64,000 bases of DNA from assembly GCA_019022495.1 (NCBI GenBank), contig JAFEKR010000003.1:3782001-3846000 (forward strand). Direction: 5' to 3'. Below, one piece after another: positions 1 to 64,000 of this stretch. The notes beneath the pieces are model-generated. The model was not told where the DNA came from. It worked only from the letters and a program-made list of their open reading frames with translations, and did not search any database. Position numbers and translations under genes: made by a program. The DNA is from Epichloe hybrida. Its lineage: Eukaryota > Ascomycota > Sordariomycetes > Hypocreales > Clavicipitaceae. The number at the start of each line of letters is the position of its first letter. Position 1 is the first letter of the stretch.

Positions 1-694
1 CCTCTGCCGCAGCTGCCCAACAAGATGCCCCGGGACGACAGCCCTCCGCCGCCACCTCCGCCGCCGCCCAACTCGCCAGTGCAAAGATAAGCCTGCGCAA
101 TCATCTTCGCCATTTCCCCGACTTCCCTATCCCCGGCATCGACTTTGTCGACATCATGCCCTTGTTCGCCAATCCCGACGCCCACGCCACTCTCGTCTCC
201 GCCCTCGAATTGGAAATTGCTCAATCTTTTGCCGACTCCGAGCCCGATATCATTGTTGGACTGGATGCCCGCGGCTTCCTCTTTGGCCCTGGCCTCGCAC
301 TGCGTCTCGGCGTCGGATTTGCTGCCGTTCGAAAGAAGGGCAAGCTTCCCGGTCCCTGTGTGACTGCCGAGTATGTCAAGGAATATGGCAAGGACTTGTT
401 CCAAATGCAGGAGGATGCCATCAAGGAGGGTCAGAAAGTCCTCATTGTTGACGACATCATTGCCACTGGTAAGCCACTAACCGCATTATAACGACACAGT
501 TCCGCGCGTATGAATGGACAAGGGAATGCTGACTGGTGAAATGTTCAGGCGGCTCGGCAAAGGCGGCAATCGACCTTGTTACTCAGCTCAAGGGTCAAGT
601 CGTGGGTCATTTGTTTATCCTCGAGATTCCTGGCCTCAATGGCCGTGAAAAACTGAGCGCAGCTCCTACAACCATCTTGATTGAAGACGCATAA
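1..694 (+). CDS. APT1: Adenine phosphoribosyltransferase (5' end outside window)
   Basis: Purine salvage enzyme joining adenine to PRPP to make AMP in the cytosol. The frame is open from base 3, so the start codon lies left of the window. Exon A runs to 468 and exon B is 549-694; the 80-base intron (GTAAGC...TTCAG) is phase 1. The visible protein has an Ala-rich leader, then an APRT core: FPDFPIPGIDFVDI near the start, the GLDARGFLFGP segment, and the PRPP-binding loop VLIVDDIIATGGSAKAA, which is rebuilt exactly across the splice and so confirms it. It ends ILIEDA. Nothing is missing from the catalytic part. The Ala/Gln/Ser leader before KISLRNHL is longer than the usual APRT N-terminus, so a further upstream exon or an N-terminal extension is likely. 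Confidence 0.95.
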
Positions 695-1640
695 ACACCC
701 TCGCCATCTTCCGCTGAAATTTCAAACACGCACAACTGAGAGTTTAATGATTCAGCGCAGCAGAATGTCAAGACGGGCGCTAGCGAAAAGTGTCATGCAT
801 GCATATATATACGCAGGACTCGCGCGGGCAATTGCAGCGAAAATTGATGACCGAGTTTTCTGAAGAAGATTTAATCTCGCCACTACTAATACCGCACGGC
901 TATATTCCATAGCCTAAACCACGGAGTTTGAGGTCGCCTTGTTTTATTCTTATCCTATCTATTGGAAAAAAAAAAGAAAGTTCTCTCCAAGTTTCTCACC
1001 TTGTTCTGGGAGGTTGCGTATTTTCTTGCTTCGTTCGCCGGCAGGGGTAAATTTTTTTTTTTTTTTTTCAAAAGTTATAGACGGGACTATCCTGGGAAGG
1101 GGGGTTCTTTTTCCTTCAAAGCTAGTTGGAAATTTCCGAAACGAAATTACTGATGGGCCTTGATTATCAAGATTTGGTGAAGCCATTATCAGAGATCATA
1201 GACGACCGAGATTGGGCAAGGGGTTGTCTCTAATGCGATGACTGCTATATTCAACATTTGGGGGGATCACAGGACTGATATGACGAGTTTCGATTAACGA
1301 TGGAAATTCTTTTTGTTACTCAGTGGGGAACAAGAAACAACTCGAAGCGTTGTAGAACAATGAGTTTCCAAACCAGCACATGCCTCGTCATGGTACTACT
1401 CTTTTGCCGTCTATGATGGTGTATGCTTTTGATGAAGAAAAGTAGCAGAACCAGCCATGTTGGCTACGCAAGTACATGCACCCACCCACTATATAAAAAA
1501 ACCTCCCCGCGTCGACTATGCACAGCAAATATATATAAACTACAAACCACAGCCAGCCATTCTGTCATGATCAAAAGTGGCAAAATGAAGGTAAAAAAAA
1601 AAAAAAAAAAAATCAAACGTGGCACATCAAGTCCAATCTG
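695..1640. other. Convergent 3' intergenic region with homopolymers
   Basis: About 950 bases between the tail-to-tail APRT and GH47 genes. It is AT-rich and holds a T run of about 19 near 1050 and an A run of about 18 near 1593. It should contain both 3' UTRs. The short open frames here have no family signature and low-complexity translations. No gene seen. Confidence 0.6.
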
Positions 1641-4600
1641 TTATAAGACGACGGCATTTTCGACGAGGAGCCCCTGGCTCTGAATAGTATATTTCCTCCT
1701 CATGCCCACGGCCAGCGCTCTCCCGAGGAGTTGATAGTCCCCCTTGGCAACTCTCATGAGGACCAGGGGAACACCATGAAGCCTTTTCATGCCCTTTGGC
1801 GTGAGCTGCTCTGATTCGAGGAGCGGTCTGGGCAGGGGATCCGTGTGCTGGCCGTTCTCGTCAGCCTCGTCCACGACGATGACGAGCTGCAGGGAGCCTC
1901 TTGACGGGGTGAAGGCGGGGATGTTGTTGACTTTTTGGCTGAACGAGCAGCCGCCTCTGCGGAGGACAATGACCTGGTTGTCGCGGGGGGCCGAGTCGGG
2001 GAGGGGTTCGTGGCATGCCTGGCCTGCGAGGTGGATGGTTGTCCAGGGGAAGTCGGAGATGAGGTTGTGCGCGTCGTAGCTGGGGCTGCCGGGGAGAGGG
2101 GTGTCGAGGACGGTGGGCACCGGGTAGGCGCCGGGCCCGACGGACGTGAAGGCTTGCCAGGCGTGGAAGGCGGTTGGCGGGGGCTGGGGCCGCGACGCGG
2201 GGCGCCCCGTGGTTTCCGAGGAGGGGTCGAAGACGGATGTGACGGCGCGGAAGAGGTGTTTCAGGAGAGACTCGGCGGGGAGGCTGGTATGTTCGGGGGG
2301 CGCAGCAGTATTCACGGACGAGTTGGCCGGTGGTGGTTGGGGCGCATCGACTAGGAGGTGGATATCGACCGTGTCTTTGCGTCGCAGGGCCGTGAATGCC
2401 TCGTCTCGGAGCTGGCGTACGTGTTCGCCGTGGAAGAAGACGGTCTCGTGTCGTCCGAGCTGCGTGTTGCCCACGTGGGTGATTTTCCAGACGTCCTCGC
2501 CGTAGCGGTCGCTGTGTTCTCGCTCGAGCTGCAGTCTCAGGCCCTCCAGACTCTCGGCTGTTGGTCCGAGGTAACTGTACCATGCGAGTGATGCGCCGAG
2601 CCGTGACCTGAGAGAGCTGGCGGCGTCGGTGGCGGGGAATTCAATGGCCGAGACGACGCGCTGCGGAGGAGCCGCGCACGTTCCGTTGACGGGGAGCATT
2701 GTCGGCGGCAGCGTCCAGGGGAAGATGGTGTGATTGGACGTGGCGCGATACCTGGTGACGGGGCCCTTCTTTTCGTCGTGCGCGACAACTTCTTGCATGG
2801 GCCCGTGGATATTCGGTGTGTTGTAGAGGTCGGTGAAGCGAGAGACGCCAAAGAGATCACGCCTGGCGGCCGTGGAGGATCCCGTCAGGGGCTGGTCCAA
2901 CGGCGGAGCCGCCGGGCATGTGTTTGTGAAGTTCTCGTTGTAGTAGGGAACCGAGATGCCCCTTTCTTCTCCTTCTCCTTCTCCTTCTTCTCGGCTGGCA
3001 TGGCGCTTCCGACGACCAAGGCGAGCTGGTGCTGCTGCCGCAAAAGCATTCTTCCTTCTCGGTATGATGAGGGGGTGGCCCTCTGTGGTGAAGACGTAGG
3101 CGGCGTCGAGCTTGTTCAGGGGGTGGTCGGGATCAAAGAGAAGATACATGTACTTTGTCGTTTCGCCGAGGAAGAAGCTCTCCATGCGGTTCTGTTTCTC
3201 GCCAGTGCGGACGTCCTGCAAACCCGCCCAGCCGCAAGGCGCGTAACATCGCCGTCGAATGTCCTTGAGCACCATTTCGCCCACGTGGAGATACCAGGGA
3301 TCCTTGGTCGCCCGGTATATGTGGTACGTGGACTCGATGAACTCTGGTCGGCCGGGCCACCAGCCGATGCCTGGCTCGACATTGTTCTCCCGGATGGACC
3401 ACCTCTCGGGCAATGCCGAGTACCGCGTCCACAGAGCAGTGTAAACAAGATTCGCCTCAATGGCCTCTTCCACCTCGCCCGCCAGGGCAAGCAGGCCTGG
3501 GTAGAAAGCCCCCAGGCTGTCAATCCACATGGTATATGGCTGACCTGTGGCTCGGTGCGAGTTGGAGTAATAGGGGTAGTGGCTCCTGTCAGTGTATATG
3601 TGGCGCTTGACCGATGCGTGTGCCTCGTGCCAGGCCTGCAGGAACGCTTCTGACGAGTGCATCTTGCGCGGCAGAGGCTCGTGAAGGGAGTTTGGATCTA
3701 ACCAGGTCGTCGTGCTTTGCTTCCTGGACGTCGTGGCATTCGGGACGCCTTGTCCAGACAGGAGAACGTGACTCTTGAAAGCATACTCGAAGAAGCTGTC
3801 CATGCCCGCGCCGATGCCAGAGTGATCTCCTATCCAGAGGCCACGCTCGGCGTCGATGCCATTGCCGATTAATCCAATCTCGCTTCTCCTTCGCCAGACT
3901 TCCCAGAATGCCCGCTTCGCCGCGTGCTCGAATCTCGAATCGCCTGTCAGTCGGCTAAGGACAGTGAACTCCAGCGTCAAGCTGGCTGCTCCAGCGCTGC
4001 AAGTCGCCGTGATTTCCGGCCGCCCGCCTTGCCCGCCTTGCCCGCCTTGCCCGCCTTGCCCGCCTTGCCCGTCTCGCCCGTCTCGCTCGTCAGGAACTTC
4101 ATTCAGCGGAGAATTGGCGTAAAAGGGTATGCCTGTCCGAAGGTTGACCCTCGGATATGGAATGCCTGTCCTTGTGAAGAAAGCCGGCAACAGCCTCTCG
4201 GCAAGATCGAGAGCAAGCCTCAAAAGCTGACCGTCGTATTGCAGCCCGTTTGGCCAGGGTGTTGGCGCAAGTTCCAGCGGATCATCGCCCTTGGGCCTCC
4301 CGGTCGGCTTCGGTTCGTAGCCCAAGATCGGTAGCTCTCCCGTGGCAAATAAATGCGCACTTAGGAGTCCACCCAGCCCTCTGATGACGGTTTCAAAGAC
4401 TTGCACCTTGCTATCGAGATCAAACCCTCTCGCACGCACACCGTTTCCAGACGGGCCACGTCGGCCATCACCGTAGTAGTGGACTAGTTGAGCAATCCCA
4501 TCTTGAAAGTCGCTTAGCGCCTGTGGTCCAGTATAGGAGCCGTCTTGAGGTCCCCCGGCCAGTATCGCAAGTGTCGACAGGCTGTCGATCAGGGTGAGAG

Positions 4601-4915
4601 AGTAATTGCCCAGGGCGTCGTTTAGTTCTATTCGCGAAGGGTCGTTGCCATCTCGAGTCAGGGCGCCGCAAGAGAGCGGCCGTAGCTAGTGACCAACACA
4701 AGAATGTTAGCTGATTGAACCGTCTGTAGGTCTTTTCGGTAGGCTCCATCTTGGCATACCTCATCTTCTGGAAACGCATGCTTCATGTAGTTGCTGAAAC
4801 CGTGATAGAACATATCCACGGTTTCCTGCCGTAGCTGCCTGAGGCGATCTGCCCGCATTGCTACTGTAAGCCATGGCAGCGACGCGCATAGCCAGAGCAG
4901 CATGACCATCAACAT
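1641..4915 (-). CDS. EDEM-type GH47 alpha-mannosidase-like protein with C-terminal PA-like domain
   Basis: Probable ER glycoprotein quality-control protein of the EDEM/Mnl1 family, which trims or recognises mannose on misfolded glycoproteins for ER-associated degradation. Exon 1 is 4915-4760, exon 2 is 4685-1641, with a 74-base phase-0 intron (GTATGC...CACTAG); about 1066 residues. The start has a hydrophobic signal peptide (MLMVMLLWLCASLPW), then the EDEM hallmark MFYHGFSNYMKHAFPEDE, which joins across the splice to LRPLSCGALTRDG and NDALGNYSLTLIDSL. Further GH47 blocks are ESTYHIYRATKDPWY (about residue 505), MESFFLGETTKYMYLLF (about 550) and TTEGHPL (about 582). The last 130 residues contain VIVLRRGGCSF, typical of protease-associated domains as in EDEM3-like proteins. 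A Gly-Gly-Gln repeat interrupts a loop of the catalytic barrel near residue 265. Longer than yeast Mnl1. Enzyme versus lectin activity cannot be decided from sequence. Confidence 0.93.
4024..4074 (-). repeat. 9-bp coding tandem repeat encoding Gly-Gly-Gln
   Basis: About five copies of a 9-base unit (GCCCGCCTT on the + strand) inside the GH47 gene, read as repeated GGQ. It lies just before the conserved ATCSAGAASLTLEF segment, where EDEM relatives have a short loop, so it is an expansion within the catalytic domain. Confidence 0.85.
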
Positions 4916-5509
4916 GTTGTCCTAGGTCGTCATGGGGCGTTTCCGATGGATCGTTCTTGTCGTGTCCGTAACCGTACCCCGTACACCGTGGCCAGAAAAG
5001 ACGGGGAAGTAAGTGTAGCTATCGCTGACCAGAGCGAATGAGCGAGTAAATCACCAGGTCATGTAAATACACACGAGGAATCCAGTTCCCCCGCCAGCAC
5101 AGTACCGTGCGTCGGCAATGGTTGTCGTCCGAAGACCTTCAGCTCGCCGACTTGGGTAATGTTGAGTCGTTCCAGGTGTCACCATCCGGCGCCACACGAG
5201 AGAGATCAGAGTTGTCATTTAAAAGTGTGGCGGGATGCTCATGCTCCGTGGCTGATGCGGGCTGGGTTAGTCAGCGGTCCGGGAGCTACCCTAGAGCTCG
5301 TAAATCGATAAATCGTGAAACGAAACGCGAGAACAAATTTCTGAAGTCTTTGAGTGCTTCTTCGTTTCAGAGGGTTCCGCAGCCGAGCCCAACGTGTTCA
5401 TAATATCCGTCGCACCGTGCCGTGCGTATCAGCAACACGCAACATGCAGCAGCGGACGATGACGTTTCCGATAGCCCGAGGTCGTAGAGCAAGCTCCAAG
5501 TACCAAGTA
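4916..5509. promoter_or_regulatory. Upstream region of the GH47 gene
   Basis: About 600 bases of ordinary composition upstream of the GH47 start. It should hold its promoter and 5' UTR. An open frame at 5107-5403 (+) has no recognisable motif and I do not call it. No clear TATA box found. Confidence 0.4.
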
Positions 5510-5748
5510 TCTCCTTAGACACGGTCCACCTTGTGGAGTCACCTTAACTAGGGTCAGTATCCAATTAGACAGAAGTGGATTAGAGGTACGTTCGCTTACA
5601 TATAAATAGGCTAATAATAGATGTACTCCTAATTTTCCTTGTATAAACTATTACACTACACTTTCATGTGTTTATAAAGTCACTGACCTTGTGGCAGGGG
5701 GCCTATGGGGCCCCCACCGATCCACAAGGTGGACCGTGTCTAAGGAGA
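5510..5748. mobile_element. 239-bp MITE with 28-bp perfect TIRs and TA target duplication
   Basis: The left end (5510-5537, beginning TCTCCTTAGACACGG) is repeated exactly as the reverse complement at 5721-5748. Each is flanked outside by TA (5508-5509 and 5749-5750), the duplication left by Tc1/mariner-superfamily transposases. Each TIR has its own small hairpin (TCCAC-CTT-GTGGA). A second palindrome, GGGGGCC...GGCCCC, lies at about 5697-5716. The interior is AT-rich and codes for nothing, so the element is non-autonomous. The TIRs do not resemble the mimp ends of Fusarium. The pattern shows a MITE; the superfamily is inferred from TSD and size only. Confidence 0.85.
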
Positions 5749-6897
5749 TATTCACGAATGCCTGCGAATGCCTGCGAATGCTACCCAAACTACTACCGAG
5801 GAAATGTGTCCGTCGCAAATCAAGGTCGACACATGTGAGTACCCAAAGGCGAGGAGCAACATGAGCAACATGCCGTCCATCCATCGTGTCCATCGTGTCC
5901 ATCGTGTTCACGCCGGCAGTGGTTTGGGCAGGACGGATTCACGGGGGATCAGCCCATCTGCGACCCCCTTCTGCATATTCGGCCACTTCCTATTTAGGAA
6001 GTGACCGAATGTCTCAGACAGACGCCTTGGCCTGGTGACTTGACTTGTTCTCTCACCCCCCCCCGCCGTCGTTCAACTGCATTAGCGCGCTTCTTCCATC
6101 ATGACTCCACGACCCAGATTCCTTGCTTGACATGCAAGACCATGCTCCTTCCCAATCAATGACGGGGGGGGGGGGAAGGGGGGGAGGGGAATTCTCATAT
6201 CCTCTGCTGATGATGATGTTGCTGTGAAAGAAGTCTGGGCCAAACCTCGTACGAGTGAGTGAGTGCAGGTAGTCAGTCAGTCGATCTATCTAGATCGACT
6301 GACTGTCACCTCCGTAGAAGGAATTCCTGCACAGCACAATCCGGTTTACAACAGAGTGACGCCACCAGAACAGGGCAGGCAGGCATCCGAGATGGATGAT
6401 TAACCGGACTGTGAGCAAAACTCGCCATCAGATCTTAGCGCTGCCAGTACAGGTACCCGGACCCCCGAAGCCGCGAAGCCGCGAAGCCAAGGTGAGATGG
6501 CTCGGGGTTGTTTATTAATCATGATTCATGTACCTTACCTTCAACGCCTTCAACGCCTCCAGCGCGCTTTCCGTTAGATGGGGCCTCGCCTACCGAGTTA
6601 CGGAGTACAATTCAGGCATGGATGAGATTGGCGGGGCAGACAGCACAAGGCGCCAGCTAAGCGTGGGAAGACCCTCATTGGTCAGAGTCCGCAGGGTCCG
6701 CAGAGTCCCACTGAACAGCCCCGCCTGCTGCAAGAACACCATGTACATAGTACATGTATGTACGGATTATGTATGTATGTATGTATGTACATATGTACAT
6801 TAGAGGCCAGGTTTCATCCTGCTTGCTGTTCGTCTCGTGCGATACCAAGTCGACTAGTGCGAGTGTGCGAGTGCGGGGCGGAAGTGGCTGCAGAATG
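5749..6897. other. Intergenic region with simple repeats, no gene seen
   Basis: Non-coding stretch between the MITE and the LTR element. It holds a tandem GTCCATCGT run near 5876-5908, C and G homopolymers near 6057 and 6164, a 14-bp perfect hairpin at 6274-6305, a GAAGCCGC repeat near 6466, and a TATG microsatellite near 6768-6795. Short open frames lack codon structure or family motifs. Confidence 0.55.
6274..6305. repeat. Perfect 14-bp inverted repeat with 4-base loop
   Basis: The arm CAGTCAGTCGATCT (6274-6287) is followed by loop ATCT and the exact reverse complement (6292-6305). There is no T run after it, so it does not look like a terminator. It could be a cruciform, a protein-binding palindrome or a transposon scar. 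Confidence 0.8.
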
Positions 6898-7159
6898 TAT
6901 CGCTATGTGGCACGTGACTTTGGGAAAAGATGTGATTAGAAGGGATAATTAAAGGCAGAAGAAGTAATTGAATGAATCTAATTTTATTATACAAATAGAA
7001 GGGCAAAAGCTCCTCTTTTATAGAGAGAGTAGCTATAGTAAACTCGTATACTTCTTTTCTAAGATCACATATTCATTCAAGGTGTAGTTTTAGCTTCCCT
7101 AATATATTCATACGCGCATAACGCGTATAATTAGTTATATTACCTGCTACTAGGTAACA
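6898..7159 (-). repeat. 3' LTR of the copia element
   Basis: 262 bases, equal in length to the other LTR. In element orientation it starts TGTTACC and ends CGATA (CA decayed to TA). Its outer end (low coordinates) keeps G and C where the other copy has A and T; its inner end is heavily mutated. Confidence 0.93.
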
Positions 7160-9385
7160 CACCCCCTAATTAGTATTAAAGCTATTAAGACTACTAATTA
7201 TTATATTAACTAGTGAATATATAGTATTATTATTATAGGCAAACCTAATATAAGGTTAAAGTAAGCTTTCTTACTTTTACTCCCTTACTTCTTTCCTCTA
7301 AAGGCTCTTCTAATATAATATTTATAAGCTTCCTTTTCTTACCTTTATAATATACTTTCTATTAACTATCCCTATATTTTAATTAATATATCTCTTTATA
7401 TAGTAAAATAAGCTAAGGAGAAAGCTTGCTCCTAGGAGAGCTTAACTACTCCTAAGCATAAGCTTTATATTACTTAAACTTTATTATTAAATTATATTCT
7501 AGGTCTTTATATAACCTATAATACTTAAGTTCCTTTCCTAGTATACTCTAAGTAGCTTACTAGTAAGTTATTATCTTCTATAATTATAGTAAGAGGGTAT
7601 TCTAAGTACACTTCTCTATAAACCTTATATTCTCTAAGAGGCTAGGTAAGAGGTAGTATAAGGCATAATCCTTTATATAGTTTATAGAAGCTACTTATTT
7701 ATACTATACTTTTCCCTTTTAACTTATAAGTACTAACTTTATAGCCTAATAAACCTATACCTTATAGTGCTTTATAAGATATACCTTATAATAGGTGTGT
7801 TTAAGTAAGTATTATAGGTAAGGGTAACTTAGGTTATTACTATAAGGTTAGGTCTAGATAATCTTAGAGATATTACTTATATAAGGTTAGTAATTACTAT
7901 TATTAACTATTATATAATACTTATATTCCCCTTACTAAGCGGATATTATTAGTGCTAAATAAGAACTATCAGGTAAGGCATATTCTATTCCCTTTTCTTA
8001 TACTCCTTCTAAATAACCTATATAAATAGTAAAGTATTACTATAAGGCTTTATAACTTTAATTAGAACTTATTATAGAGCTAGACTTTATGTATAAAGAA
8101 GTTATTACTCTAAGCACTAGGGCTATTAATACTACTAGGGGCTCTTTAGTAAAGGCTAATAAGAAGGTAACTAAGGTAATAGCCTATCTTAAGGAGGTTA
8201 TTTACCTCCTTATATAAGTCTTATCCTTTTTCTTTATTAGAATAGCGTTTATATATATGTTTTTATATAGTAGTGTTTTAAAGTTTATATTCTACTAATT
8301 CTATTTACCTTAGTAGCGCTTTACTTACTAAGGAGGGGGCCTTCTTGTATTTCTAAGGTAATTAATTTTATACCCCCTTATTAATATTCCTACACTTCCT
8401 TAGTAACCTATACGCTTTAAATATTATATAGTATGTGTAAATCTACTAACCTAAGTATTAATCTAAAGCGTTTAAATTACTCCTAATTCAATGCCTTAGT
8501 GAATCCATTAGTAGGTATTTTAGCTATTAGTAAATACATAATCTTAAAGCTTCCTTTCTTAAATTCTTACTTTAACTATATATTATAAATATTAATATAA
8601 CATAGTTAAGTGTTTAATTACTCACTCTTATTTAATACAAGCTAAATTGTTTGCTAATTATCGTAATTAATAACCTAATCTTTATAGGCATTGAATTTAA
8701 TGTCTTTAAATAGGCGCTATAGACTTATAGTCTCCTTTGCTACTTATTATAAAGCAAGTAATTTAGCTTCTATTATAAACATAGTTATAGTTATTTAGCA
8801 CGTAGCTTTCTAGATAATTAGTTTACTAAAGAGAGTAATTAGGTATTCTTATAATAATTTACGTGTCTTAAGATTATTTACAAATAAAGCATTACTTAAG
8901 ATCTAAAGAGCTTAAAGTTTAGTGCTTATACTAAAGCATAGCATAAGTTTATATATAATAAGTAAATAGCAGATAGCTTAGTCTATAGCCTTTATATACT
9001 CTAGTCCCGGATTTATAAGGTATTATAATAGCTTTGCTACTACAAAGGTAATATCTAGTCTAATTATAATCATAGTGTATAGGATTAATCTAATTTTCTC
9101 TTAGTAAATCTTAATTACCTACTTCTCTGCTTTACCTATAAACTTATAATACTTTACTACTAGAATTAGTATAGTAAGGAAAGTGCCTTTTCCTACTTAG
9201 CTAAATTTCTCCCTAATCTTGCTAATATATACCTTATAACTAAGATATACCCTTTGCTATAGTTAGTCTCTAATAATCTGGATCCTAAGAAAGAATCCTA
9301 CCTTACCTTTTTTATCTAATTTATACGCCTCCTTTAGTCCCTTAGAGATCTAGTTAGTAGTCTTCTTATTATCCTTATAAAAAGC

Positions 9386-9845
9386 TATAAGAATATTATT
9401 TATAAAGAATATAAGGAAAACAGTCTAATCTTTTATATAGAATAAGTAGGGCTTCTCTTAGCTTAATTTAAGCCTAAGCTTCTTAAGAGACTTACTTAGT
9501 TCTTTAAACTAGAGCTATAGAGAGTCCCTTAATCTATATAAAGCCTTAAGTAATTCTACATACTCTCTAAGTACTATAAAGCTATTAGGAAGTTTATATA
9601 TTATAGGAATTCCCTCTTTTCTATATTTTACGTAAAGGAAAGTATTCTTAATATTATACTACCTAGTCTCTAAATTAAACCTAGTAACTAGCGCTATAAA
9701 CACATAGAATACGTGCGTAGCAAGCGTTATAGTATAAGTGCGTTTAATTATTAAGGTTTCCTAGAGATCTCCACGCACACATAAACACACCTTATAATAA
9801 ATTAATATCCCCTTCTTATTAAACTTATAAGAAAACACCTATTTT
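9386..9845 (-). pseudogene. Copia reverse transcriptase remnant
   Basis: Decayed coding sequence read on the minus strand. Around 9845-9762 it still spells a WVFSYKFNKKGILIYYK-like segment ending CVRGDL, the start of the copia RT domain. Around 9409-9386 it spells FFINNILI, which is the YVDDILI active-site box with Asp-to-Asn changes expected from G-to-A mutation. Stops and frame losses fill the rest. It cannot encode a working enzyme. The RT lies nearer the 3' LTR than the unread 5' two thirds, which fits copia gene order (integrase before RT). Confidence 0.8.
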
Positions 9846-12798
9846 AGTGGCAAAGGCTTTAATTAAGCTACTAAATGCTTTATTTACTACTATATTCCTT
9901 GTTCTTTTAGCTTATTAATCTCTTTATTTATTATATTAATCTATTCCTCCTTAAGAGGATAATCCTTTGCTCTTTTCTATAACTTTAGAGGTTTAGTAAG
10001 GTCTAATTAATAGATAGTCCTTACTTTCCTCTTTAGTTTAAGGAGTAATCTACTTTCCTTATTATAATATATATTAATCACTAAAAACACTATTTTATAG
10101 CTCTTAAAATCCTAATCTCCTAGAAAGAGCTTATAAAGGTCTCTATCCTTAGTCTTCCTAAACTCTAAAAAGAGATCTTTTAGGTCCTAGAGGCTATTAA
10201 TAAGAGCTTTATTAAGTCCTTTCCTCTTTCTCCTTACTAGCAGAGCATATAAAGAAATCTAGCCCTACTCTCTTTTAGTTTATAATCTTAAGCTAGTCTA
10301 TATACTTTCTTATATTATAACTATTCTAAGGCTCTCTTCTATAATTCCTAACTATATAGCTAGAGCTCCCTTTAAGCTTTCTATGTAAGTAGCTAGTCTA
10401 GTATTTACTCCTATAGGTTTATCTTATTACTAGTTTACTTTAGTTCCTAGCTTAGGTAGTTAATTACCTATTAAGTTATTAATAACTTAGTCCTTAGTAT
10501 TATATACTTAGTGTTCTAGAACCTTATAAGGATATTAGCTCTCCTAAGCCCTTATAGCAGTATCCTACTTACTACTTATTAAATCTATTATTATATTACT
10601 CCCTTAAGCATATAAATCTAAAGCTTTATGCTCTATTTTGCTCTACTAAGCATTTAGATTAGGAGTCTCCTACTCTCTAATTAGAGAATTTAGTAATAGC
10701 TAAGGTATTTAAAGTCTAATATTCTTATTAAAATAAATAGCTTCTCTTTCCTTTAGTTATAATTAAGAAGTCTATAGGGCGTTCACCTCTAAGTTTAAAC
10801 TCTTAGTCTATTCTATTTAAGGTTTAATTAGTATAAGGAAAAGATTTAATTTATTATCTAATTTAGTGTTAATTTTAAGGGCTTAGAATTACACTTTAAG
10901 CTCATTAATTATAAGCTTAATCGCGCTCTCCTATGCTACATTGTAAAAAATCAACTTGTTAAACATAACGTTTCTTGTTATTATAACCTTTCCTAGCTTT
11001 AGGATCTAAATATAATAAATATTAGAGGCGAAATACCTAATAAGATATCTAATATAACCCCTAGGATATATCTTATAAAACCATCTATGTTTATTAGCTT
11101 TATAATCCCTTTCTAAAGGATAGGCGCAGCAGCCATATACATATAACCTGCTTTAATCTAGCCTTAGGTTAGCTATAGGCTCTTAAATTAGTAATTAAGC
11201 ATTATTATAGAACTAGCTTTCTAGAGTCTCTAGTAGTGTTTTCTACCTAGATTATTAAATAGGACTAATATTATATAAGTACGCTACTGCTTATATGCTC
11301 TCTAACTATAGGTTTAGTGGTAGCCCTACACCTATAAGCATTATATTTAACTATAGTGTAATTATCTACCTTACCCTTTCTACTACTCTATTTAGTTTAT
11401 AAGTATATAGTGGCATAAGCTCTAGATTAATACCTTATAAGCATGCCCATGTTTAAAAGATTATATTAGTAAATTAGCTAATAACAGCTCCCTTATAATC
11501 TTGCCTAATCTTTATAATTAATAGTCTAAATTGCCTTGCAACCTATTATTTAAAGTAAATAAGTATATTAAACACTATTACTTATAACTTATTAGGTAAC
11601 GCATAAACCTAAATTATACCTAAGAACTTATCTTTTATAACTAATAACTAGTTTATACTATTATAACTAGTCTTATAGTCCTAAAGGTCCTAATAGATTC
11701 TCTAGAATAGCCTTAGTAATATATGTTCTAGTAGTCTTCTTAAAATAACCTAGCAGGCATAGACTAGAGTATATATCTTATAGTCTCTATGCTTTATTCT
11801 ATATAATTACACTCCCCTTATATAAGTATAACTCTTAGCTAGAGCATCCCTTCTAAGGTAACTAGAACATAAGTGCTAAAGTTCTTTAGGGTTTGCTTAT
11901 ATAGGGCGCAGGTCTTTACTTAGGTAACCGCGCTATAAGTATTATTTATTATTATTTTCTTCTAAATTAATCGTTAAGAATATCACTAGTGCTATAGTTA
12001 AATTCACTAATTACTTAGGACTATTATAAGAGAAAAGAGGCTTATATTAAAGGAAAATAATATTATGCTTCCTTTAAAGCTTAGCTAATAACAAGCTCTT
12101 ATAGTAAGGTCTAATACGCAAGGAGCAGTCCGCTCCGTAATACTAAACACCCTTCTTCTAAAGAAAGCTCTCTAATATAATATTTATATAAAATCCTTCT
12201 ACTAATATAATATTCTATAAAGTAAGGTTTTCTATAAGTTCTCCCTTTAGCCTATTAAAGATATTTCTAATTATATAAGTACCTCTTCCTATAATCTAGA
12301 AAGAGGTTATTCTAGCCTTAAGGTAATTATTAACAGTCTCTTTAAAGGTTCTAGGCTTAAAGTAACTTATATTATTAATAACATAAAGAGCGCCATAGTT
12401 ATTAAAGAGAGTGCTCTCTAAGAGCATATACTTTATATTCTCTAGTATAGTATAGCTTCCCTTTAGAGAAGCTATACTCTTAAGAATCTTAGGGTTAATA
12501 ATTACTATAGTAATAGCACTAGGTAACTTCTTTTCTTTATAATCTTTAATACCTTTTACTATCCACCTATCCTTTACAACCTTAGCACATAGGTTCTTCT
12601 ATTCTACGCTCTTATAGTATTCCTTAACCTTCCTATAGTTAATCTTTATAAAGGGTTTAAATCCTTAAACCTTTTCACTAATTACTATATAGTATAAGGT
12701 ATAACACGCTTAGGGAGACTAAAAGTAAGAATTTAGTACTTTACCTATCTAGTATAGGCACTTCTTAGGACTATTATTCTTCTAGTCTTACTTCTTAT

Positions 12799-12879
12799 TG
12801 TTAAAATATATTATTAAAAATATATAAGGCTTTGTAATCCTAGGTTCAGTCGGATCGGTCCACTCTTTTGATTTCAACA
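12799..12879 (+). repeat. Left LTR of the TRIM
   Basis: 81 bases, TGTTAAAA...TTTCAACA, with a TATA-like AAAATATATAAGG. It differs from the right copy at 12847 and 12851 (C here, T there). Confidence 0.92.
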
Positions 12880-12891
12880 GGTTATGAGCCC
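12880..12891 (+). other. TRIM primer-binding site
   Basis: GGTTATGAGCCC directly follows the left LTR. It is the complement of the initiator-Met tRNA anticodon stem-loop (CAU anticodon within GGGCTCATAACC). Confidence 0.8.
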
Positions 12892-12987
12892 GGTGGCGCA
12901 GTGGTTGTGGCTCACTGTAGCGTATTAGCCCGCCCACCATAGTGGAGCACTGCTTTGCGAGGCAAGGTTATGGGTTCGAACCCTGCC
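12891..12987 (+). other. tRNA-like segment with pol III box A and box B, inside the TRIM
   Basis: TGGCGCAGTGG (12894-12904) matches the tRNA box A consensus and GGTTCGAACCC (12973-12983) matches box B. CGGTGG near 12891 can pair with CTGCCG after box B using two G-T wobbles, giving an acceptor-like stem. The boxes are about 70 bases apart and no clean anticodon arm forms, so it is not called as a working tRNA gene. It resembles a SINE head. Confidence 0.6.
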
Positions 12988-13061
12988 GAAAAAAAAACAA
13001 CTAAAGAAATTCAATTGCTAGTATAAGCCTAACCTCTAATAGGGCACCTAGATATACAATT

Positions 13062-13071
13062 CCAGGGGGAG
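13062..13071 (+). other. TRIM polypurine tract
   Basis: CAGGGGGAGTG-like purine run ending exactly where the right LTR begins; the expected site for plus-strand priming. Confidence 0.75.
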
Positions 13072-13152
13072 TGTTAAAATATATTATTAAAAATATATAA
13101 GGCTTTGTAATCCTAGGTTTAGTTGGATCGGTCCACTCTTTTGATTTCAACA
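13072..13152 (+). repeat. Right LTR of the TRIM
   Basis: 81 bases, identical to the left copy except T at 13120 and 13124. The first is a CpA-to-TpA change, the dinucleotide preferred by RIP. Confidence 0.92.
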
Positions 13153-14095
13153 CTTATTACCTTAGTTAGAATATTCCCTAAGTGTAGTTATAAAGCTCCC
13201 TTTATTAAAGTTAGCATATATAGTTTGTATTACCCTATAGTATTAAGTATACTTAGCTATAATACCTATAAGAGTAACATCCTTAGGAAGAGAGTCTAAG
13301 GTCTATACTAGCTATATAATCTTAGTTTTTACTTATTTAGGGTTAAAGCACGCTTTAACTACTATAATAAAGTTATAAATTATTTTAGGACCCTAAACTT
13401 TATTAATCTTATATATTAAGGCTTTCTAGTATAGCTTCCCTTACTACTTATTCTAATACTTAAATTAAATATTCATGTATTTAGTGTTATTAAGGTATAC
13501 TATATACTTAGCTATAACTTTTACTTTAATAATAACTTAGCTAGGTAAGAACTTTTTCTTAAGTTTAATAGAAATTTAGTAAAGAGTTAGCTTCTTATTA
13601 TTAGTATTTCCTTCCTTAATCTTATTAATTACTATTATATAAGCATTAGAATTAATAGTACTAGTAATCTAGGTTCTAATAGTCCTCTCTCTAGACTTAG
13701 TTACCTTATATACTTAATACTTAGTTATATACTTATAAAAAAGAAAGGAAAAAGCCTCTTAGAAAGTAAGCTTAGTTTTCTCACTTCCTTAGTTCTTTAT
13801 AATAAGAGCTTTATAAGCCTCTAGTGTAATTATAGAGAGCTCTATAAAATAGTTAGTATTAAGCTTTAGGAGCTAAGGATTAACTCTCTCCTAAATCTCT
13901 TAGCTTTAGGTAGCTTACTTTAATACTTTATACTATTTCTCTTACTTATTAAATAAGACTAACTTAATATTAGTCTTAAGACTTAGGTAAGGAGAAGTTA
14001 AGGTATTTATTATAAGCATAGATTAGTAAGTAAGGCGTAGTGCACATATAAGTCTTGTGTGTAGGGATTTTTAGTGAAGTTATAGGTATGTACCT

Positions 14096-14109
14096 CCTAG
14101 GCTTATAAC
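14096..14109 (-). other. Primer-binding site remnant (initiator Met half-tRNA type)
   Basis: Directly inside the 5' LTR the minus strand reads GTTATAAGCCTAGG. If G-to-A and C-to-T changes are reversed, this matches GTTATGAGCCC, the complement of the anticodon stem-loop of initiator methionine tRNA, the priming mode of copia-type elements. The nested TRIM carries the undecayed version. Confidence 0.65.
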
Positions 14110-14371
14110 TATTACTATATAGTATATAACTTTAGGAAAAGATATAATTAAAAGGGATAATTAAAGGCAGAAGAAGTAATTAAATTAATCTAATTCTATT
14201 GTATAAATAGAAGGGTAAAAGCTCCTCTTTTATAAAGAGAGTAGCCGTAGTAAACTCATATGCTTCTTTTCCAAGATCGCACATTTATTCGAGGTGCAGT
14301 TTCAGCTTCCCTGATACGTTCGTACGCGCATAACGCGTACGATCGGTCATATTACCCGCTGCCGGGCAACA
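14110..14371 (-). repeat. 5' LTR of the copia element
   Basis: 262 bases. Its outer end (high coordinates) retains the GC-rich form, starting TGTTGCCCGGCAG in element orientation. The inner end is AT-shifted relative to the 3' LTR. The two LTRs therefore preserve complementary halves of the original sequence. Confidence 0.93.
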
Positions 14372-15118
14372 GAATGGTCCAGTCGGTTTGGTTCCATCAT
14401 AAAAAGATATCATAGCCGCAGTCCTTCCAACTTTTACCAAGGGTTTTACTCAGGGTGTGCATCCTATGCTACGAAAATCCGAAAATGCATCTGCGCCATC
14501 AAGGGCCGCTCATTCAGCCTTGATGCCGAGCCAAGTGGCTCCCTAGGACAAGCGCCATGTGCAGCAGAATCAAACCGGGAGGGTCCTGCCAACTTGACTT
14601 CTTCACGGATCCAATACTGGCAACATGTAAGAGAAGAAAAAAATAGAAAAGAAAAAAAAAGCCAGTCCGAACTAGATAGATTTCGAAAATATACTCATTG
14701 TCAAATAAAGAGAGTGGTGGCTCTTCTCGAGAAGATGAAAGCAATCTACACAACAACCAGAAACGTGTTTTGTCAAACCAACCGCAAAACAAAGTGACCA
14801 AAGCACCTCAAATCAAAGGGGAGAAAGGGTTGAAAAAAATGAAGAATAATGACAAAAAGCGGGGAGAATTGGTAGAATGAAAAACAAAAACGTGGAAACG
14901 TTGTTGGAACTTCTCATGCCGCTCAACAACCATACATCTTCCACGTGTTTTTGGCAACCAAGATTTCCCTAGATTCCATCAGACAGAAAGTAAGTCAAGG
15001 GGCAGAGAACCGCCCGCCGTCAAGTCGGTCCCATCCACGCAAGTATGTGCCGGCTACCATGAGCCAAGTACGTTGGACAAGGGAGACATCGAATTCCTCA
15101 ATAAGAGCCGCCGAGTAG
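14372..15118. other. 3' flank of the 15119-16823 gene, no gene seen
   Basis: About 750 bases of non-RIP composition after the LTR element. It includes the GAATG target duplication and an A-rich stretch at 14630-14880. Open frames at 14514-14880 are Lys/Asn-rich or Phe-rich translations of A/T runs. It probably contains the 3' UTR of the minus-strand gene. Confidence 0.5.
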
Positions 15119-16823
15119 TCATTGTGTTTGACCAGGATCGACTTTCACGGGTGCTTTATTATCCCACATGTGCATGTCCATCATCTCACCATAGCCGTCT
15201 GAAGGTGTCTCCCAGGGTGAGGGAGACTCTCTGGCCAGGTATACCTGCGTAATCAGCTCGTCCTCGCCCAAAGCATCACGTGGGTCGATACTCGTCATGA
15301 GTTTGGCCACAAACACATTGTCAGGGCCTCTACGACCACTAGTGCGCCTTTTTGTTGATACGTTCTGACGACGTCGAACATCAGTGTCTCGGAAGCAGTC
15401 TAAGAAGAGGTGTTCTTCAAGCTTCAAATCATGAACCAGCTTGACTTCAATGTCGCTCGGGCTGAGACGCATGTTCCGAGACCCTCCCATCTCGTGGAAG
15501 AGGTCAAGAATTGCTTGGTAACGCTCTTGCTCTACCTTTTTCCAAGCCTCGCGAAGGATATCTTCCTGTGAGCACGAGAGCCGTCAGTATCGACCTTCCC
15601 TTGCTCTCGATTCTTTCTTGGCCGGTCTGCGAGGGTAGGGTAGAAATGGGGGTCAACATCCGTCAACTTACGTCTCTGGGAAGCCACTGGATGTACTTGG
15701 AGCGAGCGCGCTTGAACTTCATCTGAAGCATTTCTTTGCCATGATTCTTGTCGAACTGCTTGAGGAAGTCACTCTGAATGCTGTCCCACATGTCCTGCCC
15801 TCTCTTGTTGCGATGACGCCAGCGAGAATCAAAAATACATCGCTCCTCATCAGGGCATTGGTCCTTTAGCGAGGGTGGTACTTCATCTCCATTGCAGTTT
15901 CTATGGTCCTCCACTGATGTCGATTGCTTGTTTGATTTGTTTTTGCTGCTTGACTTTCTGACGCGATGGTTTCCTATAACCCCTAGATGCTTGCGAATGT
16001 CCCGTGCAGTGCACGTGCTCTCGGAAGAATGGCGTTCCTGCTTGGTGGGCGCGTCATTCGGACTGTGACGGCTGCCGGGGTGACGATAAGATGAGCCCCT
16101 GGGAACGTCCTGCAGCATCGGCGCAGACATTGTCACGTCACGGCTCAACTCTTGTGAATGCGGTTCCATGGACATGGCGTGTCCAGCACGGAGAACAAAC
16201 GAGTGCTGGTCGGGCATCGGGTGAAGATAGTACGGCGGCCTAGGCTGAGAAATGGGAGCTGAGTGTGGAGAGTCTGACATTCCGGAGACTCCAGAGACTC
16301 CTAGATAGGGCTCCGGAGGTATCGGGGTGCGCCTGCCCGCGATGTAGTAGTCGGCTCCAATGTGACTTGGAGTATGCATGGGAGAGCTGGTCTCACTAGG
16401 ATGGCTGCCCATCTCAAATTGAGGGTTATTCCAATGGCTGTGCATTGTGGAACTTCCTGGCGGAGTTGAGACCTGACCGATTGGGCTATCTGCGGCAGGA
16501 TAATCGCTCATCAGTTTGTAACCGTGATGGAATGGAGGGGAGCCCGCCGTGGAAATAGGCGGCCGAAGGTCTGGGTCGCAACGAGCGGGAAGAGTAAAGG
16601 CAAGGCCGTCCTAGACGCCGTCCAACGTTAGCCAAGTATTCGTGATGCATTGGAGATGGATGTTTGTGACGAAGCTGACGCATACTGTTGTATATGGTGC
16701 GAGGTCTGGATAGCTAGATGTGGAAGACCCGGCGCAGTCTGAGAGACTGGGGAGGTCCTCTGAGAGAGCGTCCGAAGGCGAGAGAACAGAGTCAGTTTCA
16801 ATGTATGGCTGTTGCTCGACCAT
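15119..16823 (-). CDS. Uncharacterised probable nuclear regulator, basic SANT/Myb-like C-terminal region
   Basis: Three exons: 16823-16686, 16610-15672, 15565-15119, both introns phase 0 (GTATGC...GTCTAG and GTAAGT...TCACAG); about 507 residues. I do not recognise a named gene. The N-terminal 300 residues are Ser/Pro/His-rich and look disordered (MVEQQPYIETDSVLSPSDAL at the start). A basic patch RKSSSKNKSNK follows. The last 190 residues are ordered: RRGQ-to-DMWDSIQSDFLKQFDK, then KFKRARSKYIQWLP joined across the splice to RDEDILREAWKKVEQERY, then MGGSRNMRLSPSDIEVKLV. The two Trp-spaced helical segments resemble tandem SANT/Myb units; that is inference. Disordered head plus basic core suggests a DNA-binding regulator. 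The very long non-coding region upstream fits a developmentally regulated gene. Confidence 0.8.
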
Positions 16824-17523
16824 GGCTTCGAGATGTGGCGACCGTGCCTTGTATTTGTGTAGTTGCTAAAGCAGCACCTTGACCAAGTTCTTGACCGAAC
16901 GTGTTCTGATACCAGCAGCAGTCTTTTCGGGGAGGTTTGGTTTCTTGTATGCATGCACTTGAATAGTGTAAACTTTGGCCGGACGGGGATGGACGTGGAT
17001 GGAAACAGCAATAGCTGTAGCTGCAGCTGTAGCTGTAGCTGTGGTGGCTGAATGAGGCAGAGAAAAGACAACCAGGAGCCGATTGGATCAAGAAGGAATC
17101 AGCCTTGATGATGAGGTCGCGACCTTGTCTAAGCCTCGAAACGCCAGCTGTCTGCTTGAATCTGGTGGGGAAAGTGGTAGTTGGGTGGAGTGGTTGGTAC
17201 ATAGAGGGTCGGCGAGAAGAAGTGAAGAGATGGGGAACGAGGCCTGGCGCAGACGGTCCGGCCTCTTTGTTATAAATGGCGAATGGAGTTGAGATGCGGT
17301 GCAGATCTTTTTTGCATCGAGCAGAAGAGCTGGGCACGTACATAGGTAGGTACCTCGACTTTGCAAAAGGCACTTGGAATGGGCAGGGGGGTTATGGGAA
17401 CGAGCCCTCGACAAGGCACGACAAGGGTATCATCGTCCACTTGTCCAGGGTGTGTGTGATTGCGTCCTTCTGGCTTGAGACATGGGGGGCGGAGGAGGGG
17501 GGGTGGGGATAGGAGGCCAGTCG

Positions 17524-17580
17524 ACGCCCATTTCCACGCCTAGTCCACGCCCAGTCCACGCCCGGTCCACGCCCAGTCCA
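17524..17580. repeat. 12-bp tandem repeat
   Basis: About four to five imperfect copies of a CACGCCCAGTCC unit, with CGGTCC and TAGTCC variants. Confidence 0.75.
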
Positions 17581-17756
17581 CGTCCACTTTCTCTCCGCCG
17601 GTTTCGCCATGAACTGCCAATGGATGGATATCCGGTCATGGGCCATGCCATGGGGCAGGACGAGACGGAACAGGACAGGGCACAGCACGGCCGGGTATCC
17701 AGACCTCTCGTTTCGATGCCGTCGACGCCGATGTGTAAGTTGGGCCTTGGCTCTCG

Positions 17757-17799
17757 TGCTGTCGTGCTGTCGTGCTGTCGTGCTGTCGTGCTGTCGTGC
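17757..17799. repeat. 8-bp tandem repeat (GTCGTGCT)
   Basis: About five perfect copies of the 8-base unit in non-coding DNA. Confidence 0.85.
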
Positions 17800-20042
17800 A
17801 TGCGAATAGCCGCCGAAGGACTGCTGCGTACCCTGCCATCCATCTTCTGAAGGCCATCTTCTGAAGGACGCTTAGGCCTTTTAAAACCCATGTGGCCATG
17901 GGGGCGATGATGTTCTCGGGCTTCCGGGGTTCAGTCATTGCAAGGCCTGCGAAGCACGAGGCTAGGTGCGTGTGACGCCCCGGAGCCTCTCAGCACAGTC
18001 CTTTTGGCCAAACGTTGCTGTTCCCCTTGACACGTCCATCGTCTTTGGAAGGAATGTATCTTATGGTGGTATCAAACGACGGCATTCGCGTAACGACCTC
18101 GCTCCCCACACCACTATGCGTCGTGCCATACAACATGTCCAAGTCACCATGATTAGATACCGACTTCCGAGTATGTACAACTCGCAACGTAGAGCAATGT
18201 ATTTCAGTCTACTTATACTGATACAACTTCAAGAGTAAGTACGCCATGAGACGAAACTCTATCAAAAGAATATGACAATGTGCCCGGTGTCCCTAGGCGC
18301 GTCAAGTTGGAACGTTGGCTATTTCAAAAAGCGATACAGTTCAGTGACATCTATCCGATATCAGAGACGAGGAGTAACGAAGACTTGAAGTGAGAAGAGG
18401 AAGGCGTGAGGGATTAGAGGAGAAGGGGGGGAAAGGGTTGTGGATATCTTGATACGATTTACCCAAATGAATTTGATTTTTGTTGAATGTGGCGCTGTAC
18501 CTTGGGAGAAAGAATGAGAAGACGATGAAGGCCTTTTTTTCTGCAGAAGCTTGTGTTACGGTTGACACTCTTCGTTGCTAGACTTACATTGCGTAGTCGA
18601 GTCGGTTTGTCAAGCAGATGGCAGTGGTTGGTGGTGTTGAACTGCATGACACGGTGAAGAAACCGGGACATGTTACTTTCAGTACCGAGTACTGAATACT
18701 GAGCATGATTTCTTCCTCAATCTGCGATGCAAAATGACATCGAGTTGTATGCGGCGCACGTGATGAGAAGACAGAGGGGCCCGGGGGGGGGAGGGGGGGA
18801 AGACTGGTGAAGAGGATCTGTTGTTAAGCCCGCACCTGGTCAGTTCAAGATTGACAATGTCAAGCCCGTTCGGTAATTAGTCTACATTGCGCGGTGTTTG
18901 AATTGCTTCAGAATTCAGTACAAAAGGACCGTGGCCGTTGCTCCGCAGTGCTCCGCAAACCTCGGGCTGCTAGCATGGCAACATGTGGCCAGCAAATGTC
19001 AATCTCTTTAGTCGAGAAGAGAAAGAGCGCCAATCGGGCACACCCACGGCGGTTTCACATCTCGGCCGGAATGTTTTTAAGCTTGGCCGCGAGGTGGATG
19101 GACTTGAAACAATGTGCCTGTCATGACAGGGAAATGGTTTCTATTTGGCAGACTGTCGCAGAATAGAGTGCAGTGCCGCGAACGACGGACGCATCGTTGA
19201 ACTGTATAAGGATCAGGGGACGATCCATACAAGCCTTTCTTTGTTTCGTATGGAAGCAAAGCTCGATGCTAAAAGTTGAACAATAGCGAAGACAATACCA
19301 ACGACAATAGAGTGGCGATGACTGACTGACAGATCTTCCCAGAGAATTTGATTGAGGGGCACTCGGACCAGAGCGACATCTCAAATGAGGACAAGTTGCC
19401 AAGGTAGGCGAGTCGTGACGAGTGACCGAGTGACCGAGTGACGCGTGTTCAAAAGATGGAGGATGTCGAGAGAATGCATCTGAGGCCACATGGTCTTGTC
19501 GAGGCCAGCGGCAGGCACGGCGGTGAAAATGTACGAAGATGAGCCATGAGTGAAAGATCAAGCGACGATGGGAAGACCGTCTTACTCCGTGAGTAGAGAA
19601 AGACCAGACGACCAGGCGACCAGGTTGAGATGGAGGCATGTACAGAGAAGAATTGGTGGGGACGAAGAAACAAGGGAAGGCGACAAGCGGACAGGGGACG
19701 AGGATGGATTCAAATGCATGCATGATGCATGGGTCAACTGAGCTGGCGAGACCCGCCCAAGAGCCCCGACCCGCTTTTATGCCAGCCTGATCTGAGCCCT
19801 CGCCACACAGTGCGCCGCGCCCAGTCTGGCCCTTTCAAATTCCGAACCGATCGAACGAGTTGTCGCGAGAACGAACGTGTTGCAGTCATGTTCTGTGGCT
19901 GCTAGACTAGAGGCTCGACAAACATTTGCGTCTTCGAGTCGACAACAGTGGAGAGCGCGTCACCGGCAGCCCTTGGTCGTGACTCGTGAATTGTCGCCCG
20001 CCGTTTCTGGATCCGTCAGCCAGATGCCGAGTCAGAGAAGAG

Positions 20043-20140
20043 AAACGGAAAACGGAAAACGGAAAACGGAAAACGGAAAACGGAAAACGGGACACGGGAC
20101 ACGGGACACGGGAAACGGGAAACGGGAAACGGGAAACGGG
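20043..20140. repeat. 7-bp minisatellite in three variant blocks
   Basis: About 13 units of 7 bases: a block of AAAACGG, then a block of GACACGG, then a block of GAAACGG. Variants are grouped rather than mixed. There are no spacers, so this is not a CRISPR array. Confidence 0.9.
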
Positions 20141-23100
20141 CGGGAGCCGCCAACTGTACAAGACAGAGAGTCCATGGAGAATGAAGGAGCTGGCAATGAA
20201 TGAATCATGAAGGGGGCGTATACCCTGGTCAACCCTGACATGCTTTGAAGCCACGCTGCTCAGTGCTCATTGCTGTCTGTCCTTTACGCGGCCGAGACTC
20301 TGGGTTGAATACAAGCCACTGATCGATCATCCGCGGACCGCGAGCAGAGATGATCGAGCAAATGAAAATGCGCGGAATCAACGAGGTAACATCTGCGGGT
20401 AGCTGAGCTCCTGATTAGCCAGCCGATTAGCCAGCTGATTACACGTCGGCTCAGTAAGTGACCCGTCAACGCCCGCCCATCTGGCGGTCGTCTTCTGCAG
20501 CTGATTCAGAACAAAAGGGTACACGAGCAGTCTCTTGTTCAGACATGGTGACGGTCAAACGCCGAGCACTTGCCGAGTGAGGAATTGGTCGGCAGGACGC
20601 GTGAGTCACGGGAGAAAATGTCCGAGCCAGTCATTGCTCGTTCTTTCACTTGTTATTGCAGACACACATTCAATCGAATCCCTGCGTCGTCTATTCCACA
20701 CATTGTCATGACGGATTCGGTTTCATCTCTCTCTGATGAGCCAGTTGCCGCGTGCGAATGGCACCGTTCATGATGGAAGCTCAGCAACTTCAACCTTTTG
20801 TCAAGCATCAACGATGGCAAGGTGGATCTTTCAACAATAATATCGAGGGCCGCTAATAAGATTGAGCTATCGGACATCGAGATGCGAACAATGCGAAACG
20901 CCACCCCAGCAGATTGTTACATGAATCGAATCTTGGACCAAGTATCTCGGGCGCCCATCATCGTCCAGGCCTGAATTCTGTTCAACCTGGACTCCTTCTA
21001 AAGATTGTTCACCCTGATACTTCTTTTGGTCAACGTTGTACAATGCTCATGTGGTGAAGGAGGCTACTTTTTCGCTAATACGGTCCAGGTCTAGACCTTT
21101 TACATGCATCATTATTTGCAGAACGCACTCAACGATTGGCCACTGGGGGCCCAAAGACGGTTGTACAATACGAACGCCTTGCAAAGAGATGTCAACGAGT
21201 GTGGCCCACTTGCTAGGAGTAGGGCTTGGATCTAGTCGTGCATTGTATATGGCACACACAGCCCTCGCCGCACCACTAGACTCTGCTCTCATACACGGCA
21301 TTGAGAACTACAGATACAGATGATTTCAAGGTGCGCACGCCGTACGCTGTAAAAGTCGTCTCCATGAAGCTGAAAAGGGGGAAAGGGAGGGGTTGAGGAA
21401 ACGGAATCTTGGTCTTGCGAGCAAATTAGCTTCTGGACCACCCCCCGCCCATACATGGATGGCGTGGTTGATGACTACGCACCTCTGGTTCCTGAAACAT
21501 TGGCAACCACCTCTTGTCAAATACTAGAGATGGGGAACATTCAAGTACATGGCAAGACTGCAACCCGAGAGAGACAAATGCACGACAAATGCACCAGGTA
21601 CAGTGCAATTTGTTCCGTATTTAAACGGCGAGGCACTCTCACCGCAAACCGGCAGGGATTCATATTCATGTGGAGCGCAAGCTCAGGAATGATGGTGAGG
21701 GGCAGAGCGAAAGAGCTAGTGCTAGCGGTCCCGCGTTTGACCAGTCATGGGGAATAGCAGCGTCAGACCCGACCGGGACGAACCGAACTGTCGGGACACG
21801 CTAGCAGGGGCTTCCGGCATTTTCATTGGGCAATGTCAATCGCAGGGCTGTCCTGGCTTTACTCACGCCACGCCCTGCGGCCCAGCTCGACCCAATAGGC
21901 GTCGGCTCCGGAAGACGCCGCTAAGGCCACGAGCAACACAAGAATACGCACGTACGCGCGCGTCTGGTTGCTGTGAGGGGGGCACAGCACGGCACACACA
22001 CGCACACACGCACACGCACACGCACACGCACACACGCAGGGCATCGTCCTGGCTGCTCGCCGCTCGCCGCTCGACGCTCACTGGGTCGTTGCCTTGACAA
22101 GTCATCGCCTCAACAAATCGCATATCAATGATGTCCGTCGACAGCCACCCCCCCCTCCTTTTCCCCTTCTCACCTCCCCTTTCTCTCCCTGTTACCTGTT
22201 GCGGTGGGAAACGAGCCATTTCCATCATGGCGTCCGTCCTTGCCGCCAAGTCTTGTTATTTTGCAACAATAACCGATTGCTGGTCGCCTTGGCAGGCATT
22301 CTGGACAAGACCGGTAGCCACGTTGTCTGAAGATTGCCGGGCTCTGAATCGTCACAAGTTAAGCAAGCATGGGCTACGAGGCTGAATCGGCTATTTCATA
22401 CACGACCGAATGAATAGCCTGGTCACGACTCACCAGCAACGGCCTGGCGGCACGATATGCGGCCACGGCCTTGTCGACCCAACTTCCAGCATGACCTTTG
22501 GCCCCTCTCACGGTACTACCTACTAATTGCTACCTACCAACTACCTACCATCCGCTTGCAGGGTGTCTTCAACGTGCATTAATTAGATGACGAGTGATTT
22601 TCCACGTCTAAGCGCCTGGCCGGTGGAAGAATCAACGTCCCATTTTCATCCTTTCAATTTCATTCATCCGCATCCTTGGGTTTTTCTTCCTGCATGCAGC
22701 AAGCTTCCCCCAAAAAAAAAACGGCAGACTTGGCGGGACATTGGCGCTACCGATGGCTTGGAACAAACTGCGACAGGTTTGAACGGGGAAGAAATGGCGT
22801 CGAAAGTTCTCGCCCTCGGACAGACAACACATGACCCTTTCATTCCAAGCCCGGGCCCGGATGGCAGGAAGCTGGCAAAGTACCAATACCCAATACTCCC
22901 CGGGAGCTCAGCTCAGCAACAAGTGACACGGCCAACTTTCGGTAAGGAAAGAATAAGTAAATAAAAAAAGGCCGCTCAGTAAAGTATCACAGACACTAAC
23001 AACGCATGGCGCGAAGCCGCCTAGATATCGCCAGCCAGGCAAGTGGCCAACACATTGGTCAAGCGTGTTGCATTTTCTGTCTTGGGAAACTCGGCAGCTT

Positions 23101-25354
23101 CATGGTCGACGTGCCTTGTGCCTCGTGCCTTCGAATTGGATTCCATAGTCGACGTTCTTTTCCCCATCCCATCAAGGCGTACCAGCAGTTTTGTTGCTGG
23201 TGATGAGACGAGGACATCGACTTGGTCGAAGCGCCAGCAGTGGATCAGATGACTTTCCCGTCGGAGCCTCGAGATGTGATCGACTTCCCATGCTGATTCG
23301 CCCTGCTCTTCGAATCACGCATCGCCAAACTCGAGGGGGGGGGGGGGGTTGGCCAGTGCGGGCTGAAAGTGTGCCTGCCCCCATGAGAAGGGAGGGCCGG
23401 GCTGCGTTTTTTTTTCTCTGTCCACAATCACTGCCGTGTATTTTCACCTTGGGGCTGCCCAGCCAGCCACAATTAGAAGCGTCCTGAAAGTCTTCCGGTG
23501 CTGCTTCACTCGGCCACGCCCGTCGTTGTAATCCGTATTGAGCGACGAGTTGCGGCATTGTCCATGGTTTCCCGAGAGAAGCTACAGTGGGGAGACACCC
23601 GATGACGTTTATTACTTATCAGGCAGGCCTCGGACAGCATAAGTCCTCGCGAGCAATTTATTTCTCCTTGGCAAGACCATAGGGAGGTTTATCGCTGTAT
23701 TTCGGCCGCGCTCCCGAAACTAACAAAAAGTGTGTTGGCTCCAACACACACGCCCCTAACTTGTCAGGGGAAGAAAAGGGGGGCGGGGGGTACAAGCAAG
23801 GCCGCACGGCATCCGCTTCATTCTTTTTTTTTTTTTTTTTCCCCAGTACCGCACTGCGCACTTTGACTCTGGTGTTTTGCAAGGGAGCTATTTCTGGTGC
23901 TCCGAGGACAGAAGAGGCGAGAGTGGCGTTCGTATCGGCCGGCTCACTTGCTGTACTTGCTGTACTTGTGGCGGGTGTGTGGTGGACGAACGAACGAATA
24001 GCAGTGGAATAGATGAAAAACATCCAGGATGAGCAACTTGCGGGAGCGAGGGGGGACGGGCGCACGGGGAACAGGGAGCGAGATGCAAAAATTCCGATTC
24101 ACACAGATGTCGGGGCAATGTCTCCATCACAGCCTGCGAACCAACCAAGAGTGAACCCCCATCACACACAACCCGCTGTTGGTATTTGGGACAAGCCATG
24201 ATTTGGATGAGAAGAGACTAAATACCGGGCGGCTCGCTCCGCCCGGACATCCCATCCATCTGTGCTGTCGATCCCGTTTGGCTCATCAGCGTGTTCGTGC
24301 GTCGTCCTTGTCTGTTGCTCATGGAGAAGAAACAAATTCCGGCCGGCTGGACCAACAACACCAACACCAACACGAGAAAAGGGAAGCGTTGGAACGTCCG
24401 GCTTTTGGGCTTTCCCCAAGTAGCTAGCTTCCCGATGACAAGGCCCTCCGGCTTGAACTCGTTCCTGGCTTTGTGACGGCGATTTGCTGACAATACAAGG
24501 TTGCCATCCCCCCCTCCCCGCCTTGACGAGATTGCAGGGACAACGTCAAGTACTGTCAAGTGCGGAGTAGATGGCCTCACTCAGGTTTCACCTCCGCTGC
24601 TGCAGACAGCATGGGATCCGTGCTCGCCCTCATCGAGGCAGGCCAGGCGCCCCCGTCCGTTTCTGCCAAGTGACGAGGACCCGCGTGCGTTTTTGGCGAG
24701 ATTGGTCCGCACAGGAATGAGTCACGGTCCACAAAGCCGTCAGGTCAGGTAGATGCATGTTTACATAAAGTTGAATTCGTCATTCTTGTCTTATCGTCAA
24801 GACTATATAGTGAATATACTCGCAAATCAGGAATGCCAACCTCCTTTTTGATGAACAACCAAGAAGAAAATGAAAGAAAAAAATGATGGGGAGCAAATCC
24901 CATTGTACAATCAATCACACAAAGGTGGTATCATCGCCCCTCAAATGGAAAGAAGAGGGAATACGAGGAGTAACAATCAATCTGACGGGGGAGCTCTGGC
25001 TGGTGCTGATCCCAAGTGACCTCCCCCCCCCTCTCCCCCTCCCCCAACTGGCTATTTTCCTTCCCGCTCCGCTGAGAAAGAAGAGTAAATAAGAACAACG
25101 CCATGTAAATCATTGATAAATAGAAACAAGGCCCAAGGAACAAGTCGACGTCAGATGTGCCAAAAACGAGGAAGAAAAAAACAAGGATATAAGAAACAAC
25201 GGCAAACAATATATAGGCATTGAAATCGTCTCTTCGTTTCGTTTCCTGAACAAAGTCTCATGAGCATGTCATGGTGGAAGCAAACTCTGATTCCCGCAAG
25301 GCAGCAATGCCCCATGGCAAAGGCTAAGGGGGGGAAGGGGGGGGGGGGCGCTCT

Positions 25355-27903
25355 TCATGCACCCTCCAAGGGAGGTACAAATGTGCCTCCATAATTGAAG
25401 TCAACCAATCCATCAAGCATCCAGTGTTGAGGATCAAAGAAATCGTAGTTTGCCTCGCCCCCGTATGGCAAGCCTCCGATCATGGGATTCGGGCCCGCCG
25501 TTGCCGCTGCCGTTGCCGTTGCCGCCGCCGCCGCCGCCGGCAACCCAGCAGTCTCGGTTGGTGTCAATGCGCCATTCGTATTGAGCATACTCGACGATGG
25601 CGGTAAAGGATGGGGGGGCATGAGGGTGGTGTCAAGCTGGGTCGACGACGCCGACGACTCATTCGCCGACTCTGGATTGGTAACGACATGTTTCATGTCT
25701 TGGGCGTCGAGAGGATCATGTTAGTAAATAATGGTGCAAGCCCCAGCCGCCATGTTTGATGCAAAAGAAAAGAAAAAAGAAAAAAAAGAAAAAAAAAGAA
25801 AAAAAACTCACTCTCGAGGCTGCCTCTGCCTGCAGACTGATACTCTTCCCTCCACCGCCAGACCGAGTCGAATACCAAACTCATGCTGTGACGACATCGA
25901 ACCTTCAGCTGCAGACTGTCATCCATCTGCACAGCAGTGTCATCGTCCGGGTTGTATGCATTGTTTCGACTATCTAGGCGAGCGCCATTCCACATTTGCA
26001 CCATCAGCTCGGCCAGTCTCCACTGCAGGTCGTTGTGGACAACGCTTGTCGCACGAATGGCCTTGACGGAATGGTGGAACAGGGTTCGCCCGCGGTCAAA
26101 GTCGATGGTTTTGCAAAAGAAGGACCTCATCAGCTTCAACAAAGTGAAGCCGGCAGCCACAAGCACTTGCTGCAGGTAATTCGTCGCATAGAGCAGAATG
26201 GTGCCGCGGACACTGTCGCGAGGCGACGTCACTTTGTCGACTTCGAGTAGTTCGTCCAAGAAGCTGCTCGCTGCTCTCCAGAGGCCCATGAGGTCGTCCA
26301 TGTAGCCGGGCGTCTTGCTCGAGTCGAAGAAGCCGGCCAACCTCATGTGAAGCGCGGCAGCGCGCAGGTGCAGGTTGACAATGGGCCCTAGCTGTTGCGA
26401 CATGACAGAGGCCTGCAATTCACCATAGTCCCGACGATAAACTCGCATCAGCATCGCGCGATGCTCGTCTCCCGCCACTCCTCTGGGATCGCTGGCGTTA
26501 CTGTACATCTCCTTGGACACCTTGTCGCAGAAGCGTTCAATCTGAAGTCGTGCCTCGAGATCCGTGGACAGGTGCAGTGCAGGGTCATCACCGGGCCGCA
26601 GAGCCAGAGTCCAGTCGTACAGTGTCGACGCGGGCTGGCCATAGCCTGTCCCGACATTCTGTGCCACGATGTTGCAGACGGCCCAGGTGGTGACTCGATC
26701 TGCCAGCTGCTCCTTGTTCAACTCAACCGACACCCTCGAAAAATCCCTAATGTGATTCGGTCGGTGGAGCCCAATGCCAGTTGCCGTCTTCATCATGACA
26801 CCGCAGAGGATGTGGGTGGGATCCGAGGTTGTGGTGCTCGTGGGCAGAGGCCAGGTGCAGAGCAGGCACATGGCTTTCACGACGTGGTAGTTGCTAGGTA
26901 CCTCGCCAATCGTCGTCCACAGGAACCGGGTCATGGGCCCTGACAAGTTTGTCAGAAGGCTAGGACAGTCCAGCGGGCTGAAGCGACGTGCCGCAACGGC
27001 GATGATGGACCAGAACAACAGCGGGTGCTGCTGGTTGTATTGATCAGGAGGCTGCTGAGGGCTGAGGAAGGGTAGAAACGGGTGGTAGTAGGCAAAGAAC
27101 TCGTTGAAAAGATGGGTGACGTTGTCGTCTGTCAGTCGAACGCCCTCCAGCTCGTAAGAGTAATGCGGTACAGCGTAGGCGCCGCCTCGCTTGAGATGAA
27201 GCAGGGAAGACACTGCTTCGTCAGAGCCCATCAGGGAAGTATTGCGGGTGTGCGTATAGGTTGCTGTGCAGGGGGCCACGGGGGAGTGGACGTCTTCGTC
27301 TTCGTCTGTCATGAACCCTTGTGTCTTGGCTCGAGCTATGTTGCGCCGCAGACGGTCGATTTCCTTTTCCATTTCAGCATGCTTTGAACGTTTGCCGACC
27401 CGCTTGAAGTTGGATTCGATCTTGCAATCGAGTTTCAGACGATTACACCGAGAACAGCTCTGAAAGGGTTCTTGCACAACGTCGCACCGCAGCTACGATC
27501 ATTATCGTTGAGTCGTTAGCAGGCCAACTTTGCGGCGGCTTCGGGAAGGATTGGGAGCTCTGTTTGTTTCGGTCGTTCCCAGAAGCAGAGAAGCGGTCGC
27601 GGTCCATCTTTCAGGCGAAACGAGGCTGCTGCTCTCTGCGAGATGCATGAAAGCGCATGCGGGGAACGAACTCACCTTTTGCTGCCTGCATTCGTTGCAA
27701 GCTCTCTTGACGCCAGGCTGGCGCTTCTTGTCATGATCGCCCTGGTCACCGTGATCGTCGTCTAAAGCACTGCCGGGACTGCTCTCGTGGGTGACAGCGC
27801 CGCTCCTCTTCCGCTTCGGGCCACCATTTCCGTGACGAGAGCTGGTCGGGCTCGTGGGACTGAGAGACGCCCCTCTGCGGGGGACAATTGGAGAACCGTC
27901 CAT
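25355..27903 (-). CDS. Zn2Cys6 transcription factor with fungal-specific regulatory domain
   Basis: Three exons: 27903-27676, 27492-25812, 25698-25355; about 750 residues. The binuclear zinc cluster is split by intron 1 (GTGAGT...CGTAG) and rebuilds perfectly as CNECRQQK|LRCDVVQEPF then CSRCNRLKLDC, giving C-x2-C-x6-C-x9-C-x2-C-x6-C at about residues 69-98. It is followed by a basic linker IESNFKRVGKRSKHAEMEKE and a leucine-heptad dimerisation helix. The middle 400 residues fit the fungal-specific transcription-factor domain (for example HPFLPFLSPQQPP and TGIGLHRPNHIRDF). The C-terminus has a poly-Ala/Thr run and an acidic FFDPQHWMLDGLVDF segment, possibly an activation region. Sequence around the cluster is like War1/Leu3-type regulators, but the target genes cannot be inferred. 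A poly-A/T tract fills intron 2, and its branch site TACTAAC supports the splice. Confidence 0.92.
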
Positions 27904-29414
27904 GCACCTGCGAAGGGCGACGACTTGATCAAGGTCGTCGCAGTTTCAGCAACGAGAAGGTGGGAAGGTGGGAAGGCGGGAAGGCGGGAAGGCGGGAGGA
28001 GTCGGGAATCGGGAATCGGGAGTCGGCGAAGGGAGCCGGCGGCCCAGGAATCGTTGTGCGCTTGGCGGGGTAGTTGCACGGGATTTCTTTTGCGTTGCTT
28101 TGCGTTGCGTTGCGCAGGAAGGCAGATGGGCGGAAGGGAAAAAGAAGCAGCGTGTGATGTGAAGTCCCCCCCCCCCCAAAGAAAAAAAAGTGTGTATCTG
28201 GAGGGGAATGGAATGAATGAATTGGCCGCGCTGTTTGGAGGCAGAGCTTCAGCAAGCAACAATTCCACGACGAGCAACAGCCAAGAGCGCCGACCGCGGA
28301 GGCAGTGTCGAAGATTGTATCGTGGATGGTGTAAAAAAGTTGCTGGCTGGATTGGCCGCGACGGAAGAAAAATTGGCCCAGGGATTTTGAGCATTTAGCA
28401 ACACCGGCCGTTGAAGCCGGGAGCGGGGCTGCTGCTGCTGTGACTTTGATGTGACTGATGACTTTTGGAAAATGTTCTGTGGGGTCGTCGCCATGCCATG
28501 CGCGGTGGGCGCCCACTCGTGGTCGGGGTCCGCTTTCCTGGAGTGGCTGGCAGTGGCTGGCAGTGGTTGGCATTGGTTGGTATTGATTGGTATTGGTTGG
28601 AATTGGTTGGCATTGGTTGTAAAAAAAAAAAGCAAGTGGTTGCCAGTTGGTCCGAAGAATGGGAAGGTGCGCTGGGGAGATCCTGCCAGTCAGTTCGCGG
28701 ACTCGTTGTGCCGCCGAGCTGTTTGCAGAAATAAAAGGAGATATTAAAGAAGGGTGTTTGTCTCTCGTGAGGCTGTTGATTTTGGCCGTACAACAATAGC
28801 CATTGTTGTTGCTCATTCCAACCAGATGGCGTTACTCTGTGTTTGACACCAGATGCAGTCGCCAGTATTCGAATGCTCGACGGATTCTTCCCCCATGTCC
28901 ATCACCATGTCCATCACCATGCCCATCACCATGCCCATCACCATGCCCATCATCTCTCTCTCTCAGCTTCTCCAGCTGTTCGCCAGCCGTCTGGCGCGTG
29001 CGTGCTCCTTCCAGACCTCCACCAGGCCGCGCCGTGGGGCCACTGTGGTGCAATGTGGTGCGACGGCCCAATCACGGCGTCAACAAGTTCCGGGAGTCGT
29101 CGACTCGTCGGTCAGCAGCACCTTGACTGGTCCCCAGTCCCCTCCCTCACAGTCGGTGGCGGCGAGTATCAGGCCATCTCTTTGTTGCTCTAATCCCGCC
29201 TTATCAATTGGTCCATCGGAACTTGCTGCCGATACATAAGGTGACACAAAATGGAGCTTAAATCTCACCAGCGCGGACACGAGCCAAGCAAGACAGACCC
29301 CCCTTTGAGTGAAAAAGAAAAAAGCATAGTGCGCCCGCCATCCCCAGGTCTTCGGGGAACCAAACTCTATTATACTCTATCCTCTCCTCTTTCCCAATCG
29401 TCTCGTCCAACACA
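27904..29414. promoter_or_regulatory. Upstream region of the Zn2Cys6 gene, with repeats
   Basis: Non-coding region upstream of 27903. It holds a GGGAAGGCG run near 27960-28000, a TGGTTGGCAT-type repeat at about 28555-28618, and a 12-bp repeat (CATGCCCATCAC) at about 28896-28955. Open frames covering these stretches are translations of the repeats. Confidence 0.45.
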
Positions 29415-29430
29415 ATGACCGAAATCGAGC

Positions 29431-29462
<32 letters not shown>

Positions 29463-29763
29463 CGCTCACCCGAGAAGAGAGCTCTTAAGCGGCCGCCACC
29501 CACTTCGACACATGTGGAATCAAAGGCCCAAGCAGACGTTCAATATGTTCTGCCAGCCAACCAACCTCAAGTCGGTAGGTGCATTCCTCGTTGAGTCGCA
29601 TCAAGCAAGACCCCCGTCGTCATCAAATACCGCAAACACCGCAAACACCGCAAACACCGCAAACCCCTTGCTTACCATAGCGGAAGAGACTATCCGCATC
29701 AACACTGCCAACGTCTCGCAGCCGTTCCTAGATGCCGATACCCTTCCCAGCTTTCGGCCGTGA
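29415..29763 (+). CDS. Candidate small two-exon gene, unknown product (80 aa)
   Basis: Not recognised. An ATG in good context (CACAATGACC) opens MTEIEP, a run of Ser encoded by a TCA microsatellite, then RSPEKRALKRPPPTST and VQYVLPANQPQV. A donor GTAGGT at 29575 and an acceptor CCATAG at 29680 would join it in phase 1 to AEETIRINTANVSQPF and LDADTLPSFRP, then stop (exons 29415-29574 and 29681-29763). The intron contains a CAAACACCG tandem repeat and lacks a good branch site. The evidence is only splice logic and a protein-like, non-repetitive second exon. It could equally be chance. Confidence 0.35.
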
Positions 29764-30195
29764 TCAGACGCACGGCTTTTGCTCGCCGTTGTCGTCGTGC
29801 CTCTGTAATACGGAATACCCCATTTCCCCGTGGCCAGACGGCGGCATCATTCGATGAACCCGTGAACCCGTGAACCCATGAACTCGTGAATCCATATCCA
29901 ACCGTCCCGAACCGTCTTGAATCGGCGGCACCTGGCCATCGGGAGCTCTTTCACCTTCTGTCTGAATGCCGGTGTCACAGCCGAGGACTTGCAGCGAGCG
30001 GGGCTTTCATGCATATATATGTGCCCCCTGCTGGTTCTCCTCAATCGAACTTGTGACTCTCGACCACGGCAACGACCACCACAACCACCACAACCACCAC
30101 CACCACCATCCTCGTCCTATTACGGCGGGGCTGCTCAAGACCAACACAGCGCAGCGCACTCACTTCATATTCAAAATTCAAATAGCACAGATACA

Positions 30196-31712
30196 ATGGC
30201 AGCAGAAGCTACTGCCGTGCCCCTCGTCATTGATGGCCAAGACTATGCTGCCGAGAAGACTTTTGAGATCAAGTCTCCGGCCACGGGAGCAGTTGTCTAC
30301 AAGAGCGGCGGTGCATCCGTAGCTGATGCCGCCAAAGCTGTTGATGCCGCCGCCGAGGCTCTCAAGACATGGCGCAAGACCACGCCCCAGGAGCGCCAGG
30401 ACATTCTTCTCAAAGCCGCCGAGATCATGTCCACTCGCCGCCAAGAGTTGACAAAGTACATGGTGGACGAAACCGGATCTGCTCCGGGATGGGCAGATTT
30501 TAACATCAACATCTCCGTCGGCATGTTGAAAGACGTTGCCGGCCGCATTTCCACGCTGGCCGGCTCGTTCCCAGCCACTGCGAACCCTAGCCGGAGTGCC
30601 ATTGTTCTGCGGGAGCCTTACGGCGTAGTGCTGTCCGTCGCTCCTTGGTATGGCACACCCTCTTGTCTGTTTCGAGCGTACCTTGTTACCTCGTCCCATA
30701 AGAACTCAGTAGTTCTAACATGGTTCACAGGAATGCCCCGTTCATCCTCGGTACCAGAGCGGTTGCGTTCCCCATCGCTGCCGGAAACACAGTCGTCTTC
30801 AAGGCCTCTGAAAGCTCCCCCAGGTCGTTATGGGCAATTGTAGATATCCTCCGTGAGGCGGGGCTACCGAAAGGCGTGCTAAACATGATTGTTCACGAAC
30901 CATCCGACGCGGCGGCCGTCACCTCTTCACTCATCGCCGACCCTCGCGTCAAGAAGATCAATTTTACCGGCAGCACCAAGGTCGGCCGAACCATTGCCAA
31001 GCTGGCAGGAGAGCATCTCAAGCCCGTTGTACTGGAGCTGGGCGGCAAGGCCCCCGCCATCGTGTGGGAGGACGCCAACTTGGATCTTGCCGCCCAGCAC
31101 TGCGCCCTCGGCTCCTTCATCCACAGCGGCCAAGTCTGCATGTCCACGGAGAGAATCCTCGTCCACAAGGCCATCAAGGACACCTTCCGAGAGAAGTTCG
31201 CCGCCGCAGTCGCCGCCATGTTCCCAGCCGACGGCGAAGCCCCCGTTCTCATCAGCAGCGCTGCCGCTCAGAAGAACAAGCAGCTCATCGCGGATGCCAC
31301 AGAGCGCGGCGCCACCATCCTCCACGGAGATGCGAAGGCGCAGGAGAGCAGCAACACGAGGCTGCGGCCCATTGTCGTCGACAACGTCACCACCGACATG
31401 GACATTTACAAGACTGAATCGTTCGGACCCACTGTTTCTGTCATGGACATCGAGTCCGAGGAGGAGGCCATTCGCATCGCCAACGACACCGAGTACGGGT
31501 TGGCATCTGCTGTCTTCACGCAGGATCTGCGGCGAGGATTGCGCTTTGCCGAGGAGATTGAGACGGGGGCGGTCCACATCAACAGCATGTCGGTACATGA
31601 TGAGAGCGCCCTGCCCCACGGCGGTGCCAAATCCAGTGGTTATGGACGCTTCAACGCCTCCTCGGGGCTGGATGAGTGGACGAGGACCAAGAACGTAACT
31701 TTTGACCGCTGA
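30196..31712 (+). CDS. NAD(P)-dependent aldehyde dehydrogenase (vanillin/salicylaldehyde dehydrogenase-like)
   Basis: Oxidises an aldehyde to its acid; similarity suggests aromatic aldehydes but the substrate is not certain. Exons 30196-30647 and 30731-31712, intron phase 2 (GTATGG...TTCACAG) joining SVAPW to NAPFILGTRAVAFPI; 477 residues, normal for the family. Seen in order: EPYGVVLSVAPW, FPIAAGNTVVFKASE (cofactor), NFTGSTKVGR (nucleotide-binding turn), VLELGGKAPAIV (general-base Glu), SGQVCMSTERI with the catalytic Cys near residue 286, and ESFGPTVSVM plus HGGAKSSGYGRFN at the end. I chose the ATG at 30196 (MAAEATAVPLVIDGQDY) because it begins the conserved N-terminus. The open frame upstream to 29917 is rich in His/Pro repeats and is unlikely to be translated. 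No targeting signal seen. Confidence 0.95.
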
Positions 31713-32145
31713 TTTTGTATCCATCAAGTTGCACTCTTGATAAATAACAGACGTGGCGGTCACCACCTCGACCTGCTCCGTATTGTCATGATTATAAATA
31801 AAAAGTCGCCAAGATTTCACCATGACTGCTGCTTATTTATTGCCTACACATGTCCTCGCAAACCAAGCCAAAATACACACCTGCCACTAATAAATCAACC
31901 CACAAAGAGTCAAATTCAAGGTCCAGGGTAACCCACGTCCGCAGCATCCCCCCAACCCGATAGTATCGTATCGATAAGACAAAAGTAATTCGTAACAAGG
32001 AACAACGCCAACAGCCCAGGGAAATCTCGACCCTATCAAACCCAACCTCCAGTCAAAACCTCCTTGCCCGCCGCCGTCCCCCATCAACCACAACCCCCCC
32101 CTTCGATAACAACAACCCGCGCAGCCCCCCCCCTCCATCAACAAA
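31713..32145. promoter_or_regulatory. Aldehyde dehydrogenase 3' end and TIM10 promoter
   Basis: About 430 bases between two genes on the same strand. C/A-rich sequence just before 32146 looks like a 5' leader. No gene seen. Confidence 0.45.
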
Positions 32146-32516
32146 ATGTCTTTCCTCGGAATCGGACGCCAGCAACCCACCTCTGAGCAAAAAATTGCCG
32201 CAGTGGAGGGCGAAATGCGCATGATGGCAGACACATACAACCGGTGCGTTGGACGTCGGCTCCCTTCCGGTCCGTCCGGTTCCAAGAATTATCGGCAGAG
32301 AGCTAACGTGGCGTCGTGGGCAGCCTCCAGAAGACGTGCCAGAAGAAGTGCATCCCCACCGACTACCGCGAGGGGGAGCTCAACAAGGGCGAATCCGTGT
32401 GCCTGGACCGGTGCACCGCCAAGTTCCTCGACACGTCCATGAAGGTCAGTGAGATTATGCAGCAGCAGGGACAGGCCATGGGTGGAGGAGCCTCCACTGG
32501 CGGTGGCGTGTTTTAA
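32146..32516 (+). CDS. TIM10: Mitochondrial intermembrane-space chaperone Tim10
   Basis: Small Tim chaperone that, with Tim9, escorts hydrophobic carrier proteins across the mitochondrial intermembrane space to the TIM22 translocase. Exons 32146-32243 and 32324-32516; the intron (GTGCGT...GGGCAG) is phase 2 and rebuilds [13 protein letters not shown]. The 96-residue product starts [20 protein letters not shown] and carries the twin CX3C motif (CQKKC and CLDRC) that forms two disulfides. Length and motif spacing are as expected; the Gly-rich end ([11 protein letters not shown]) is typical of fungal Tim10. It has no presequence, as expected for Mia40-dependent import. Confidence 0.96.
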
Positions 32517-32976
32517 AGGGGGGGGCGGCGATTTTTTTTTTGGTGGCGAGGATGGATGAGTTGCTGGTTTTGAGAGGAATTGAGGAGACGGGAACACGGA
32601 TGGGTCCTTTGGTGATGCAGAGGCCCCCTTTTTGTACGAATATAGATTATAGACGTGATGCCAATCGGGGCGGGCGACTTTATGGCCTGGCGTTGAGGGC
32701 GAGGATGAGGACGAGGATGAGAGACGGGACTCGTACGATAACTCGGATACATCCAAACCATCATGATTAGAGAGGGAGAGGGACCTCTCTACTACGCCCC
32801 CTCTAATGAATTGGCAGTGACAGCAATATGGCATCTAGTTTTGCGGGGAACAAACAGAAAAACGCCTCAGATGCTGTGAATGTACAAGACGAAGGGAAAA
32901 AAAAAAAAAAAAAAAAAAAAAGATAGATTGACGAATCCATCCCTGGGCTTGCCGGCAAATATACACAATTGAACCA
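32517..32976. other. Convergent 3' region of TIM10 and the STB6-like gene
   Basis: About 460 bases with both 3' UTRs. It holds a G run near 32519 and an A run of about 24 near 32898-32921. No gene seen. Confidence 0.55.
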
Positions 32977-35739
32977 TCATGTCTCCCGCGTAATGTTGGG
33001 ACCGGTTCCCACGCCCGTCAACGTTCGGACTAGCCAATGCGCCCAGCTTTCCGTCTCCAACGTCACCTTGAGCTCTGCCGCTCTGCTCTCCACATCGTCC
33101 ACCTGCCTCTCGAAATTCTGGATGCTGTCTTCGACTTCAAGCACTTTCTGGACAAGACCGTTGATTTCGTAGTCGAGCCGCGCGACGAGGACCTCAATTT
33201 CCTTGACGCTCTCAGTCAGATTCTCGCGTTGCTCGCTGAGAAGCTCGTCTGCATTGTATCGCACTCGCTGACATGCCTCGTCAAGCCGGTGGTAGAGGCC
33301 TTGCAGCTCGGCCTTGTCTCGACCGTATCGATCATTCAGAGACTCCACTGCCTTGACTTTGTCTCGGGCCCATGGTCCAACGCTGGTGACAATCTCTTCA
33401 ATCAAGTGGTTCAGATGACTCGCTGCTCCTGCATGAGCCTCCATGCATGCGAGGTAGTCCGCTGTCTCCGTGATGTCAATGACTTCTTCCCACGTGAGGA
33501 TGGCTTCTTCCGCGTCGCTGAACGATATCCGGCGAGGCCAACGAATCTCGTTCGCAACATGTTCCAGGCCAAGGTCGGCTGTCCCGCAGCTGCGACGTCG
33601 AGCTATGACAGTGGCTTTGCCGCCTTCCTTTACAGGCAGTGGACCGCGGATATCGCCGTCGTCAGCAACACGAGGGCCCGTGGATGACGCTTTGTCACTG
33701 GTGCCTTTGCGAATTTCGGAGCCGGCGCCATCGATATTCACTTTTTGGGATTCCGGGTTTGTCCATAGCTCATCCCCAGACTTCCCGTCTGGCTTGGAGC
33801 CTTTTGCTAACAATCCAGAATACAAGGTTTCATCAGTTTGCCCCGGAAACGCGTCTTCGCCCCGGTTTAGAGCCGCCAGATACTCCTCTGGCTTGTTCTT
33901 CCACGTAAAAGCGCGTCCAGCCATGGCGGGAGTTGAGACCATGGCCGCACTCTGAGCGGCTGATGAAGTGGCGGCATTGGTATTGCCAGCGTCGGGGAAC
34001 TCTTCTTTGGCAGATATTGAGAGCTTGCTCATGTGTCCCCGGCGGTTACCACCTACGGCCTCCTTGATACGACCGAGGCCGGAACGGGCGTCGCTCATCT
34101 TGCCTGTGACACTCTTAAAGACTCCCCTTCGAAGAGCGTCTCTATCACCAGAGACATCTGCAATGTTGTTGACCGAACCGGCAGGGACGGCAGAGTACGG
34201 CCCGGTAGAGCCATCCTCTCTTCTTCTTGCGTCTAGCTCCTCATCTGATGGGAAAGAATGCGTGCGTCTTGCTGTGTGGTTGGCGGTCTCACTTCGTCCG
34301 AGAAGCATACTACCCAGATCTTGAGCGCTGCCAAACTCATCATTGCCAGTCCTCCGAGCTTTGCCATGCCATAGCCACCTGGGGCGATCGCCGTATGCTA
34401 AATTGACGAACCTGTCAATGTCGAGGGTTTCAATATCTGCAAGGCCGCCCTTGTCTTTGCCAGATACCATGTCCATGACAATCTCCCCCCTCTTACCACC
34501 AATTTCCGTCACGGTAGATTTCACGGCCTTTTGCACGCCCCATCCTTCACCCGCAGCCCCCTTGGCTGTGGCGGTGTGTAGTCTAAAGACAGTTTGTCGG
34601 TCGAGGCGCCTCGTAATTTCCAGCTTTTGCTGCTTCTGGAAGTAGGCAATGCCTCGCTTCGTGGCCTCGATTTCGAAGACGTCCTTGGAGACGGGTGCGC
34701 CAAACCAGTGAAGCCGGTTCCTCGCCCCCATCAACATCCCCAACAAGGCAGACACGGTAGAAGGTCCCAGAATGCCATCTGTCGGCTCAAAATTGTAGTG
34801 CTCTGCTCCAACCTCTGTCCACCAGTTGCCAATCGCTCTTTCGGTAACGTCGCACAACAGTCCATCGATGTATTGGTAGTCTAGTTTCTCGAACATGTAC
34901 AGTGCGACTTGGCAAAGTTTGATGAGCTCGATGGCAGACTGCAAGATAGGAATGCCATCACTGATCTTGTACAGCTGGTGAAACTTTGCTTGTGTCGCTT
35001 CGGTAGGGTCCGTGAGTGCCAAACCGGAGCGGCCAGAGCACCCCAGTCTTTTGAGATCTTCATTGACGATGAATAGCTGTCGATGTTTGCGCACGTCTCC
35101 ATCAGGAACCGAAATGACAGTCAGTGCCGAAGGAAAACTGCTCAGGTTCGTGATGATCAACTCCCCCAACTCTGTGTGCTTTGGGCGGGCGTTGTACTGG
35201 CCGGCGGTGTTGAAGTATAACCGAAGTCTCGCAGACCAATGAGCTTGGTCCTCGGGAATGGATATGACTCCGACTACTATAGAATGCTTCTCGTCTCCAG
35301 TATAAGTCGTGACAACGATAATGGGTGACTGCCGAGAGCAAGTCCACTGCTCAACCAAGTACAAGGCATAACCACTGAGCACACAACGTCGCTCGATGAC
35401 TGTCACGCAAGGATCATCTTCGAGAAATCTGCATGGAGCTGGTTTATAAGCATGGGCCAAATTGTCCGATGAAGGAGGGCAAAGGCCGGCAAGCACTTAC
35501 CGGAAAGTCAGAGGATCGGGTAGAACCAAACGTCGTTGGGGGGGCTGAGGAGTCGTAGACGCGGTCGACAAGCCGTCTCGTGTGCGAATGCGATCTTGAG
35601 TATTTGTACCATCCATGGCTGCATCTCGGAAGTTACGCGTGGGCGTACCCCTGGAGGGGGCAGGGAGGAGGTCATCGTCTCGTTGGAATCGGCCTCCCTC
35701 TTGGGGCAAGGGCAACATGAAACTTATTGGTGATGTCAT
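32977..35739 (-). CDS. STB6/STB2-like protein
   Basis: Exons 35739-35501 and 35428-32977; the intron (GTAAGT...ATGCAG) is phase 2; about 896 residues. After a disordered head, the splice creates PDPLTFRFLEDDPCVTVIER, then RCVLSGYALYLVEQWTCSR, the conserved opening of yeast Stb6/Stb2, proteins found through binding to the Sin3 co-repressor. Their biochemical role is poorly known. The next 300 residues are ordered (FNTAGQYNARPKHTELGELI, NFEPTDGILGPSTVSALLG). The middle is charged and low complexity. The last 190 residues are predicted coiled coil (LTESVKEIEVLVARLDYEI, VEDSIQNFERQVDDVESRA). The C-terminal coiled coil suggests a scaffold. It is transcribed divergently from RMD5. Function in this fungus is unknown. 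Confidence 0.85.
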
Positions 35740-36420
35740 TCAGATTTGAAAATCCCGAGGGAGGCCACTTAGGCATTGCCGACGTGCGGCAATCAGATGA
35801 CGGACATTTGGCGAGCTCGGTAGATGATGAGCATGGACAGTTGGACGAAGAAGGCTTGAGAGTGTCAGGTTGTCAGGTTGTCAGGTTGTCAGGGTGTCAG
35901 GGTGTCAGGGTGTCGGTGGTGTCGGTGGTGTCGGTGGTGTCGGTGTCGAGTGGAAGTTGCTTGAAGTCGTCGCCGAGACCTCGCTCGGGCTTGCAGCGGG
36001 GCCGTCAACACAGCACCCCTCCCAATACGATCCCGTCATTATTATTATCTGCAATCTGGCAAACAGCAAGACTGCATCATCCAACATCATCCAACAACAT
36101 CCAAGCAACATCCAAACAACATCCAAACAACTACCTACCTGGGCATCGATAAGCACCACGCGCGAACCACGACCAAGCTGGGGTACGAACACACGACCAC
36201 ACGACCACACGATCACACGATCACACGACTACACCACCACTCGCTTTCCATCTTCTGCGAAAACTGCCCTGGTCGACGAACCAAAGTCTCCCCGACTGTG
36301 TAACGACGATACAAGGCTCCGACATCTGCCGTCCCCCAAGGCTGTTCGAAACTCTTCTCGACTGGCATCACCGTCTATCCTGCTCTTGCCCTCACCTCAA
36401 CCTTGACGCATCCGGCAGCC
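35740..36420. promoter_or_regulatory. Divergent promoter region between STB6-like gene and RMD5, with tandem repeats
   Basis: About 680 bases between head-to-head genes, so both promoters lie here. The stretch 35862-35948 is a minisatellite (TGTCAGGT units passing into GGTGTCGGT units). A second repeat, ACCACACGA, lies at about 36190-36232. Length changes could alter promoter spacing; that is inference. Confidence 0.55.
35862..35948. repeat. 8-9 bp minisatellite in a divergent promoter
   Basis: About six TGTCAGG(T/G) units followed by four GGTGTCGGT units. Confidence 0.85.
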
Positions 36421-37968
36421 ATGGCCGGAGCGGAGGACGGCATGCCTTCGTCGCCATTTGGGCCGTTGCTGGCGGAAGTAGCTCGTATGCGAAAGTTGAA
36501 TCTGAACGCCGCCATTCAAGATGTCGACTCCATCATTGATTTGCTCATGGCCGCACGAGAGCAAGTAGCTGGTGGTACGGGAATTCTCCCCCTCTGAGCC
36601 CCTCTGAGCCCGCCGCCTTCTCTTCAATCGTCACAGCTGATGGCGCACAAGATGAATCGATTGGCTAACCCTCAGATACCAGATGGTGATGCCCACAAGA
36701 TCAGCATGGCCATGACAACATTACAAAATCCCGTGAAAGCCCGCCTAGAAGCTATAACGGATGACTTGAAGAATGTGACCAAGGCGCAGAGGAATTACGG
36801 CAAAGCGCTGGACAGAGTGAGTACATGTGCCCCGAAAGCTGCTGATAAACTACATCATGCGTCTCGCGGACAAGTCGCCAAAGCGGGCAGTCTCGTCCAT
36901 GCGGAATATACTTTGCTCACACAATGTTCCTAGGCCCTTCCGCATCGAGAGCTGCCCATGGAGGCCGATGCCATGGCCCATCATTCCGCCCTCATCAACC
37001 GCGCGATAGCCATGCACCTCCTCCGGGAGGGCCAGTTCTCAGTAGCGTCTACGTTTCTACGCGAGGAGCACAAGCACCGCGAGCAGAAGCAAGAGTCATC
37101 TCTAGCCAGCCACAAGGCCTCCAGACTCGACCGAGACGGCGACGACAAAATGAACAATTACTCCAGAGACGGCGACGACGAAGAGGACATGCATCGCCTA
37201 CACTCGGACTACTTGCAGGACAAGTTCTCCGAAATGTACCGAATCCTCGCTGAGCTGAAGGAGCGCAACCTCGTGCCCGCCATAGAATGGGCCCGTGCCA
37301 ACAACCAGAAACTAGAAGCCAAAGGCAGCAACCTGGAATTCGAACTCAGCAAGCTCCAATTCGTATGGCTCTTCAAGGGCCCTTCCATCAACGGCCTCCC
37401 CGACAACCGGAACAACGGCCAAATGGGCGCCCTGTCCTACGCCCGCCAACACTTTGCCCGCTTCCAATTTCGCCACATCAAGGAAATCCAGCAACTCTGC
37501 TGCGCCATGGTCTACGCCTCCAACCTCGAAGAGTCACCGTACCGCCACATATTCGAAATCGACTCGGCCTTTGAAGACGTCTCGGCCTCCTTCACCCGCG
37601 AGTTCTGCTCCCTGCTGGGCCTCTCGGCCGAATCGCCCCTCTACGTGGCCGTCACGGCCGGCTCCATCGCTCTCCCCCGCCTCATAAAGTACACGACGTA
37701 CATGAAGGAGAAGAAGACGGAATGGACCACGGAAAACGAACTGGCTTTCGAAACACCCCTCCCCGCCTCCATGATCTACCATCCCATCTTTGTGTGCCCG
37801 GTCAGCAAAGAACAGACCACCGAGCAGAACCCGCCCATGATGCTGCCCTGCGGACACGTCCTCTGCCGAGACAGTCTGCACAACATTGCCGCCAAGGGGT
37901 CGCGGTATAAATGCCCCTATTGTCCGACCGAAGGCCACTTGCGTGATGCTATCAAGATCACACTATAG
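36421..37968 (+). CDS. RMD5: GID/CTLH E3 ubiquitin ligase subunit Rmd5 (Gid2)
   Basis: RING subunit of the GID/CTLH ubiquitin ligase, which marks gluconeogenic enzymes for degradation when glucose returns. Exons 36421-36574, 36683-36816 and 36934-37968; about 440 residues. Intron 1 is phase 1; its donor may instead be 3 bases earlier (36572), changing one residue. Intron 2 (GTGAGT...CCTAG) joins GKALDR to ALPHRELPMEADAM. The LisH-like helix pair (ALINRAIAMHLLREGQFSVA) and CTLH segment (MYRILAELKERNLVPAIEWA) come first, then the CRA region. The C-terminus is the atypical RING: CPVSKEQTTE, MMLPCGHVLCRDSL, YKCPYCP. In this family only part of the zinc ligands is canonical, and this protein fits. 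Complete. Confidence 0.95.
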
Positions 37969-39132
37969 TAAGTAGGCTGTGTCCGAACCGACTGTTTGCA
38001 ACCATGAGGAGATTGTATCGGTGGGGAAGGCCATTTGTTCATTACTTGGATCAGAGTACAGTCGCAAGCATGCTCTGCTCTGCTCTGCTCTGCACGTGCA
38101 AGAAGCGTTCTTCTCTCATGTTATTTGATGTTCAGCACAGGACGGAATGGATAGCCTACAGCGGGTATTGTTGGATTGTAACTTGGCCCATATTCCATGT
38201 TTTTTTTTTCAAAGCGTCCGGCTCCCATTGCCGAATCGCATTCGTATTCCATTATCCATGCGCTCGCTCGCCGTCTTTGTCCTTTGACTTGTTGGGTGTC
38301 TGGCGTTGGCCTATTCTTGAATCTTCTCTTCTTTTTTTTTCCCCGCTCTACGACAGACCAGATAGGTCTCTGAACATGCAGCTGCTTACCACGACCACTA
38401 GGCAACGTACCACGTGCGTGACCAAGGCGTATCTTGAAATGTTTTTTATTTTATTCTGACTTTGATGATGAGGACATGGCATTGTAAAACGAGACACCAT
38501 GAGAAATCATGTGTGTCCGTGTGACCCGCGGCCTCAGCTGTTGTAATCCTAGTGAAACCCAGCCCAATCCCATTGACCAGACTGGATGAAGTCGCTAATC
38601 ATGCTGCTGCATTTTCCTTCTTTTCCAGGCTGGGTCCTCAGCATGCGTCGCATTCGCAAACGGCCCTGGCAAGAAGAGCCACACGTCCAGAAAGAGAGTC
38701 GTCGTCCTTGACCCATGCGTGGCAATTCAGCATTCCGCACCCGACTCCAAATTCAGCCACTGTAGTTCGTTCAAGTCAAATAATAATAAAAAATAATAGT
38801 CTTTAAAAATGGCAACAGCACCTAAATAATAATGACCCATGGTAATGTCTGAGTCCATCCCAGACATTGTCATCACTTGGCGCTACATGAAAAGCACGTC
38901 TAAATCTACCCTTCCTTAACTGTCGCGTCCGTGAAGCCAGCCTCACGGACGGCGCAAAAGGAAAAGGGGGAGAATCTTGTTTAAATTTTCGTAAGCTCAT
39001 ATCTTTGTACAGATTCGCAAGTAAAATTTGCGGTGTTTTTGAGAAAGGATCAGTGTCCAATCTTCTTTTTTTTTTTCATCTTGTTGACCAAGAATGGCTG
39101 TTCCACGTTTGTTGCATCTCGTGGCCTCAATT
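37969..39132. other. Convergent 3' region, no gene seen
   Basis: About 1.16 kb between tail-to-tail RMD5 and the UPF0658 gene. AT-rich, with T runs near 38201, 38331 and 39066, and a CTCTG repeat near 38072. Short frames have no motif. Confidence 0.55.
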
Positions 39133-40525
39133 TTAGTCAATAGTCATGCGACTGGGCATCTGAGGCTTGACATCGTGGAGGCTGATTGAGGTCGCGTCGG
39201 GCTTTTCTTCGACTTTGCGGGAAGCTAACAGATGGGGCCTCAAGCCCTTGTTGAAATTGGCCATGCAAATTATGGCGTTGATTATGGTGAGAATAATCAA
39301 CAAGATGGTAATGACCGCAAACGCAGACAACGACTTGCGAACAGCAAAATAGGATGATGCGTGGCTTGGTTGATAAATTCGCACCAACTTGAAGACAAAG
39401 TAGCTCAGTCCACCAAGGAAGAGAATGATGCTGCAAATCATGCCAGGCTTGTTTTCTCTACGCGTGAAGAATGCGGCGGCTAGCAAAATGAAAATCGTAA
39501 TCGGAATCGTAGCAATGGTCAAGGCGAACTCGGGATCGGATTTCTCCGCAACGACGACGACAAACTGGATGATGAAGCCCAGAAAGAAGAAGAAATCGAA
39601 TTTTAGGAGAGCGATGTAGATCTGCAAGTCCGGTGTTAGTTGTCGTGTCTGTGTAATGTTGAAACTGTCACCTTGGCGAAGCTCCTACCTGGTAATGAAG
39701 AAAACGCTTCTTCATGCGGTAATCGGCGCCAATATTTTTCAAGATGTCCCACGCAAATTCCTGATACAGTTTCCAAGAGATGAAGACCATGAGAAGGGTG
39801 GCAAGGGCAATTATGCCAGGAATGGCAATGAGGAATGCCCTGACTTTCGACCACACTGACATGTGCGTGGCGCCGGGCTCGAGAGCATTGAAAGTGAACA
39901 AGATATCGATGGCGCCTGAGATTTGGTCGACTTGGATAGCGGTATATACCAAGAGAGCCAGGTTGGCAAAGCACACGCCAATGACTTGGATGGTGTTCTT
40001 CATGCGCAGAGCATCCCAAACAACAACGAGCTCGTACAAGAAGCCAAAAATGAAGAGAGTCAAAAAGGTAGGAATCGTCTTGTACTGAGACTGGACGTTG
40101 GGAACATCCATGTGGGCGCCGAGGCTGGTTTGGAACCTAGCGAAAACATAGGCTTCGAACGCCAAGCAGATGATGGCCTGGAACGCAGTAACGCCCATGA
40201 AGGCTGCTGACCACTTGGTCTTTAGGAACCCCCATGTGTCGGGGCGTATACTCATGGCGGGCGCAGAGGATGCTATTCCTTGCCGTCCTGCATAGCCTTG
40301 ATCGAAGTTGTGCAGGTTTGCATTCTCGGCGTATGTTGGTTGGGTATAGGTGGGTTGAGAGTATTCAGGTGAAGGAAAAGCGGGTTGAGGATAGGCTTGG
40401 CCATAGTCGCTGCTTCGACCACCGTGTGATGACGACTGACTGTAATGCGGATGATGCTGAGGGGCCTGCTGAGAAAAGCCTGGGTCGGCACCAAGCAGAG
40501 ACTTGCGAGATTCGAGTCGAGCCAC
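39133..40525 (-). CDS. UPF0658 Golgi apparatus multi-pass membrane protein
   Basis: Exons 40525-39689 and 39621-39133; the phase-0 intron (GTAGGA...TTGCAG) joins RFLHYQ to IYIALLKFDFFFFLG; about 441 residues. The N-terminal 90 residues are Gln/Pro/Tyr-rich and cytosolic-looking (QPTYTQPTY). About seven to eight hydrophobic segments follow, including WSAAFMGVTAFQAIICLAF, FLTLFIFGFLYELVVVW, VIGVCFANLALLVYTAI, FLIAIPGIIALATLLMVFI, IIQFVVVVA, ITIFILLAAAFF and VITILLIILTIINAIICMA. The order and WGFLKTKWSAAF entry match UPF0658 proteins located to the Golgi in fission yeast. Biochemical function is unknown for the whole family. Confidence 0.9.
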
Positions 40526-42898
40526 GATGGGCAGCTGAGAGACTCCAACCGGGAGTCTGGCGGATGTGTAATATCAGTGATGGGATGGAGATAGGCTGAG
40601 TTGACGTAGAAGGGGAAGCTCAATGGTGCTTTCGAAAAATTGTTCGGTTTTCTCGTCGCCGGGGGGTTTGCGAAGGAAAGTGATGTCGAGATTGGCGAAG
40701 TGATGGTGCGCCCAAGCAGAGGCTGAGTCCAAGGCTATGAATGTTTGCGGAGCGTCGCTGGAGCGGAACGAAGCGGGAAAGACGATGGTCTCCCAAAGTT
40801 TTCAGTCGGACGACGGACGTGAAAGAGAAGTGGTCAATGTCGGAGATGAGGGAAGCAGATGAGTAGAGTGTGATTAAAGAGAGACTGGGGTCAAGGATGA
40901 AGATGAAGTGAGGATACGGGTGGAATGTAGGGGCGGCACAGAGTACGCAGAGACAAGTTCAACTCGGATCTTGGATGTTTGTTTGAGGTTTTGAAGCCGT
41001 GGAAAATACTGTAGGCGGGTTGTGCCAGCAGGCCCAGCACAGGGGGGGGGGGGGGCGGGGCGGGGCAAGTGACCAGCAACGGTTGCACCTGCGCCAACAA
41101 GCAATGCACAGCCTGCTTTTGTGCCTTTTGTACTCCGTACCCACCACTTCACTGCAGCCTTCCAAAAGGCAGAGAGCGCTGAAACGGGGTGGGTAGGGGT
41201 GGGTAGGGGCTGAAAAAAAGCAGCCAGAGCCAGATCCTCTCGCCTGGTGGTGCCGCCTGGTGGTGCCGCCTGGTGCGACACACCAGCACAGCGCGCGCCA
41301 GTGCCGGGCTGACACGCCATTCACGCCATTTCGTGGTGTTGCTCGTGCCTGTGCTCGCGCCTGTGCTTCAAGCGGCTGGCATGGGCCCCACTGAGCCAGC
41401 CATCTGGGCGAGTCCTGGCCCGCCGATCCGTGTCCAATGCATCAACTTGTCAACGAAAGGGATTGTTGTCAATTTGTCAATTTGTCAATTTGTCAGGCAG
41501 CCTGCGGCCGAGTGTGACCACTTCGTCGACTCGACTCGACTCGACGACTTGCATGATACAAGAACATGGACGATTTGGCGGGCTGCGCCGAAGTGAAAAG
41601 AGAAGCCATCGCCATCGCCATCGCCATCGCCATCCCCGGGGCCATCCCTCGGGCGGTGCTGCGGCCGTCCTCGTCCTCGTCGCCTGGCCGCCATCATTTA
41701 CTCAACTATCATATCAACACGCAGGACCGTCAGCCGCGCTGATTCCCATGCCGTCACCTCACCATCCAATATCTCTGTTGGCATCATCACGCATCACGTT
41801 GCTGTTGTTGTTTGACAAATGAGACTCAGTTGAGACGAGACGAAGCGAGGCTCGTTGGATGATCGATGAGACCAGAATGAGCGGGAAAAATCCCCTTGCA
41901 GCTGAGCTGGCTCAAGCCGTCCGTTGCTGGTTTCAAAGCCAACATTGGACGGGACTAGTTTCCTTTTGAAGGCCACCCGCTGTGTCATGGTGCTCGGCGC
42001 GGAGATTGTGAAACGATTGTGAATCAGACGGCTTCTTTGCTTGGCGCGTGCGGTTGGCAAGGTCATTCAGGAACCGACAGGTCGGCACGTTCGGACGACT
42101 GATCCGACCGAGGCTGGCCTTGAATGAAAACCCCAGAAATCACACCGAGTAAATAACCAATAAATCCAAGTGGTGGAAGAATGTGGTGGGCAGACTCCCC
42201 GCTTCATCGTCATGTGTCTCCATGTACAGATCATTATTATTACTCTGGTTGACTCTGAAACATGCAGCAGGCAGGCGTGATCCGACGATGCTGGTTCTGA
42301 TTGGCCGGCAGAGTCAATATTTCAAAGTACGGACTGTATGTAATCCGTACGACCCATTGTACACGGCCAATGTTGAACCTCACAACCATGATGTTAAGTC
42401 ACTCACTGCGATGCTCAGTGGATGGATGTTATTCGCGCGCACAGCAAGAACAAGGAAGAGAGGAATCAACAGAAAGGGCACTTTCTACTGGTCAAAGGCT
42501 TTGATTCATCATGACTGGCCTGCGATGGACGCTGCTGCTGGTCTGGGATTGGAGACAGTAACATACATGGTAGACCAACTTCAATGTTAGCATCTGTGAA
42601 TCCGGGGGCCAAGAACTCAGGAATTAATCACAGCCACCACGAGTACGGTGCCGGCAACTCCGCTTTTTTATTCAGCCCCGGTTGCCAGTCGACGCTAATC
42701 ATGTATGAAAGCATGGTCTGATGAGCCGAGGCAACTTCTCGACCCATCTGCGTCTCCTTTATGTAAGACAACAGCAGTCGGGGTTGTTAAATGCCGTGCG
42801 TAGTCCGTCACTAGTTTAAAAAAAACTAACAAAAACTCATGACAGCTTCCTTTGGCCGTTGAACTCTGTTCAAAAGATAAAAAATAACACCAACGACA
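40526..42898. promoter_or_regulatory. Divergent intergenic region (UPF0658 gene / amidase), no gene seen
   Basis: About 2.4 kb between head-to-head genes. It holds a G run near 41041, a GTCAATTT repeat near 41470-41495, a GCCATC repeat at about 41607-41634, and TACTCCGTAC / GTACGGATTA motifs near 41131 and 42341. Frames at 41430-41822 and 42183-42590 lack family motifs. Both promoters should be here. Confidence 0.5.
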
Positions 42899-45129
42899 AT
42901 GGCCTCAGCACCGGCATTTGCCAATTACCCCAGGCCCGTGGAAGGCCCAGAAACAACATATGCGCCTCCCCCGGCAAGTAATCCTGTTTTACGTGGTTAT
43001 TCGCTGGTAGCTGCTAGCGCACTGTACGCAGCCCCAGCCTTCACACTGAACTGACGTTTATCCAACTGACAAATGCTGACTTTTTGACCCGACGTGGAAG
43101 GGTATCACGATCCGGGATCCTCCAGAGATTCTTCTGGAACAATGCCGGGTTCGGCCGAATCAAAGACTTGGCGGCTCTTGATGGAGTTCCGCCAACGTAC
43201 GATGTCAGTATCCATCCTACTACCTACCCCCTTGACGCTCCTCCATCTTGCATGGCGGAGGGAATCGCCTTCTCGCCACCCGACTCGATTGAGAAAAGTC
43301 GGGGAAAAAAGGGGTTGTCCAAAAAAAGTTCTAACGAAGCCGAGAACAAGCCCTGCGTCACGCCGCTGGGTCCGAACGGCCCGATGGTAGAGTTGGAACC
43401 TGCCCTCTTGTCCGACGAGCACGTCGACCCCAAAGTCAAGTACTACTCCATCAGTGACTATCACGAGCATTACAAATCCGGCAGACTCACACCTCTTGAC
43501 GTGGTCAAGGCCCTCCTCCCGCTCACGAAGCCGGGGGCAGACAAGACGACGACCAGATATGAAGATGGCTGGGCCGACAACCACGGCAACGATGAGCTGG
43601 TTCTCGAGGCCGCCAAGGAGTCTACCGCTCGGTGGGCGGCCGGAAAGCCCCTGAGCATCCTGGATGGTGTCCCCATCGGAGTCAAGGACGACGTCAGCAC
43701 AAAGGGCTACGTGAGCCACTTCGGGATGAAGTACAACGCGGCATCGCCGTTCTTCAAGAGGCAGGAGAAGTCGGCGTGGTGTGTGCAGGCGCTCCAAGAT
43801 GCAGGCGCAATAGTCCTGGGCAAGAATCGCATGCATGAGCTCGGATCAGGTGAGTTTGCCTCTTGTCCCCTTTTTGAACCGAGTAGATTTCGACGAGAGT
43901 TGTGATGCCAACGTGAACAAACATTTTTGTACAGATACTTGTGGTTTGAATGTGCGTGAGATATTTCCTAGCTTGGGGGGGTTCCTCATGCTCCCATGCT
44001 CCCTCCCCTTTCGTCCTTTCGTCTTTTTGTCCTACCCGCTAACCATTGAATCGACAAGATCGCCCAAGGCTCGCCCACAAACCACTTGAACAACGAGTAT
44101 TATCCCGGTGGATCGTCTTCCGGCCCCGCCTCGGCAGTGTGTTGCGGCATGGTGCCCATGGCCGTCGCCACGGATGCCGGCGGCAGCATCCGCATCCCCG
44201 CGAGCTTCAACGGCCTGTACGGCCTCAAGACCTCGCAGCACCGCACGGGCCACATGGGCAGCACCGTGTGCGTCACGGGGCCCATTGCCGCCAACGCCGC
44301 CGACCTGACCATCGCCTACCGCTTCATGTCCCAGGCCAACCCCGACGACGGGATCCAGAGTGCCTTTGCGCGCTCGCCACCACCTCCTCCCCCCCAGCCG
44401 TCGTCGTCGCCGGCCCACCGAAAAGTCATGGGCGTCTACCGCGACTGGTGGCGCGCCGCGGACCCCGACGTCGTCGAGCACTGCGACAACGCCATCGACC
44501 ACTTCGCCCGCCGACGCGGCTACGACATCGTCGACATTTCCCTCCCCCACCTCGGCGAGGCCCAGCTCTCCCACGGCGTCATCTGCGTCACCGAAATGTC
44601 CGAGGCCGCGCGTCGCAGGACCGTCCATCCCTCCGACTGGCTGTCCCTCGTCGGCCCCGCCAACAGACTCCTCATGTCCATCGGCACGGCGACTCCCGCC
44701 GCTGACTTTCTCAACTTCAACTCGATGCGCACCCTCCTCATGCGCCACCTGGCCTTCCTGTTCCGCAAGCACCCCGGCCTGCTCATCATGTCCCCGACCA
44801 CTCCTCTTGCCGGATGGCCAAAGACGCCCGGTGATGAGACCCACGGCCTCAACGATGCCAACACTGCCCTGAGAAACATGATGTACATCTTCCTGGCCAA
44901 CATGACGGGCACGCCCTCGGTATCTGTCCCCGTGGGATACGCCACGCCCAAGAGGGGGGAGGGCAAGGTCCCCATCGGCCTGCTGGCCACGGGAGAATGG
45001 GGCAGTGAAGAGCAGCTTTTGGCCTTTGCGCGAGAGGCAGAGGAGTACCTGCACACCAGCTATGAGGAGGGCCGCAGGAGGCCCGACGCATGGCTGGACG
45101 TCATGGCCCTGGCGAGGGGCGATGCTTAG
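42899..45129 (+). CDS. Amidase signature-family hydrolase with a 17-base micro-exon
   Basis: Amide hydrolase of the amidase signature family; substrate unknown. Four exons: 42899-43023, 43101-43849, 43935-43951 (17 bases) and 44059-45129; about 653 residues. Joins: SLVAASAL|VSRSGILQRFFWNNAGFG, HELGS|DTCGLN|IAQGSPTNHLNNEYYPG. The Ser-cisSer-Lys triad is present: Lys in GVPIGVKDDV, Ser in YYPGGSSSGPASAV, nucleophile Ser in ATDAGGSIRIPAS. The N-terminal 100 residues (MASAPAFANYPRPVEGPETT) are shared with fungal long-form amidases. The C-terminal GTPSVSVPVGYA segment completes the fold. There is a Lys/Ser-rich insertion near residue 120 (EKSRGKKGLSKKSSNEAE). No signal peptide. No linked pathway genes, so the role remains open. 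Confidence 0.92.
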
Positions 45130-45412
45130 TTTTGGACAAGGAGGCTTATGACTTCTTTCTATAGTCAGTCCATGATAATAAAAAAAATAAGAAATAAAAA
45201 AACGGTTCAAATACCGGCGCATTCATCCGCCAATTCCAAAAAATATTCCATGATTCCTGATATACGGTGGCCCGAAACCAGGGTTATTGCTACTTTTGAC
45301 TCAACACTCACAAATCTGATGACATCACTTCGGGGACATGAGTTGACTTTTGTCTTCTTCTGCAGTCGCACCAGACGAGACCTCACTAGCTAAAGCGTAC
45401 CATTTCTCCCCT

Positions 45413-46626
45413 TTAAAGGAACTTGGCGGCCATCCCGGCCAACCCGCCCTGCGAAGTAGCCTGGCTCTTCAAGTACATCTTCATAGCCGCCTCAACAGCC
45501 TGCTGTACGACATTCTCCTTGCTGGCGCCGCCTTCCACCTTGCCCTTTGCGGCCTTGTCATCAAACAGCTTCAAGGTGGCACGTTAGCAAGCTCGTACAC
45601 CGTACACATACAGTCTGAGAATACCCAACGACACGTCTCTCTGCAAGACACGAGCTTCGGGAGCGAAAACAGAGAAACGCACCTTGCTCGCCTCCGCCAT
45701 GGCCATGCCCAAAAACGCACCCTGGCCGGAAGCAGAACTCGCACTGTTGTCCGACTGCGTAAACTTCTTGAGGGCTTGCATGGCGGCCGCCGTGCCAAGG
45801 CTGCTGGAGTTGCCCTTTCCATCATTTTGGTACGCATGCTGGTGTTGCTTCACGGCGTCTGTTGAACACCCAAGAGTCAGGTTAGCTGGTGTCTCTTAGA
45901 ACCCAGAACGAGGGAGAAAAAAAAAACCACGTGGTCAAAGATGCCCTTGAACGCACCTTCTTCGTCAATGTCTTCATTCTGAATCTTGTCCTGCTTCTGA
46001 CCAACCGCATTCATAATGTTGGAGAACAGGTCGCTGTTTCCAGAGCTTCCAGCTGATGCGGACGCGTGCTGCTGCGCCATCTTCAGGACATCGTTTTGCA
46101 GGCCGCCGCCGCCGTTGCCCTGGTCTGTCGATGGAGAAAAAAGGGTGAGAAACTTTGGCATATTCGTCGATTTTACTGGACGCGATGACAATACGTACTG
46201 GTTGACTGGGCTGCAGGGTGAAAAAGGGAAAGAGACCGAATTAGCTTGTGTTACACTAGACTAAGTGGTGGTGAAACATTCGACAAACTGTCGACAAATT
46301 GTCGACGAGTCTGGTTCATGGCTCCTGCCGCTTCTTCACCCACCACACAGTGCTGAGTCCTTTTTGGTTGCCCGGATGGCGGGGTACTATTCACGCCAAC
46401 TCGAGGGGTCTGAAGGAAGGCACGAGGCCGGGAATGGCAAAGCAGGGCAGCGTACGGACTCGCCCATTCGGTCCAGACTCATATGATGCATTCAACACCA
46501 GCATGACTTCACTTGAAGCAGTATCTACTCGTCGAATGAGCCCTGCGTACCTTGATCCTGGTTCTGACCTTGCCCAGAAAGTTGCTGCTGGAGCATCTCC
46601 TTGCCCATGTTCATCAGCTTGTCCAT
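45413..46626 (-). CDS. Beta-flanking-type protein (DUF7721-like), five exons with a 12-base micro-exon
   Basis: Exons 46626-46551, 46210-46199 (12 bases), 46124-45957, 45858-45683 and 45568-45413; about 195 residues. It starts MDKLMNMGKEMLQQQLSGQG and passes through a Gln/Asn/Gly-rich stretch (QSTNQGNGGGGLQNDVLKMA). The second half has repeated short helices: DAVKQHQHAYQND, GTAAAMQALKKFT, GAFLGMAMAEASKLFDDKAA and VVQQAVEAAMKMYLKSQ, ending LAGMAAKFL. Fungal relatives are annotated 'beta-flanking protein'; no biochemical role is established. Phases agree at all four introns, but the micro-exon rests on phase and splice signals alone. Low-complexity composition and heat-stable helices suggest a small soluble protein. 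Confidence 0.78.
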
Positions 46627-47466
46627 TTTGTGTGTGTGATGGTGTTTTGGCAATGCGGTTCGCAGCGTGTGTTGACCAAGTTGATGACCAAGAGTCGAGG
46701 TTCGGCCAAGGACGTCAAAACTATCTAGGTGCCCTCCATTACTTAAGCAGTCGGTTTGTCCTCGTCCCTTGAGTTTCATCGGCCTGCTGCTCCTCTTGGT
46801 TCTATTCGTCGGTCCAGCGCCCCGAATAAATAGCCCAGCCGTTTAATAAAGCAATGACGCGAAGAATTGCGGGGCACGCTGTGAGGAGGCAAGAATTGCC
46901 TCATGAAGCAAGTGCTACGTCATGTCTCGCTTGGTTGGTGTTCATATCAGTCTCACGGAATTTTCCTCTTTTCTAATTCTCTCTTCCCCTTCTTTTCCAT
47001 TTGCTCATTGCTGGTTGCCGACATCTCGGATCACCAGGTTTGGCTCTCGCTACCCAACTCGTTGCCCAAAAATACAAGTCCTGCCCCATCATACCCGATC
47101 ACTCCGCAGATCACTCTGTGAACTGTGCCTAGAATTATTTCCCCTTTCCCGCCCCCAAGTATCTGATTCATCATGCCATGTGTCCTCGGACAGGGAAATG
47201 AAAAATATACTATATATATATACAACCTGAGAACCCTCCTGCCCCCTTTGTGATCAAAAAAAGTAAGCCTACTTCGCTGCCTATACTTCGCTGCTGTCCA
47301 TGCCACCTTTCCAAGTGAAAAAATTGAAAAAAAAAAATCATACACTTCATGTGTTCTGAGGAAACCATGTTTCCAAACGCCGGCTGCGGCCAGGGTGACG
47401 CCTTGCTGTGATGCACTTTCCATCTTCGAAATTCAACTTGTCATACTATTATTGTCATGGACACGT
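46627..47466. promoter_or_regulatory. Upstream region of the beta-flanking gene and 3' flank of WC-2
   Basis: About 840 bases between two minus-strand genes. It has an AT-rich TATATATATATA run near 47209-47221 and A runs near 47330. No gene seen. Confidence 0.45.
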
Positions 47467-49227
47467 CTAGCCCATAGTTTGATCCATTTGTGGAACTTTG
47501 TGTAAAGCCGAATTTCTCTTCTTTTCCTTCTTGGCCCATCGCAGGCCACACGCATTGCAGAGTGTCTTCGGTCCGCTGGGTCCTTTTCGCCATTCGGGGG
47601 AGTCGAGAGTTCCTGAATATCGATCAGCATGCCATTTGAAAAAAAAAAAAAAAAAAAATTTCATGTGCGGGAGGAGGAACAGCAGTAAAGGTAAAGAAAG
47701 GTCCGGGAAGGAATGAGAATAAGACCCAGAAGAAGAAAAGGGGGCGAGAAAGGGGTGAGGGCGTACCGCAATCTGTACACACATATTCCTCCGCCGTCTT
47801 CAACTTCTTCTTCTTCTCGCCAGCTCTCGAATCTCGATCTGCGGGAATGGCGATGCCGGCATCGCCTTTGATCAATGTTGGGCTGCTGCCTCCTGTGGTA
47901 ATACCCCTACTGCGCTCGCCTTCCATATATCGCAAGCCTGTCAGCATTTCGATGGTCTCGGCATGTGAGTTGCCTTCGTACCGCGCCATCTTATCGCCTA
48001 GCGAGTCGGAGCGTCGAGCGGCCACGGCACCCTCGAGATTCTCTCTAGTTAAAGCGGGGTTTATCCTGTCTTGCCTGTCGCCGCTTGTGCTATGGCTGCC
48101 GAAGAAGAACGGAGTAGCTGCCGAAGTTCCCGTAGTCTCCGATGGCGTCATGTCTGAACGGCCTTCCTGATAGTGTCGGCTCGATTCTTCTGTTTCAGCC
48201 TCTTCCTCTCTTCGCAACTCGGCTATGCGGCGTCGGAGGCGCTCGTTCTCCATCTTGTGTTCTAAGAATGAATCGAGTAAACCGGCGTTTTTTGTCGGGT
48301 ACGGCCTCGACATCATGAAGACTGCCTGACAAAATGGGGATTGGTTACTGGGATTCGGTGCGAATCGAGCCGCAGCAATGTGGGCGTGTCCGATTGTCTC
48401 GAAGATGGCGTACGTGCCATCCTTGACCTTGAATCTGTAAAACAGTCGTAAAGGATTGCCCGAGGCAATTGACTCATTGAGCTCTGAAACAAAGACGCCT
48501 TGATCATCGGGGTGGATGAGATCCTTCAGAAAGACGTCCTGAATTTCTTCCGAGGAATGGCCCGAGATGTTTAGAATACTACTGGATGCATATTTTATCC
48601 GTCCATTGGCATCGAGAATGTGCAAAAAGTCTTTGAGCTCCTCAACGACCTTGGCAGGCCAATTCCGCCGTTTGGTAAAGTCGGTTAGTGTGCTGGCGTT
48701 GCCGCCGCCATTCCCTGACAAGCTCATCTGTGCAAAGGAGCCGGGGGGCAGGGGTCCGCCACCAGGTACGTTGTCAGCCGTGCTGACCATGGAATTGTCA
48801 TGCGAACGAGCTGCTGGAGTTTGGTCTTGCGCGTCGGGACTATCGCTCATGGGAATGTCGCCATTCCCGTTGCTCATAGTAGTTGAATCCCCCATGGAAA
48901 AACCTGATGCACCTGTTCCCGTGTCAAAATTCATCGGTATGTCGCCATCATCAAAGAAGGCCATAAGATCGAAGGTCTCCGGTCCGCTCTCTGGATACTA
49001 GAGCAAGAGTAAAGAGAGGTGATCCCGTCAGCCCATCAGAGTATTATCAGTAGATCAATGAAAGGGAGTAGTAAATCAGAGCAGAAGCACGGGCAGAACA
49101 GAGCAGTACGGGAAATGCAACTGCTAACCTGGTCATTCTGCGCATTGGAAAAGGAATTCTGGTGGAATTGCGCAAAATCGTAAAAGTTGCCAGATGGCGG
49201 CGGAGGTGGTGGAGGCCCGTGGGACAT
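47467..49227 (-). CDS. wc-2: White Collar-2 (PAS plus GATA zinc finger)
   Basis: Partner of the blue-light receptor WC-1 in the White Collar complex, which activates light-induced and clock genes in the nucleus. Exons 49227-49129, 48997-47767 and 47612-47467; introns phase 0 (GTTAGC...CTCTAG) and phase 1 (GTACGC...ATTCAG); about 491 residues. It starts [20 protein letters not shown]. One PAS domain lies at about residues 150-250 ([20 protein letters not shown] to [14 protein letters not shown]). A coiled-coil segment [19 protein letters not shown] follows. A basic patch [12 protein letters not shown] precedes the GATA finger, which is completed across intron 2: [19 protein letters not shown] then [20 protein letters not shown], that is C-x2-C-x18-C-x2-C. 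Length is near that of Neurospora WC-2. No LOV flavin-binding Cys motif, as expected for WC-2. Confidence 0.96.
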
Positions 49228-51638
49228 GATATTTTATTAGTGGTCTAGATGATTCATATGCCGCTCAACGTATTGCATTTGGTGAATGGATGAATCGACA
49301 AGCAGGCATCAGGCGACCCAAATCAAGGACCGTGGCGTGAGCATGTGGCGCGGGCATACCAGGCAGGCCGCCTGGCCTCGGGAGTGCAGCGACGATTCAA
49401 TTTTGCGACGCCCCAGCTCAAATCCAGTCCAGAACGAGTGCGAGCCCGGCTATCTGGGCGATTTCAGCGAGAGCAACGGTATTTTAATATATAGAGTCGG
49501 GTCAACAGCCTGGAGCAGGCTGTGGAGCTGGTGCAGTCGCTGCGTGCAGTGCAGTGGCCGGTCGAGGGTGAGTACTCCGTAAAAGTACGTGGGTACGTAC
49601 GTTAAGGAAGAGGAGGGGCGGGCGCTGAATCATCAACGGACGGCGGTTGACCAGCCCGGGTTAACGAGAGGAAGGGAAACGGTAAGTGGGAAAAAAAAAA
49701 CGCACACACACACTCAAACACACAAAAGAGAAAACGAGGTGCAGGATGCAAGACCGGCGAGGCCCAGGGAAGAGAAAATCCTGGAGCAAGAAAGCCATGA
49801 GGGAGCTAAATTAATCCAGACGAAGTTTACGAGAGCAGAGGCACCAGACGGAGGGGGGCCATCAGCGGCAGCCACAGCATTGCTTCCAGCTGTTGCTGTT
49901 GCCTCCCCCCACTCCCGTACGTACCTTCCGTAATGTGTTCCATGTTGTCTCTGTGCGCGCTAGCTGGCCTCTAGGCGGAGCGTCAGGTACTTGCTCGCGT
50001 GCAGCTCGCCCCACTAAGACGGAAGTACTCCGGAGCAAACCCTCCAATTGAAAAGTGGGCTGTAACGCCAATAGCATCATGTCCACTTTGCGTTCTGATC
50101 TGCCCTTTCCGTCCACTTTGCCCTGCATGCGGCTTGGTGCTTTGGGAGCTCGGGACAAGGGAATCCCGTTCCTCCTTAAGCAAGCGATGGTTTTCGGGGC
50201 TTTCGAGGGCTTACGAGAGGAGCCTTGCCCTGAATCAGAATGATTTCGCTCTTGCTTGTCGTGCTACTCCATACTCCGTACTCGGTTATAACTACACGTA
50301 CACTCCAATTTCGGCCCTCGTAAAGGCGCGTGTTGAGGCGCCACGGTCATGTCGTGGCGACAACCCTCAACAGAAGACGGATAAATCACCATCTACGGAT
50401 TTACTGAGTATGTATGTACGGATTACGGATTACATGAGAGGTATTACAGAGAGGCAACCTGGCAATGCGGATTATTAAGCACTGGACTACAGGGGTAAAC
50501 AACCGGGGTACATATGTACATGTACGGATTACTCGCTATCTATCCCAATCCCGGTCGGCGCGCGATTGTGGCCTTGTTACCAACACCAAAGAAGATACAT
50601 GTCGTTGACATATTGCAACTTTGCATAAATAAGACAAGATGATTCCGTAAAGACCACATATTACAGCCGCTGTCACACGAAGCCCCCATAGAAACCAAAA
50701 TGACTCTTGCAGCATCCCACATAGAGGGATTGCCGCCATTGAGTCGACATGCAGCGACTTGCTCTGAGTAGAGTGAAGAATCGGCGACCGAGGAAAAGAA
50801 GGACAAGACCCAATATTAGCCGATTGCCAGGCAAATTCGCGATGTGGCAAAACATGGGAAAAGCAAACAAGTCCATGTCTGAGCATGGGACGACTTGCCT
50901 GCCTGCGCCTGCCTGCGCCTGCCAGCTGCCCAAATTGTCTTGCTTGTCCCGTCAGCCCGACTGATCAGCCTGACTGATCAGCCCGACTGAGCAGCCCGAC
51001 TGCCCGGGGCCTGGGCCCTGGCTCACTGATCAGTGTCTCTACAAGTGTCCAAGCAGGCCGCCCTGCCACGGCTCCTCTTCGCCTCCCCTCTTCGCCTCCC
51101 CTCTTCGCCTCCTCTGGCCGTGACCCACCGCACCTCTTCTCGTCCACTCGGCTGTTTCTCAGAATTCAAATTGATCATTTTAGGGATAGATCGCCAAGTC
51201 TCACCTTGCTGTGCAATCCCTGCCATCACTTGTCTACTAACTAATCCCGAGGCTCAGCAAAACTCGGACAGCATTCTGCGAAGTGGGTAGGAGAGAAGAG
51301 GACTGAGTCGGGGCAGGCAAGAAGAGGGAAGAAGTTGGGAGGAAAGACAGGAGGTACACGTGTTTATTACTCCGTACATACGGAGTACTAATCCGTACTC
51401 CGTTCTACTACTCCGTTCCAAGGCGGATTGCACTCACTCGCTTCCGTTGCTGCGCTGCGCTGCTCACGTGAGAACGCACCATGGAGCGTTGCTTCTCTCA
51501 ACCGCGTGACCTGCTCGCTGCGCTGCCTGGCGCGTCGTCGAATGCTGGCAGCCCGACTCGGTCGGACTCGGTCGATATCAACGGTCACGGTCATGCACCA
51601 CGGAGCTTGCTTCACATCGATGCATCACGCCGTTCACA
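49228..51638. promoter_or_regulatory. Divergent region between WC-2 and RAD50, rich in short dispersed motifs
   Basis: About 2.4 kb between head-to-head genes. It contains three copies of GTACGGATTA (50416, 50522, and reversed at 51389), several TACTCCGTA motifs, a GATCAGCC/CCGACT repeat at about 50955-51003 and a CTCTTCGCCTCCC repeat at 51076-51113. No frame has a family motif. Several ATGs lie just upstream of RAD50. Confidence 0.5.
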
Positions 51639-54600
51639 ATGTCGAGAATCGACAAGCTCTCCATCTCAGGAGTCAGGTCGTTTAGTCCATCTGTGCGGGA
51701 GGCGATACAATTCAACACCCCCTTGACCCTGATCGTGGGGTACAATGGATCCGGAAAAACGACCATCATAGAGTGTCTCAAGTATGCCACCACCGGAGAG
51801 CTGCCGCCCAACAGCAAGGGCGGCGCTTTTATTCACGATCCCAAGCTCTGTGGAGAGAAGGAGGTGATGGCCCAAGTGAAGTTGCAGTTCCGCTCCATCA
51901 ATGATCGCCAACATGTCGCCACTCGAAGCATGCAGCTCACGGTCAAGAAGACAACCAGGTCTCAAAAAACGCTCGATTGTTCTCTGGTCGTAGTGAACAA
52001 TGGCGAGAGGACAACAACTTCCACCAGGCAAGCGCAGCTGGACGAAATGATCCCAGAACGACTTGGTGTATCTCCTGCCATTCTCGATGCAGTCATTTTC
52101 TGTCACCAAGATGAATCACTCTGGCCACTCAGCGAGCCAGCCGCGCTGAAAAAACGATTCGACGAGATTTTCGAAGCTCTCAAATATACCAAAGCCATCG
52201 ACAACCTGAAAGTCCTCCGCAAAAAACATGTCGAACAACTGGGAAAACTACAAAACGATGAGGCACACAACAAGGTCAACAAGGATCGAGGCGAGAAGGC
52301 CGAGAAGCGGATGACTGGCCTGCAGTCCGAAATCGAAGACGCCCGGGAGAAATGCGAATCCCTTTCTTCCGAAATGCAGGAAACACGGGACAAGGTTCGC
52401 CAGAAACATGAACAGGCAAACAGCTATCTTCAGATAGTGCAGAACCTGAGCAACAAGCGAGAGCAGTTGACATACCGTCAGGATGCTGTCAATGAGCTCA
52501 GGCAAACGTTTGACGAGTTACCAGGTGACGATGCGTCTTTGGAGGACTCTTTGGGACAATATGAGCAGAGCATGGAGCGGTATCGCGAGGAAGCCGAACG
52601 GAACAAGTCTCAGTACAGTGGTTTACAAGAAGAGCTAGCCAGTGCACGCAAGAACCTTTCTACGAAATTATCGCAGCAGGGAAAACATCAGTCTGATAAA
52701 GACAAATATGAGCAACAAATTCAAGCTCGCATGGAAATGATCCAGGAAGCTGCCGGCACGTACGGTTTTCGCGGCTACGATGGGCACCTGACCGATCAAC
52801 ACGTGAAGTCTTTCAAGGAGAAAATCCAAAAGTTACTAGGCGACAAGAAACGAGATATCGAGTGCTTGCAAAGGGAGAATGCCACGGAACTCGATGCAGC
52901 AACAGGCGTCATCACAGAGTTGGAGGGGCAAAAGGCTGCCAGAACCCAGGACCGCGTATCGGCCAAGCAGCGTATTGGGGCTATTGAAAAGCGCACCGGA
53001 ACTCTGCAGAATGAAGCCAGCCTGATCAACGTTGATGAAGGTGCCAAGGCTATCCTCGACGGACAGCTCGAGGACATCAGCACAAGGTTCGACAGATTAC
53101 AAGCCGAGCTGGAAAAGGCAAATTGGGACAGGCAACTATCTGATGAAAATGACAAGTTGCGCAACTTGGAGAATGACAATGAGAAGCTGAGCACAGAACT
53201 CGTCGAGTGCACACGCCAAGCGTCGGAAAGAGCGCAGCTCGATTACAGGAAAAAAGAGGTTGCTGATAGAAGGAGGAAGCTGGAGACACTCACTACCACC
53301 TGGAAGCCAAAACTCTCTGCCGCCATCGGCAACGACTGGGACATTGACACTTTGGAATACAAGTTCCAAGCGACTTCAAGCCAGCAAAACAAGTCACTAC
53401 AGGAGGCCCGCAAAGTCCTCGAGCACACCAAGCAGAAGCAACAGAAGGTAGAGTACAAGCTAAAGAATATCAAAGAGTCGCAGGAAACAAAAACCCGAGA
53501 CGCTGGAAAGTGCGAGCAGGACGTCCTCAAGATACTGCACGAGGTAAGAGATGGTGTGACCATTGGTGATTATCCGGGCGAGGTAGCAGCTATGGAACAG
53601 CAAGTGGAGGAGTATCGCAACGAACTGAGTCTTTTCGATGCTCTTGTGGACTACTACACCAAATGCAGGCGGATGCTGGAGTCCAAGAAGAGGTGCCTGT
53701 TGTGTGAACGCCACTTTGATGATGATCAAAGTGCCAGCTTGGACCGTCTCAGTAAGAAGATTGAAAAGCAACTGAACCCAAAAGGCAAAGTGGACGTCGA
53801 GAAGGATTTGAAGGACTCCATGGTGAGCTTGGACGCTCTCCGCGCGGTTCGGTCCTCCTACGACACGTACAAGAGACTCAGCTCGGAGTTACCATCACTC
53901 CGCGACGAAAGCAGGTCCATCGAATCAGAATTCGATGCTCTTGAACGCCAGCTGGAGGAGCACGAAGCCAGGGTAGCTGGCGAAGAAGAGAGAGCTCGCG
54001 ATTTGGATGACCTGGCCAAGACTGTGTCAACCATGTCCCAGCTGAGTAAGGATATCAAGGAGTCCGAGGGGCAGGTGGACCGTATCATGTCACAGCAAAT
54101 GTCTGGCGGCGCGACCCGAAGCGCAGACGAGATTCATGAGCTCCAAGCCAGCATTGGAGAACAACTCAGGGGCCTCAAATCCCGAATTTCCAAGCTCACT
54201 ACGGATAGACAGCGGATGAAGGACCAGCTGAGCTCTCTGGAGCTCGAGCGAAGTGAGCTCAGGAACAAAATCGGCCTTGCTATAGGACAGCTGGACAAAA
54301 AGGCCGACATGCAGACTCAAATACAGTCTCTCAAGGAAGACATGGCCCACCAGCGAGAAATCATCCATCGCGCCGACGAAGCACTTGAAAAGGTCGAGCC
54401 AAGAATCGAGGACGCCAGATCGGCCCGCGACGAAACACTTCAAAGAGGGCGCGCCAAGGAACAGGTGATTGTCGATGAACGAGACGCGATTTCCAACTCG
54501 ATCAGTGAAATCAAGATGCTGGACAAAGACATCCAGGCCTACATCGACCAAGGGGGCCCTTCCAACCTGGCGTCGAACGAGCGTGCCATTGCAGCCCTGG

Positions 54601-55562
54601 AGAAGTCCATCACCGACTTGGACAGGGACATTGCGGATCTCACCGTGCGGGCGAACAAATTGAAGCAAGACATCGACAGCGGTGATCGCAAGAAGAAGAA
54701 CATTACCGATAACCTCAACTACCGCAAGCATCTGCGCCAGCTCGAAGTCCTGCGACGGGATATTGCAGATCTCGAGGAGCGCAACGCCCATGAAGACTAT
54801 GAACGTCTTCTGAGTGAGGCGCGGGTTCTAGAAAACCGGTCGAACCGGCTGCTAGCCGAGCGAGGATCCGTCATGGGCATAATGAAGTCCAAAGACGAGG
54901 AGCTGGGCCGGCTCCTGAAAGAATGGGAAATTGACTACAAAGACGCCAAGCACAAGTACCGCGAGTCTCACATTCGGGTCGAGACGACCAAAGCCGCGAT
55001 AGAGGACCTGGCCCAGTGCGGCGCCGCTGTGGACCGAGCCGTGATGCAATTCCACTCGATGAAGATGGCCGAAGTGAACCGCATCGCGGGCGAGCTCTGG
55101 CAAAGCACGTACCAAGGAACCGACATTGACACGATCCTCATCCGGTCCGACAACGAATCCAACTCTGGCAAGCGCAGCTACAACTACCGTCTCTGCATGG
55201 TGAAGCAGGACACAGAAATGGACATGCGCGGCCGCTGCTCGGCGGGACAAAAAGTGCTGGCCAGCATCGTCATCCGTCTTGCGCTCGCCGAGTCCTTTGG
55301 CGTCAACTGCGGCCTCATTGCGCTCGACGAACCCACGACGAACCTGGACCGCGACAACATCAAGAGTCTGGCCGAGAGCCTCCACGCCATCATCAAGACG
55401 CGTCAGGCGCAGAGTAATTTCCAGCTCATAGTGATTACGCACGACGAAGACTTTTTACGTCACATGCGGTGCAGCGATTTCTGCGACAGCTTCTTTCGTG
55501 TCAAGCGTGACGAGAGACAGAATAGCGTCATTGCGCGGGAGAGCATCACCAAGATTTTTTGA
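51639..55562 (+). CDS. RAD50: DNA double-strand break repair ATPase Rad50
   Basis: ATPase and tether of the Mre11-Rad50-Nbs1 complex, which senses and processes double-strand breaks and telomere ends. Single exon, 1307 residues, close to the yeast protein. The start MSRIDKLSISGVRSFSPSVR is conserved. Walker A is GYNGSGKT at about residues 34-41, followed by the Q-loop region VIFCHQDESLWPLSEP. Residues about 190-680 and 700-1140 are two antiparallel coiled-coil arms. The zinc hook CLLC lies near residue 686. The ABC signature RCSAGQKVLAS is near residue 1198 and Walker B with D-loop, LIALDEPTTNLDRDN, near 1225-1240; ITHDEDFLRHM is the switch His. All catalytic motifs intact. A complete lack of introns over 3.9 kb is notable among these intron-bearing neighbours. 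Confidence 0.98.
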   Translation: MSRIDKLSISGVRSFSPSVREAIQFNTPLTLIVGYNGSGKTTIIECLKYATTGELPPNSKGGAFIHDPKLCGEKEVMAQVKLQFRSINDRQHVATRSMQLTVKKTTRSQKTLDCSLVVVNNGERTTTSTRQAQLDEMIPERLGVSPAILDAVIFCHQDESLWPLSEPAALKKRFDEIFEALKYTKAIDNLKVLRKKHVEQLGKLQNDEAHNKVNKDRGEKAEKRMTGLQSEIEDAREKCESLSSEMQETRDKVRQKHEQANSYLQIVQNLSNKREQLTYRQDAVNELRQTFDELPGDDASLEDSLGQYEQSMERYREEAERNKSQYSGLQEELASARKNLSTKLSQQGKHQSDKDKYEQQIQARMEMIQEAAGTYGFRGYDGHLTDQHVKSFKEKIQKLLGDKKRDIECLQRENATELDAATGVITELEGQKAARTQDRVSAKQRIGAIEKRTGTLQNEASLINVDEGAKAILDGQLEDISTRFDRLQAELEKANWDRQLSDENDKLRNLENDNEKLSTELVECTRQASERAQLDYRKKEVADRRRKLETLTTTWKPKLSAAIGNDWDIDTLEYKFQATSSQQNKSLQEARKVLEHTKQKQQKVEYKLKNIKESQETKTRDAGKCEQDVLKILHEVRDGVTIGDYPGEVAAMEQQVEEYRNELSLFDALVDYYTKCRRMLESKKRCLLCERHFDDDQSASLDRLSKKIEKQLNPKGKVDVEKDLKDSMVSLDALRAVRSSYDTYKRLSSELPSLRDESRSIESEFDALERQLEEHEARVAGEEERARDLDDLAKTVSTMSQLSKDIKESEGQVDRIMSQQMSGGATRSADEIHELQASIGEQLRGLKSRISKLTTDRQRMKDQLSSLELERSELRNKIGLAIGQLDKKADMQTQIQSLKEDMAHQREIIHRADEALEKVEPRIEDARSARDETLQRGRAKEQVIVDERDAISNSISEIKMLDKDIQAYIDQGGPSNLASNERAIAALEKSITDLDRDIADLTVRANKLKQDIDSGDRKKKNITDNLNYRKHLRQLEVLRRDIADLEERNAHEDYERLLSEARVLENRSNRLLAERGSVMGIMKSKDEELGRLLKEWEIDYKDAKHKYRESHIRVETTKAAIEDLAQCGAAVDRAVMQFHSMKMAEVNRIAGELWQSTYQGTDIDTILIRSDNESNSGKRSYNYRLCMVKQDTEMDMRGRCSAGQKVLASIVIRLALAESFGVNCGLIALDEPTTNLDRDNIKSLAESLHAIIKTRQAQSNFQLIVITHDEDFLRHMRCSDFCDSFFRVKRDERQNSVIARESITKIF

Positions 55563-56049
55563 AAAGATTTGCGCCGGGGGGGGGGTCCTTTTTCAAAGAA
55601 ATGAGAAGCATGAGATGATTACATTCGCTCGGAGCGATTTCTGGGGAGTTTTTTTTTTTTCGGTTCTTCCTAAATTTACTCATAGCCTGGTGTTTCCACC
55701 GCATCACATCACATCTTGATCTCTCCATGTATTTTTATCAACTTGAGTAAACTGGATGTAATCTGAGATGTAATCTGCGACGACGCACGTGCAAATACCA
55801 AATACCAAATGGTTTAGTGCCGTCCATATTCACATTCACATTCACATTCTCCTCCTTGGCTCGCAGCGTCGTGCCGCGCGCGTCTCAAGTGCGAATGCTC
55901 CCGTGAGCGCATTTTATCATGTCAACACGCCCAGGGGGGGGTATCAAGCTCGTAGTGTGAAAAAAAAAAATCCTCATGTCCATGTTCCGTAGCATCATCC
56001 ATCCACGTCGTGTCTTATCCCTCGCCATCTCATGACCAAAGTTGACGTT
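55563..56049. other. Convergent 3' region of RAD50 and the PPP4R2-like gene
   Basis: About 490 bases with G and T homopolymers and an ATTCAC repeat near 55827-55850. No gene seen. Confidence 0.55.
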
Positions 56050-57726
56050 CTAGGCACTGCCGACCATGTCCTCGGCTTTCGCGCCATCCTTGTTCTCTTC
56101 CGGCGCAGAAGACGCAGACGCAGACGCAGACGGAGAAGGCTCCTCGTCTGCGTCACCCGCCAAGGGCGCCGCCGTCTCTTCCCTCATCTTCTTGGCATGC
56201 TCGCCCTCCAGCTCCTGCTGCGCCTCTCTTTTCGTCCCCGTGCTCTCGGTGCTGGACGTGCTGCTGGCGTCGTCGTCCCTTGCCGCTCTCGCAGCCGTCT
56301 GGTCGTGCTCGTCGTGCTTGCGCCCCACGGCTGCCTCGACGTCGATTCCCTGCATGGACACGCCGCCGCCGTCCTCGCTCATGTGGCTTGTCGTGACGCC
56401 CTGGAGGCCGGTGTCCCCGACGCCAATCTCCTCGGGGCCCCGCGCGTGAGGGACCTCGTCCCCGTCTCCGTCTTCTTCTTCTTCTTCTTCTTCCTCTTGC
56501 CCCTCGTCCTCTTGTTCCTCTTCTTCTTCTTGCTGCTGCTGCTGCTGCTGCTGTGCTTCTTCTTCCACAGAGTACTCCTGCGCACGCGTTAGTTGACTGA
56601 CGGGCACGACGCCGGCACGCTGTTCCTGGCGGAGGAGTTCTCCCTGGGTGACGCCCCTTGTGTGGTGCCCCGTGGACGGAATGCCATTCACACTAACAGA
56701 GACTGTTTCGACGCTTCCCGCGCCGTTGGGTCCGTCAATCGTCTCTGTGGCTTCGCTGTGAATCTGAGCGCCTGCCACGGGCGTCGTCGTCGTCGGCGTC
56801 GGCGTCGCTTCCCCGTCGTTGTTGTCCTCTGGGCTGCTGCGTCTCGTCAGCCAAGGAATCGGCGTCAGCAGAGCGCCGCCGAGGGCCTCGTCGGTGCCCA
56901 GCGCCGCGACCGTGGGGTTGCTCCATGACACGCTCGCGGCGGCGGCGGCGGCGGCGCCATCTCGCGCGTCATCGCCGTTCAGCTCCATGCTCGACATGTC
57001 GGGTACGGCCGGCGGCAGAGGGTACGTGTTGGTCCCGGAGGTGACGCGGACTACTCGATCGACGGCGTGCAGGTACGGCGCGAGGGCTTTGTAATGCGCC
57101 TTTGGTCGGAGAAGTAGTTCCATGAGGCGCTGGACCGTATGCGGCGCGTGGCTCTCGAACGTGTGCAGGTGCTTCTTGATGTCGGCCAGCATGTCGTCAA
57201 GCTGCTTGGGTAGCTCGCCCGGTGCGAGATGGCGAGGTTCCTCGTCTGCCTGTTCCGACGGCGCATTCTCCTTCTTGGCTTCTTGGGACGAAGAGTGTTC
57301 CAGAGGTGACGAGGGTAGCGGAGAAAGCAGGCGACTCTCTATTGTTGGTGCCGGGGGTGGCGGTGGTAGTTTGGGGATGGGAAAGTCATTGCGCGCAATC
57401 TTTTGAGACCAATATATGAGTTTTTTTTTTTCTTTTTTAGAACAAAATAATAATAATAAACAATCGACGCTGCGACTAGGGGAGGGGAGGGAGTTGTAGA
57501 GTCATTCGTATTCATACCTTGTCAAGTCGTGCGATGAAATCGGCTCGCAGTTCCAGCCAGGTGGCTCTAAAAGCAAGTCATGATGATTAGCGACAACGGC
57601 GACAACGGCGACAACGGCGCTGGTCCAACCGGTTCATGGCCACGGTCAAATGGAGCAGACGTACTCGTCTATTTCTTCTCCAGCGGCGATCTTGTGTAGA
57701 CTTTCATTGTCGCTGTCCACCTCCAT
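56050..57726 (-). CDS. PPP4R2-like regulatory subunit of protein phosphatase 4
   Basis: Regulatory subunit (yeast Psy4, animal PPP4R2) that directs protein phosphatase 4, mainly in DNA-damage recovery, in the nucleus. Exons 57726-57665, 57566-57518 and 57399-56050; introns phase 2 and phase 0; about 486 residues. Joins: AAGEEID|EATWLELRADFIARLDK|IARNDFPIPK. The conserved core continues LKQLDD-type helices (LPKQLDDMLADIKKHLHTFE) and the family hallmark HAPHTVQRLMELLLRPKAHY with AVDRVVRVTS. The start MEVDSDNESLHKIAAGEEID is the first ATG in frame. The C-terminal half is disordered and highly charged: a Gln run, long Glu runs (about 56470-56560) and Ala/Ser/Asp repeats. Only the N-terminal half supports the assignment. 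Confidence 0.85.
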
Positions 57727-58127
57727 TGTCAAGCAATCTGCGCAACGGGATGATGGAAAATGGTGAAGCTGTGTTTGGCACGTGCAACAGGAAAGCCCAG
57801 CGACCCGAACAAGAACAAGTCTGGGTCGACCAGCCACAGGCCAGCAAGTGGGGCGGAACTATGTAGAGCGGCATCGTTGAATCTCCGTACATATGTACAT
57901 ATGTACATAAGCACAAGTACATGCTAGGGTGCCTACATGTACTTAATTACATAGCAACCCCATGCCATGAGCAAGCTACATTGTACAACGAGGAAAGAGG
58001 AAAGAGGAAAGACGGAGAAAGAAAGGGTACGCAGAGTTCATCGTCATGATTATTCGTCTAGCTATTGATCCCACTCGTGCACTCGTAAACACTGAAACAG
58101 TCCCCAATTCCTTTCCTTTCCCATCAC
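57727..58127. promoter_or_regulatory. Upstream region of the PPP4R2-like gene
   Basis: About 400 bases between two minus-strand genes. An ACATATGT palindrome is repeated near 57890-57908 and a GAGGAAA run lies near 57990-58010. No gene seen. Confidence 0.4.
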
Positions 58128-59255
58128 TCAGGCAGGTTGGTGCCTCCATTTCGCGGGATCAAAAATCACCTCGAATTCAACACCGTCAAACGATCCAATG
58201 GCGCAGCTCAGGTCGTGGAATCCTTCGAGCCCCGTCACCGGCAAGTCTTGCTCAGCATCCGTCTCCTCATGCAAATTCCATCCGCCAGTCCGCACGCCAT
58301 CCCGGGTGAAGAAGACGGAAACCTCTGGCCGGCACGTGCCTGTAGGCGTCAGCGTCATGCCAACACCCAGTGTCTCGCCCTTGTTGAATTCGTGCGTGAA
58401 GTCCTTGCCACCCCATCGATCATTGATGTATTTGCGTCCATCATCGCCATGGACACCCAAGCTGCCGCGGTGCCAGCCGGGAAGGCGGAAGGAAGGATAT
58501 GGGAGTGCCGCAAAGCCAATGGCTACAGAGTTGTTGCGGCTGCCGCGAAGAATCTTGACCTCGTAGTATATGGTCTTGGGGCTGCCGGATCGGGTTGGGT
58601 CGTGTTCATTCACGAGGTACAAGGGCGGGTAGCCAATGATGCACCTGTCGGGTGACTTTTTCGCCGTCGATGCGCCCCAATGTCCAGGACCTAGCCAGCT
58701 CAGCTTTCCATCGAAGCCGGCAGGCTCGATAAGTCGGATGTTGTTTGCTTGGAGAGCATTCTTTGCCGCGGCATCAGGCATCATGGGAAGAGTGAGGGGA
58801 TACTGAGCACACCACTCCTCTCCCGCTTCGGCTTCCGCCTCGGTGGCATTGTTTGCCGGCGAAGCGTCATAGCCGCTGAAGAGGGCCGGGGGTGGTGGGA
58901 ACATGGACGTGTCAGGAACAGCCGCTTCCCAATCGTGGCCTGCCTGCTTCTGTGGCGGCGGCGCGTCAGGAGGAGGAGGAGCTTCCCAGCCTTGGTATTG
59001 GGGAGGCGGGCCCGCTGGAGGTGCGTATTGATGCTGTTGATGCTGTTGATGCCGTTGATGCTGTTGGTCAGAGGGCGGAGGGCCCTGAGGAGCAGCATAC
59101 TCATTCTGCTGATACGGAGCAACAGAGGATGATGCTGCTGAGCCGTAGCCATCATGCGCGCCCGGCTTATTCACATCCTGCTGCCGGGCGGGCCGCGGTG
59201 CCGGCGCGGCATCTTCGTTCCTGTTGTTCCTGTCATGCTTGCCACCGAAACACAT
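58128..59255 (-). CDS. SPRY-domain protein with disordered Pro/Gln-rich N-terminus
   Basis: Single exon, 375 residues. The N-terminus MCFGGKHDRNNRN is shared with many fungal SPRY proteins. Residues about 20-130 are low complexity (QQHQRHQQHQQHQ, PPPPDAPPPQKQ). The ordered part runs from NNIRLIEPAGFDGKLSWLGP to the end and contains the SPRY beta-sandwich: PKTIYYEVKILRGSRNNSVA, IGFAALPYPSFRLPGWHRGS, LGVHGDDGRKYINDRWGGKD, GETLGVGMTL, VSVFFTRDGVRTGGW, DLSCAIGSFDGVEFEVIFDP. SPRY domains bind proteins or peptides; relatives include adaptors for ubiquitin ligases such as Ear1/Ssh4, but those have a membrane segment, which is absent here. The partner is unknown. Confidence 0.92.
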   Translation of the reverse strand: MCFGGKHDRNNRNEDAAPAPRPARQQDVNKPGAHDGYGSAASSSVAPYQQNEYAAPQGPPPSDQQHQRHQQHQQHQYAPPAGPPPQYQGWEAPPPPDAPPPQKQAGHDWEAAVPDTSMFPPPPALFSGYDASPANNATEAEAEAGEEWCAQYPLTLPMMPDAAAKNALQANNIRLIEPAGFDGKLSWLGPGHWGASTAKKSPDRCIIGYPPLYLVNEHDPTRSGSPKTIYYEVKILRGSRNNSVAIGFAALPYPSFRLPGWHRGSLGVHGDDGRKYINDRWGGKDFTHEFNKGETLGVGMTLTPTGTCRPEVSVFFTRDGVRTGGWNLHEETDAEQDLPVTGLEGFHDLSCAIGSFDGVEFEVIFDPAKWRHQPA

Positions 59256-60039
59256 GGCTCTGACCGAATGTGCTGTTTGTGATCGTGGTTGTTCTGCATG
59301 CGATGGGGGCGGGTCAGTTCTTATCTGTGAGTCAGACCACCTGTGGCTGTGGCTGTGGCTGTGGCTGTGGCTGTGGCTGTGGCTGTGGCTGTGGCTGTGG
59401 CTGTGGCTGTGGCTGTGGCTGTGGCTGTGGCTGTGTCAGTGGCAAGTCCTTCATAATTACTGTTCTCTGTTCATTGCAGTACGCCGCCGTAATGTATACA
59501 TCTCCTTGGGGACCGTACGGACCGGACCACACAACACTACAACCTGCGCATGTTGCACGAAAAAAAGAGGCGCAGCTGAGTGGAGTGACTTCAAGTAACT
59601 TTCATGAACATTACACAGTAAAACTCTATGTGACGTGTTTTAGGCCACACTCAAAAAAACTTCCTACATCCAAGCTTTTTTAGTAACACCTTGAATCTAA
59701 GCATCGTACTGTATTGCAGGCTATAGAGGCCTCCTAAGCAGCGATTATCGCAATGCCCTTAATCGCGGCAGGCCCCCTCTAATCTGGTGGGATTAAACGA
59801 CGTGCAATATAGCTCTTTATAACTTGGATAATCGCTGGTACAAATATTATAGTATAATTTCATAGTGCATACGGATTAGAGAGTACCCTTCGATGCCATG
59901 ATTTTTATTAGGCAAAATAAGTGGATCGGGCGCAAGCGTAGTCCCACGGTCCTCCTCAAGATCAATCTATCCTATCCACCCTACTTCTAGCCATAGACTT
60001 CACTCAACTTCCTCCAATCCGCCCGCCCATGTGCAATGC
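59256..60039. promoter_or_regulatory. Upstream region of the SPRY gene; hexanucleotide repeat and AT-rich patch
   Basis: It holds a CTGTGG microsatellite (59341-59430) about 85 bases upstream of the SPRY start. From 59640 to 59900 it is AT-rich with short inverted pieces (GCGATTA...TAATCGC near 59738-59767), possibly a decayed transposon. The 3' UTR of the exchanger gene lies near 60000. Confidence 0.45.
59341..59430. repeat. CTGTGG hexanucleotide repeat, 15 perfect units
   Basis: Ninety bases of uninterrupted CTGTGG. The open frames across it are artefacts of the repeat. Confidence 0.95.
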
Positions 60040-62718
60040 CTAATGTCCCAATTTGGCATCCTGCTCATCGGGAAAGAAGAAAGCAACAACAGCGATGATG
60101 ACGTAAACCGCACACAGGAGTGCACCTTCTAGATAATTGCTCCGCCCATCCAGGACCAAAAAGTTCACAATGAAAGCCGACACGAAAAGACAAACCGTCT
60201 CGAACAAGGTGAAATACAACGTCATCGGCTTGTCCATGATCCATCCCAGAATGACGACCAGCGGTGTTACGAATAGGGCAATCTGGATGGAGCTCCCCAC
60301 AGCGACTCCAATAGCCAAGTCCATCTTGTTCTTCATCGCCACCGTCACAGCCGTTACGTGCTCTGCGGCGTTCCCAACAATGGGTAGAATAATGAGACCA
60401 ATGAAGATCTCCCCGAGGCCTGAGCTTTCCGTGACGTCTTTGATGGAGTCGACGAGAAACTCGGCGCACACGGCAACCAGTCCAGTAGTCGCGAGAAGTA
60501 GAATGATTGCAGCTGTTCGGGTCAAGTGCTCGTCTTCGTCATCCCCGGCTTTTTTGGTGGCAGCGGCAGCAGTGTTCAAAGACATGAGCGGGACTTGAGC
60601 CGGGTACATTGCTCCAGCAGGACGAATTTGTTGTTGCTGACCGAGTCTGTCGGGCAGTGAATTGGTGCGTCGAATTCCATATCGAACCCTGGGCACATGT
60701 CCCGTTGGGGTTGCAGGGGGCAAGGCCTGCGAATTTGGCCTTTGTGTAAAAACCGCCGGAGCCAGTGTTTTGACTGCGGATATTGAACGGAAAGTAGCCG
60801 CCAGCGGCCGTTTAGGTGTACCAGGTTCATTGCTACTTTCACCAGCGGTGGCGGCAGCGGCGGTAGCAGAAGAAGTTGCGCCGTCGGGAAAGGAGGAAAT
60901 GGCGAAATCGACCCGGCGGGTGTTTGAGGATTCTACAGCCTGGTTACCACTGTCATGGTTGTTGCCTATTGTCTGCTGCGTATTCTTGTTGTCGTGACGG
61001 CTCCTCTTCTTATGCTTCCTGCGCGAATGTCGACGCTTTCGGTATTTTCGATAACGACTGATTTGTTCATCGTCGGTACTGTCACCGCTTTCATTGGAAG
61101 GCAAGTGAGGGAAATATTGTTTGCGGGATGACGATGATGCCTCCGATATGGCTTCTTCTGGGGGGCTAGGGTTTCCAGTTCCCGACACAACAGAGCCGTT
61201 TCGCAATGCCTTGGCATCATTAGTGTCCGTCGAGGTGAAGGACAACTTGCGTCTTCGACCACCACGAAGAACCTTTTTCATTTTGCGGCTGATGGTGTCA
61301 CGAGAGTGTCCTGAGGAGTCAGAATCGGAGCTCGAGGAAGAAGAATCCGAGTCCGAGCTGCTGGAGGTATCCAGCCATGCTGCTGCCGGGCCGGGGGTTG
61401 CTTCAGCGTCCACAATGTGCTGCGGTGTGGACTCGTACATGTAGGCGTGAGATTTGAGCTGGAACATCAGATAGATGATGTATACAAGCAGCAGAATCTG
61501 CAAACCCAACACGTCAGCATTCGTGAGTTACGTGTAGGTGCAACGGCTACACCAAGTTACGTGGGCGATTACTTACAACGCTGGTACCGCGGCTGATTTT
61601 GAGAGATTGAGCATCAGCACGGACCGAGTCTTTGAAAGACGCATGGAAAGCGGTCTCGCAGAAAAGTTAGTGTAAGAACGATGACCGCATCGCCTCTAGC
61701 CTAAAGGCGGGAGTTTCACTCACAGGAAGAACCAAGCTAATGACACTCAGACTGAGCAAACAAGCGCTCATTTGGGTCACGGTGCTATTATAAATCTACA
61801 TCGAGATTTCTTCGTCAGTCGTGCGATGCTCGTGGACGATGGGCGTTGTAAGAAAAGAACACAACGTACCTGTTCTCGATACCGAAGGCCTCCCAAGAAG
61901 AAGCCCATGCCCAAGATGAGCAAGAGGTTGGCCAAGATGGAGCCGAGGAGCGATGCTTGCACAATTCGAATTTGGTCTTTGACCAAAGCAATGATGAAGA
62001 TGATGAGCTCTACAGCGTTGCCAAACGTCACATTGAGCAAGGCGCCGAGAGAATCACCCATCTTACTGGCGACCGATTCGGTGGCATGGCTGAGCAGGCC
62101 GGCAAGGGGTATCACGGCAATACAGTTCATGGCAAACACAATGCCGCCATGGACGCCACTCACATTGGCAACGACAATTCCAATCGGTACAAAGACCAAC
62201 AGGACATTTATCCAGCTGTGGGTGGCGACGAGCCAAAAGGATCTACGAAATTCCTCCACAAAGGTTCGCTTCTTCTTACTTGGACCGTCGGTATCGTTGC
62301 CGTCATGATTGCCATTGTTGGCGGTATTTGTGTTGTGTGCAGAATCCACGTCGATGCGGCTCTCCTTGGTCTCTATGACAGACCCCTGCCCCTCAGTCTG
62401 CAAAGATGTGATGGGCACGACATGTGGGCTGGAGTAACCGAGATCCAGCTTGGCAGGCTTGGCTTTTTCGTCGTCAAAGATGACACCGTTGGGTGGCTCG
62501 CGCAATGTGCTGCCATTGTTGTTTCTGATAGATGTTGAGAAGGGAGAAGTTGGGAATTCCGCTGTGTGGGCGGTTGAGGACGTGTTGCCTAGATGATACG
62601 ATGCGTTTTGGTTGGATTGTTGAGACGACAAGCGATCATCAAACACTCCATGGGCTTCAGGTATGGCGCCAGGGCGTTTGTTGTCTATATCGGGAGGATC
62701 CGAAGAAGTTTGTTTCAT
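60040..62718 (-). CDS. Vacuolar-type Ca2+/H+ exchanger (CAX/VCX1 family) with a large loop insertion
   Basis: Exchanges cytosolic Ca2+ for vacuolar protons. Exons 62718-61870, 61795-61724, 61654-61577 and 61497-60040, all introns phase 0; about 818 residues, roughly twice yeast Vcx1. The first 145 residues are disordered and cytosolic. First exchanger repeat: SWINVLLVFVPIGIVVANVS, GNAVELIIFIIALVKDQIRI, SLLGSILANLLLILGMGFFL, then IYNSTVTQMSACLLSLSVIS and IIYLMF. Second repeat: AAIILLLATTGLVAVCAEF, GNAAEHVTAVTVAMKNKMDL, AIGVAVGSSIQIALFVTPLV and a final ALLCAVYVIIAVVAFFF. The paired GNAVE and GNAAEH motifs carry the ion-binding Glu residues. Between the repeats lie about 295 residues of Ser/Asp- and Lys/Arg-rich, membrane-free sequence (DTSSSSDSDSSSSSSDSDSS, RKRRHSRRKHKKRSRHD). 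This could be regulatory; that is inference. Confidence 0.93.
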
Positions 62719-64000
62719 CGAGCAGGTATTACAAGCACGAAGACCGCGCCGAAGAGCGTGAGTTGTGCTGGAACGAAACGCAAGCGATGAAGCGATTACG
62801 TATGCCGAGGAGCAAGAAAGGGCAAGCGCCTACTAGCTTGTAGAGCTTGCTAGAATCTCTGAATTTGAGGAAAAGGGTGCTTGCTGATGGAGGCAAAGAC
62901 GGATGAGCCAGCAAGGAGTGGACGGACAGATGTGAAGGGAGACCGAAAAGTTCGGGGTAATAAGTGTCTTTTATGGGCAATTTGTCTCCTTCCTCCGGGG
63001 GGGGGGGGTGGTATCAGTTACTACTTTGCGGATCACCCACGCTACGTACTGGCACTAAGTACCAAGTGTCCAGTACCCAGTGCCAAGAAACATGTCCAAT
63101 GTGGTAAGGAAGGCACGCTATCTCCAGGAAGGGATAGATCCAGATCCAGGGAAGCAGCGTTGGAGCAGTGCGCATGCTGGATCCATTCGACGGGCGACAA
63201 ACAATGCTACTGGCCTGGCTGGCCTGGCTGGCCGAGGAGGGGATGCAGCCAATGGCAGGAAAACCTGGAATTCCAGCATTTAACGTGGATCGGTCATGAT
63301 GTAATACATAGTGAGTGCATCGCCGGGGTAGCGGTCCGGGATGCGCGTGTCCGGATGTGGGTGCGAGCGTGTACAGTCCGCGGTGCGAAAACAATGCAAA
63401 GCAAAGAGGTGATAGATTGCGACCGTGACCCGGCATCGGGCATCCAGCAAGCATCCATCGGGCAGCAAGCAGGGCAAGCTCCGGCGTCGGGGAACCAGCC
63501 GGACGAGGCCAGACCCAGTCACAGCGCGCCTGCCTGCTCGAGCGCCCAGCCGTGAAGAACTCAATCGCACGGCACCAATCGGACGTGCTGCTTGTACCTG
63601 TTCATTCTGGGTACGTTGCACAAAGAGGTGACGTGCGTGCCGTGCAACATGACGACGGCACTTCACCAGAACACTTTGAAACACGTTTTCCCGCCCGCCG
63701 CCATATGCCGTCTTGGCGACTTCGGGCGTACGGACGTAGTGCGTCGTGGAAGGCGGAATGCGAAGTGGAAGAGGCTTCTTCTGTTCTGGCATCTTGTTCT
63801 CTCGGCCGAGCACCCAGGCCACGGCAGATGGATACTTGTCTTCCCTCGCATCCCCTCAACAAAGCCGCCAGACATCAAAAGACCCAATTCCGGGCCCAGG
63901 AATTTTACATACATAAAACATTTGCTCGAGCCCCCCCTCGGCACCTGGGATCGCGCACCCACCCCACGCCACGCAAACATCTACAACAGCCACCACCCTG
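62719..64000. other. Right-end non-coding region; promoter of the exchanger and possibly of a gene beyond the window
   Basis: About 1.3 kb with no supported gene. It has a G run near 62999 and a GGCCTGGCT repeat near 63210-63232. The frame at 63280-63822 (-) and its rivals have no motif. The last 100 bases on the + strand are C/A-rich (ACATCTACAACAGCCACCACC), like a fungal 5' leader, so a + strand gene may begin just outside. Confidence 0.4.

What the first reader, a model, noticed from the sequence alone, without database searches (positions are those of the whole stretch)
12799..13152. Complete, apparently recent TRIM nested in a dead copia element
In 354 bases it has two 81-base LTRs differing at 2 positions, a perfect CTTAT target duplication, an intact primer-binding site directly after the left LTR and a purine tract directly before the right LTR. 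TRIMs are known as a class; I do not recognise this family. The LTRs are unusually short, and the interior (192 bases) codes for nothing, so it must be moved by another element's proteins.
Basis: partly seen in the sequence, partly recalled or inferred. Interest (0 to 1): 0.8.

Follow-up and report, generated by a model that had tools for sequence, protein, structure and literature searches.

The report
TRIM fused with its Copia helper
A 354-base mobile DNA parasite in a grass-endophyte fungus is one of about a hundred related copies, and a number of these are joined end to end with one particular large Copia retrotransposon, which points unusually directly to whose enzymes move such miniature elements.

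Summary
It is a family: a whole-genome pattern scan counts 114 interiors and 209 LTR ends. Of 48 loci tested, 44 have perfect 5-bp duplications outside the outermost TRIM LTRs, and 20 of 37 have a related uninterrupted site. The host is an Epichloe (RAD50).

(2) TRIM and this Copia occur fused at the LTR/PBS border: 18 Copia-LTR|TRIM junctions and 21 TRIM-LTR|Copia junctions. The three composites with both ends read have perfect duplications, and one locus has a Copia 5' LTR and a TRIM 3' LTR within one duplication. Template switching between co-packaged RNAs explains this best. (3) The interior, not the LTR, carries tRNA-type A and B boxes and a poly(A) tract, unlike Helenus or Cassandra; their function is untested.

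The parts
12794..12798 (.). target site duplication CTTAT, left copy
12799..12879 (+). 5' LTR, 81 nt, TGTTAAAA...TTTCAACA
   Evidence: ends recur at 44 of 48 loci with duplications
12821..12829 (+). TATATAAGG, TATA-like box in the 5' LTR
   Evidence: present in 74 of 75 downstream LTRs examined; promoter role inferred
12850..12879 (+). putative R-U5 (LTR positions 52-81)
   Evidence: exactly this 30-nt stretch is duplicated at one TRIM-LTR|Copia junction (L102); one event, inference
12880..12893 (+). primer-binding site GGTTATGAGCCCGG, identical to the partner Copia's
   Evidence: tRNA identity recalled, not found in the genome
12894..12904 (+). tRNA-type A box TGGCGCAGTGG
   Evidence: A+B arrangement 1 in the window, 0.01 expected
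12973..12983 (+). tRNA-type B box GGTTCGAACCC
12989..12997 (+). poly(A) tract, variable in length between copies
13064..13071 (+). polypurine tract AGGGGGAG
13072..13152 (+). 3' LTR, 81 nt
13153..13157 (.). target site duplication CTTAT, right copy
6898..7159 (.). LTR remnant of the older copia-like element that hosts the TRIM
   Evidence: 83% identical to 14110-14371
14110..14371 (.). other LTR remnant of the host element
8486..9838 (-). copia-like pol remnant of the host element
   Evidence: E 3.7e-10; no blastn match to the partner Copia loci

Best explanation
This is one copy of a TRIM family whose RNA is packaged, reverse transcribed and integrated by the enzymes of one abundant Copia family of the same genome. 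Shown: identical PBS, matching LTR ends, 5-bp duplications, and fusions of the two elements at the LTR/PBS border that carry single perfect duplications. Inferred: both RNAs share a particle; the primer is a fragment of initiator tRNA; when minus-strand synthesis reaches a PBS it can continue on a second RNA with the same PBS, giving homotypic (TRIM-TRIM) and heterotypic (TRIM-Copia) arrays with shared inner LTRs; plus-strand strong-stop DNA of one element can be transferred to the other. The genomic RNA probably starts in the LTR from its TATA box (one 30-nt duplication suggests LTR position 52). The interior also holds a tRNA-derived, SINE-like segment whose role is open.
For: Family and mobility. 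Partner: all 30 RVT_2 loci fetched were read for it; 29 of 30 show the same PPT plus LTR start TGTTAAAAATAAG (L035 did not), 568 exact LTR-start matches genome-wide, PBS GGTTATGAGCCCGG identical over 14 bases and LTR ending TTTCAATA; RVT_2 and Pol_BBD domains over Pfam cut-offs. Fusions: 18 Copia-LTR|TRIM and 21 of 62 matches TRIM-LTR|Copia, confirmed by BLAST at 12 and 7 fetched loci. LTR_T-int_C-LTR_C-int_T-LTR_T with perfect duplications: C13 AGGTT, C90 GTTTT, C135 TATAG (the middle rests on RVT_2 hits). L054: Copia 5' LTR, TRIM 3' LTR, duplication GAACC on both sides. Arrays integrated as units: six arrays among the 20 loci with empty sites. Array units differ from one another as much as units of different loci: 13.0 against 14.1, P 0.15; 0 of 26 units have their nearest neighbour in the same array. 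In 6 of 8 homotypic arrays with mixed LTR lengths the two outer LTRs agree while an inner one differs.
Against: No RNA, particle or transposition assay. With transitions left out, units of one array are somewhat closer than chance (3.35 against 4.49, P 0.014; 7 of 26). Outer LTR lengths disagree in 2 of 8 mixed arrays (L058, L085). Most of the 18 and 21 junctions were seen as pattern matches only, and some are duplicate loci (for instance C1:3301140/C128 and C1:3365367/C113). Fusions with Copia LTRs at both outer ends were not checked for duplications: the request failed eight times. The Copia's own duplication was not read. Initiator tRNA was not located (my pattern's spacing was wrong).
Confidence: 0.82

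Rival explanations
1. The arrays arose in the chromosome: unequal crossing-over between LTRs for TRIM-TRIM arrays, and recombination of one-LTR cDNA circles with integrated elements at the shared 22-base LTR-end/PBS stretch for TRIM-Copia composites.
For: Circle recombination also predicts equal outer LTRs and one duplication (seen in C13, C90, C135). Unequal crossing-over is the published explanation for Wukong and ta-TRIM arrays (PMC4528315, PMC4558846, passages read). Transition-free distances within arrays are a little lower.
Against: Unequal crossing-over predicts near-identical units and uniform LTR lengths; 0 of 26 units have their nearest neighbour in the same array and 8 of 10 arrays mix LTR lengths. 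It cannot join elements with unrelated LTRs. L054 (Copia 5' LTR, TRIM 3' LTR, one duplication) is hard to get from a circle. Ectopic crossing-over between two loci would mismatch the duplications.
Confidence: 0.18
2. The internal A and B boxes are a working RNA polymerase III promoter that makes or boosts the TRIM RNA (a TRIMp3 with its promoter in the interior).
For: A+B arrangement 1 in the window against 0.01 expected. Non-RIP changes 0.000 and 0.001 per site in the boxes, 0.013 in the spacer, and the indels between the boxes and the PBS all fall in the spacer. In 70 of 75 copies the first run of four or more T after the PBS lies in the 3' LTR.
Against: A start just upstream of the A box would leave out R-U5, and the LTR carries the same T4. 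No tRNA match in Rfam at E up to 5 or by ARAGORN; fold no better than shuffles. The LTR has its own TATA box. Copies are too alike for a strong test of constraint.
Confidence: 0.25
3. The tRNA-like segment plus poly(A) is a SINE that once landed in the interior of an ancestral TRIM and is passive cargo.
For: Order A box, B box, poly(A) of variable length, as in a SINE; published origin idea for Helenus and Cassandra (PMC10886601, parts 1-4 read).
Against: No free SINE copy among the 40 scored of 123 candidates, though weaker ones could be missed; no TRIM copy without it was seen among the 75 units; no flanking duplication recognised.
Confidence: 0.5
4. The TRIM persists because its ~350 bases lie under the length that RIP recognises.
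For: Element GC 0.415 against flank GC 0.318, 34 of 37 flanks under 0.40.
Against: CpA-to-TpA is 13.9% against 0.9% for CpC in the TRIM itself, and single copies are not less affected than arrays (P 0.90) or composites (P 0.28).
Confidence: 0.1

Closest known systems
TRIMs / SMARTs of plants (FRetro129 and its candidate FRetro64; TA-TRIMs)
   Same: Size, TG...CA LTRs under 100 nt, PBS, PPT, 5-bp duplications, tandem arrays, Copia candidate helper (PMC3281118, PMC4717578; passages read)
   Different: Helper there is proposed from sequence similarity; here TRIM and Copia are physically fused within single duplications. LTR class of 67 nt. Fungal host.
Helenus (TRIMp3 with tRNA-like LTRs)
   Same: tRNA-type boxes, 5-bp duplication in fungi, PBS to an initiator anticodon loop, Copia-type partner, fungi (PMC10886601, parts 1-4 of 6 and passages read)
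   Different: Here the boxes lie in the interior after the PBS, not in the LTRs; host is an ascomycete, whereas the fungal Helenus reported in the parts read are from rusts and agarics
Cassandra
   Same: Miniature element with polymerase III-type sequence and tandem arrays; template switching proposed for the arrays (PMC7215508, passages read)
   Different: Cassandra has 5S rRNA sequence in the LTRs; its array units are described as not different; no heterotypic arrays in the passages read
ta-TRIM and candidate helper lennie
   Same: Helper chosen by LTR ends, PBS and duplication length (PMC4558846, passages read)
   Different: No fusion of the two; tandem units very similar there
RetroCl1 of Colletotrichum
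   Same: Named as a fungal TRIM-like element (recalled; one search gave listings only)
   Different: Sequence not compared

Membership tests
TRIM | two short direct LTRs, under about 1 kb in all | tested here: met
TRIM | PBS after the 5' LTR and PPT before the 3' LTR | tested here: met
TRIM | target site duplication, repeated at different loci | tested here: met
   44 of 48 loci; 20 of 37 with an empty site
TRIM | no coding capacity; moved in trans | tested here: inconclusive
   no coding interior; trans-mobilisation inferred from fusions, not assayed
Helenus | tRNA-derived sequence inside the LTRs | tested here: not met
   boxes at 12894-12983, in the interior
Cassandra / Ajax | 5S rRNA-derived sequence in the LTRs | tested here: not met
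   no 5S match in Rfam at E up to 5 over 12700-13250
TRIMp3 (working polymerase III promoter) | polymerase III transcription | not testable with these tools
   boxes only
Retrozyme | hammerhead ribozyme in the LTRs | tested here: not met
   no ribozyme match in Rfam at E up to 5
tRNA-derived SINE | A and B boxes followed by poly(A) | tested here: met
tRNA-derived SINE | free copies with their own duplications | tested here: inconclusive
   none among 40 scored of 123 candidates

The most novel reading that the evidence does not exclude
A TRIM whose genomic RNA depends on a polymerase III promoter lying in its interior rather than its LTR, helped by the LTR TATA box, and which routinely reverse transcribes together with its Copia helper, so that TRIM-ended composites carrying the whole Copia interior move as units.
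Probability: 0.15. Interest if true: 0.75.

Novelty: new variant of a known kind. Interest (0 to 1): 0.5.

Why it matters
Which autonomous element moves a given TRIM has mostly been argued from short shared motifs; a 2016 survey says the interaction still needs to be verified (PMC4717578, passages). Integrated TRIM-Copia fusions with single target duplications are a physical record that both were copied together. They give a genome-only way to find the helper of any miniature LTR element, and they separate two explanations of TRIM arrays. I saw no such fusions described in the papers I searched for or in the passages read.

Tried and rejected
RIP escape by small size: not supported. Unequal crossing-over as the source of arrays: disfavoured. 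Self-cleaving ribozyme or known RNA family: no match at E up to 5 in 12700-13250 other than three weak, unrelated ones. tRNA gene: ARAGORN none in the window. RNA fold: no better than shuffles. Two recalled initiator-tRNA patterns gave nothing; I later saw that their spacing was off by one base against the yeast tRNA as I recall it, so they say nothing. Two open segments of the host element: no Pfam match.

Rows not used: of 114 interiors 75 units from 60 loci were aligned; L049's truncated unit did not parse, and solo or partial pieces (L087-L091, L105, L106) were left out.

Full report
OBSERVATION. The stretch 12799-13152 reads exactly as described: 81-nt LTRs with two C/T differences, CTTAT on both sides, a 192-base interior that begins with GGTTATGAGCCCGG and ends with AGGGGGAG. 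It lies in AT-rich DNA (GC about 0.29) between two 83% identical 262-base repeats 7.2 kb apart, with a copia-like pol remnant on the other strand. So it is nested in an old copia-like element, which is not the partner Copia described below (no blastn match other than the TRIM itself).

FAMILY. The genome holding the window has 79.86 Mb in 156 contigs. The full element gave 56 matches although only 40 of 127 candidates were scored. Pattern scans, which count completely, gave 114 interiors (PBS plus A box, up to 3 mismatches; control 0) and 209 LTR 3' ends. Of 40 loci fetched with flanks, 37 have a perfect 5-bp duplication outside the outermost TRIM LTRs; the exceptions are a truncated copy (L049), one ending in an inverted LTR (L064) and one whose left LTR is a Copia LTR (L054). 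Of 8 more, 7 have one (L082 not). Joining the two flanks and searching the fetched loci found an uninterrupted related site for 20 of 37 (L050's best alignment has 2 gap columns near the junction, its second-best none). These are sites in related repeats, not orthologous loci. LTRs come in two length classes, 81 and 67-68 nt, the longer holding a near-repeat of its first 13-14 bases. Among 28 single copies 8 LTR pairs are identical. Flanks are AT-rich: 34 of 37 under 40% GC.

HOST. RAD50 encoded at 51639-55562 is 97% identical to a protein named Epichloe festucae Fl1. The 80-Mb size would fit an interspecific hybrid; that is inference. Some loci are duplicated with identical flanks (L067/L068).

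HELPER. All 30 RVT_2 loci fetched were inspected; 29 show one PPT plus LTR start, ending in TGTTAAAAATAAG. The 25-base LTR start occurs 568 times exactly. One copy's 5' LTR is 581 nt and is followed by GGTTATGAGCCCGG, the first 14 bases of the TRIM interior. Both elements begin TGTTAAAA and end TTTCAA[CT]A. RVT_2 and Pol_BBD pass Pfam cut-offs; an SH3-like match is below its cut-off. Many copies carry stops.

FUSIONS. Beyond TRIM-TRIM arrays (two to four interiors sharing LTRs, within one duplication), TRIM and Copia are joined. Copia LTR directly followed by TRIM interior: 18 places at up to 3 mismatches, and at least four more found by BLAST (L084, L102, L103, L104). TRIM LTR directly followed by Copia interior: 21 of the 62 matches (the other 41 are TRIM-TRIM). 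At least two loci are duplicates in each list. For three composites, both ends were read: C13 (AGGTT), C90 (GTTTT) and C135 (TATAG), each TRIM LTR - Copia interior - Copia LTR - TRIM interior - TRIM LTR with a perfect duplication; the middle is inferred from RVT_2 hits at C13:11876, C90:379336 and C135:2192853. L054 is Copia LTR - TRIM interior - TRIM LTR - TRIM interior - TRIM LTR with GAACC on both sides.

MECHANISM. In reverse transcription both outer LTRs normally come from one strong-stop DNA, so an array made by switching templates at the PBS should have equal outer LTRs whatever lies inside. In 6 of 8 homotypic arrays with mixed LTR lengths that holds (L041, L046, L060, L061, L062, L063; not L058, L085), and in 3 of the 4 fusions with both ends known (not L054, which would need plus-strand transfer between molecules). 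Array units are no closer to each other than to units elsewhere (13.0 against 14.1 differences, P 0.15; 0 of 26 nearest neighbours); leaving out transitions they are somewhat closer (P 0.014; 7 of 26). One junction (L102, and its duplicate locus C83) has the last 30 bases of the LTR twice; if that is a strong-stop R-U5, RNA starts at LTR position 52, 29 bases after the start of the TATA box, which is present in 74 of 75 LTRs. Recombination with one-LTR circles would also give equal outer LTRs and is not excluded.

INTERIOR. A+B boxes in tRNA spacing style occur once in the window against 0.01 expected; poly(A) of variable length follows. Infernal and ARAGORN do not see a tRNA. The boxes show almost only C-to-T-type changes. 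A polymerase III start near the A box would miss R-U5, so either the LTR drives the genomic RNA and the segment is relic or accessory, or the boxes act with the LTR TATA box; the data do not decide.

RIP. C-to-T changes are 272 of 1950 at CpA, 22 of 2400 at CpC, 39 of 1780 at CpT, 54 of 1042 at CpG. Single copies are not spared relative to arrays (P 0.90) or composites (P 0.28).

KNOWN KINDS. It is a TRIM by structure. It works like the fungal Helenus elements in PBS type, duplication and Copia link (PMC10886601), but fails Helenus' defining feature, the tRNA sequence in the LTR. Tandem TRIMs are known (PMC4717578, PMC7215508, PMC4528315); arrays mixing a TRIM with its helper did not turn up in the searches or in the passages read. 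The library lacks most subscription papers and all preprints.

Noticed in passing
G000:C95:327960-335490 (L105, L106): A 67-nt-LTR TRIM whose interior is interrupted by an insertion of about 7 kb.
   Followed up: partly
L048 (C73:402416-402750): 5' LTR has a second LTR start and a PPT inside it (89 nt), as if second-strand synthesis had begun twice; duplication CAATT is intact.
   Followed up: no
L064 (C91:3260013-3260405): 3' LTR runs into an inverted partial LTR copy, a palindromic end.
   Followed up: no
L089 (C74:424536-424816): A Copia RVT_2 hit ends 22 bases before a TRIM interior that begins after its poly(A) tract: a possible internal Copia-TRIM switch at an A-rich stretch.
   Followed up: no
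L067/L068 (C85/C77), C74/C83, C1/C113, C1/C128: Same insertions on two contigs, flanks identical where compared (L067/L068): duplicate contigs, homoeologues or segmental duplications of a possible hybrid genome.
   Followed up: partly
window 12880-12891 with 12972-12982: In the predicted RNA fold the PBS pairs with the B-box stretch, but the fold is no better than shuffles.
   Followed up: partly
window 6898-14371: The host copia-like element is distant from the partner Copia (24% aa identity) and badly decayed, so at least two Copia lineages have been active.
   Followed up: partly
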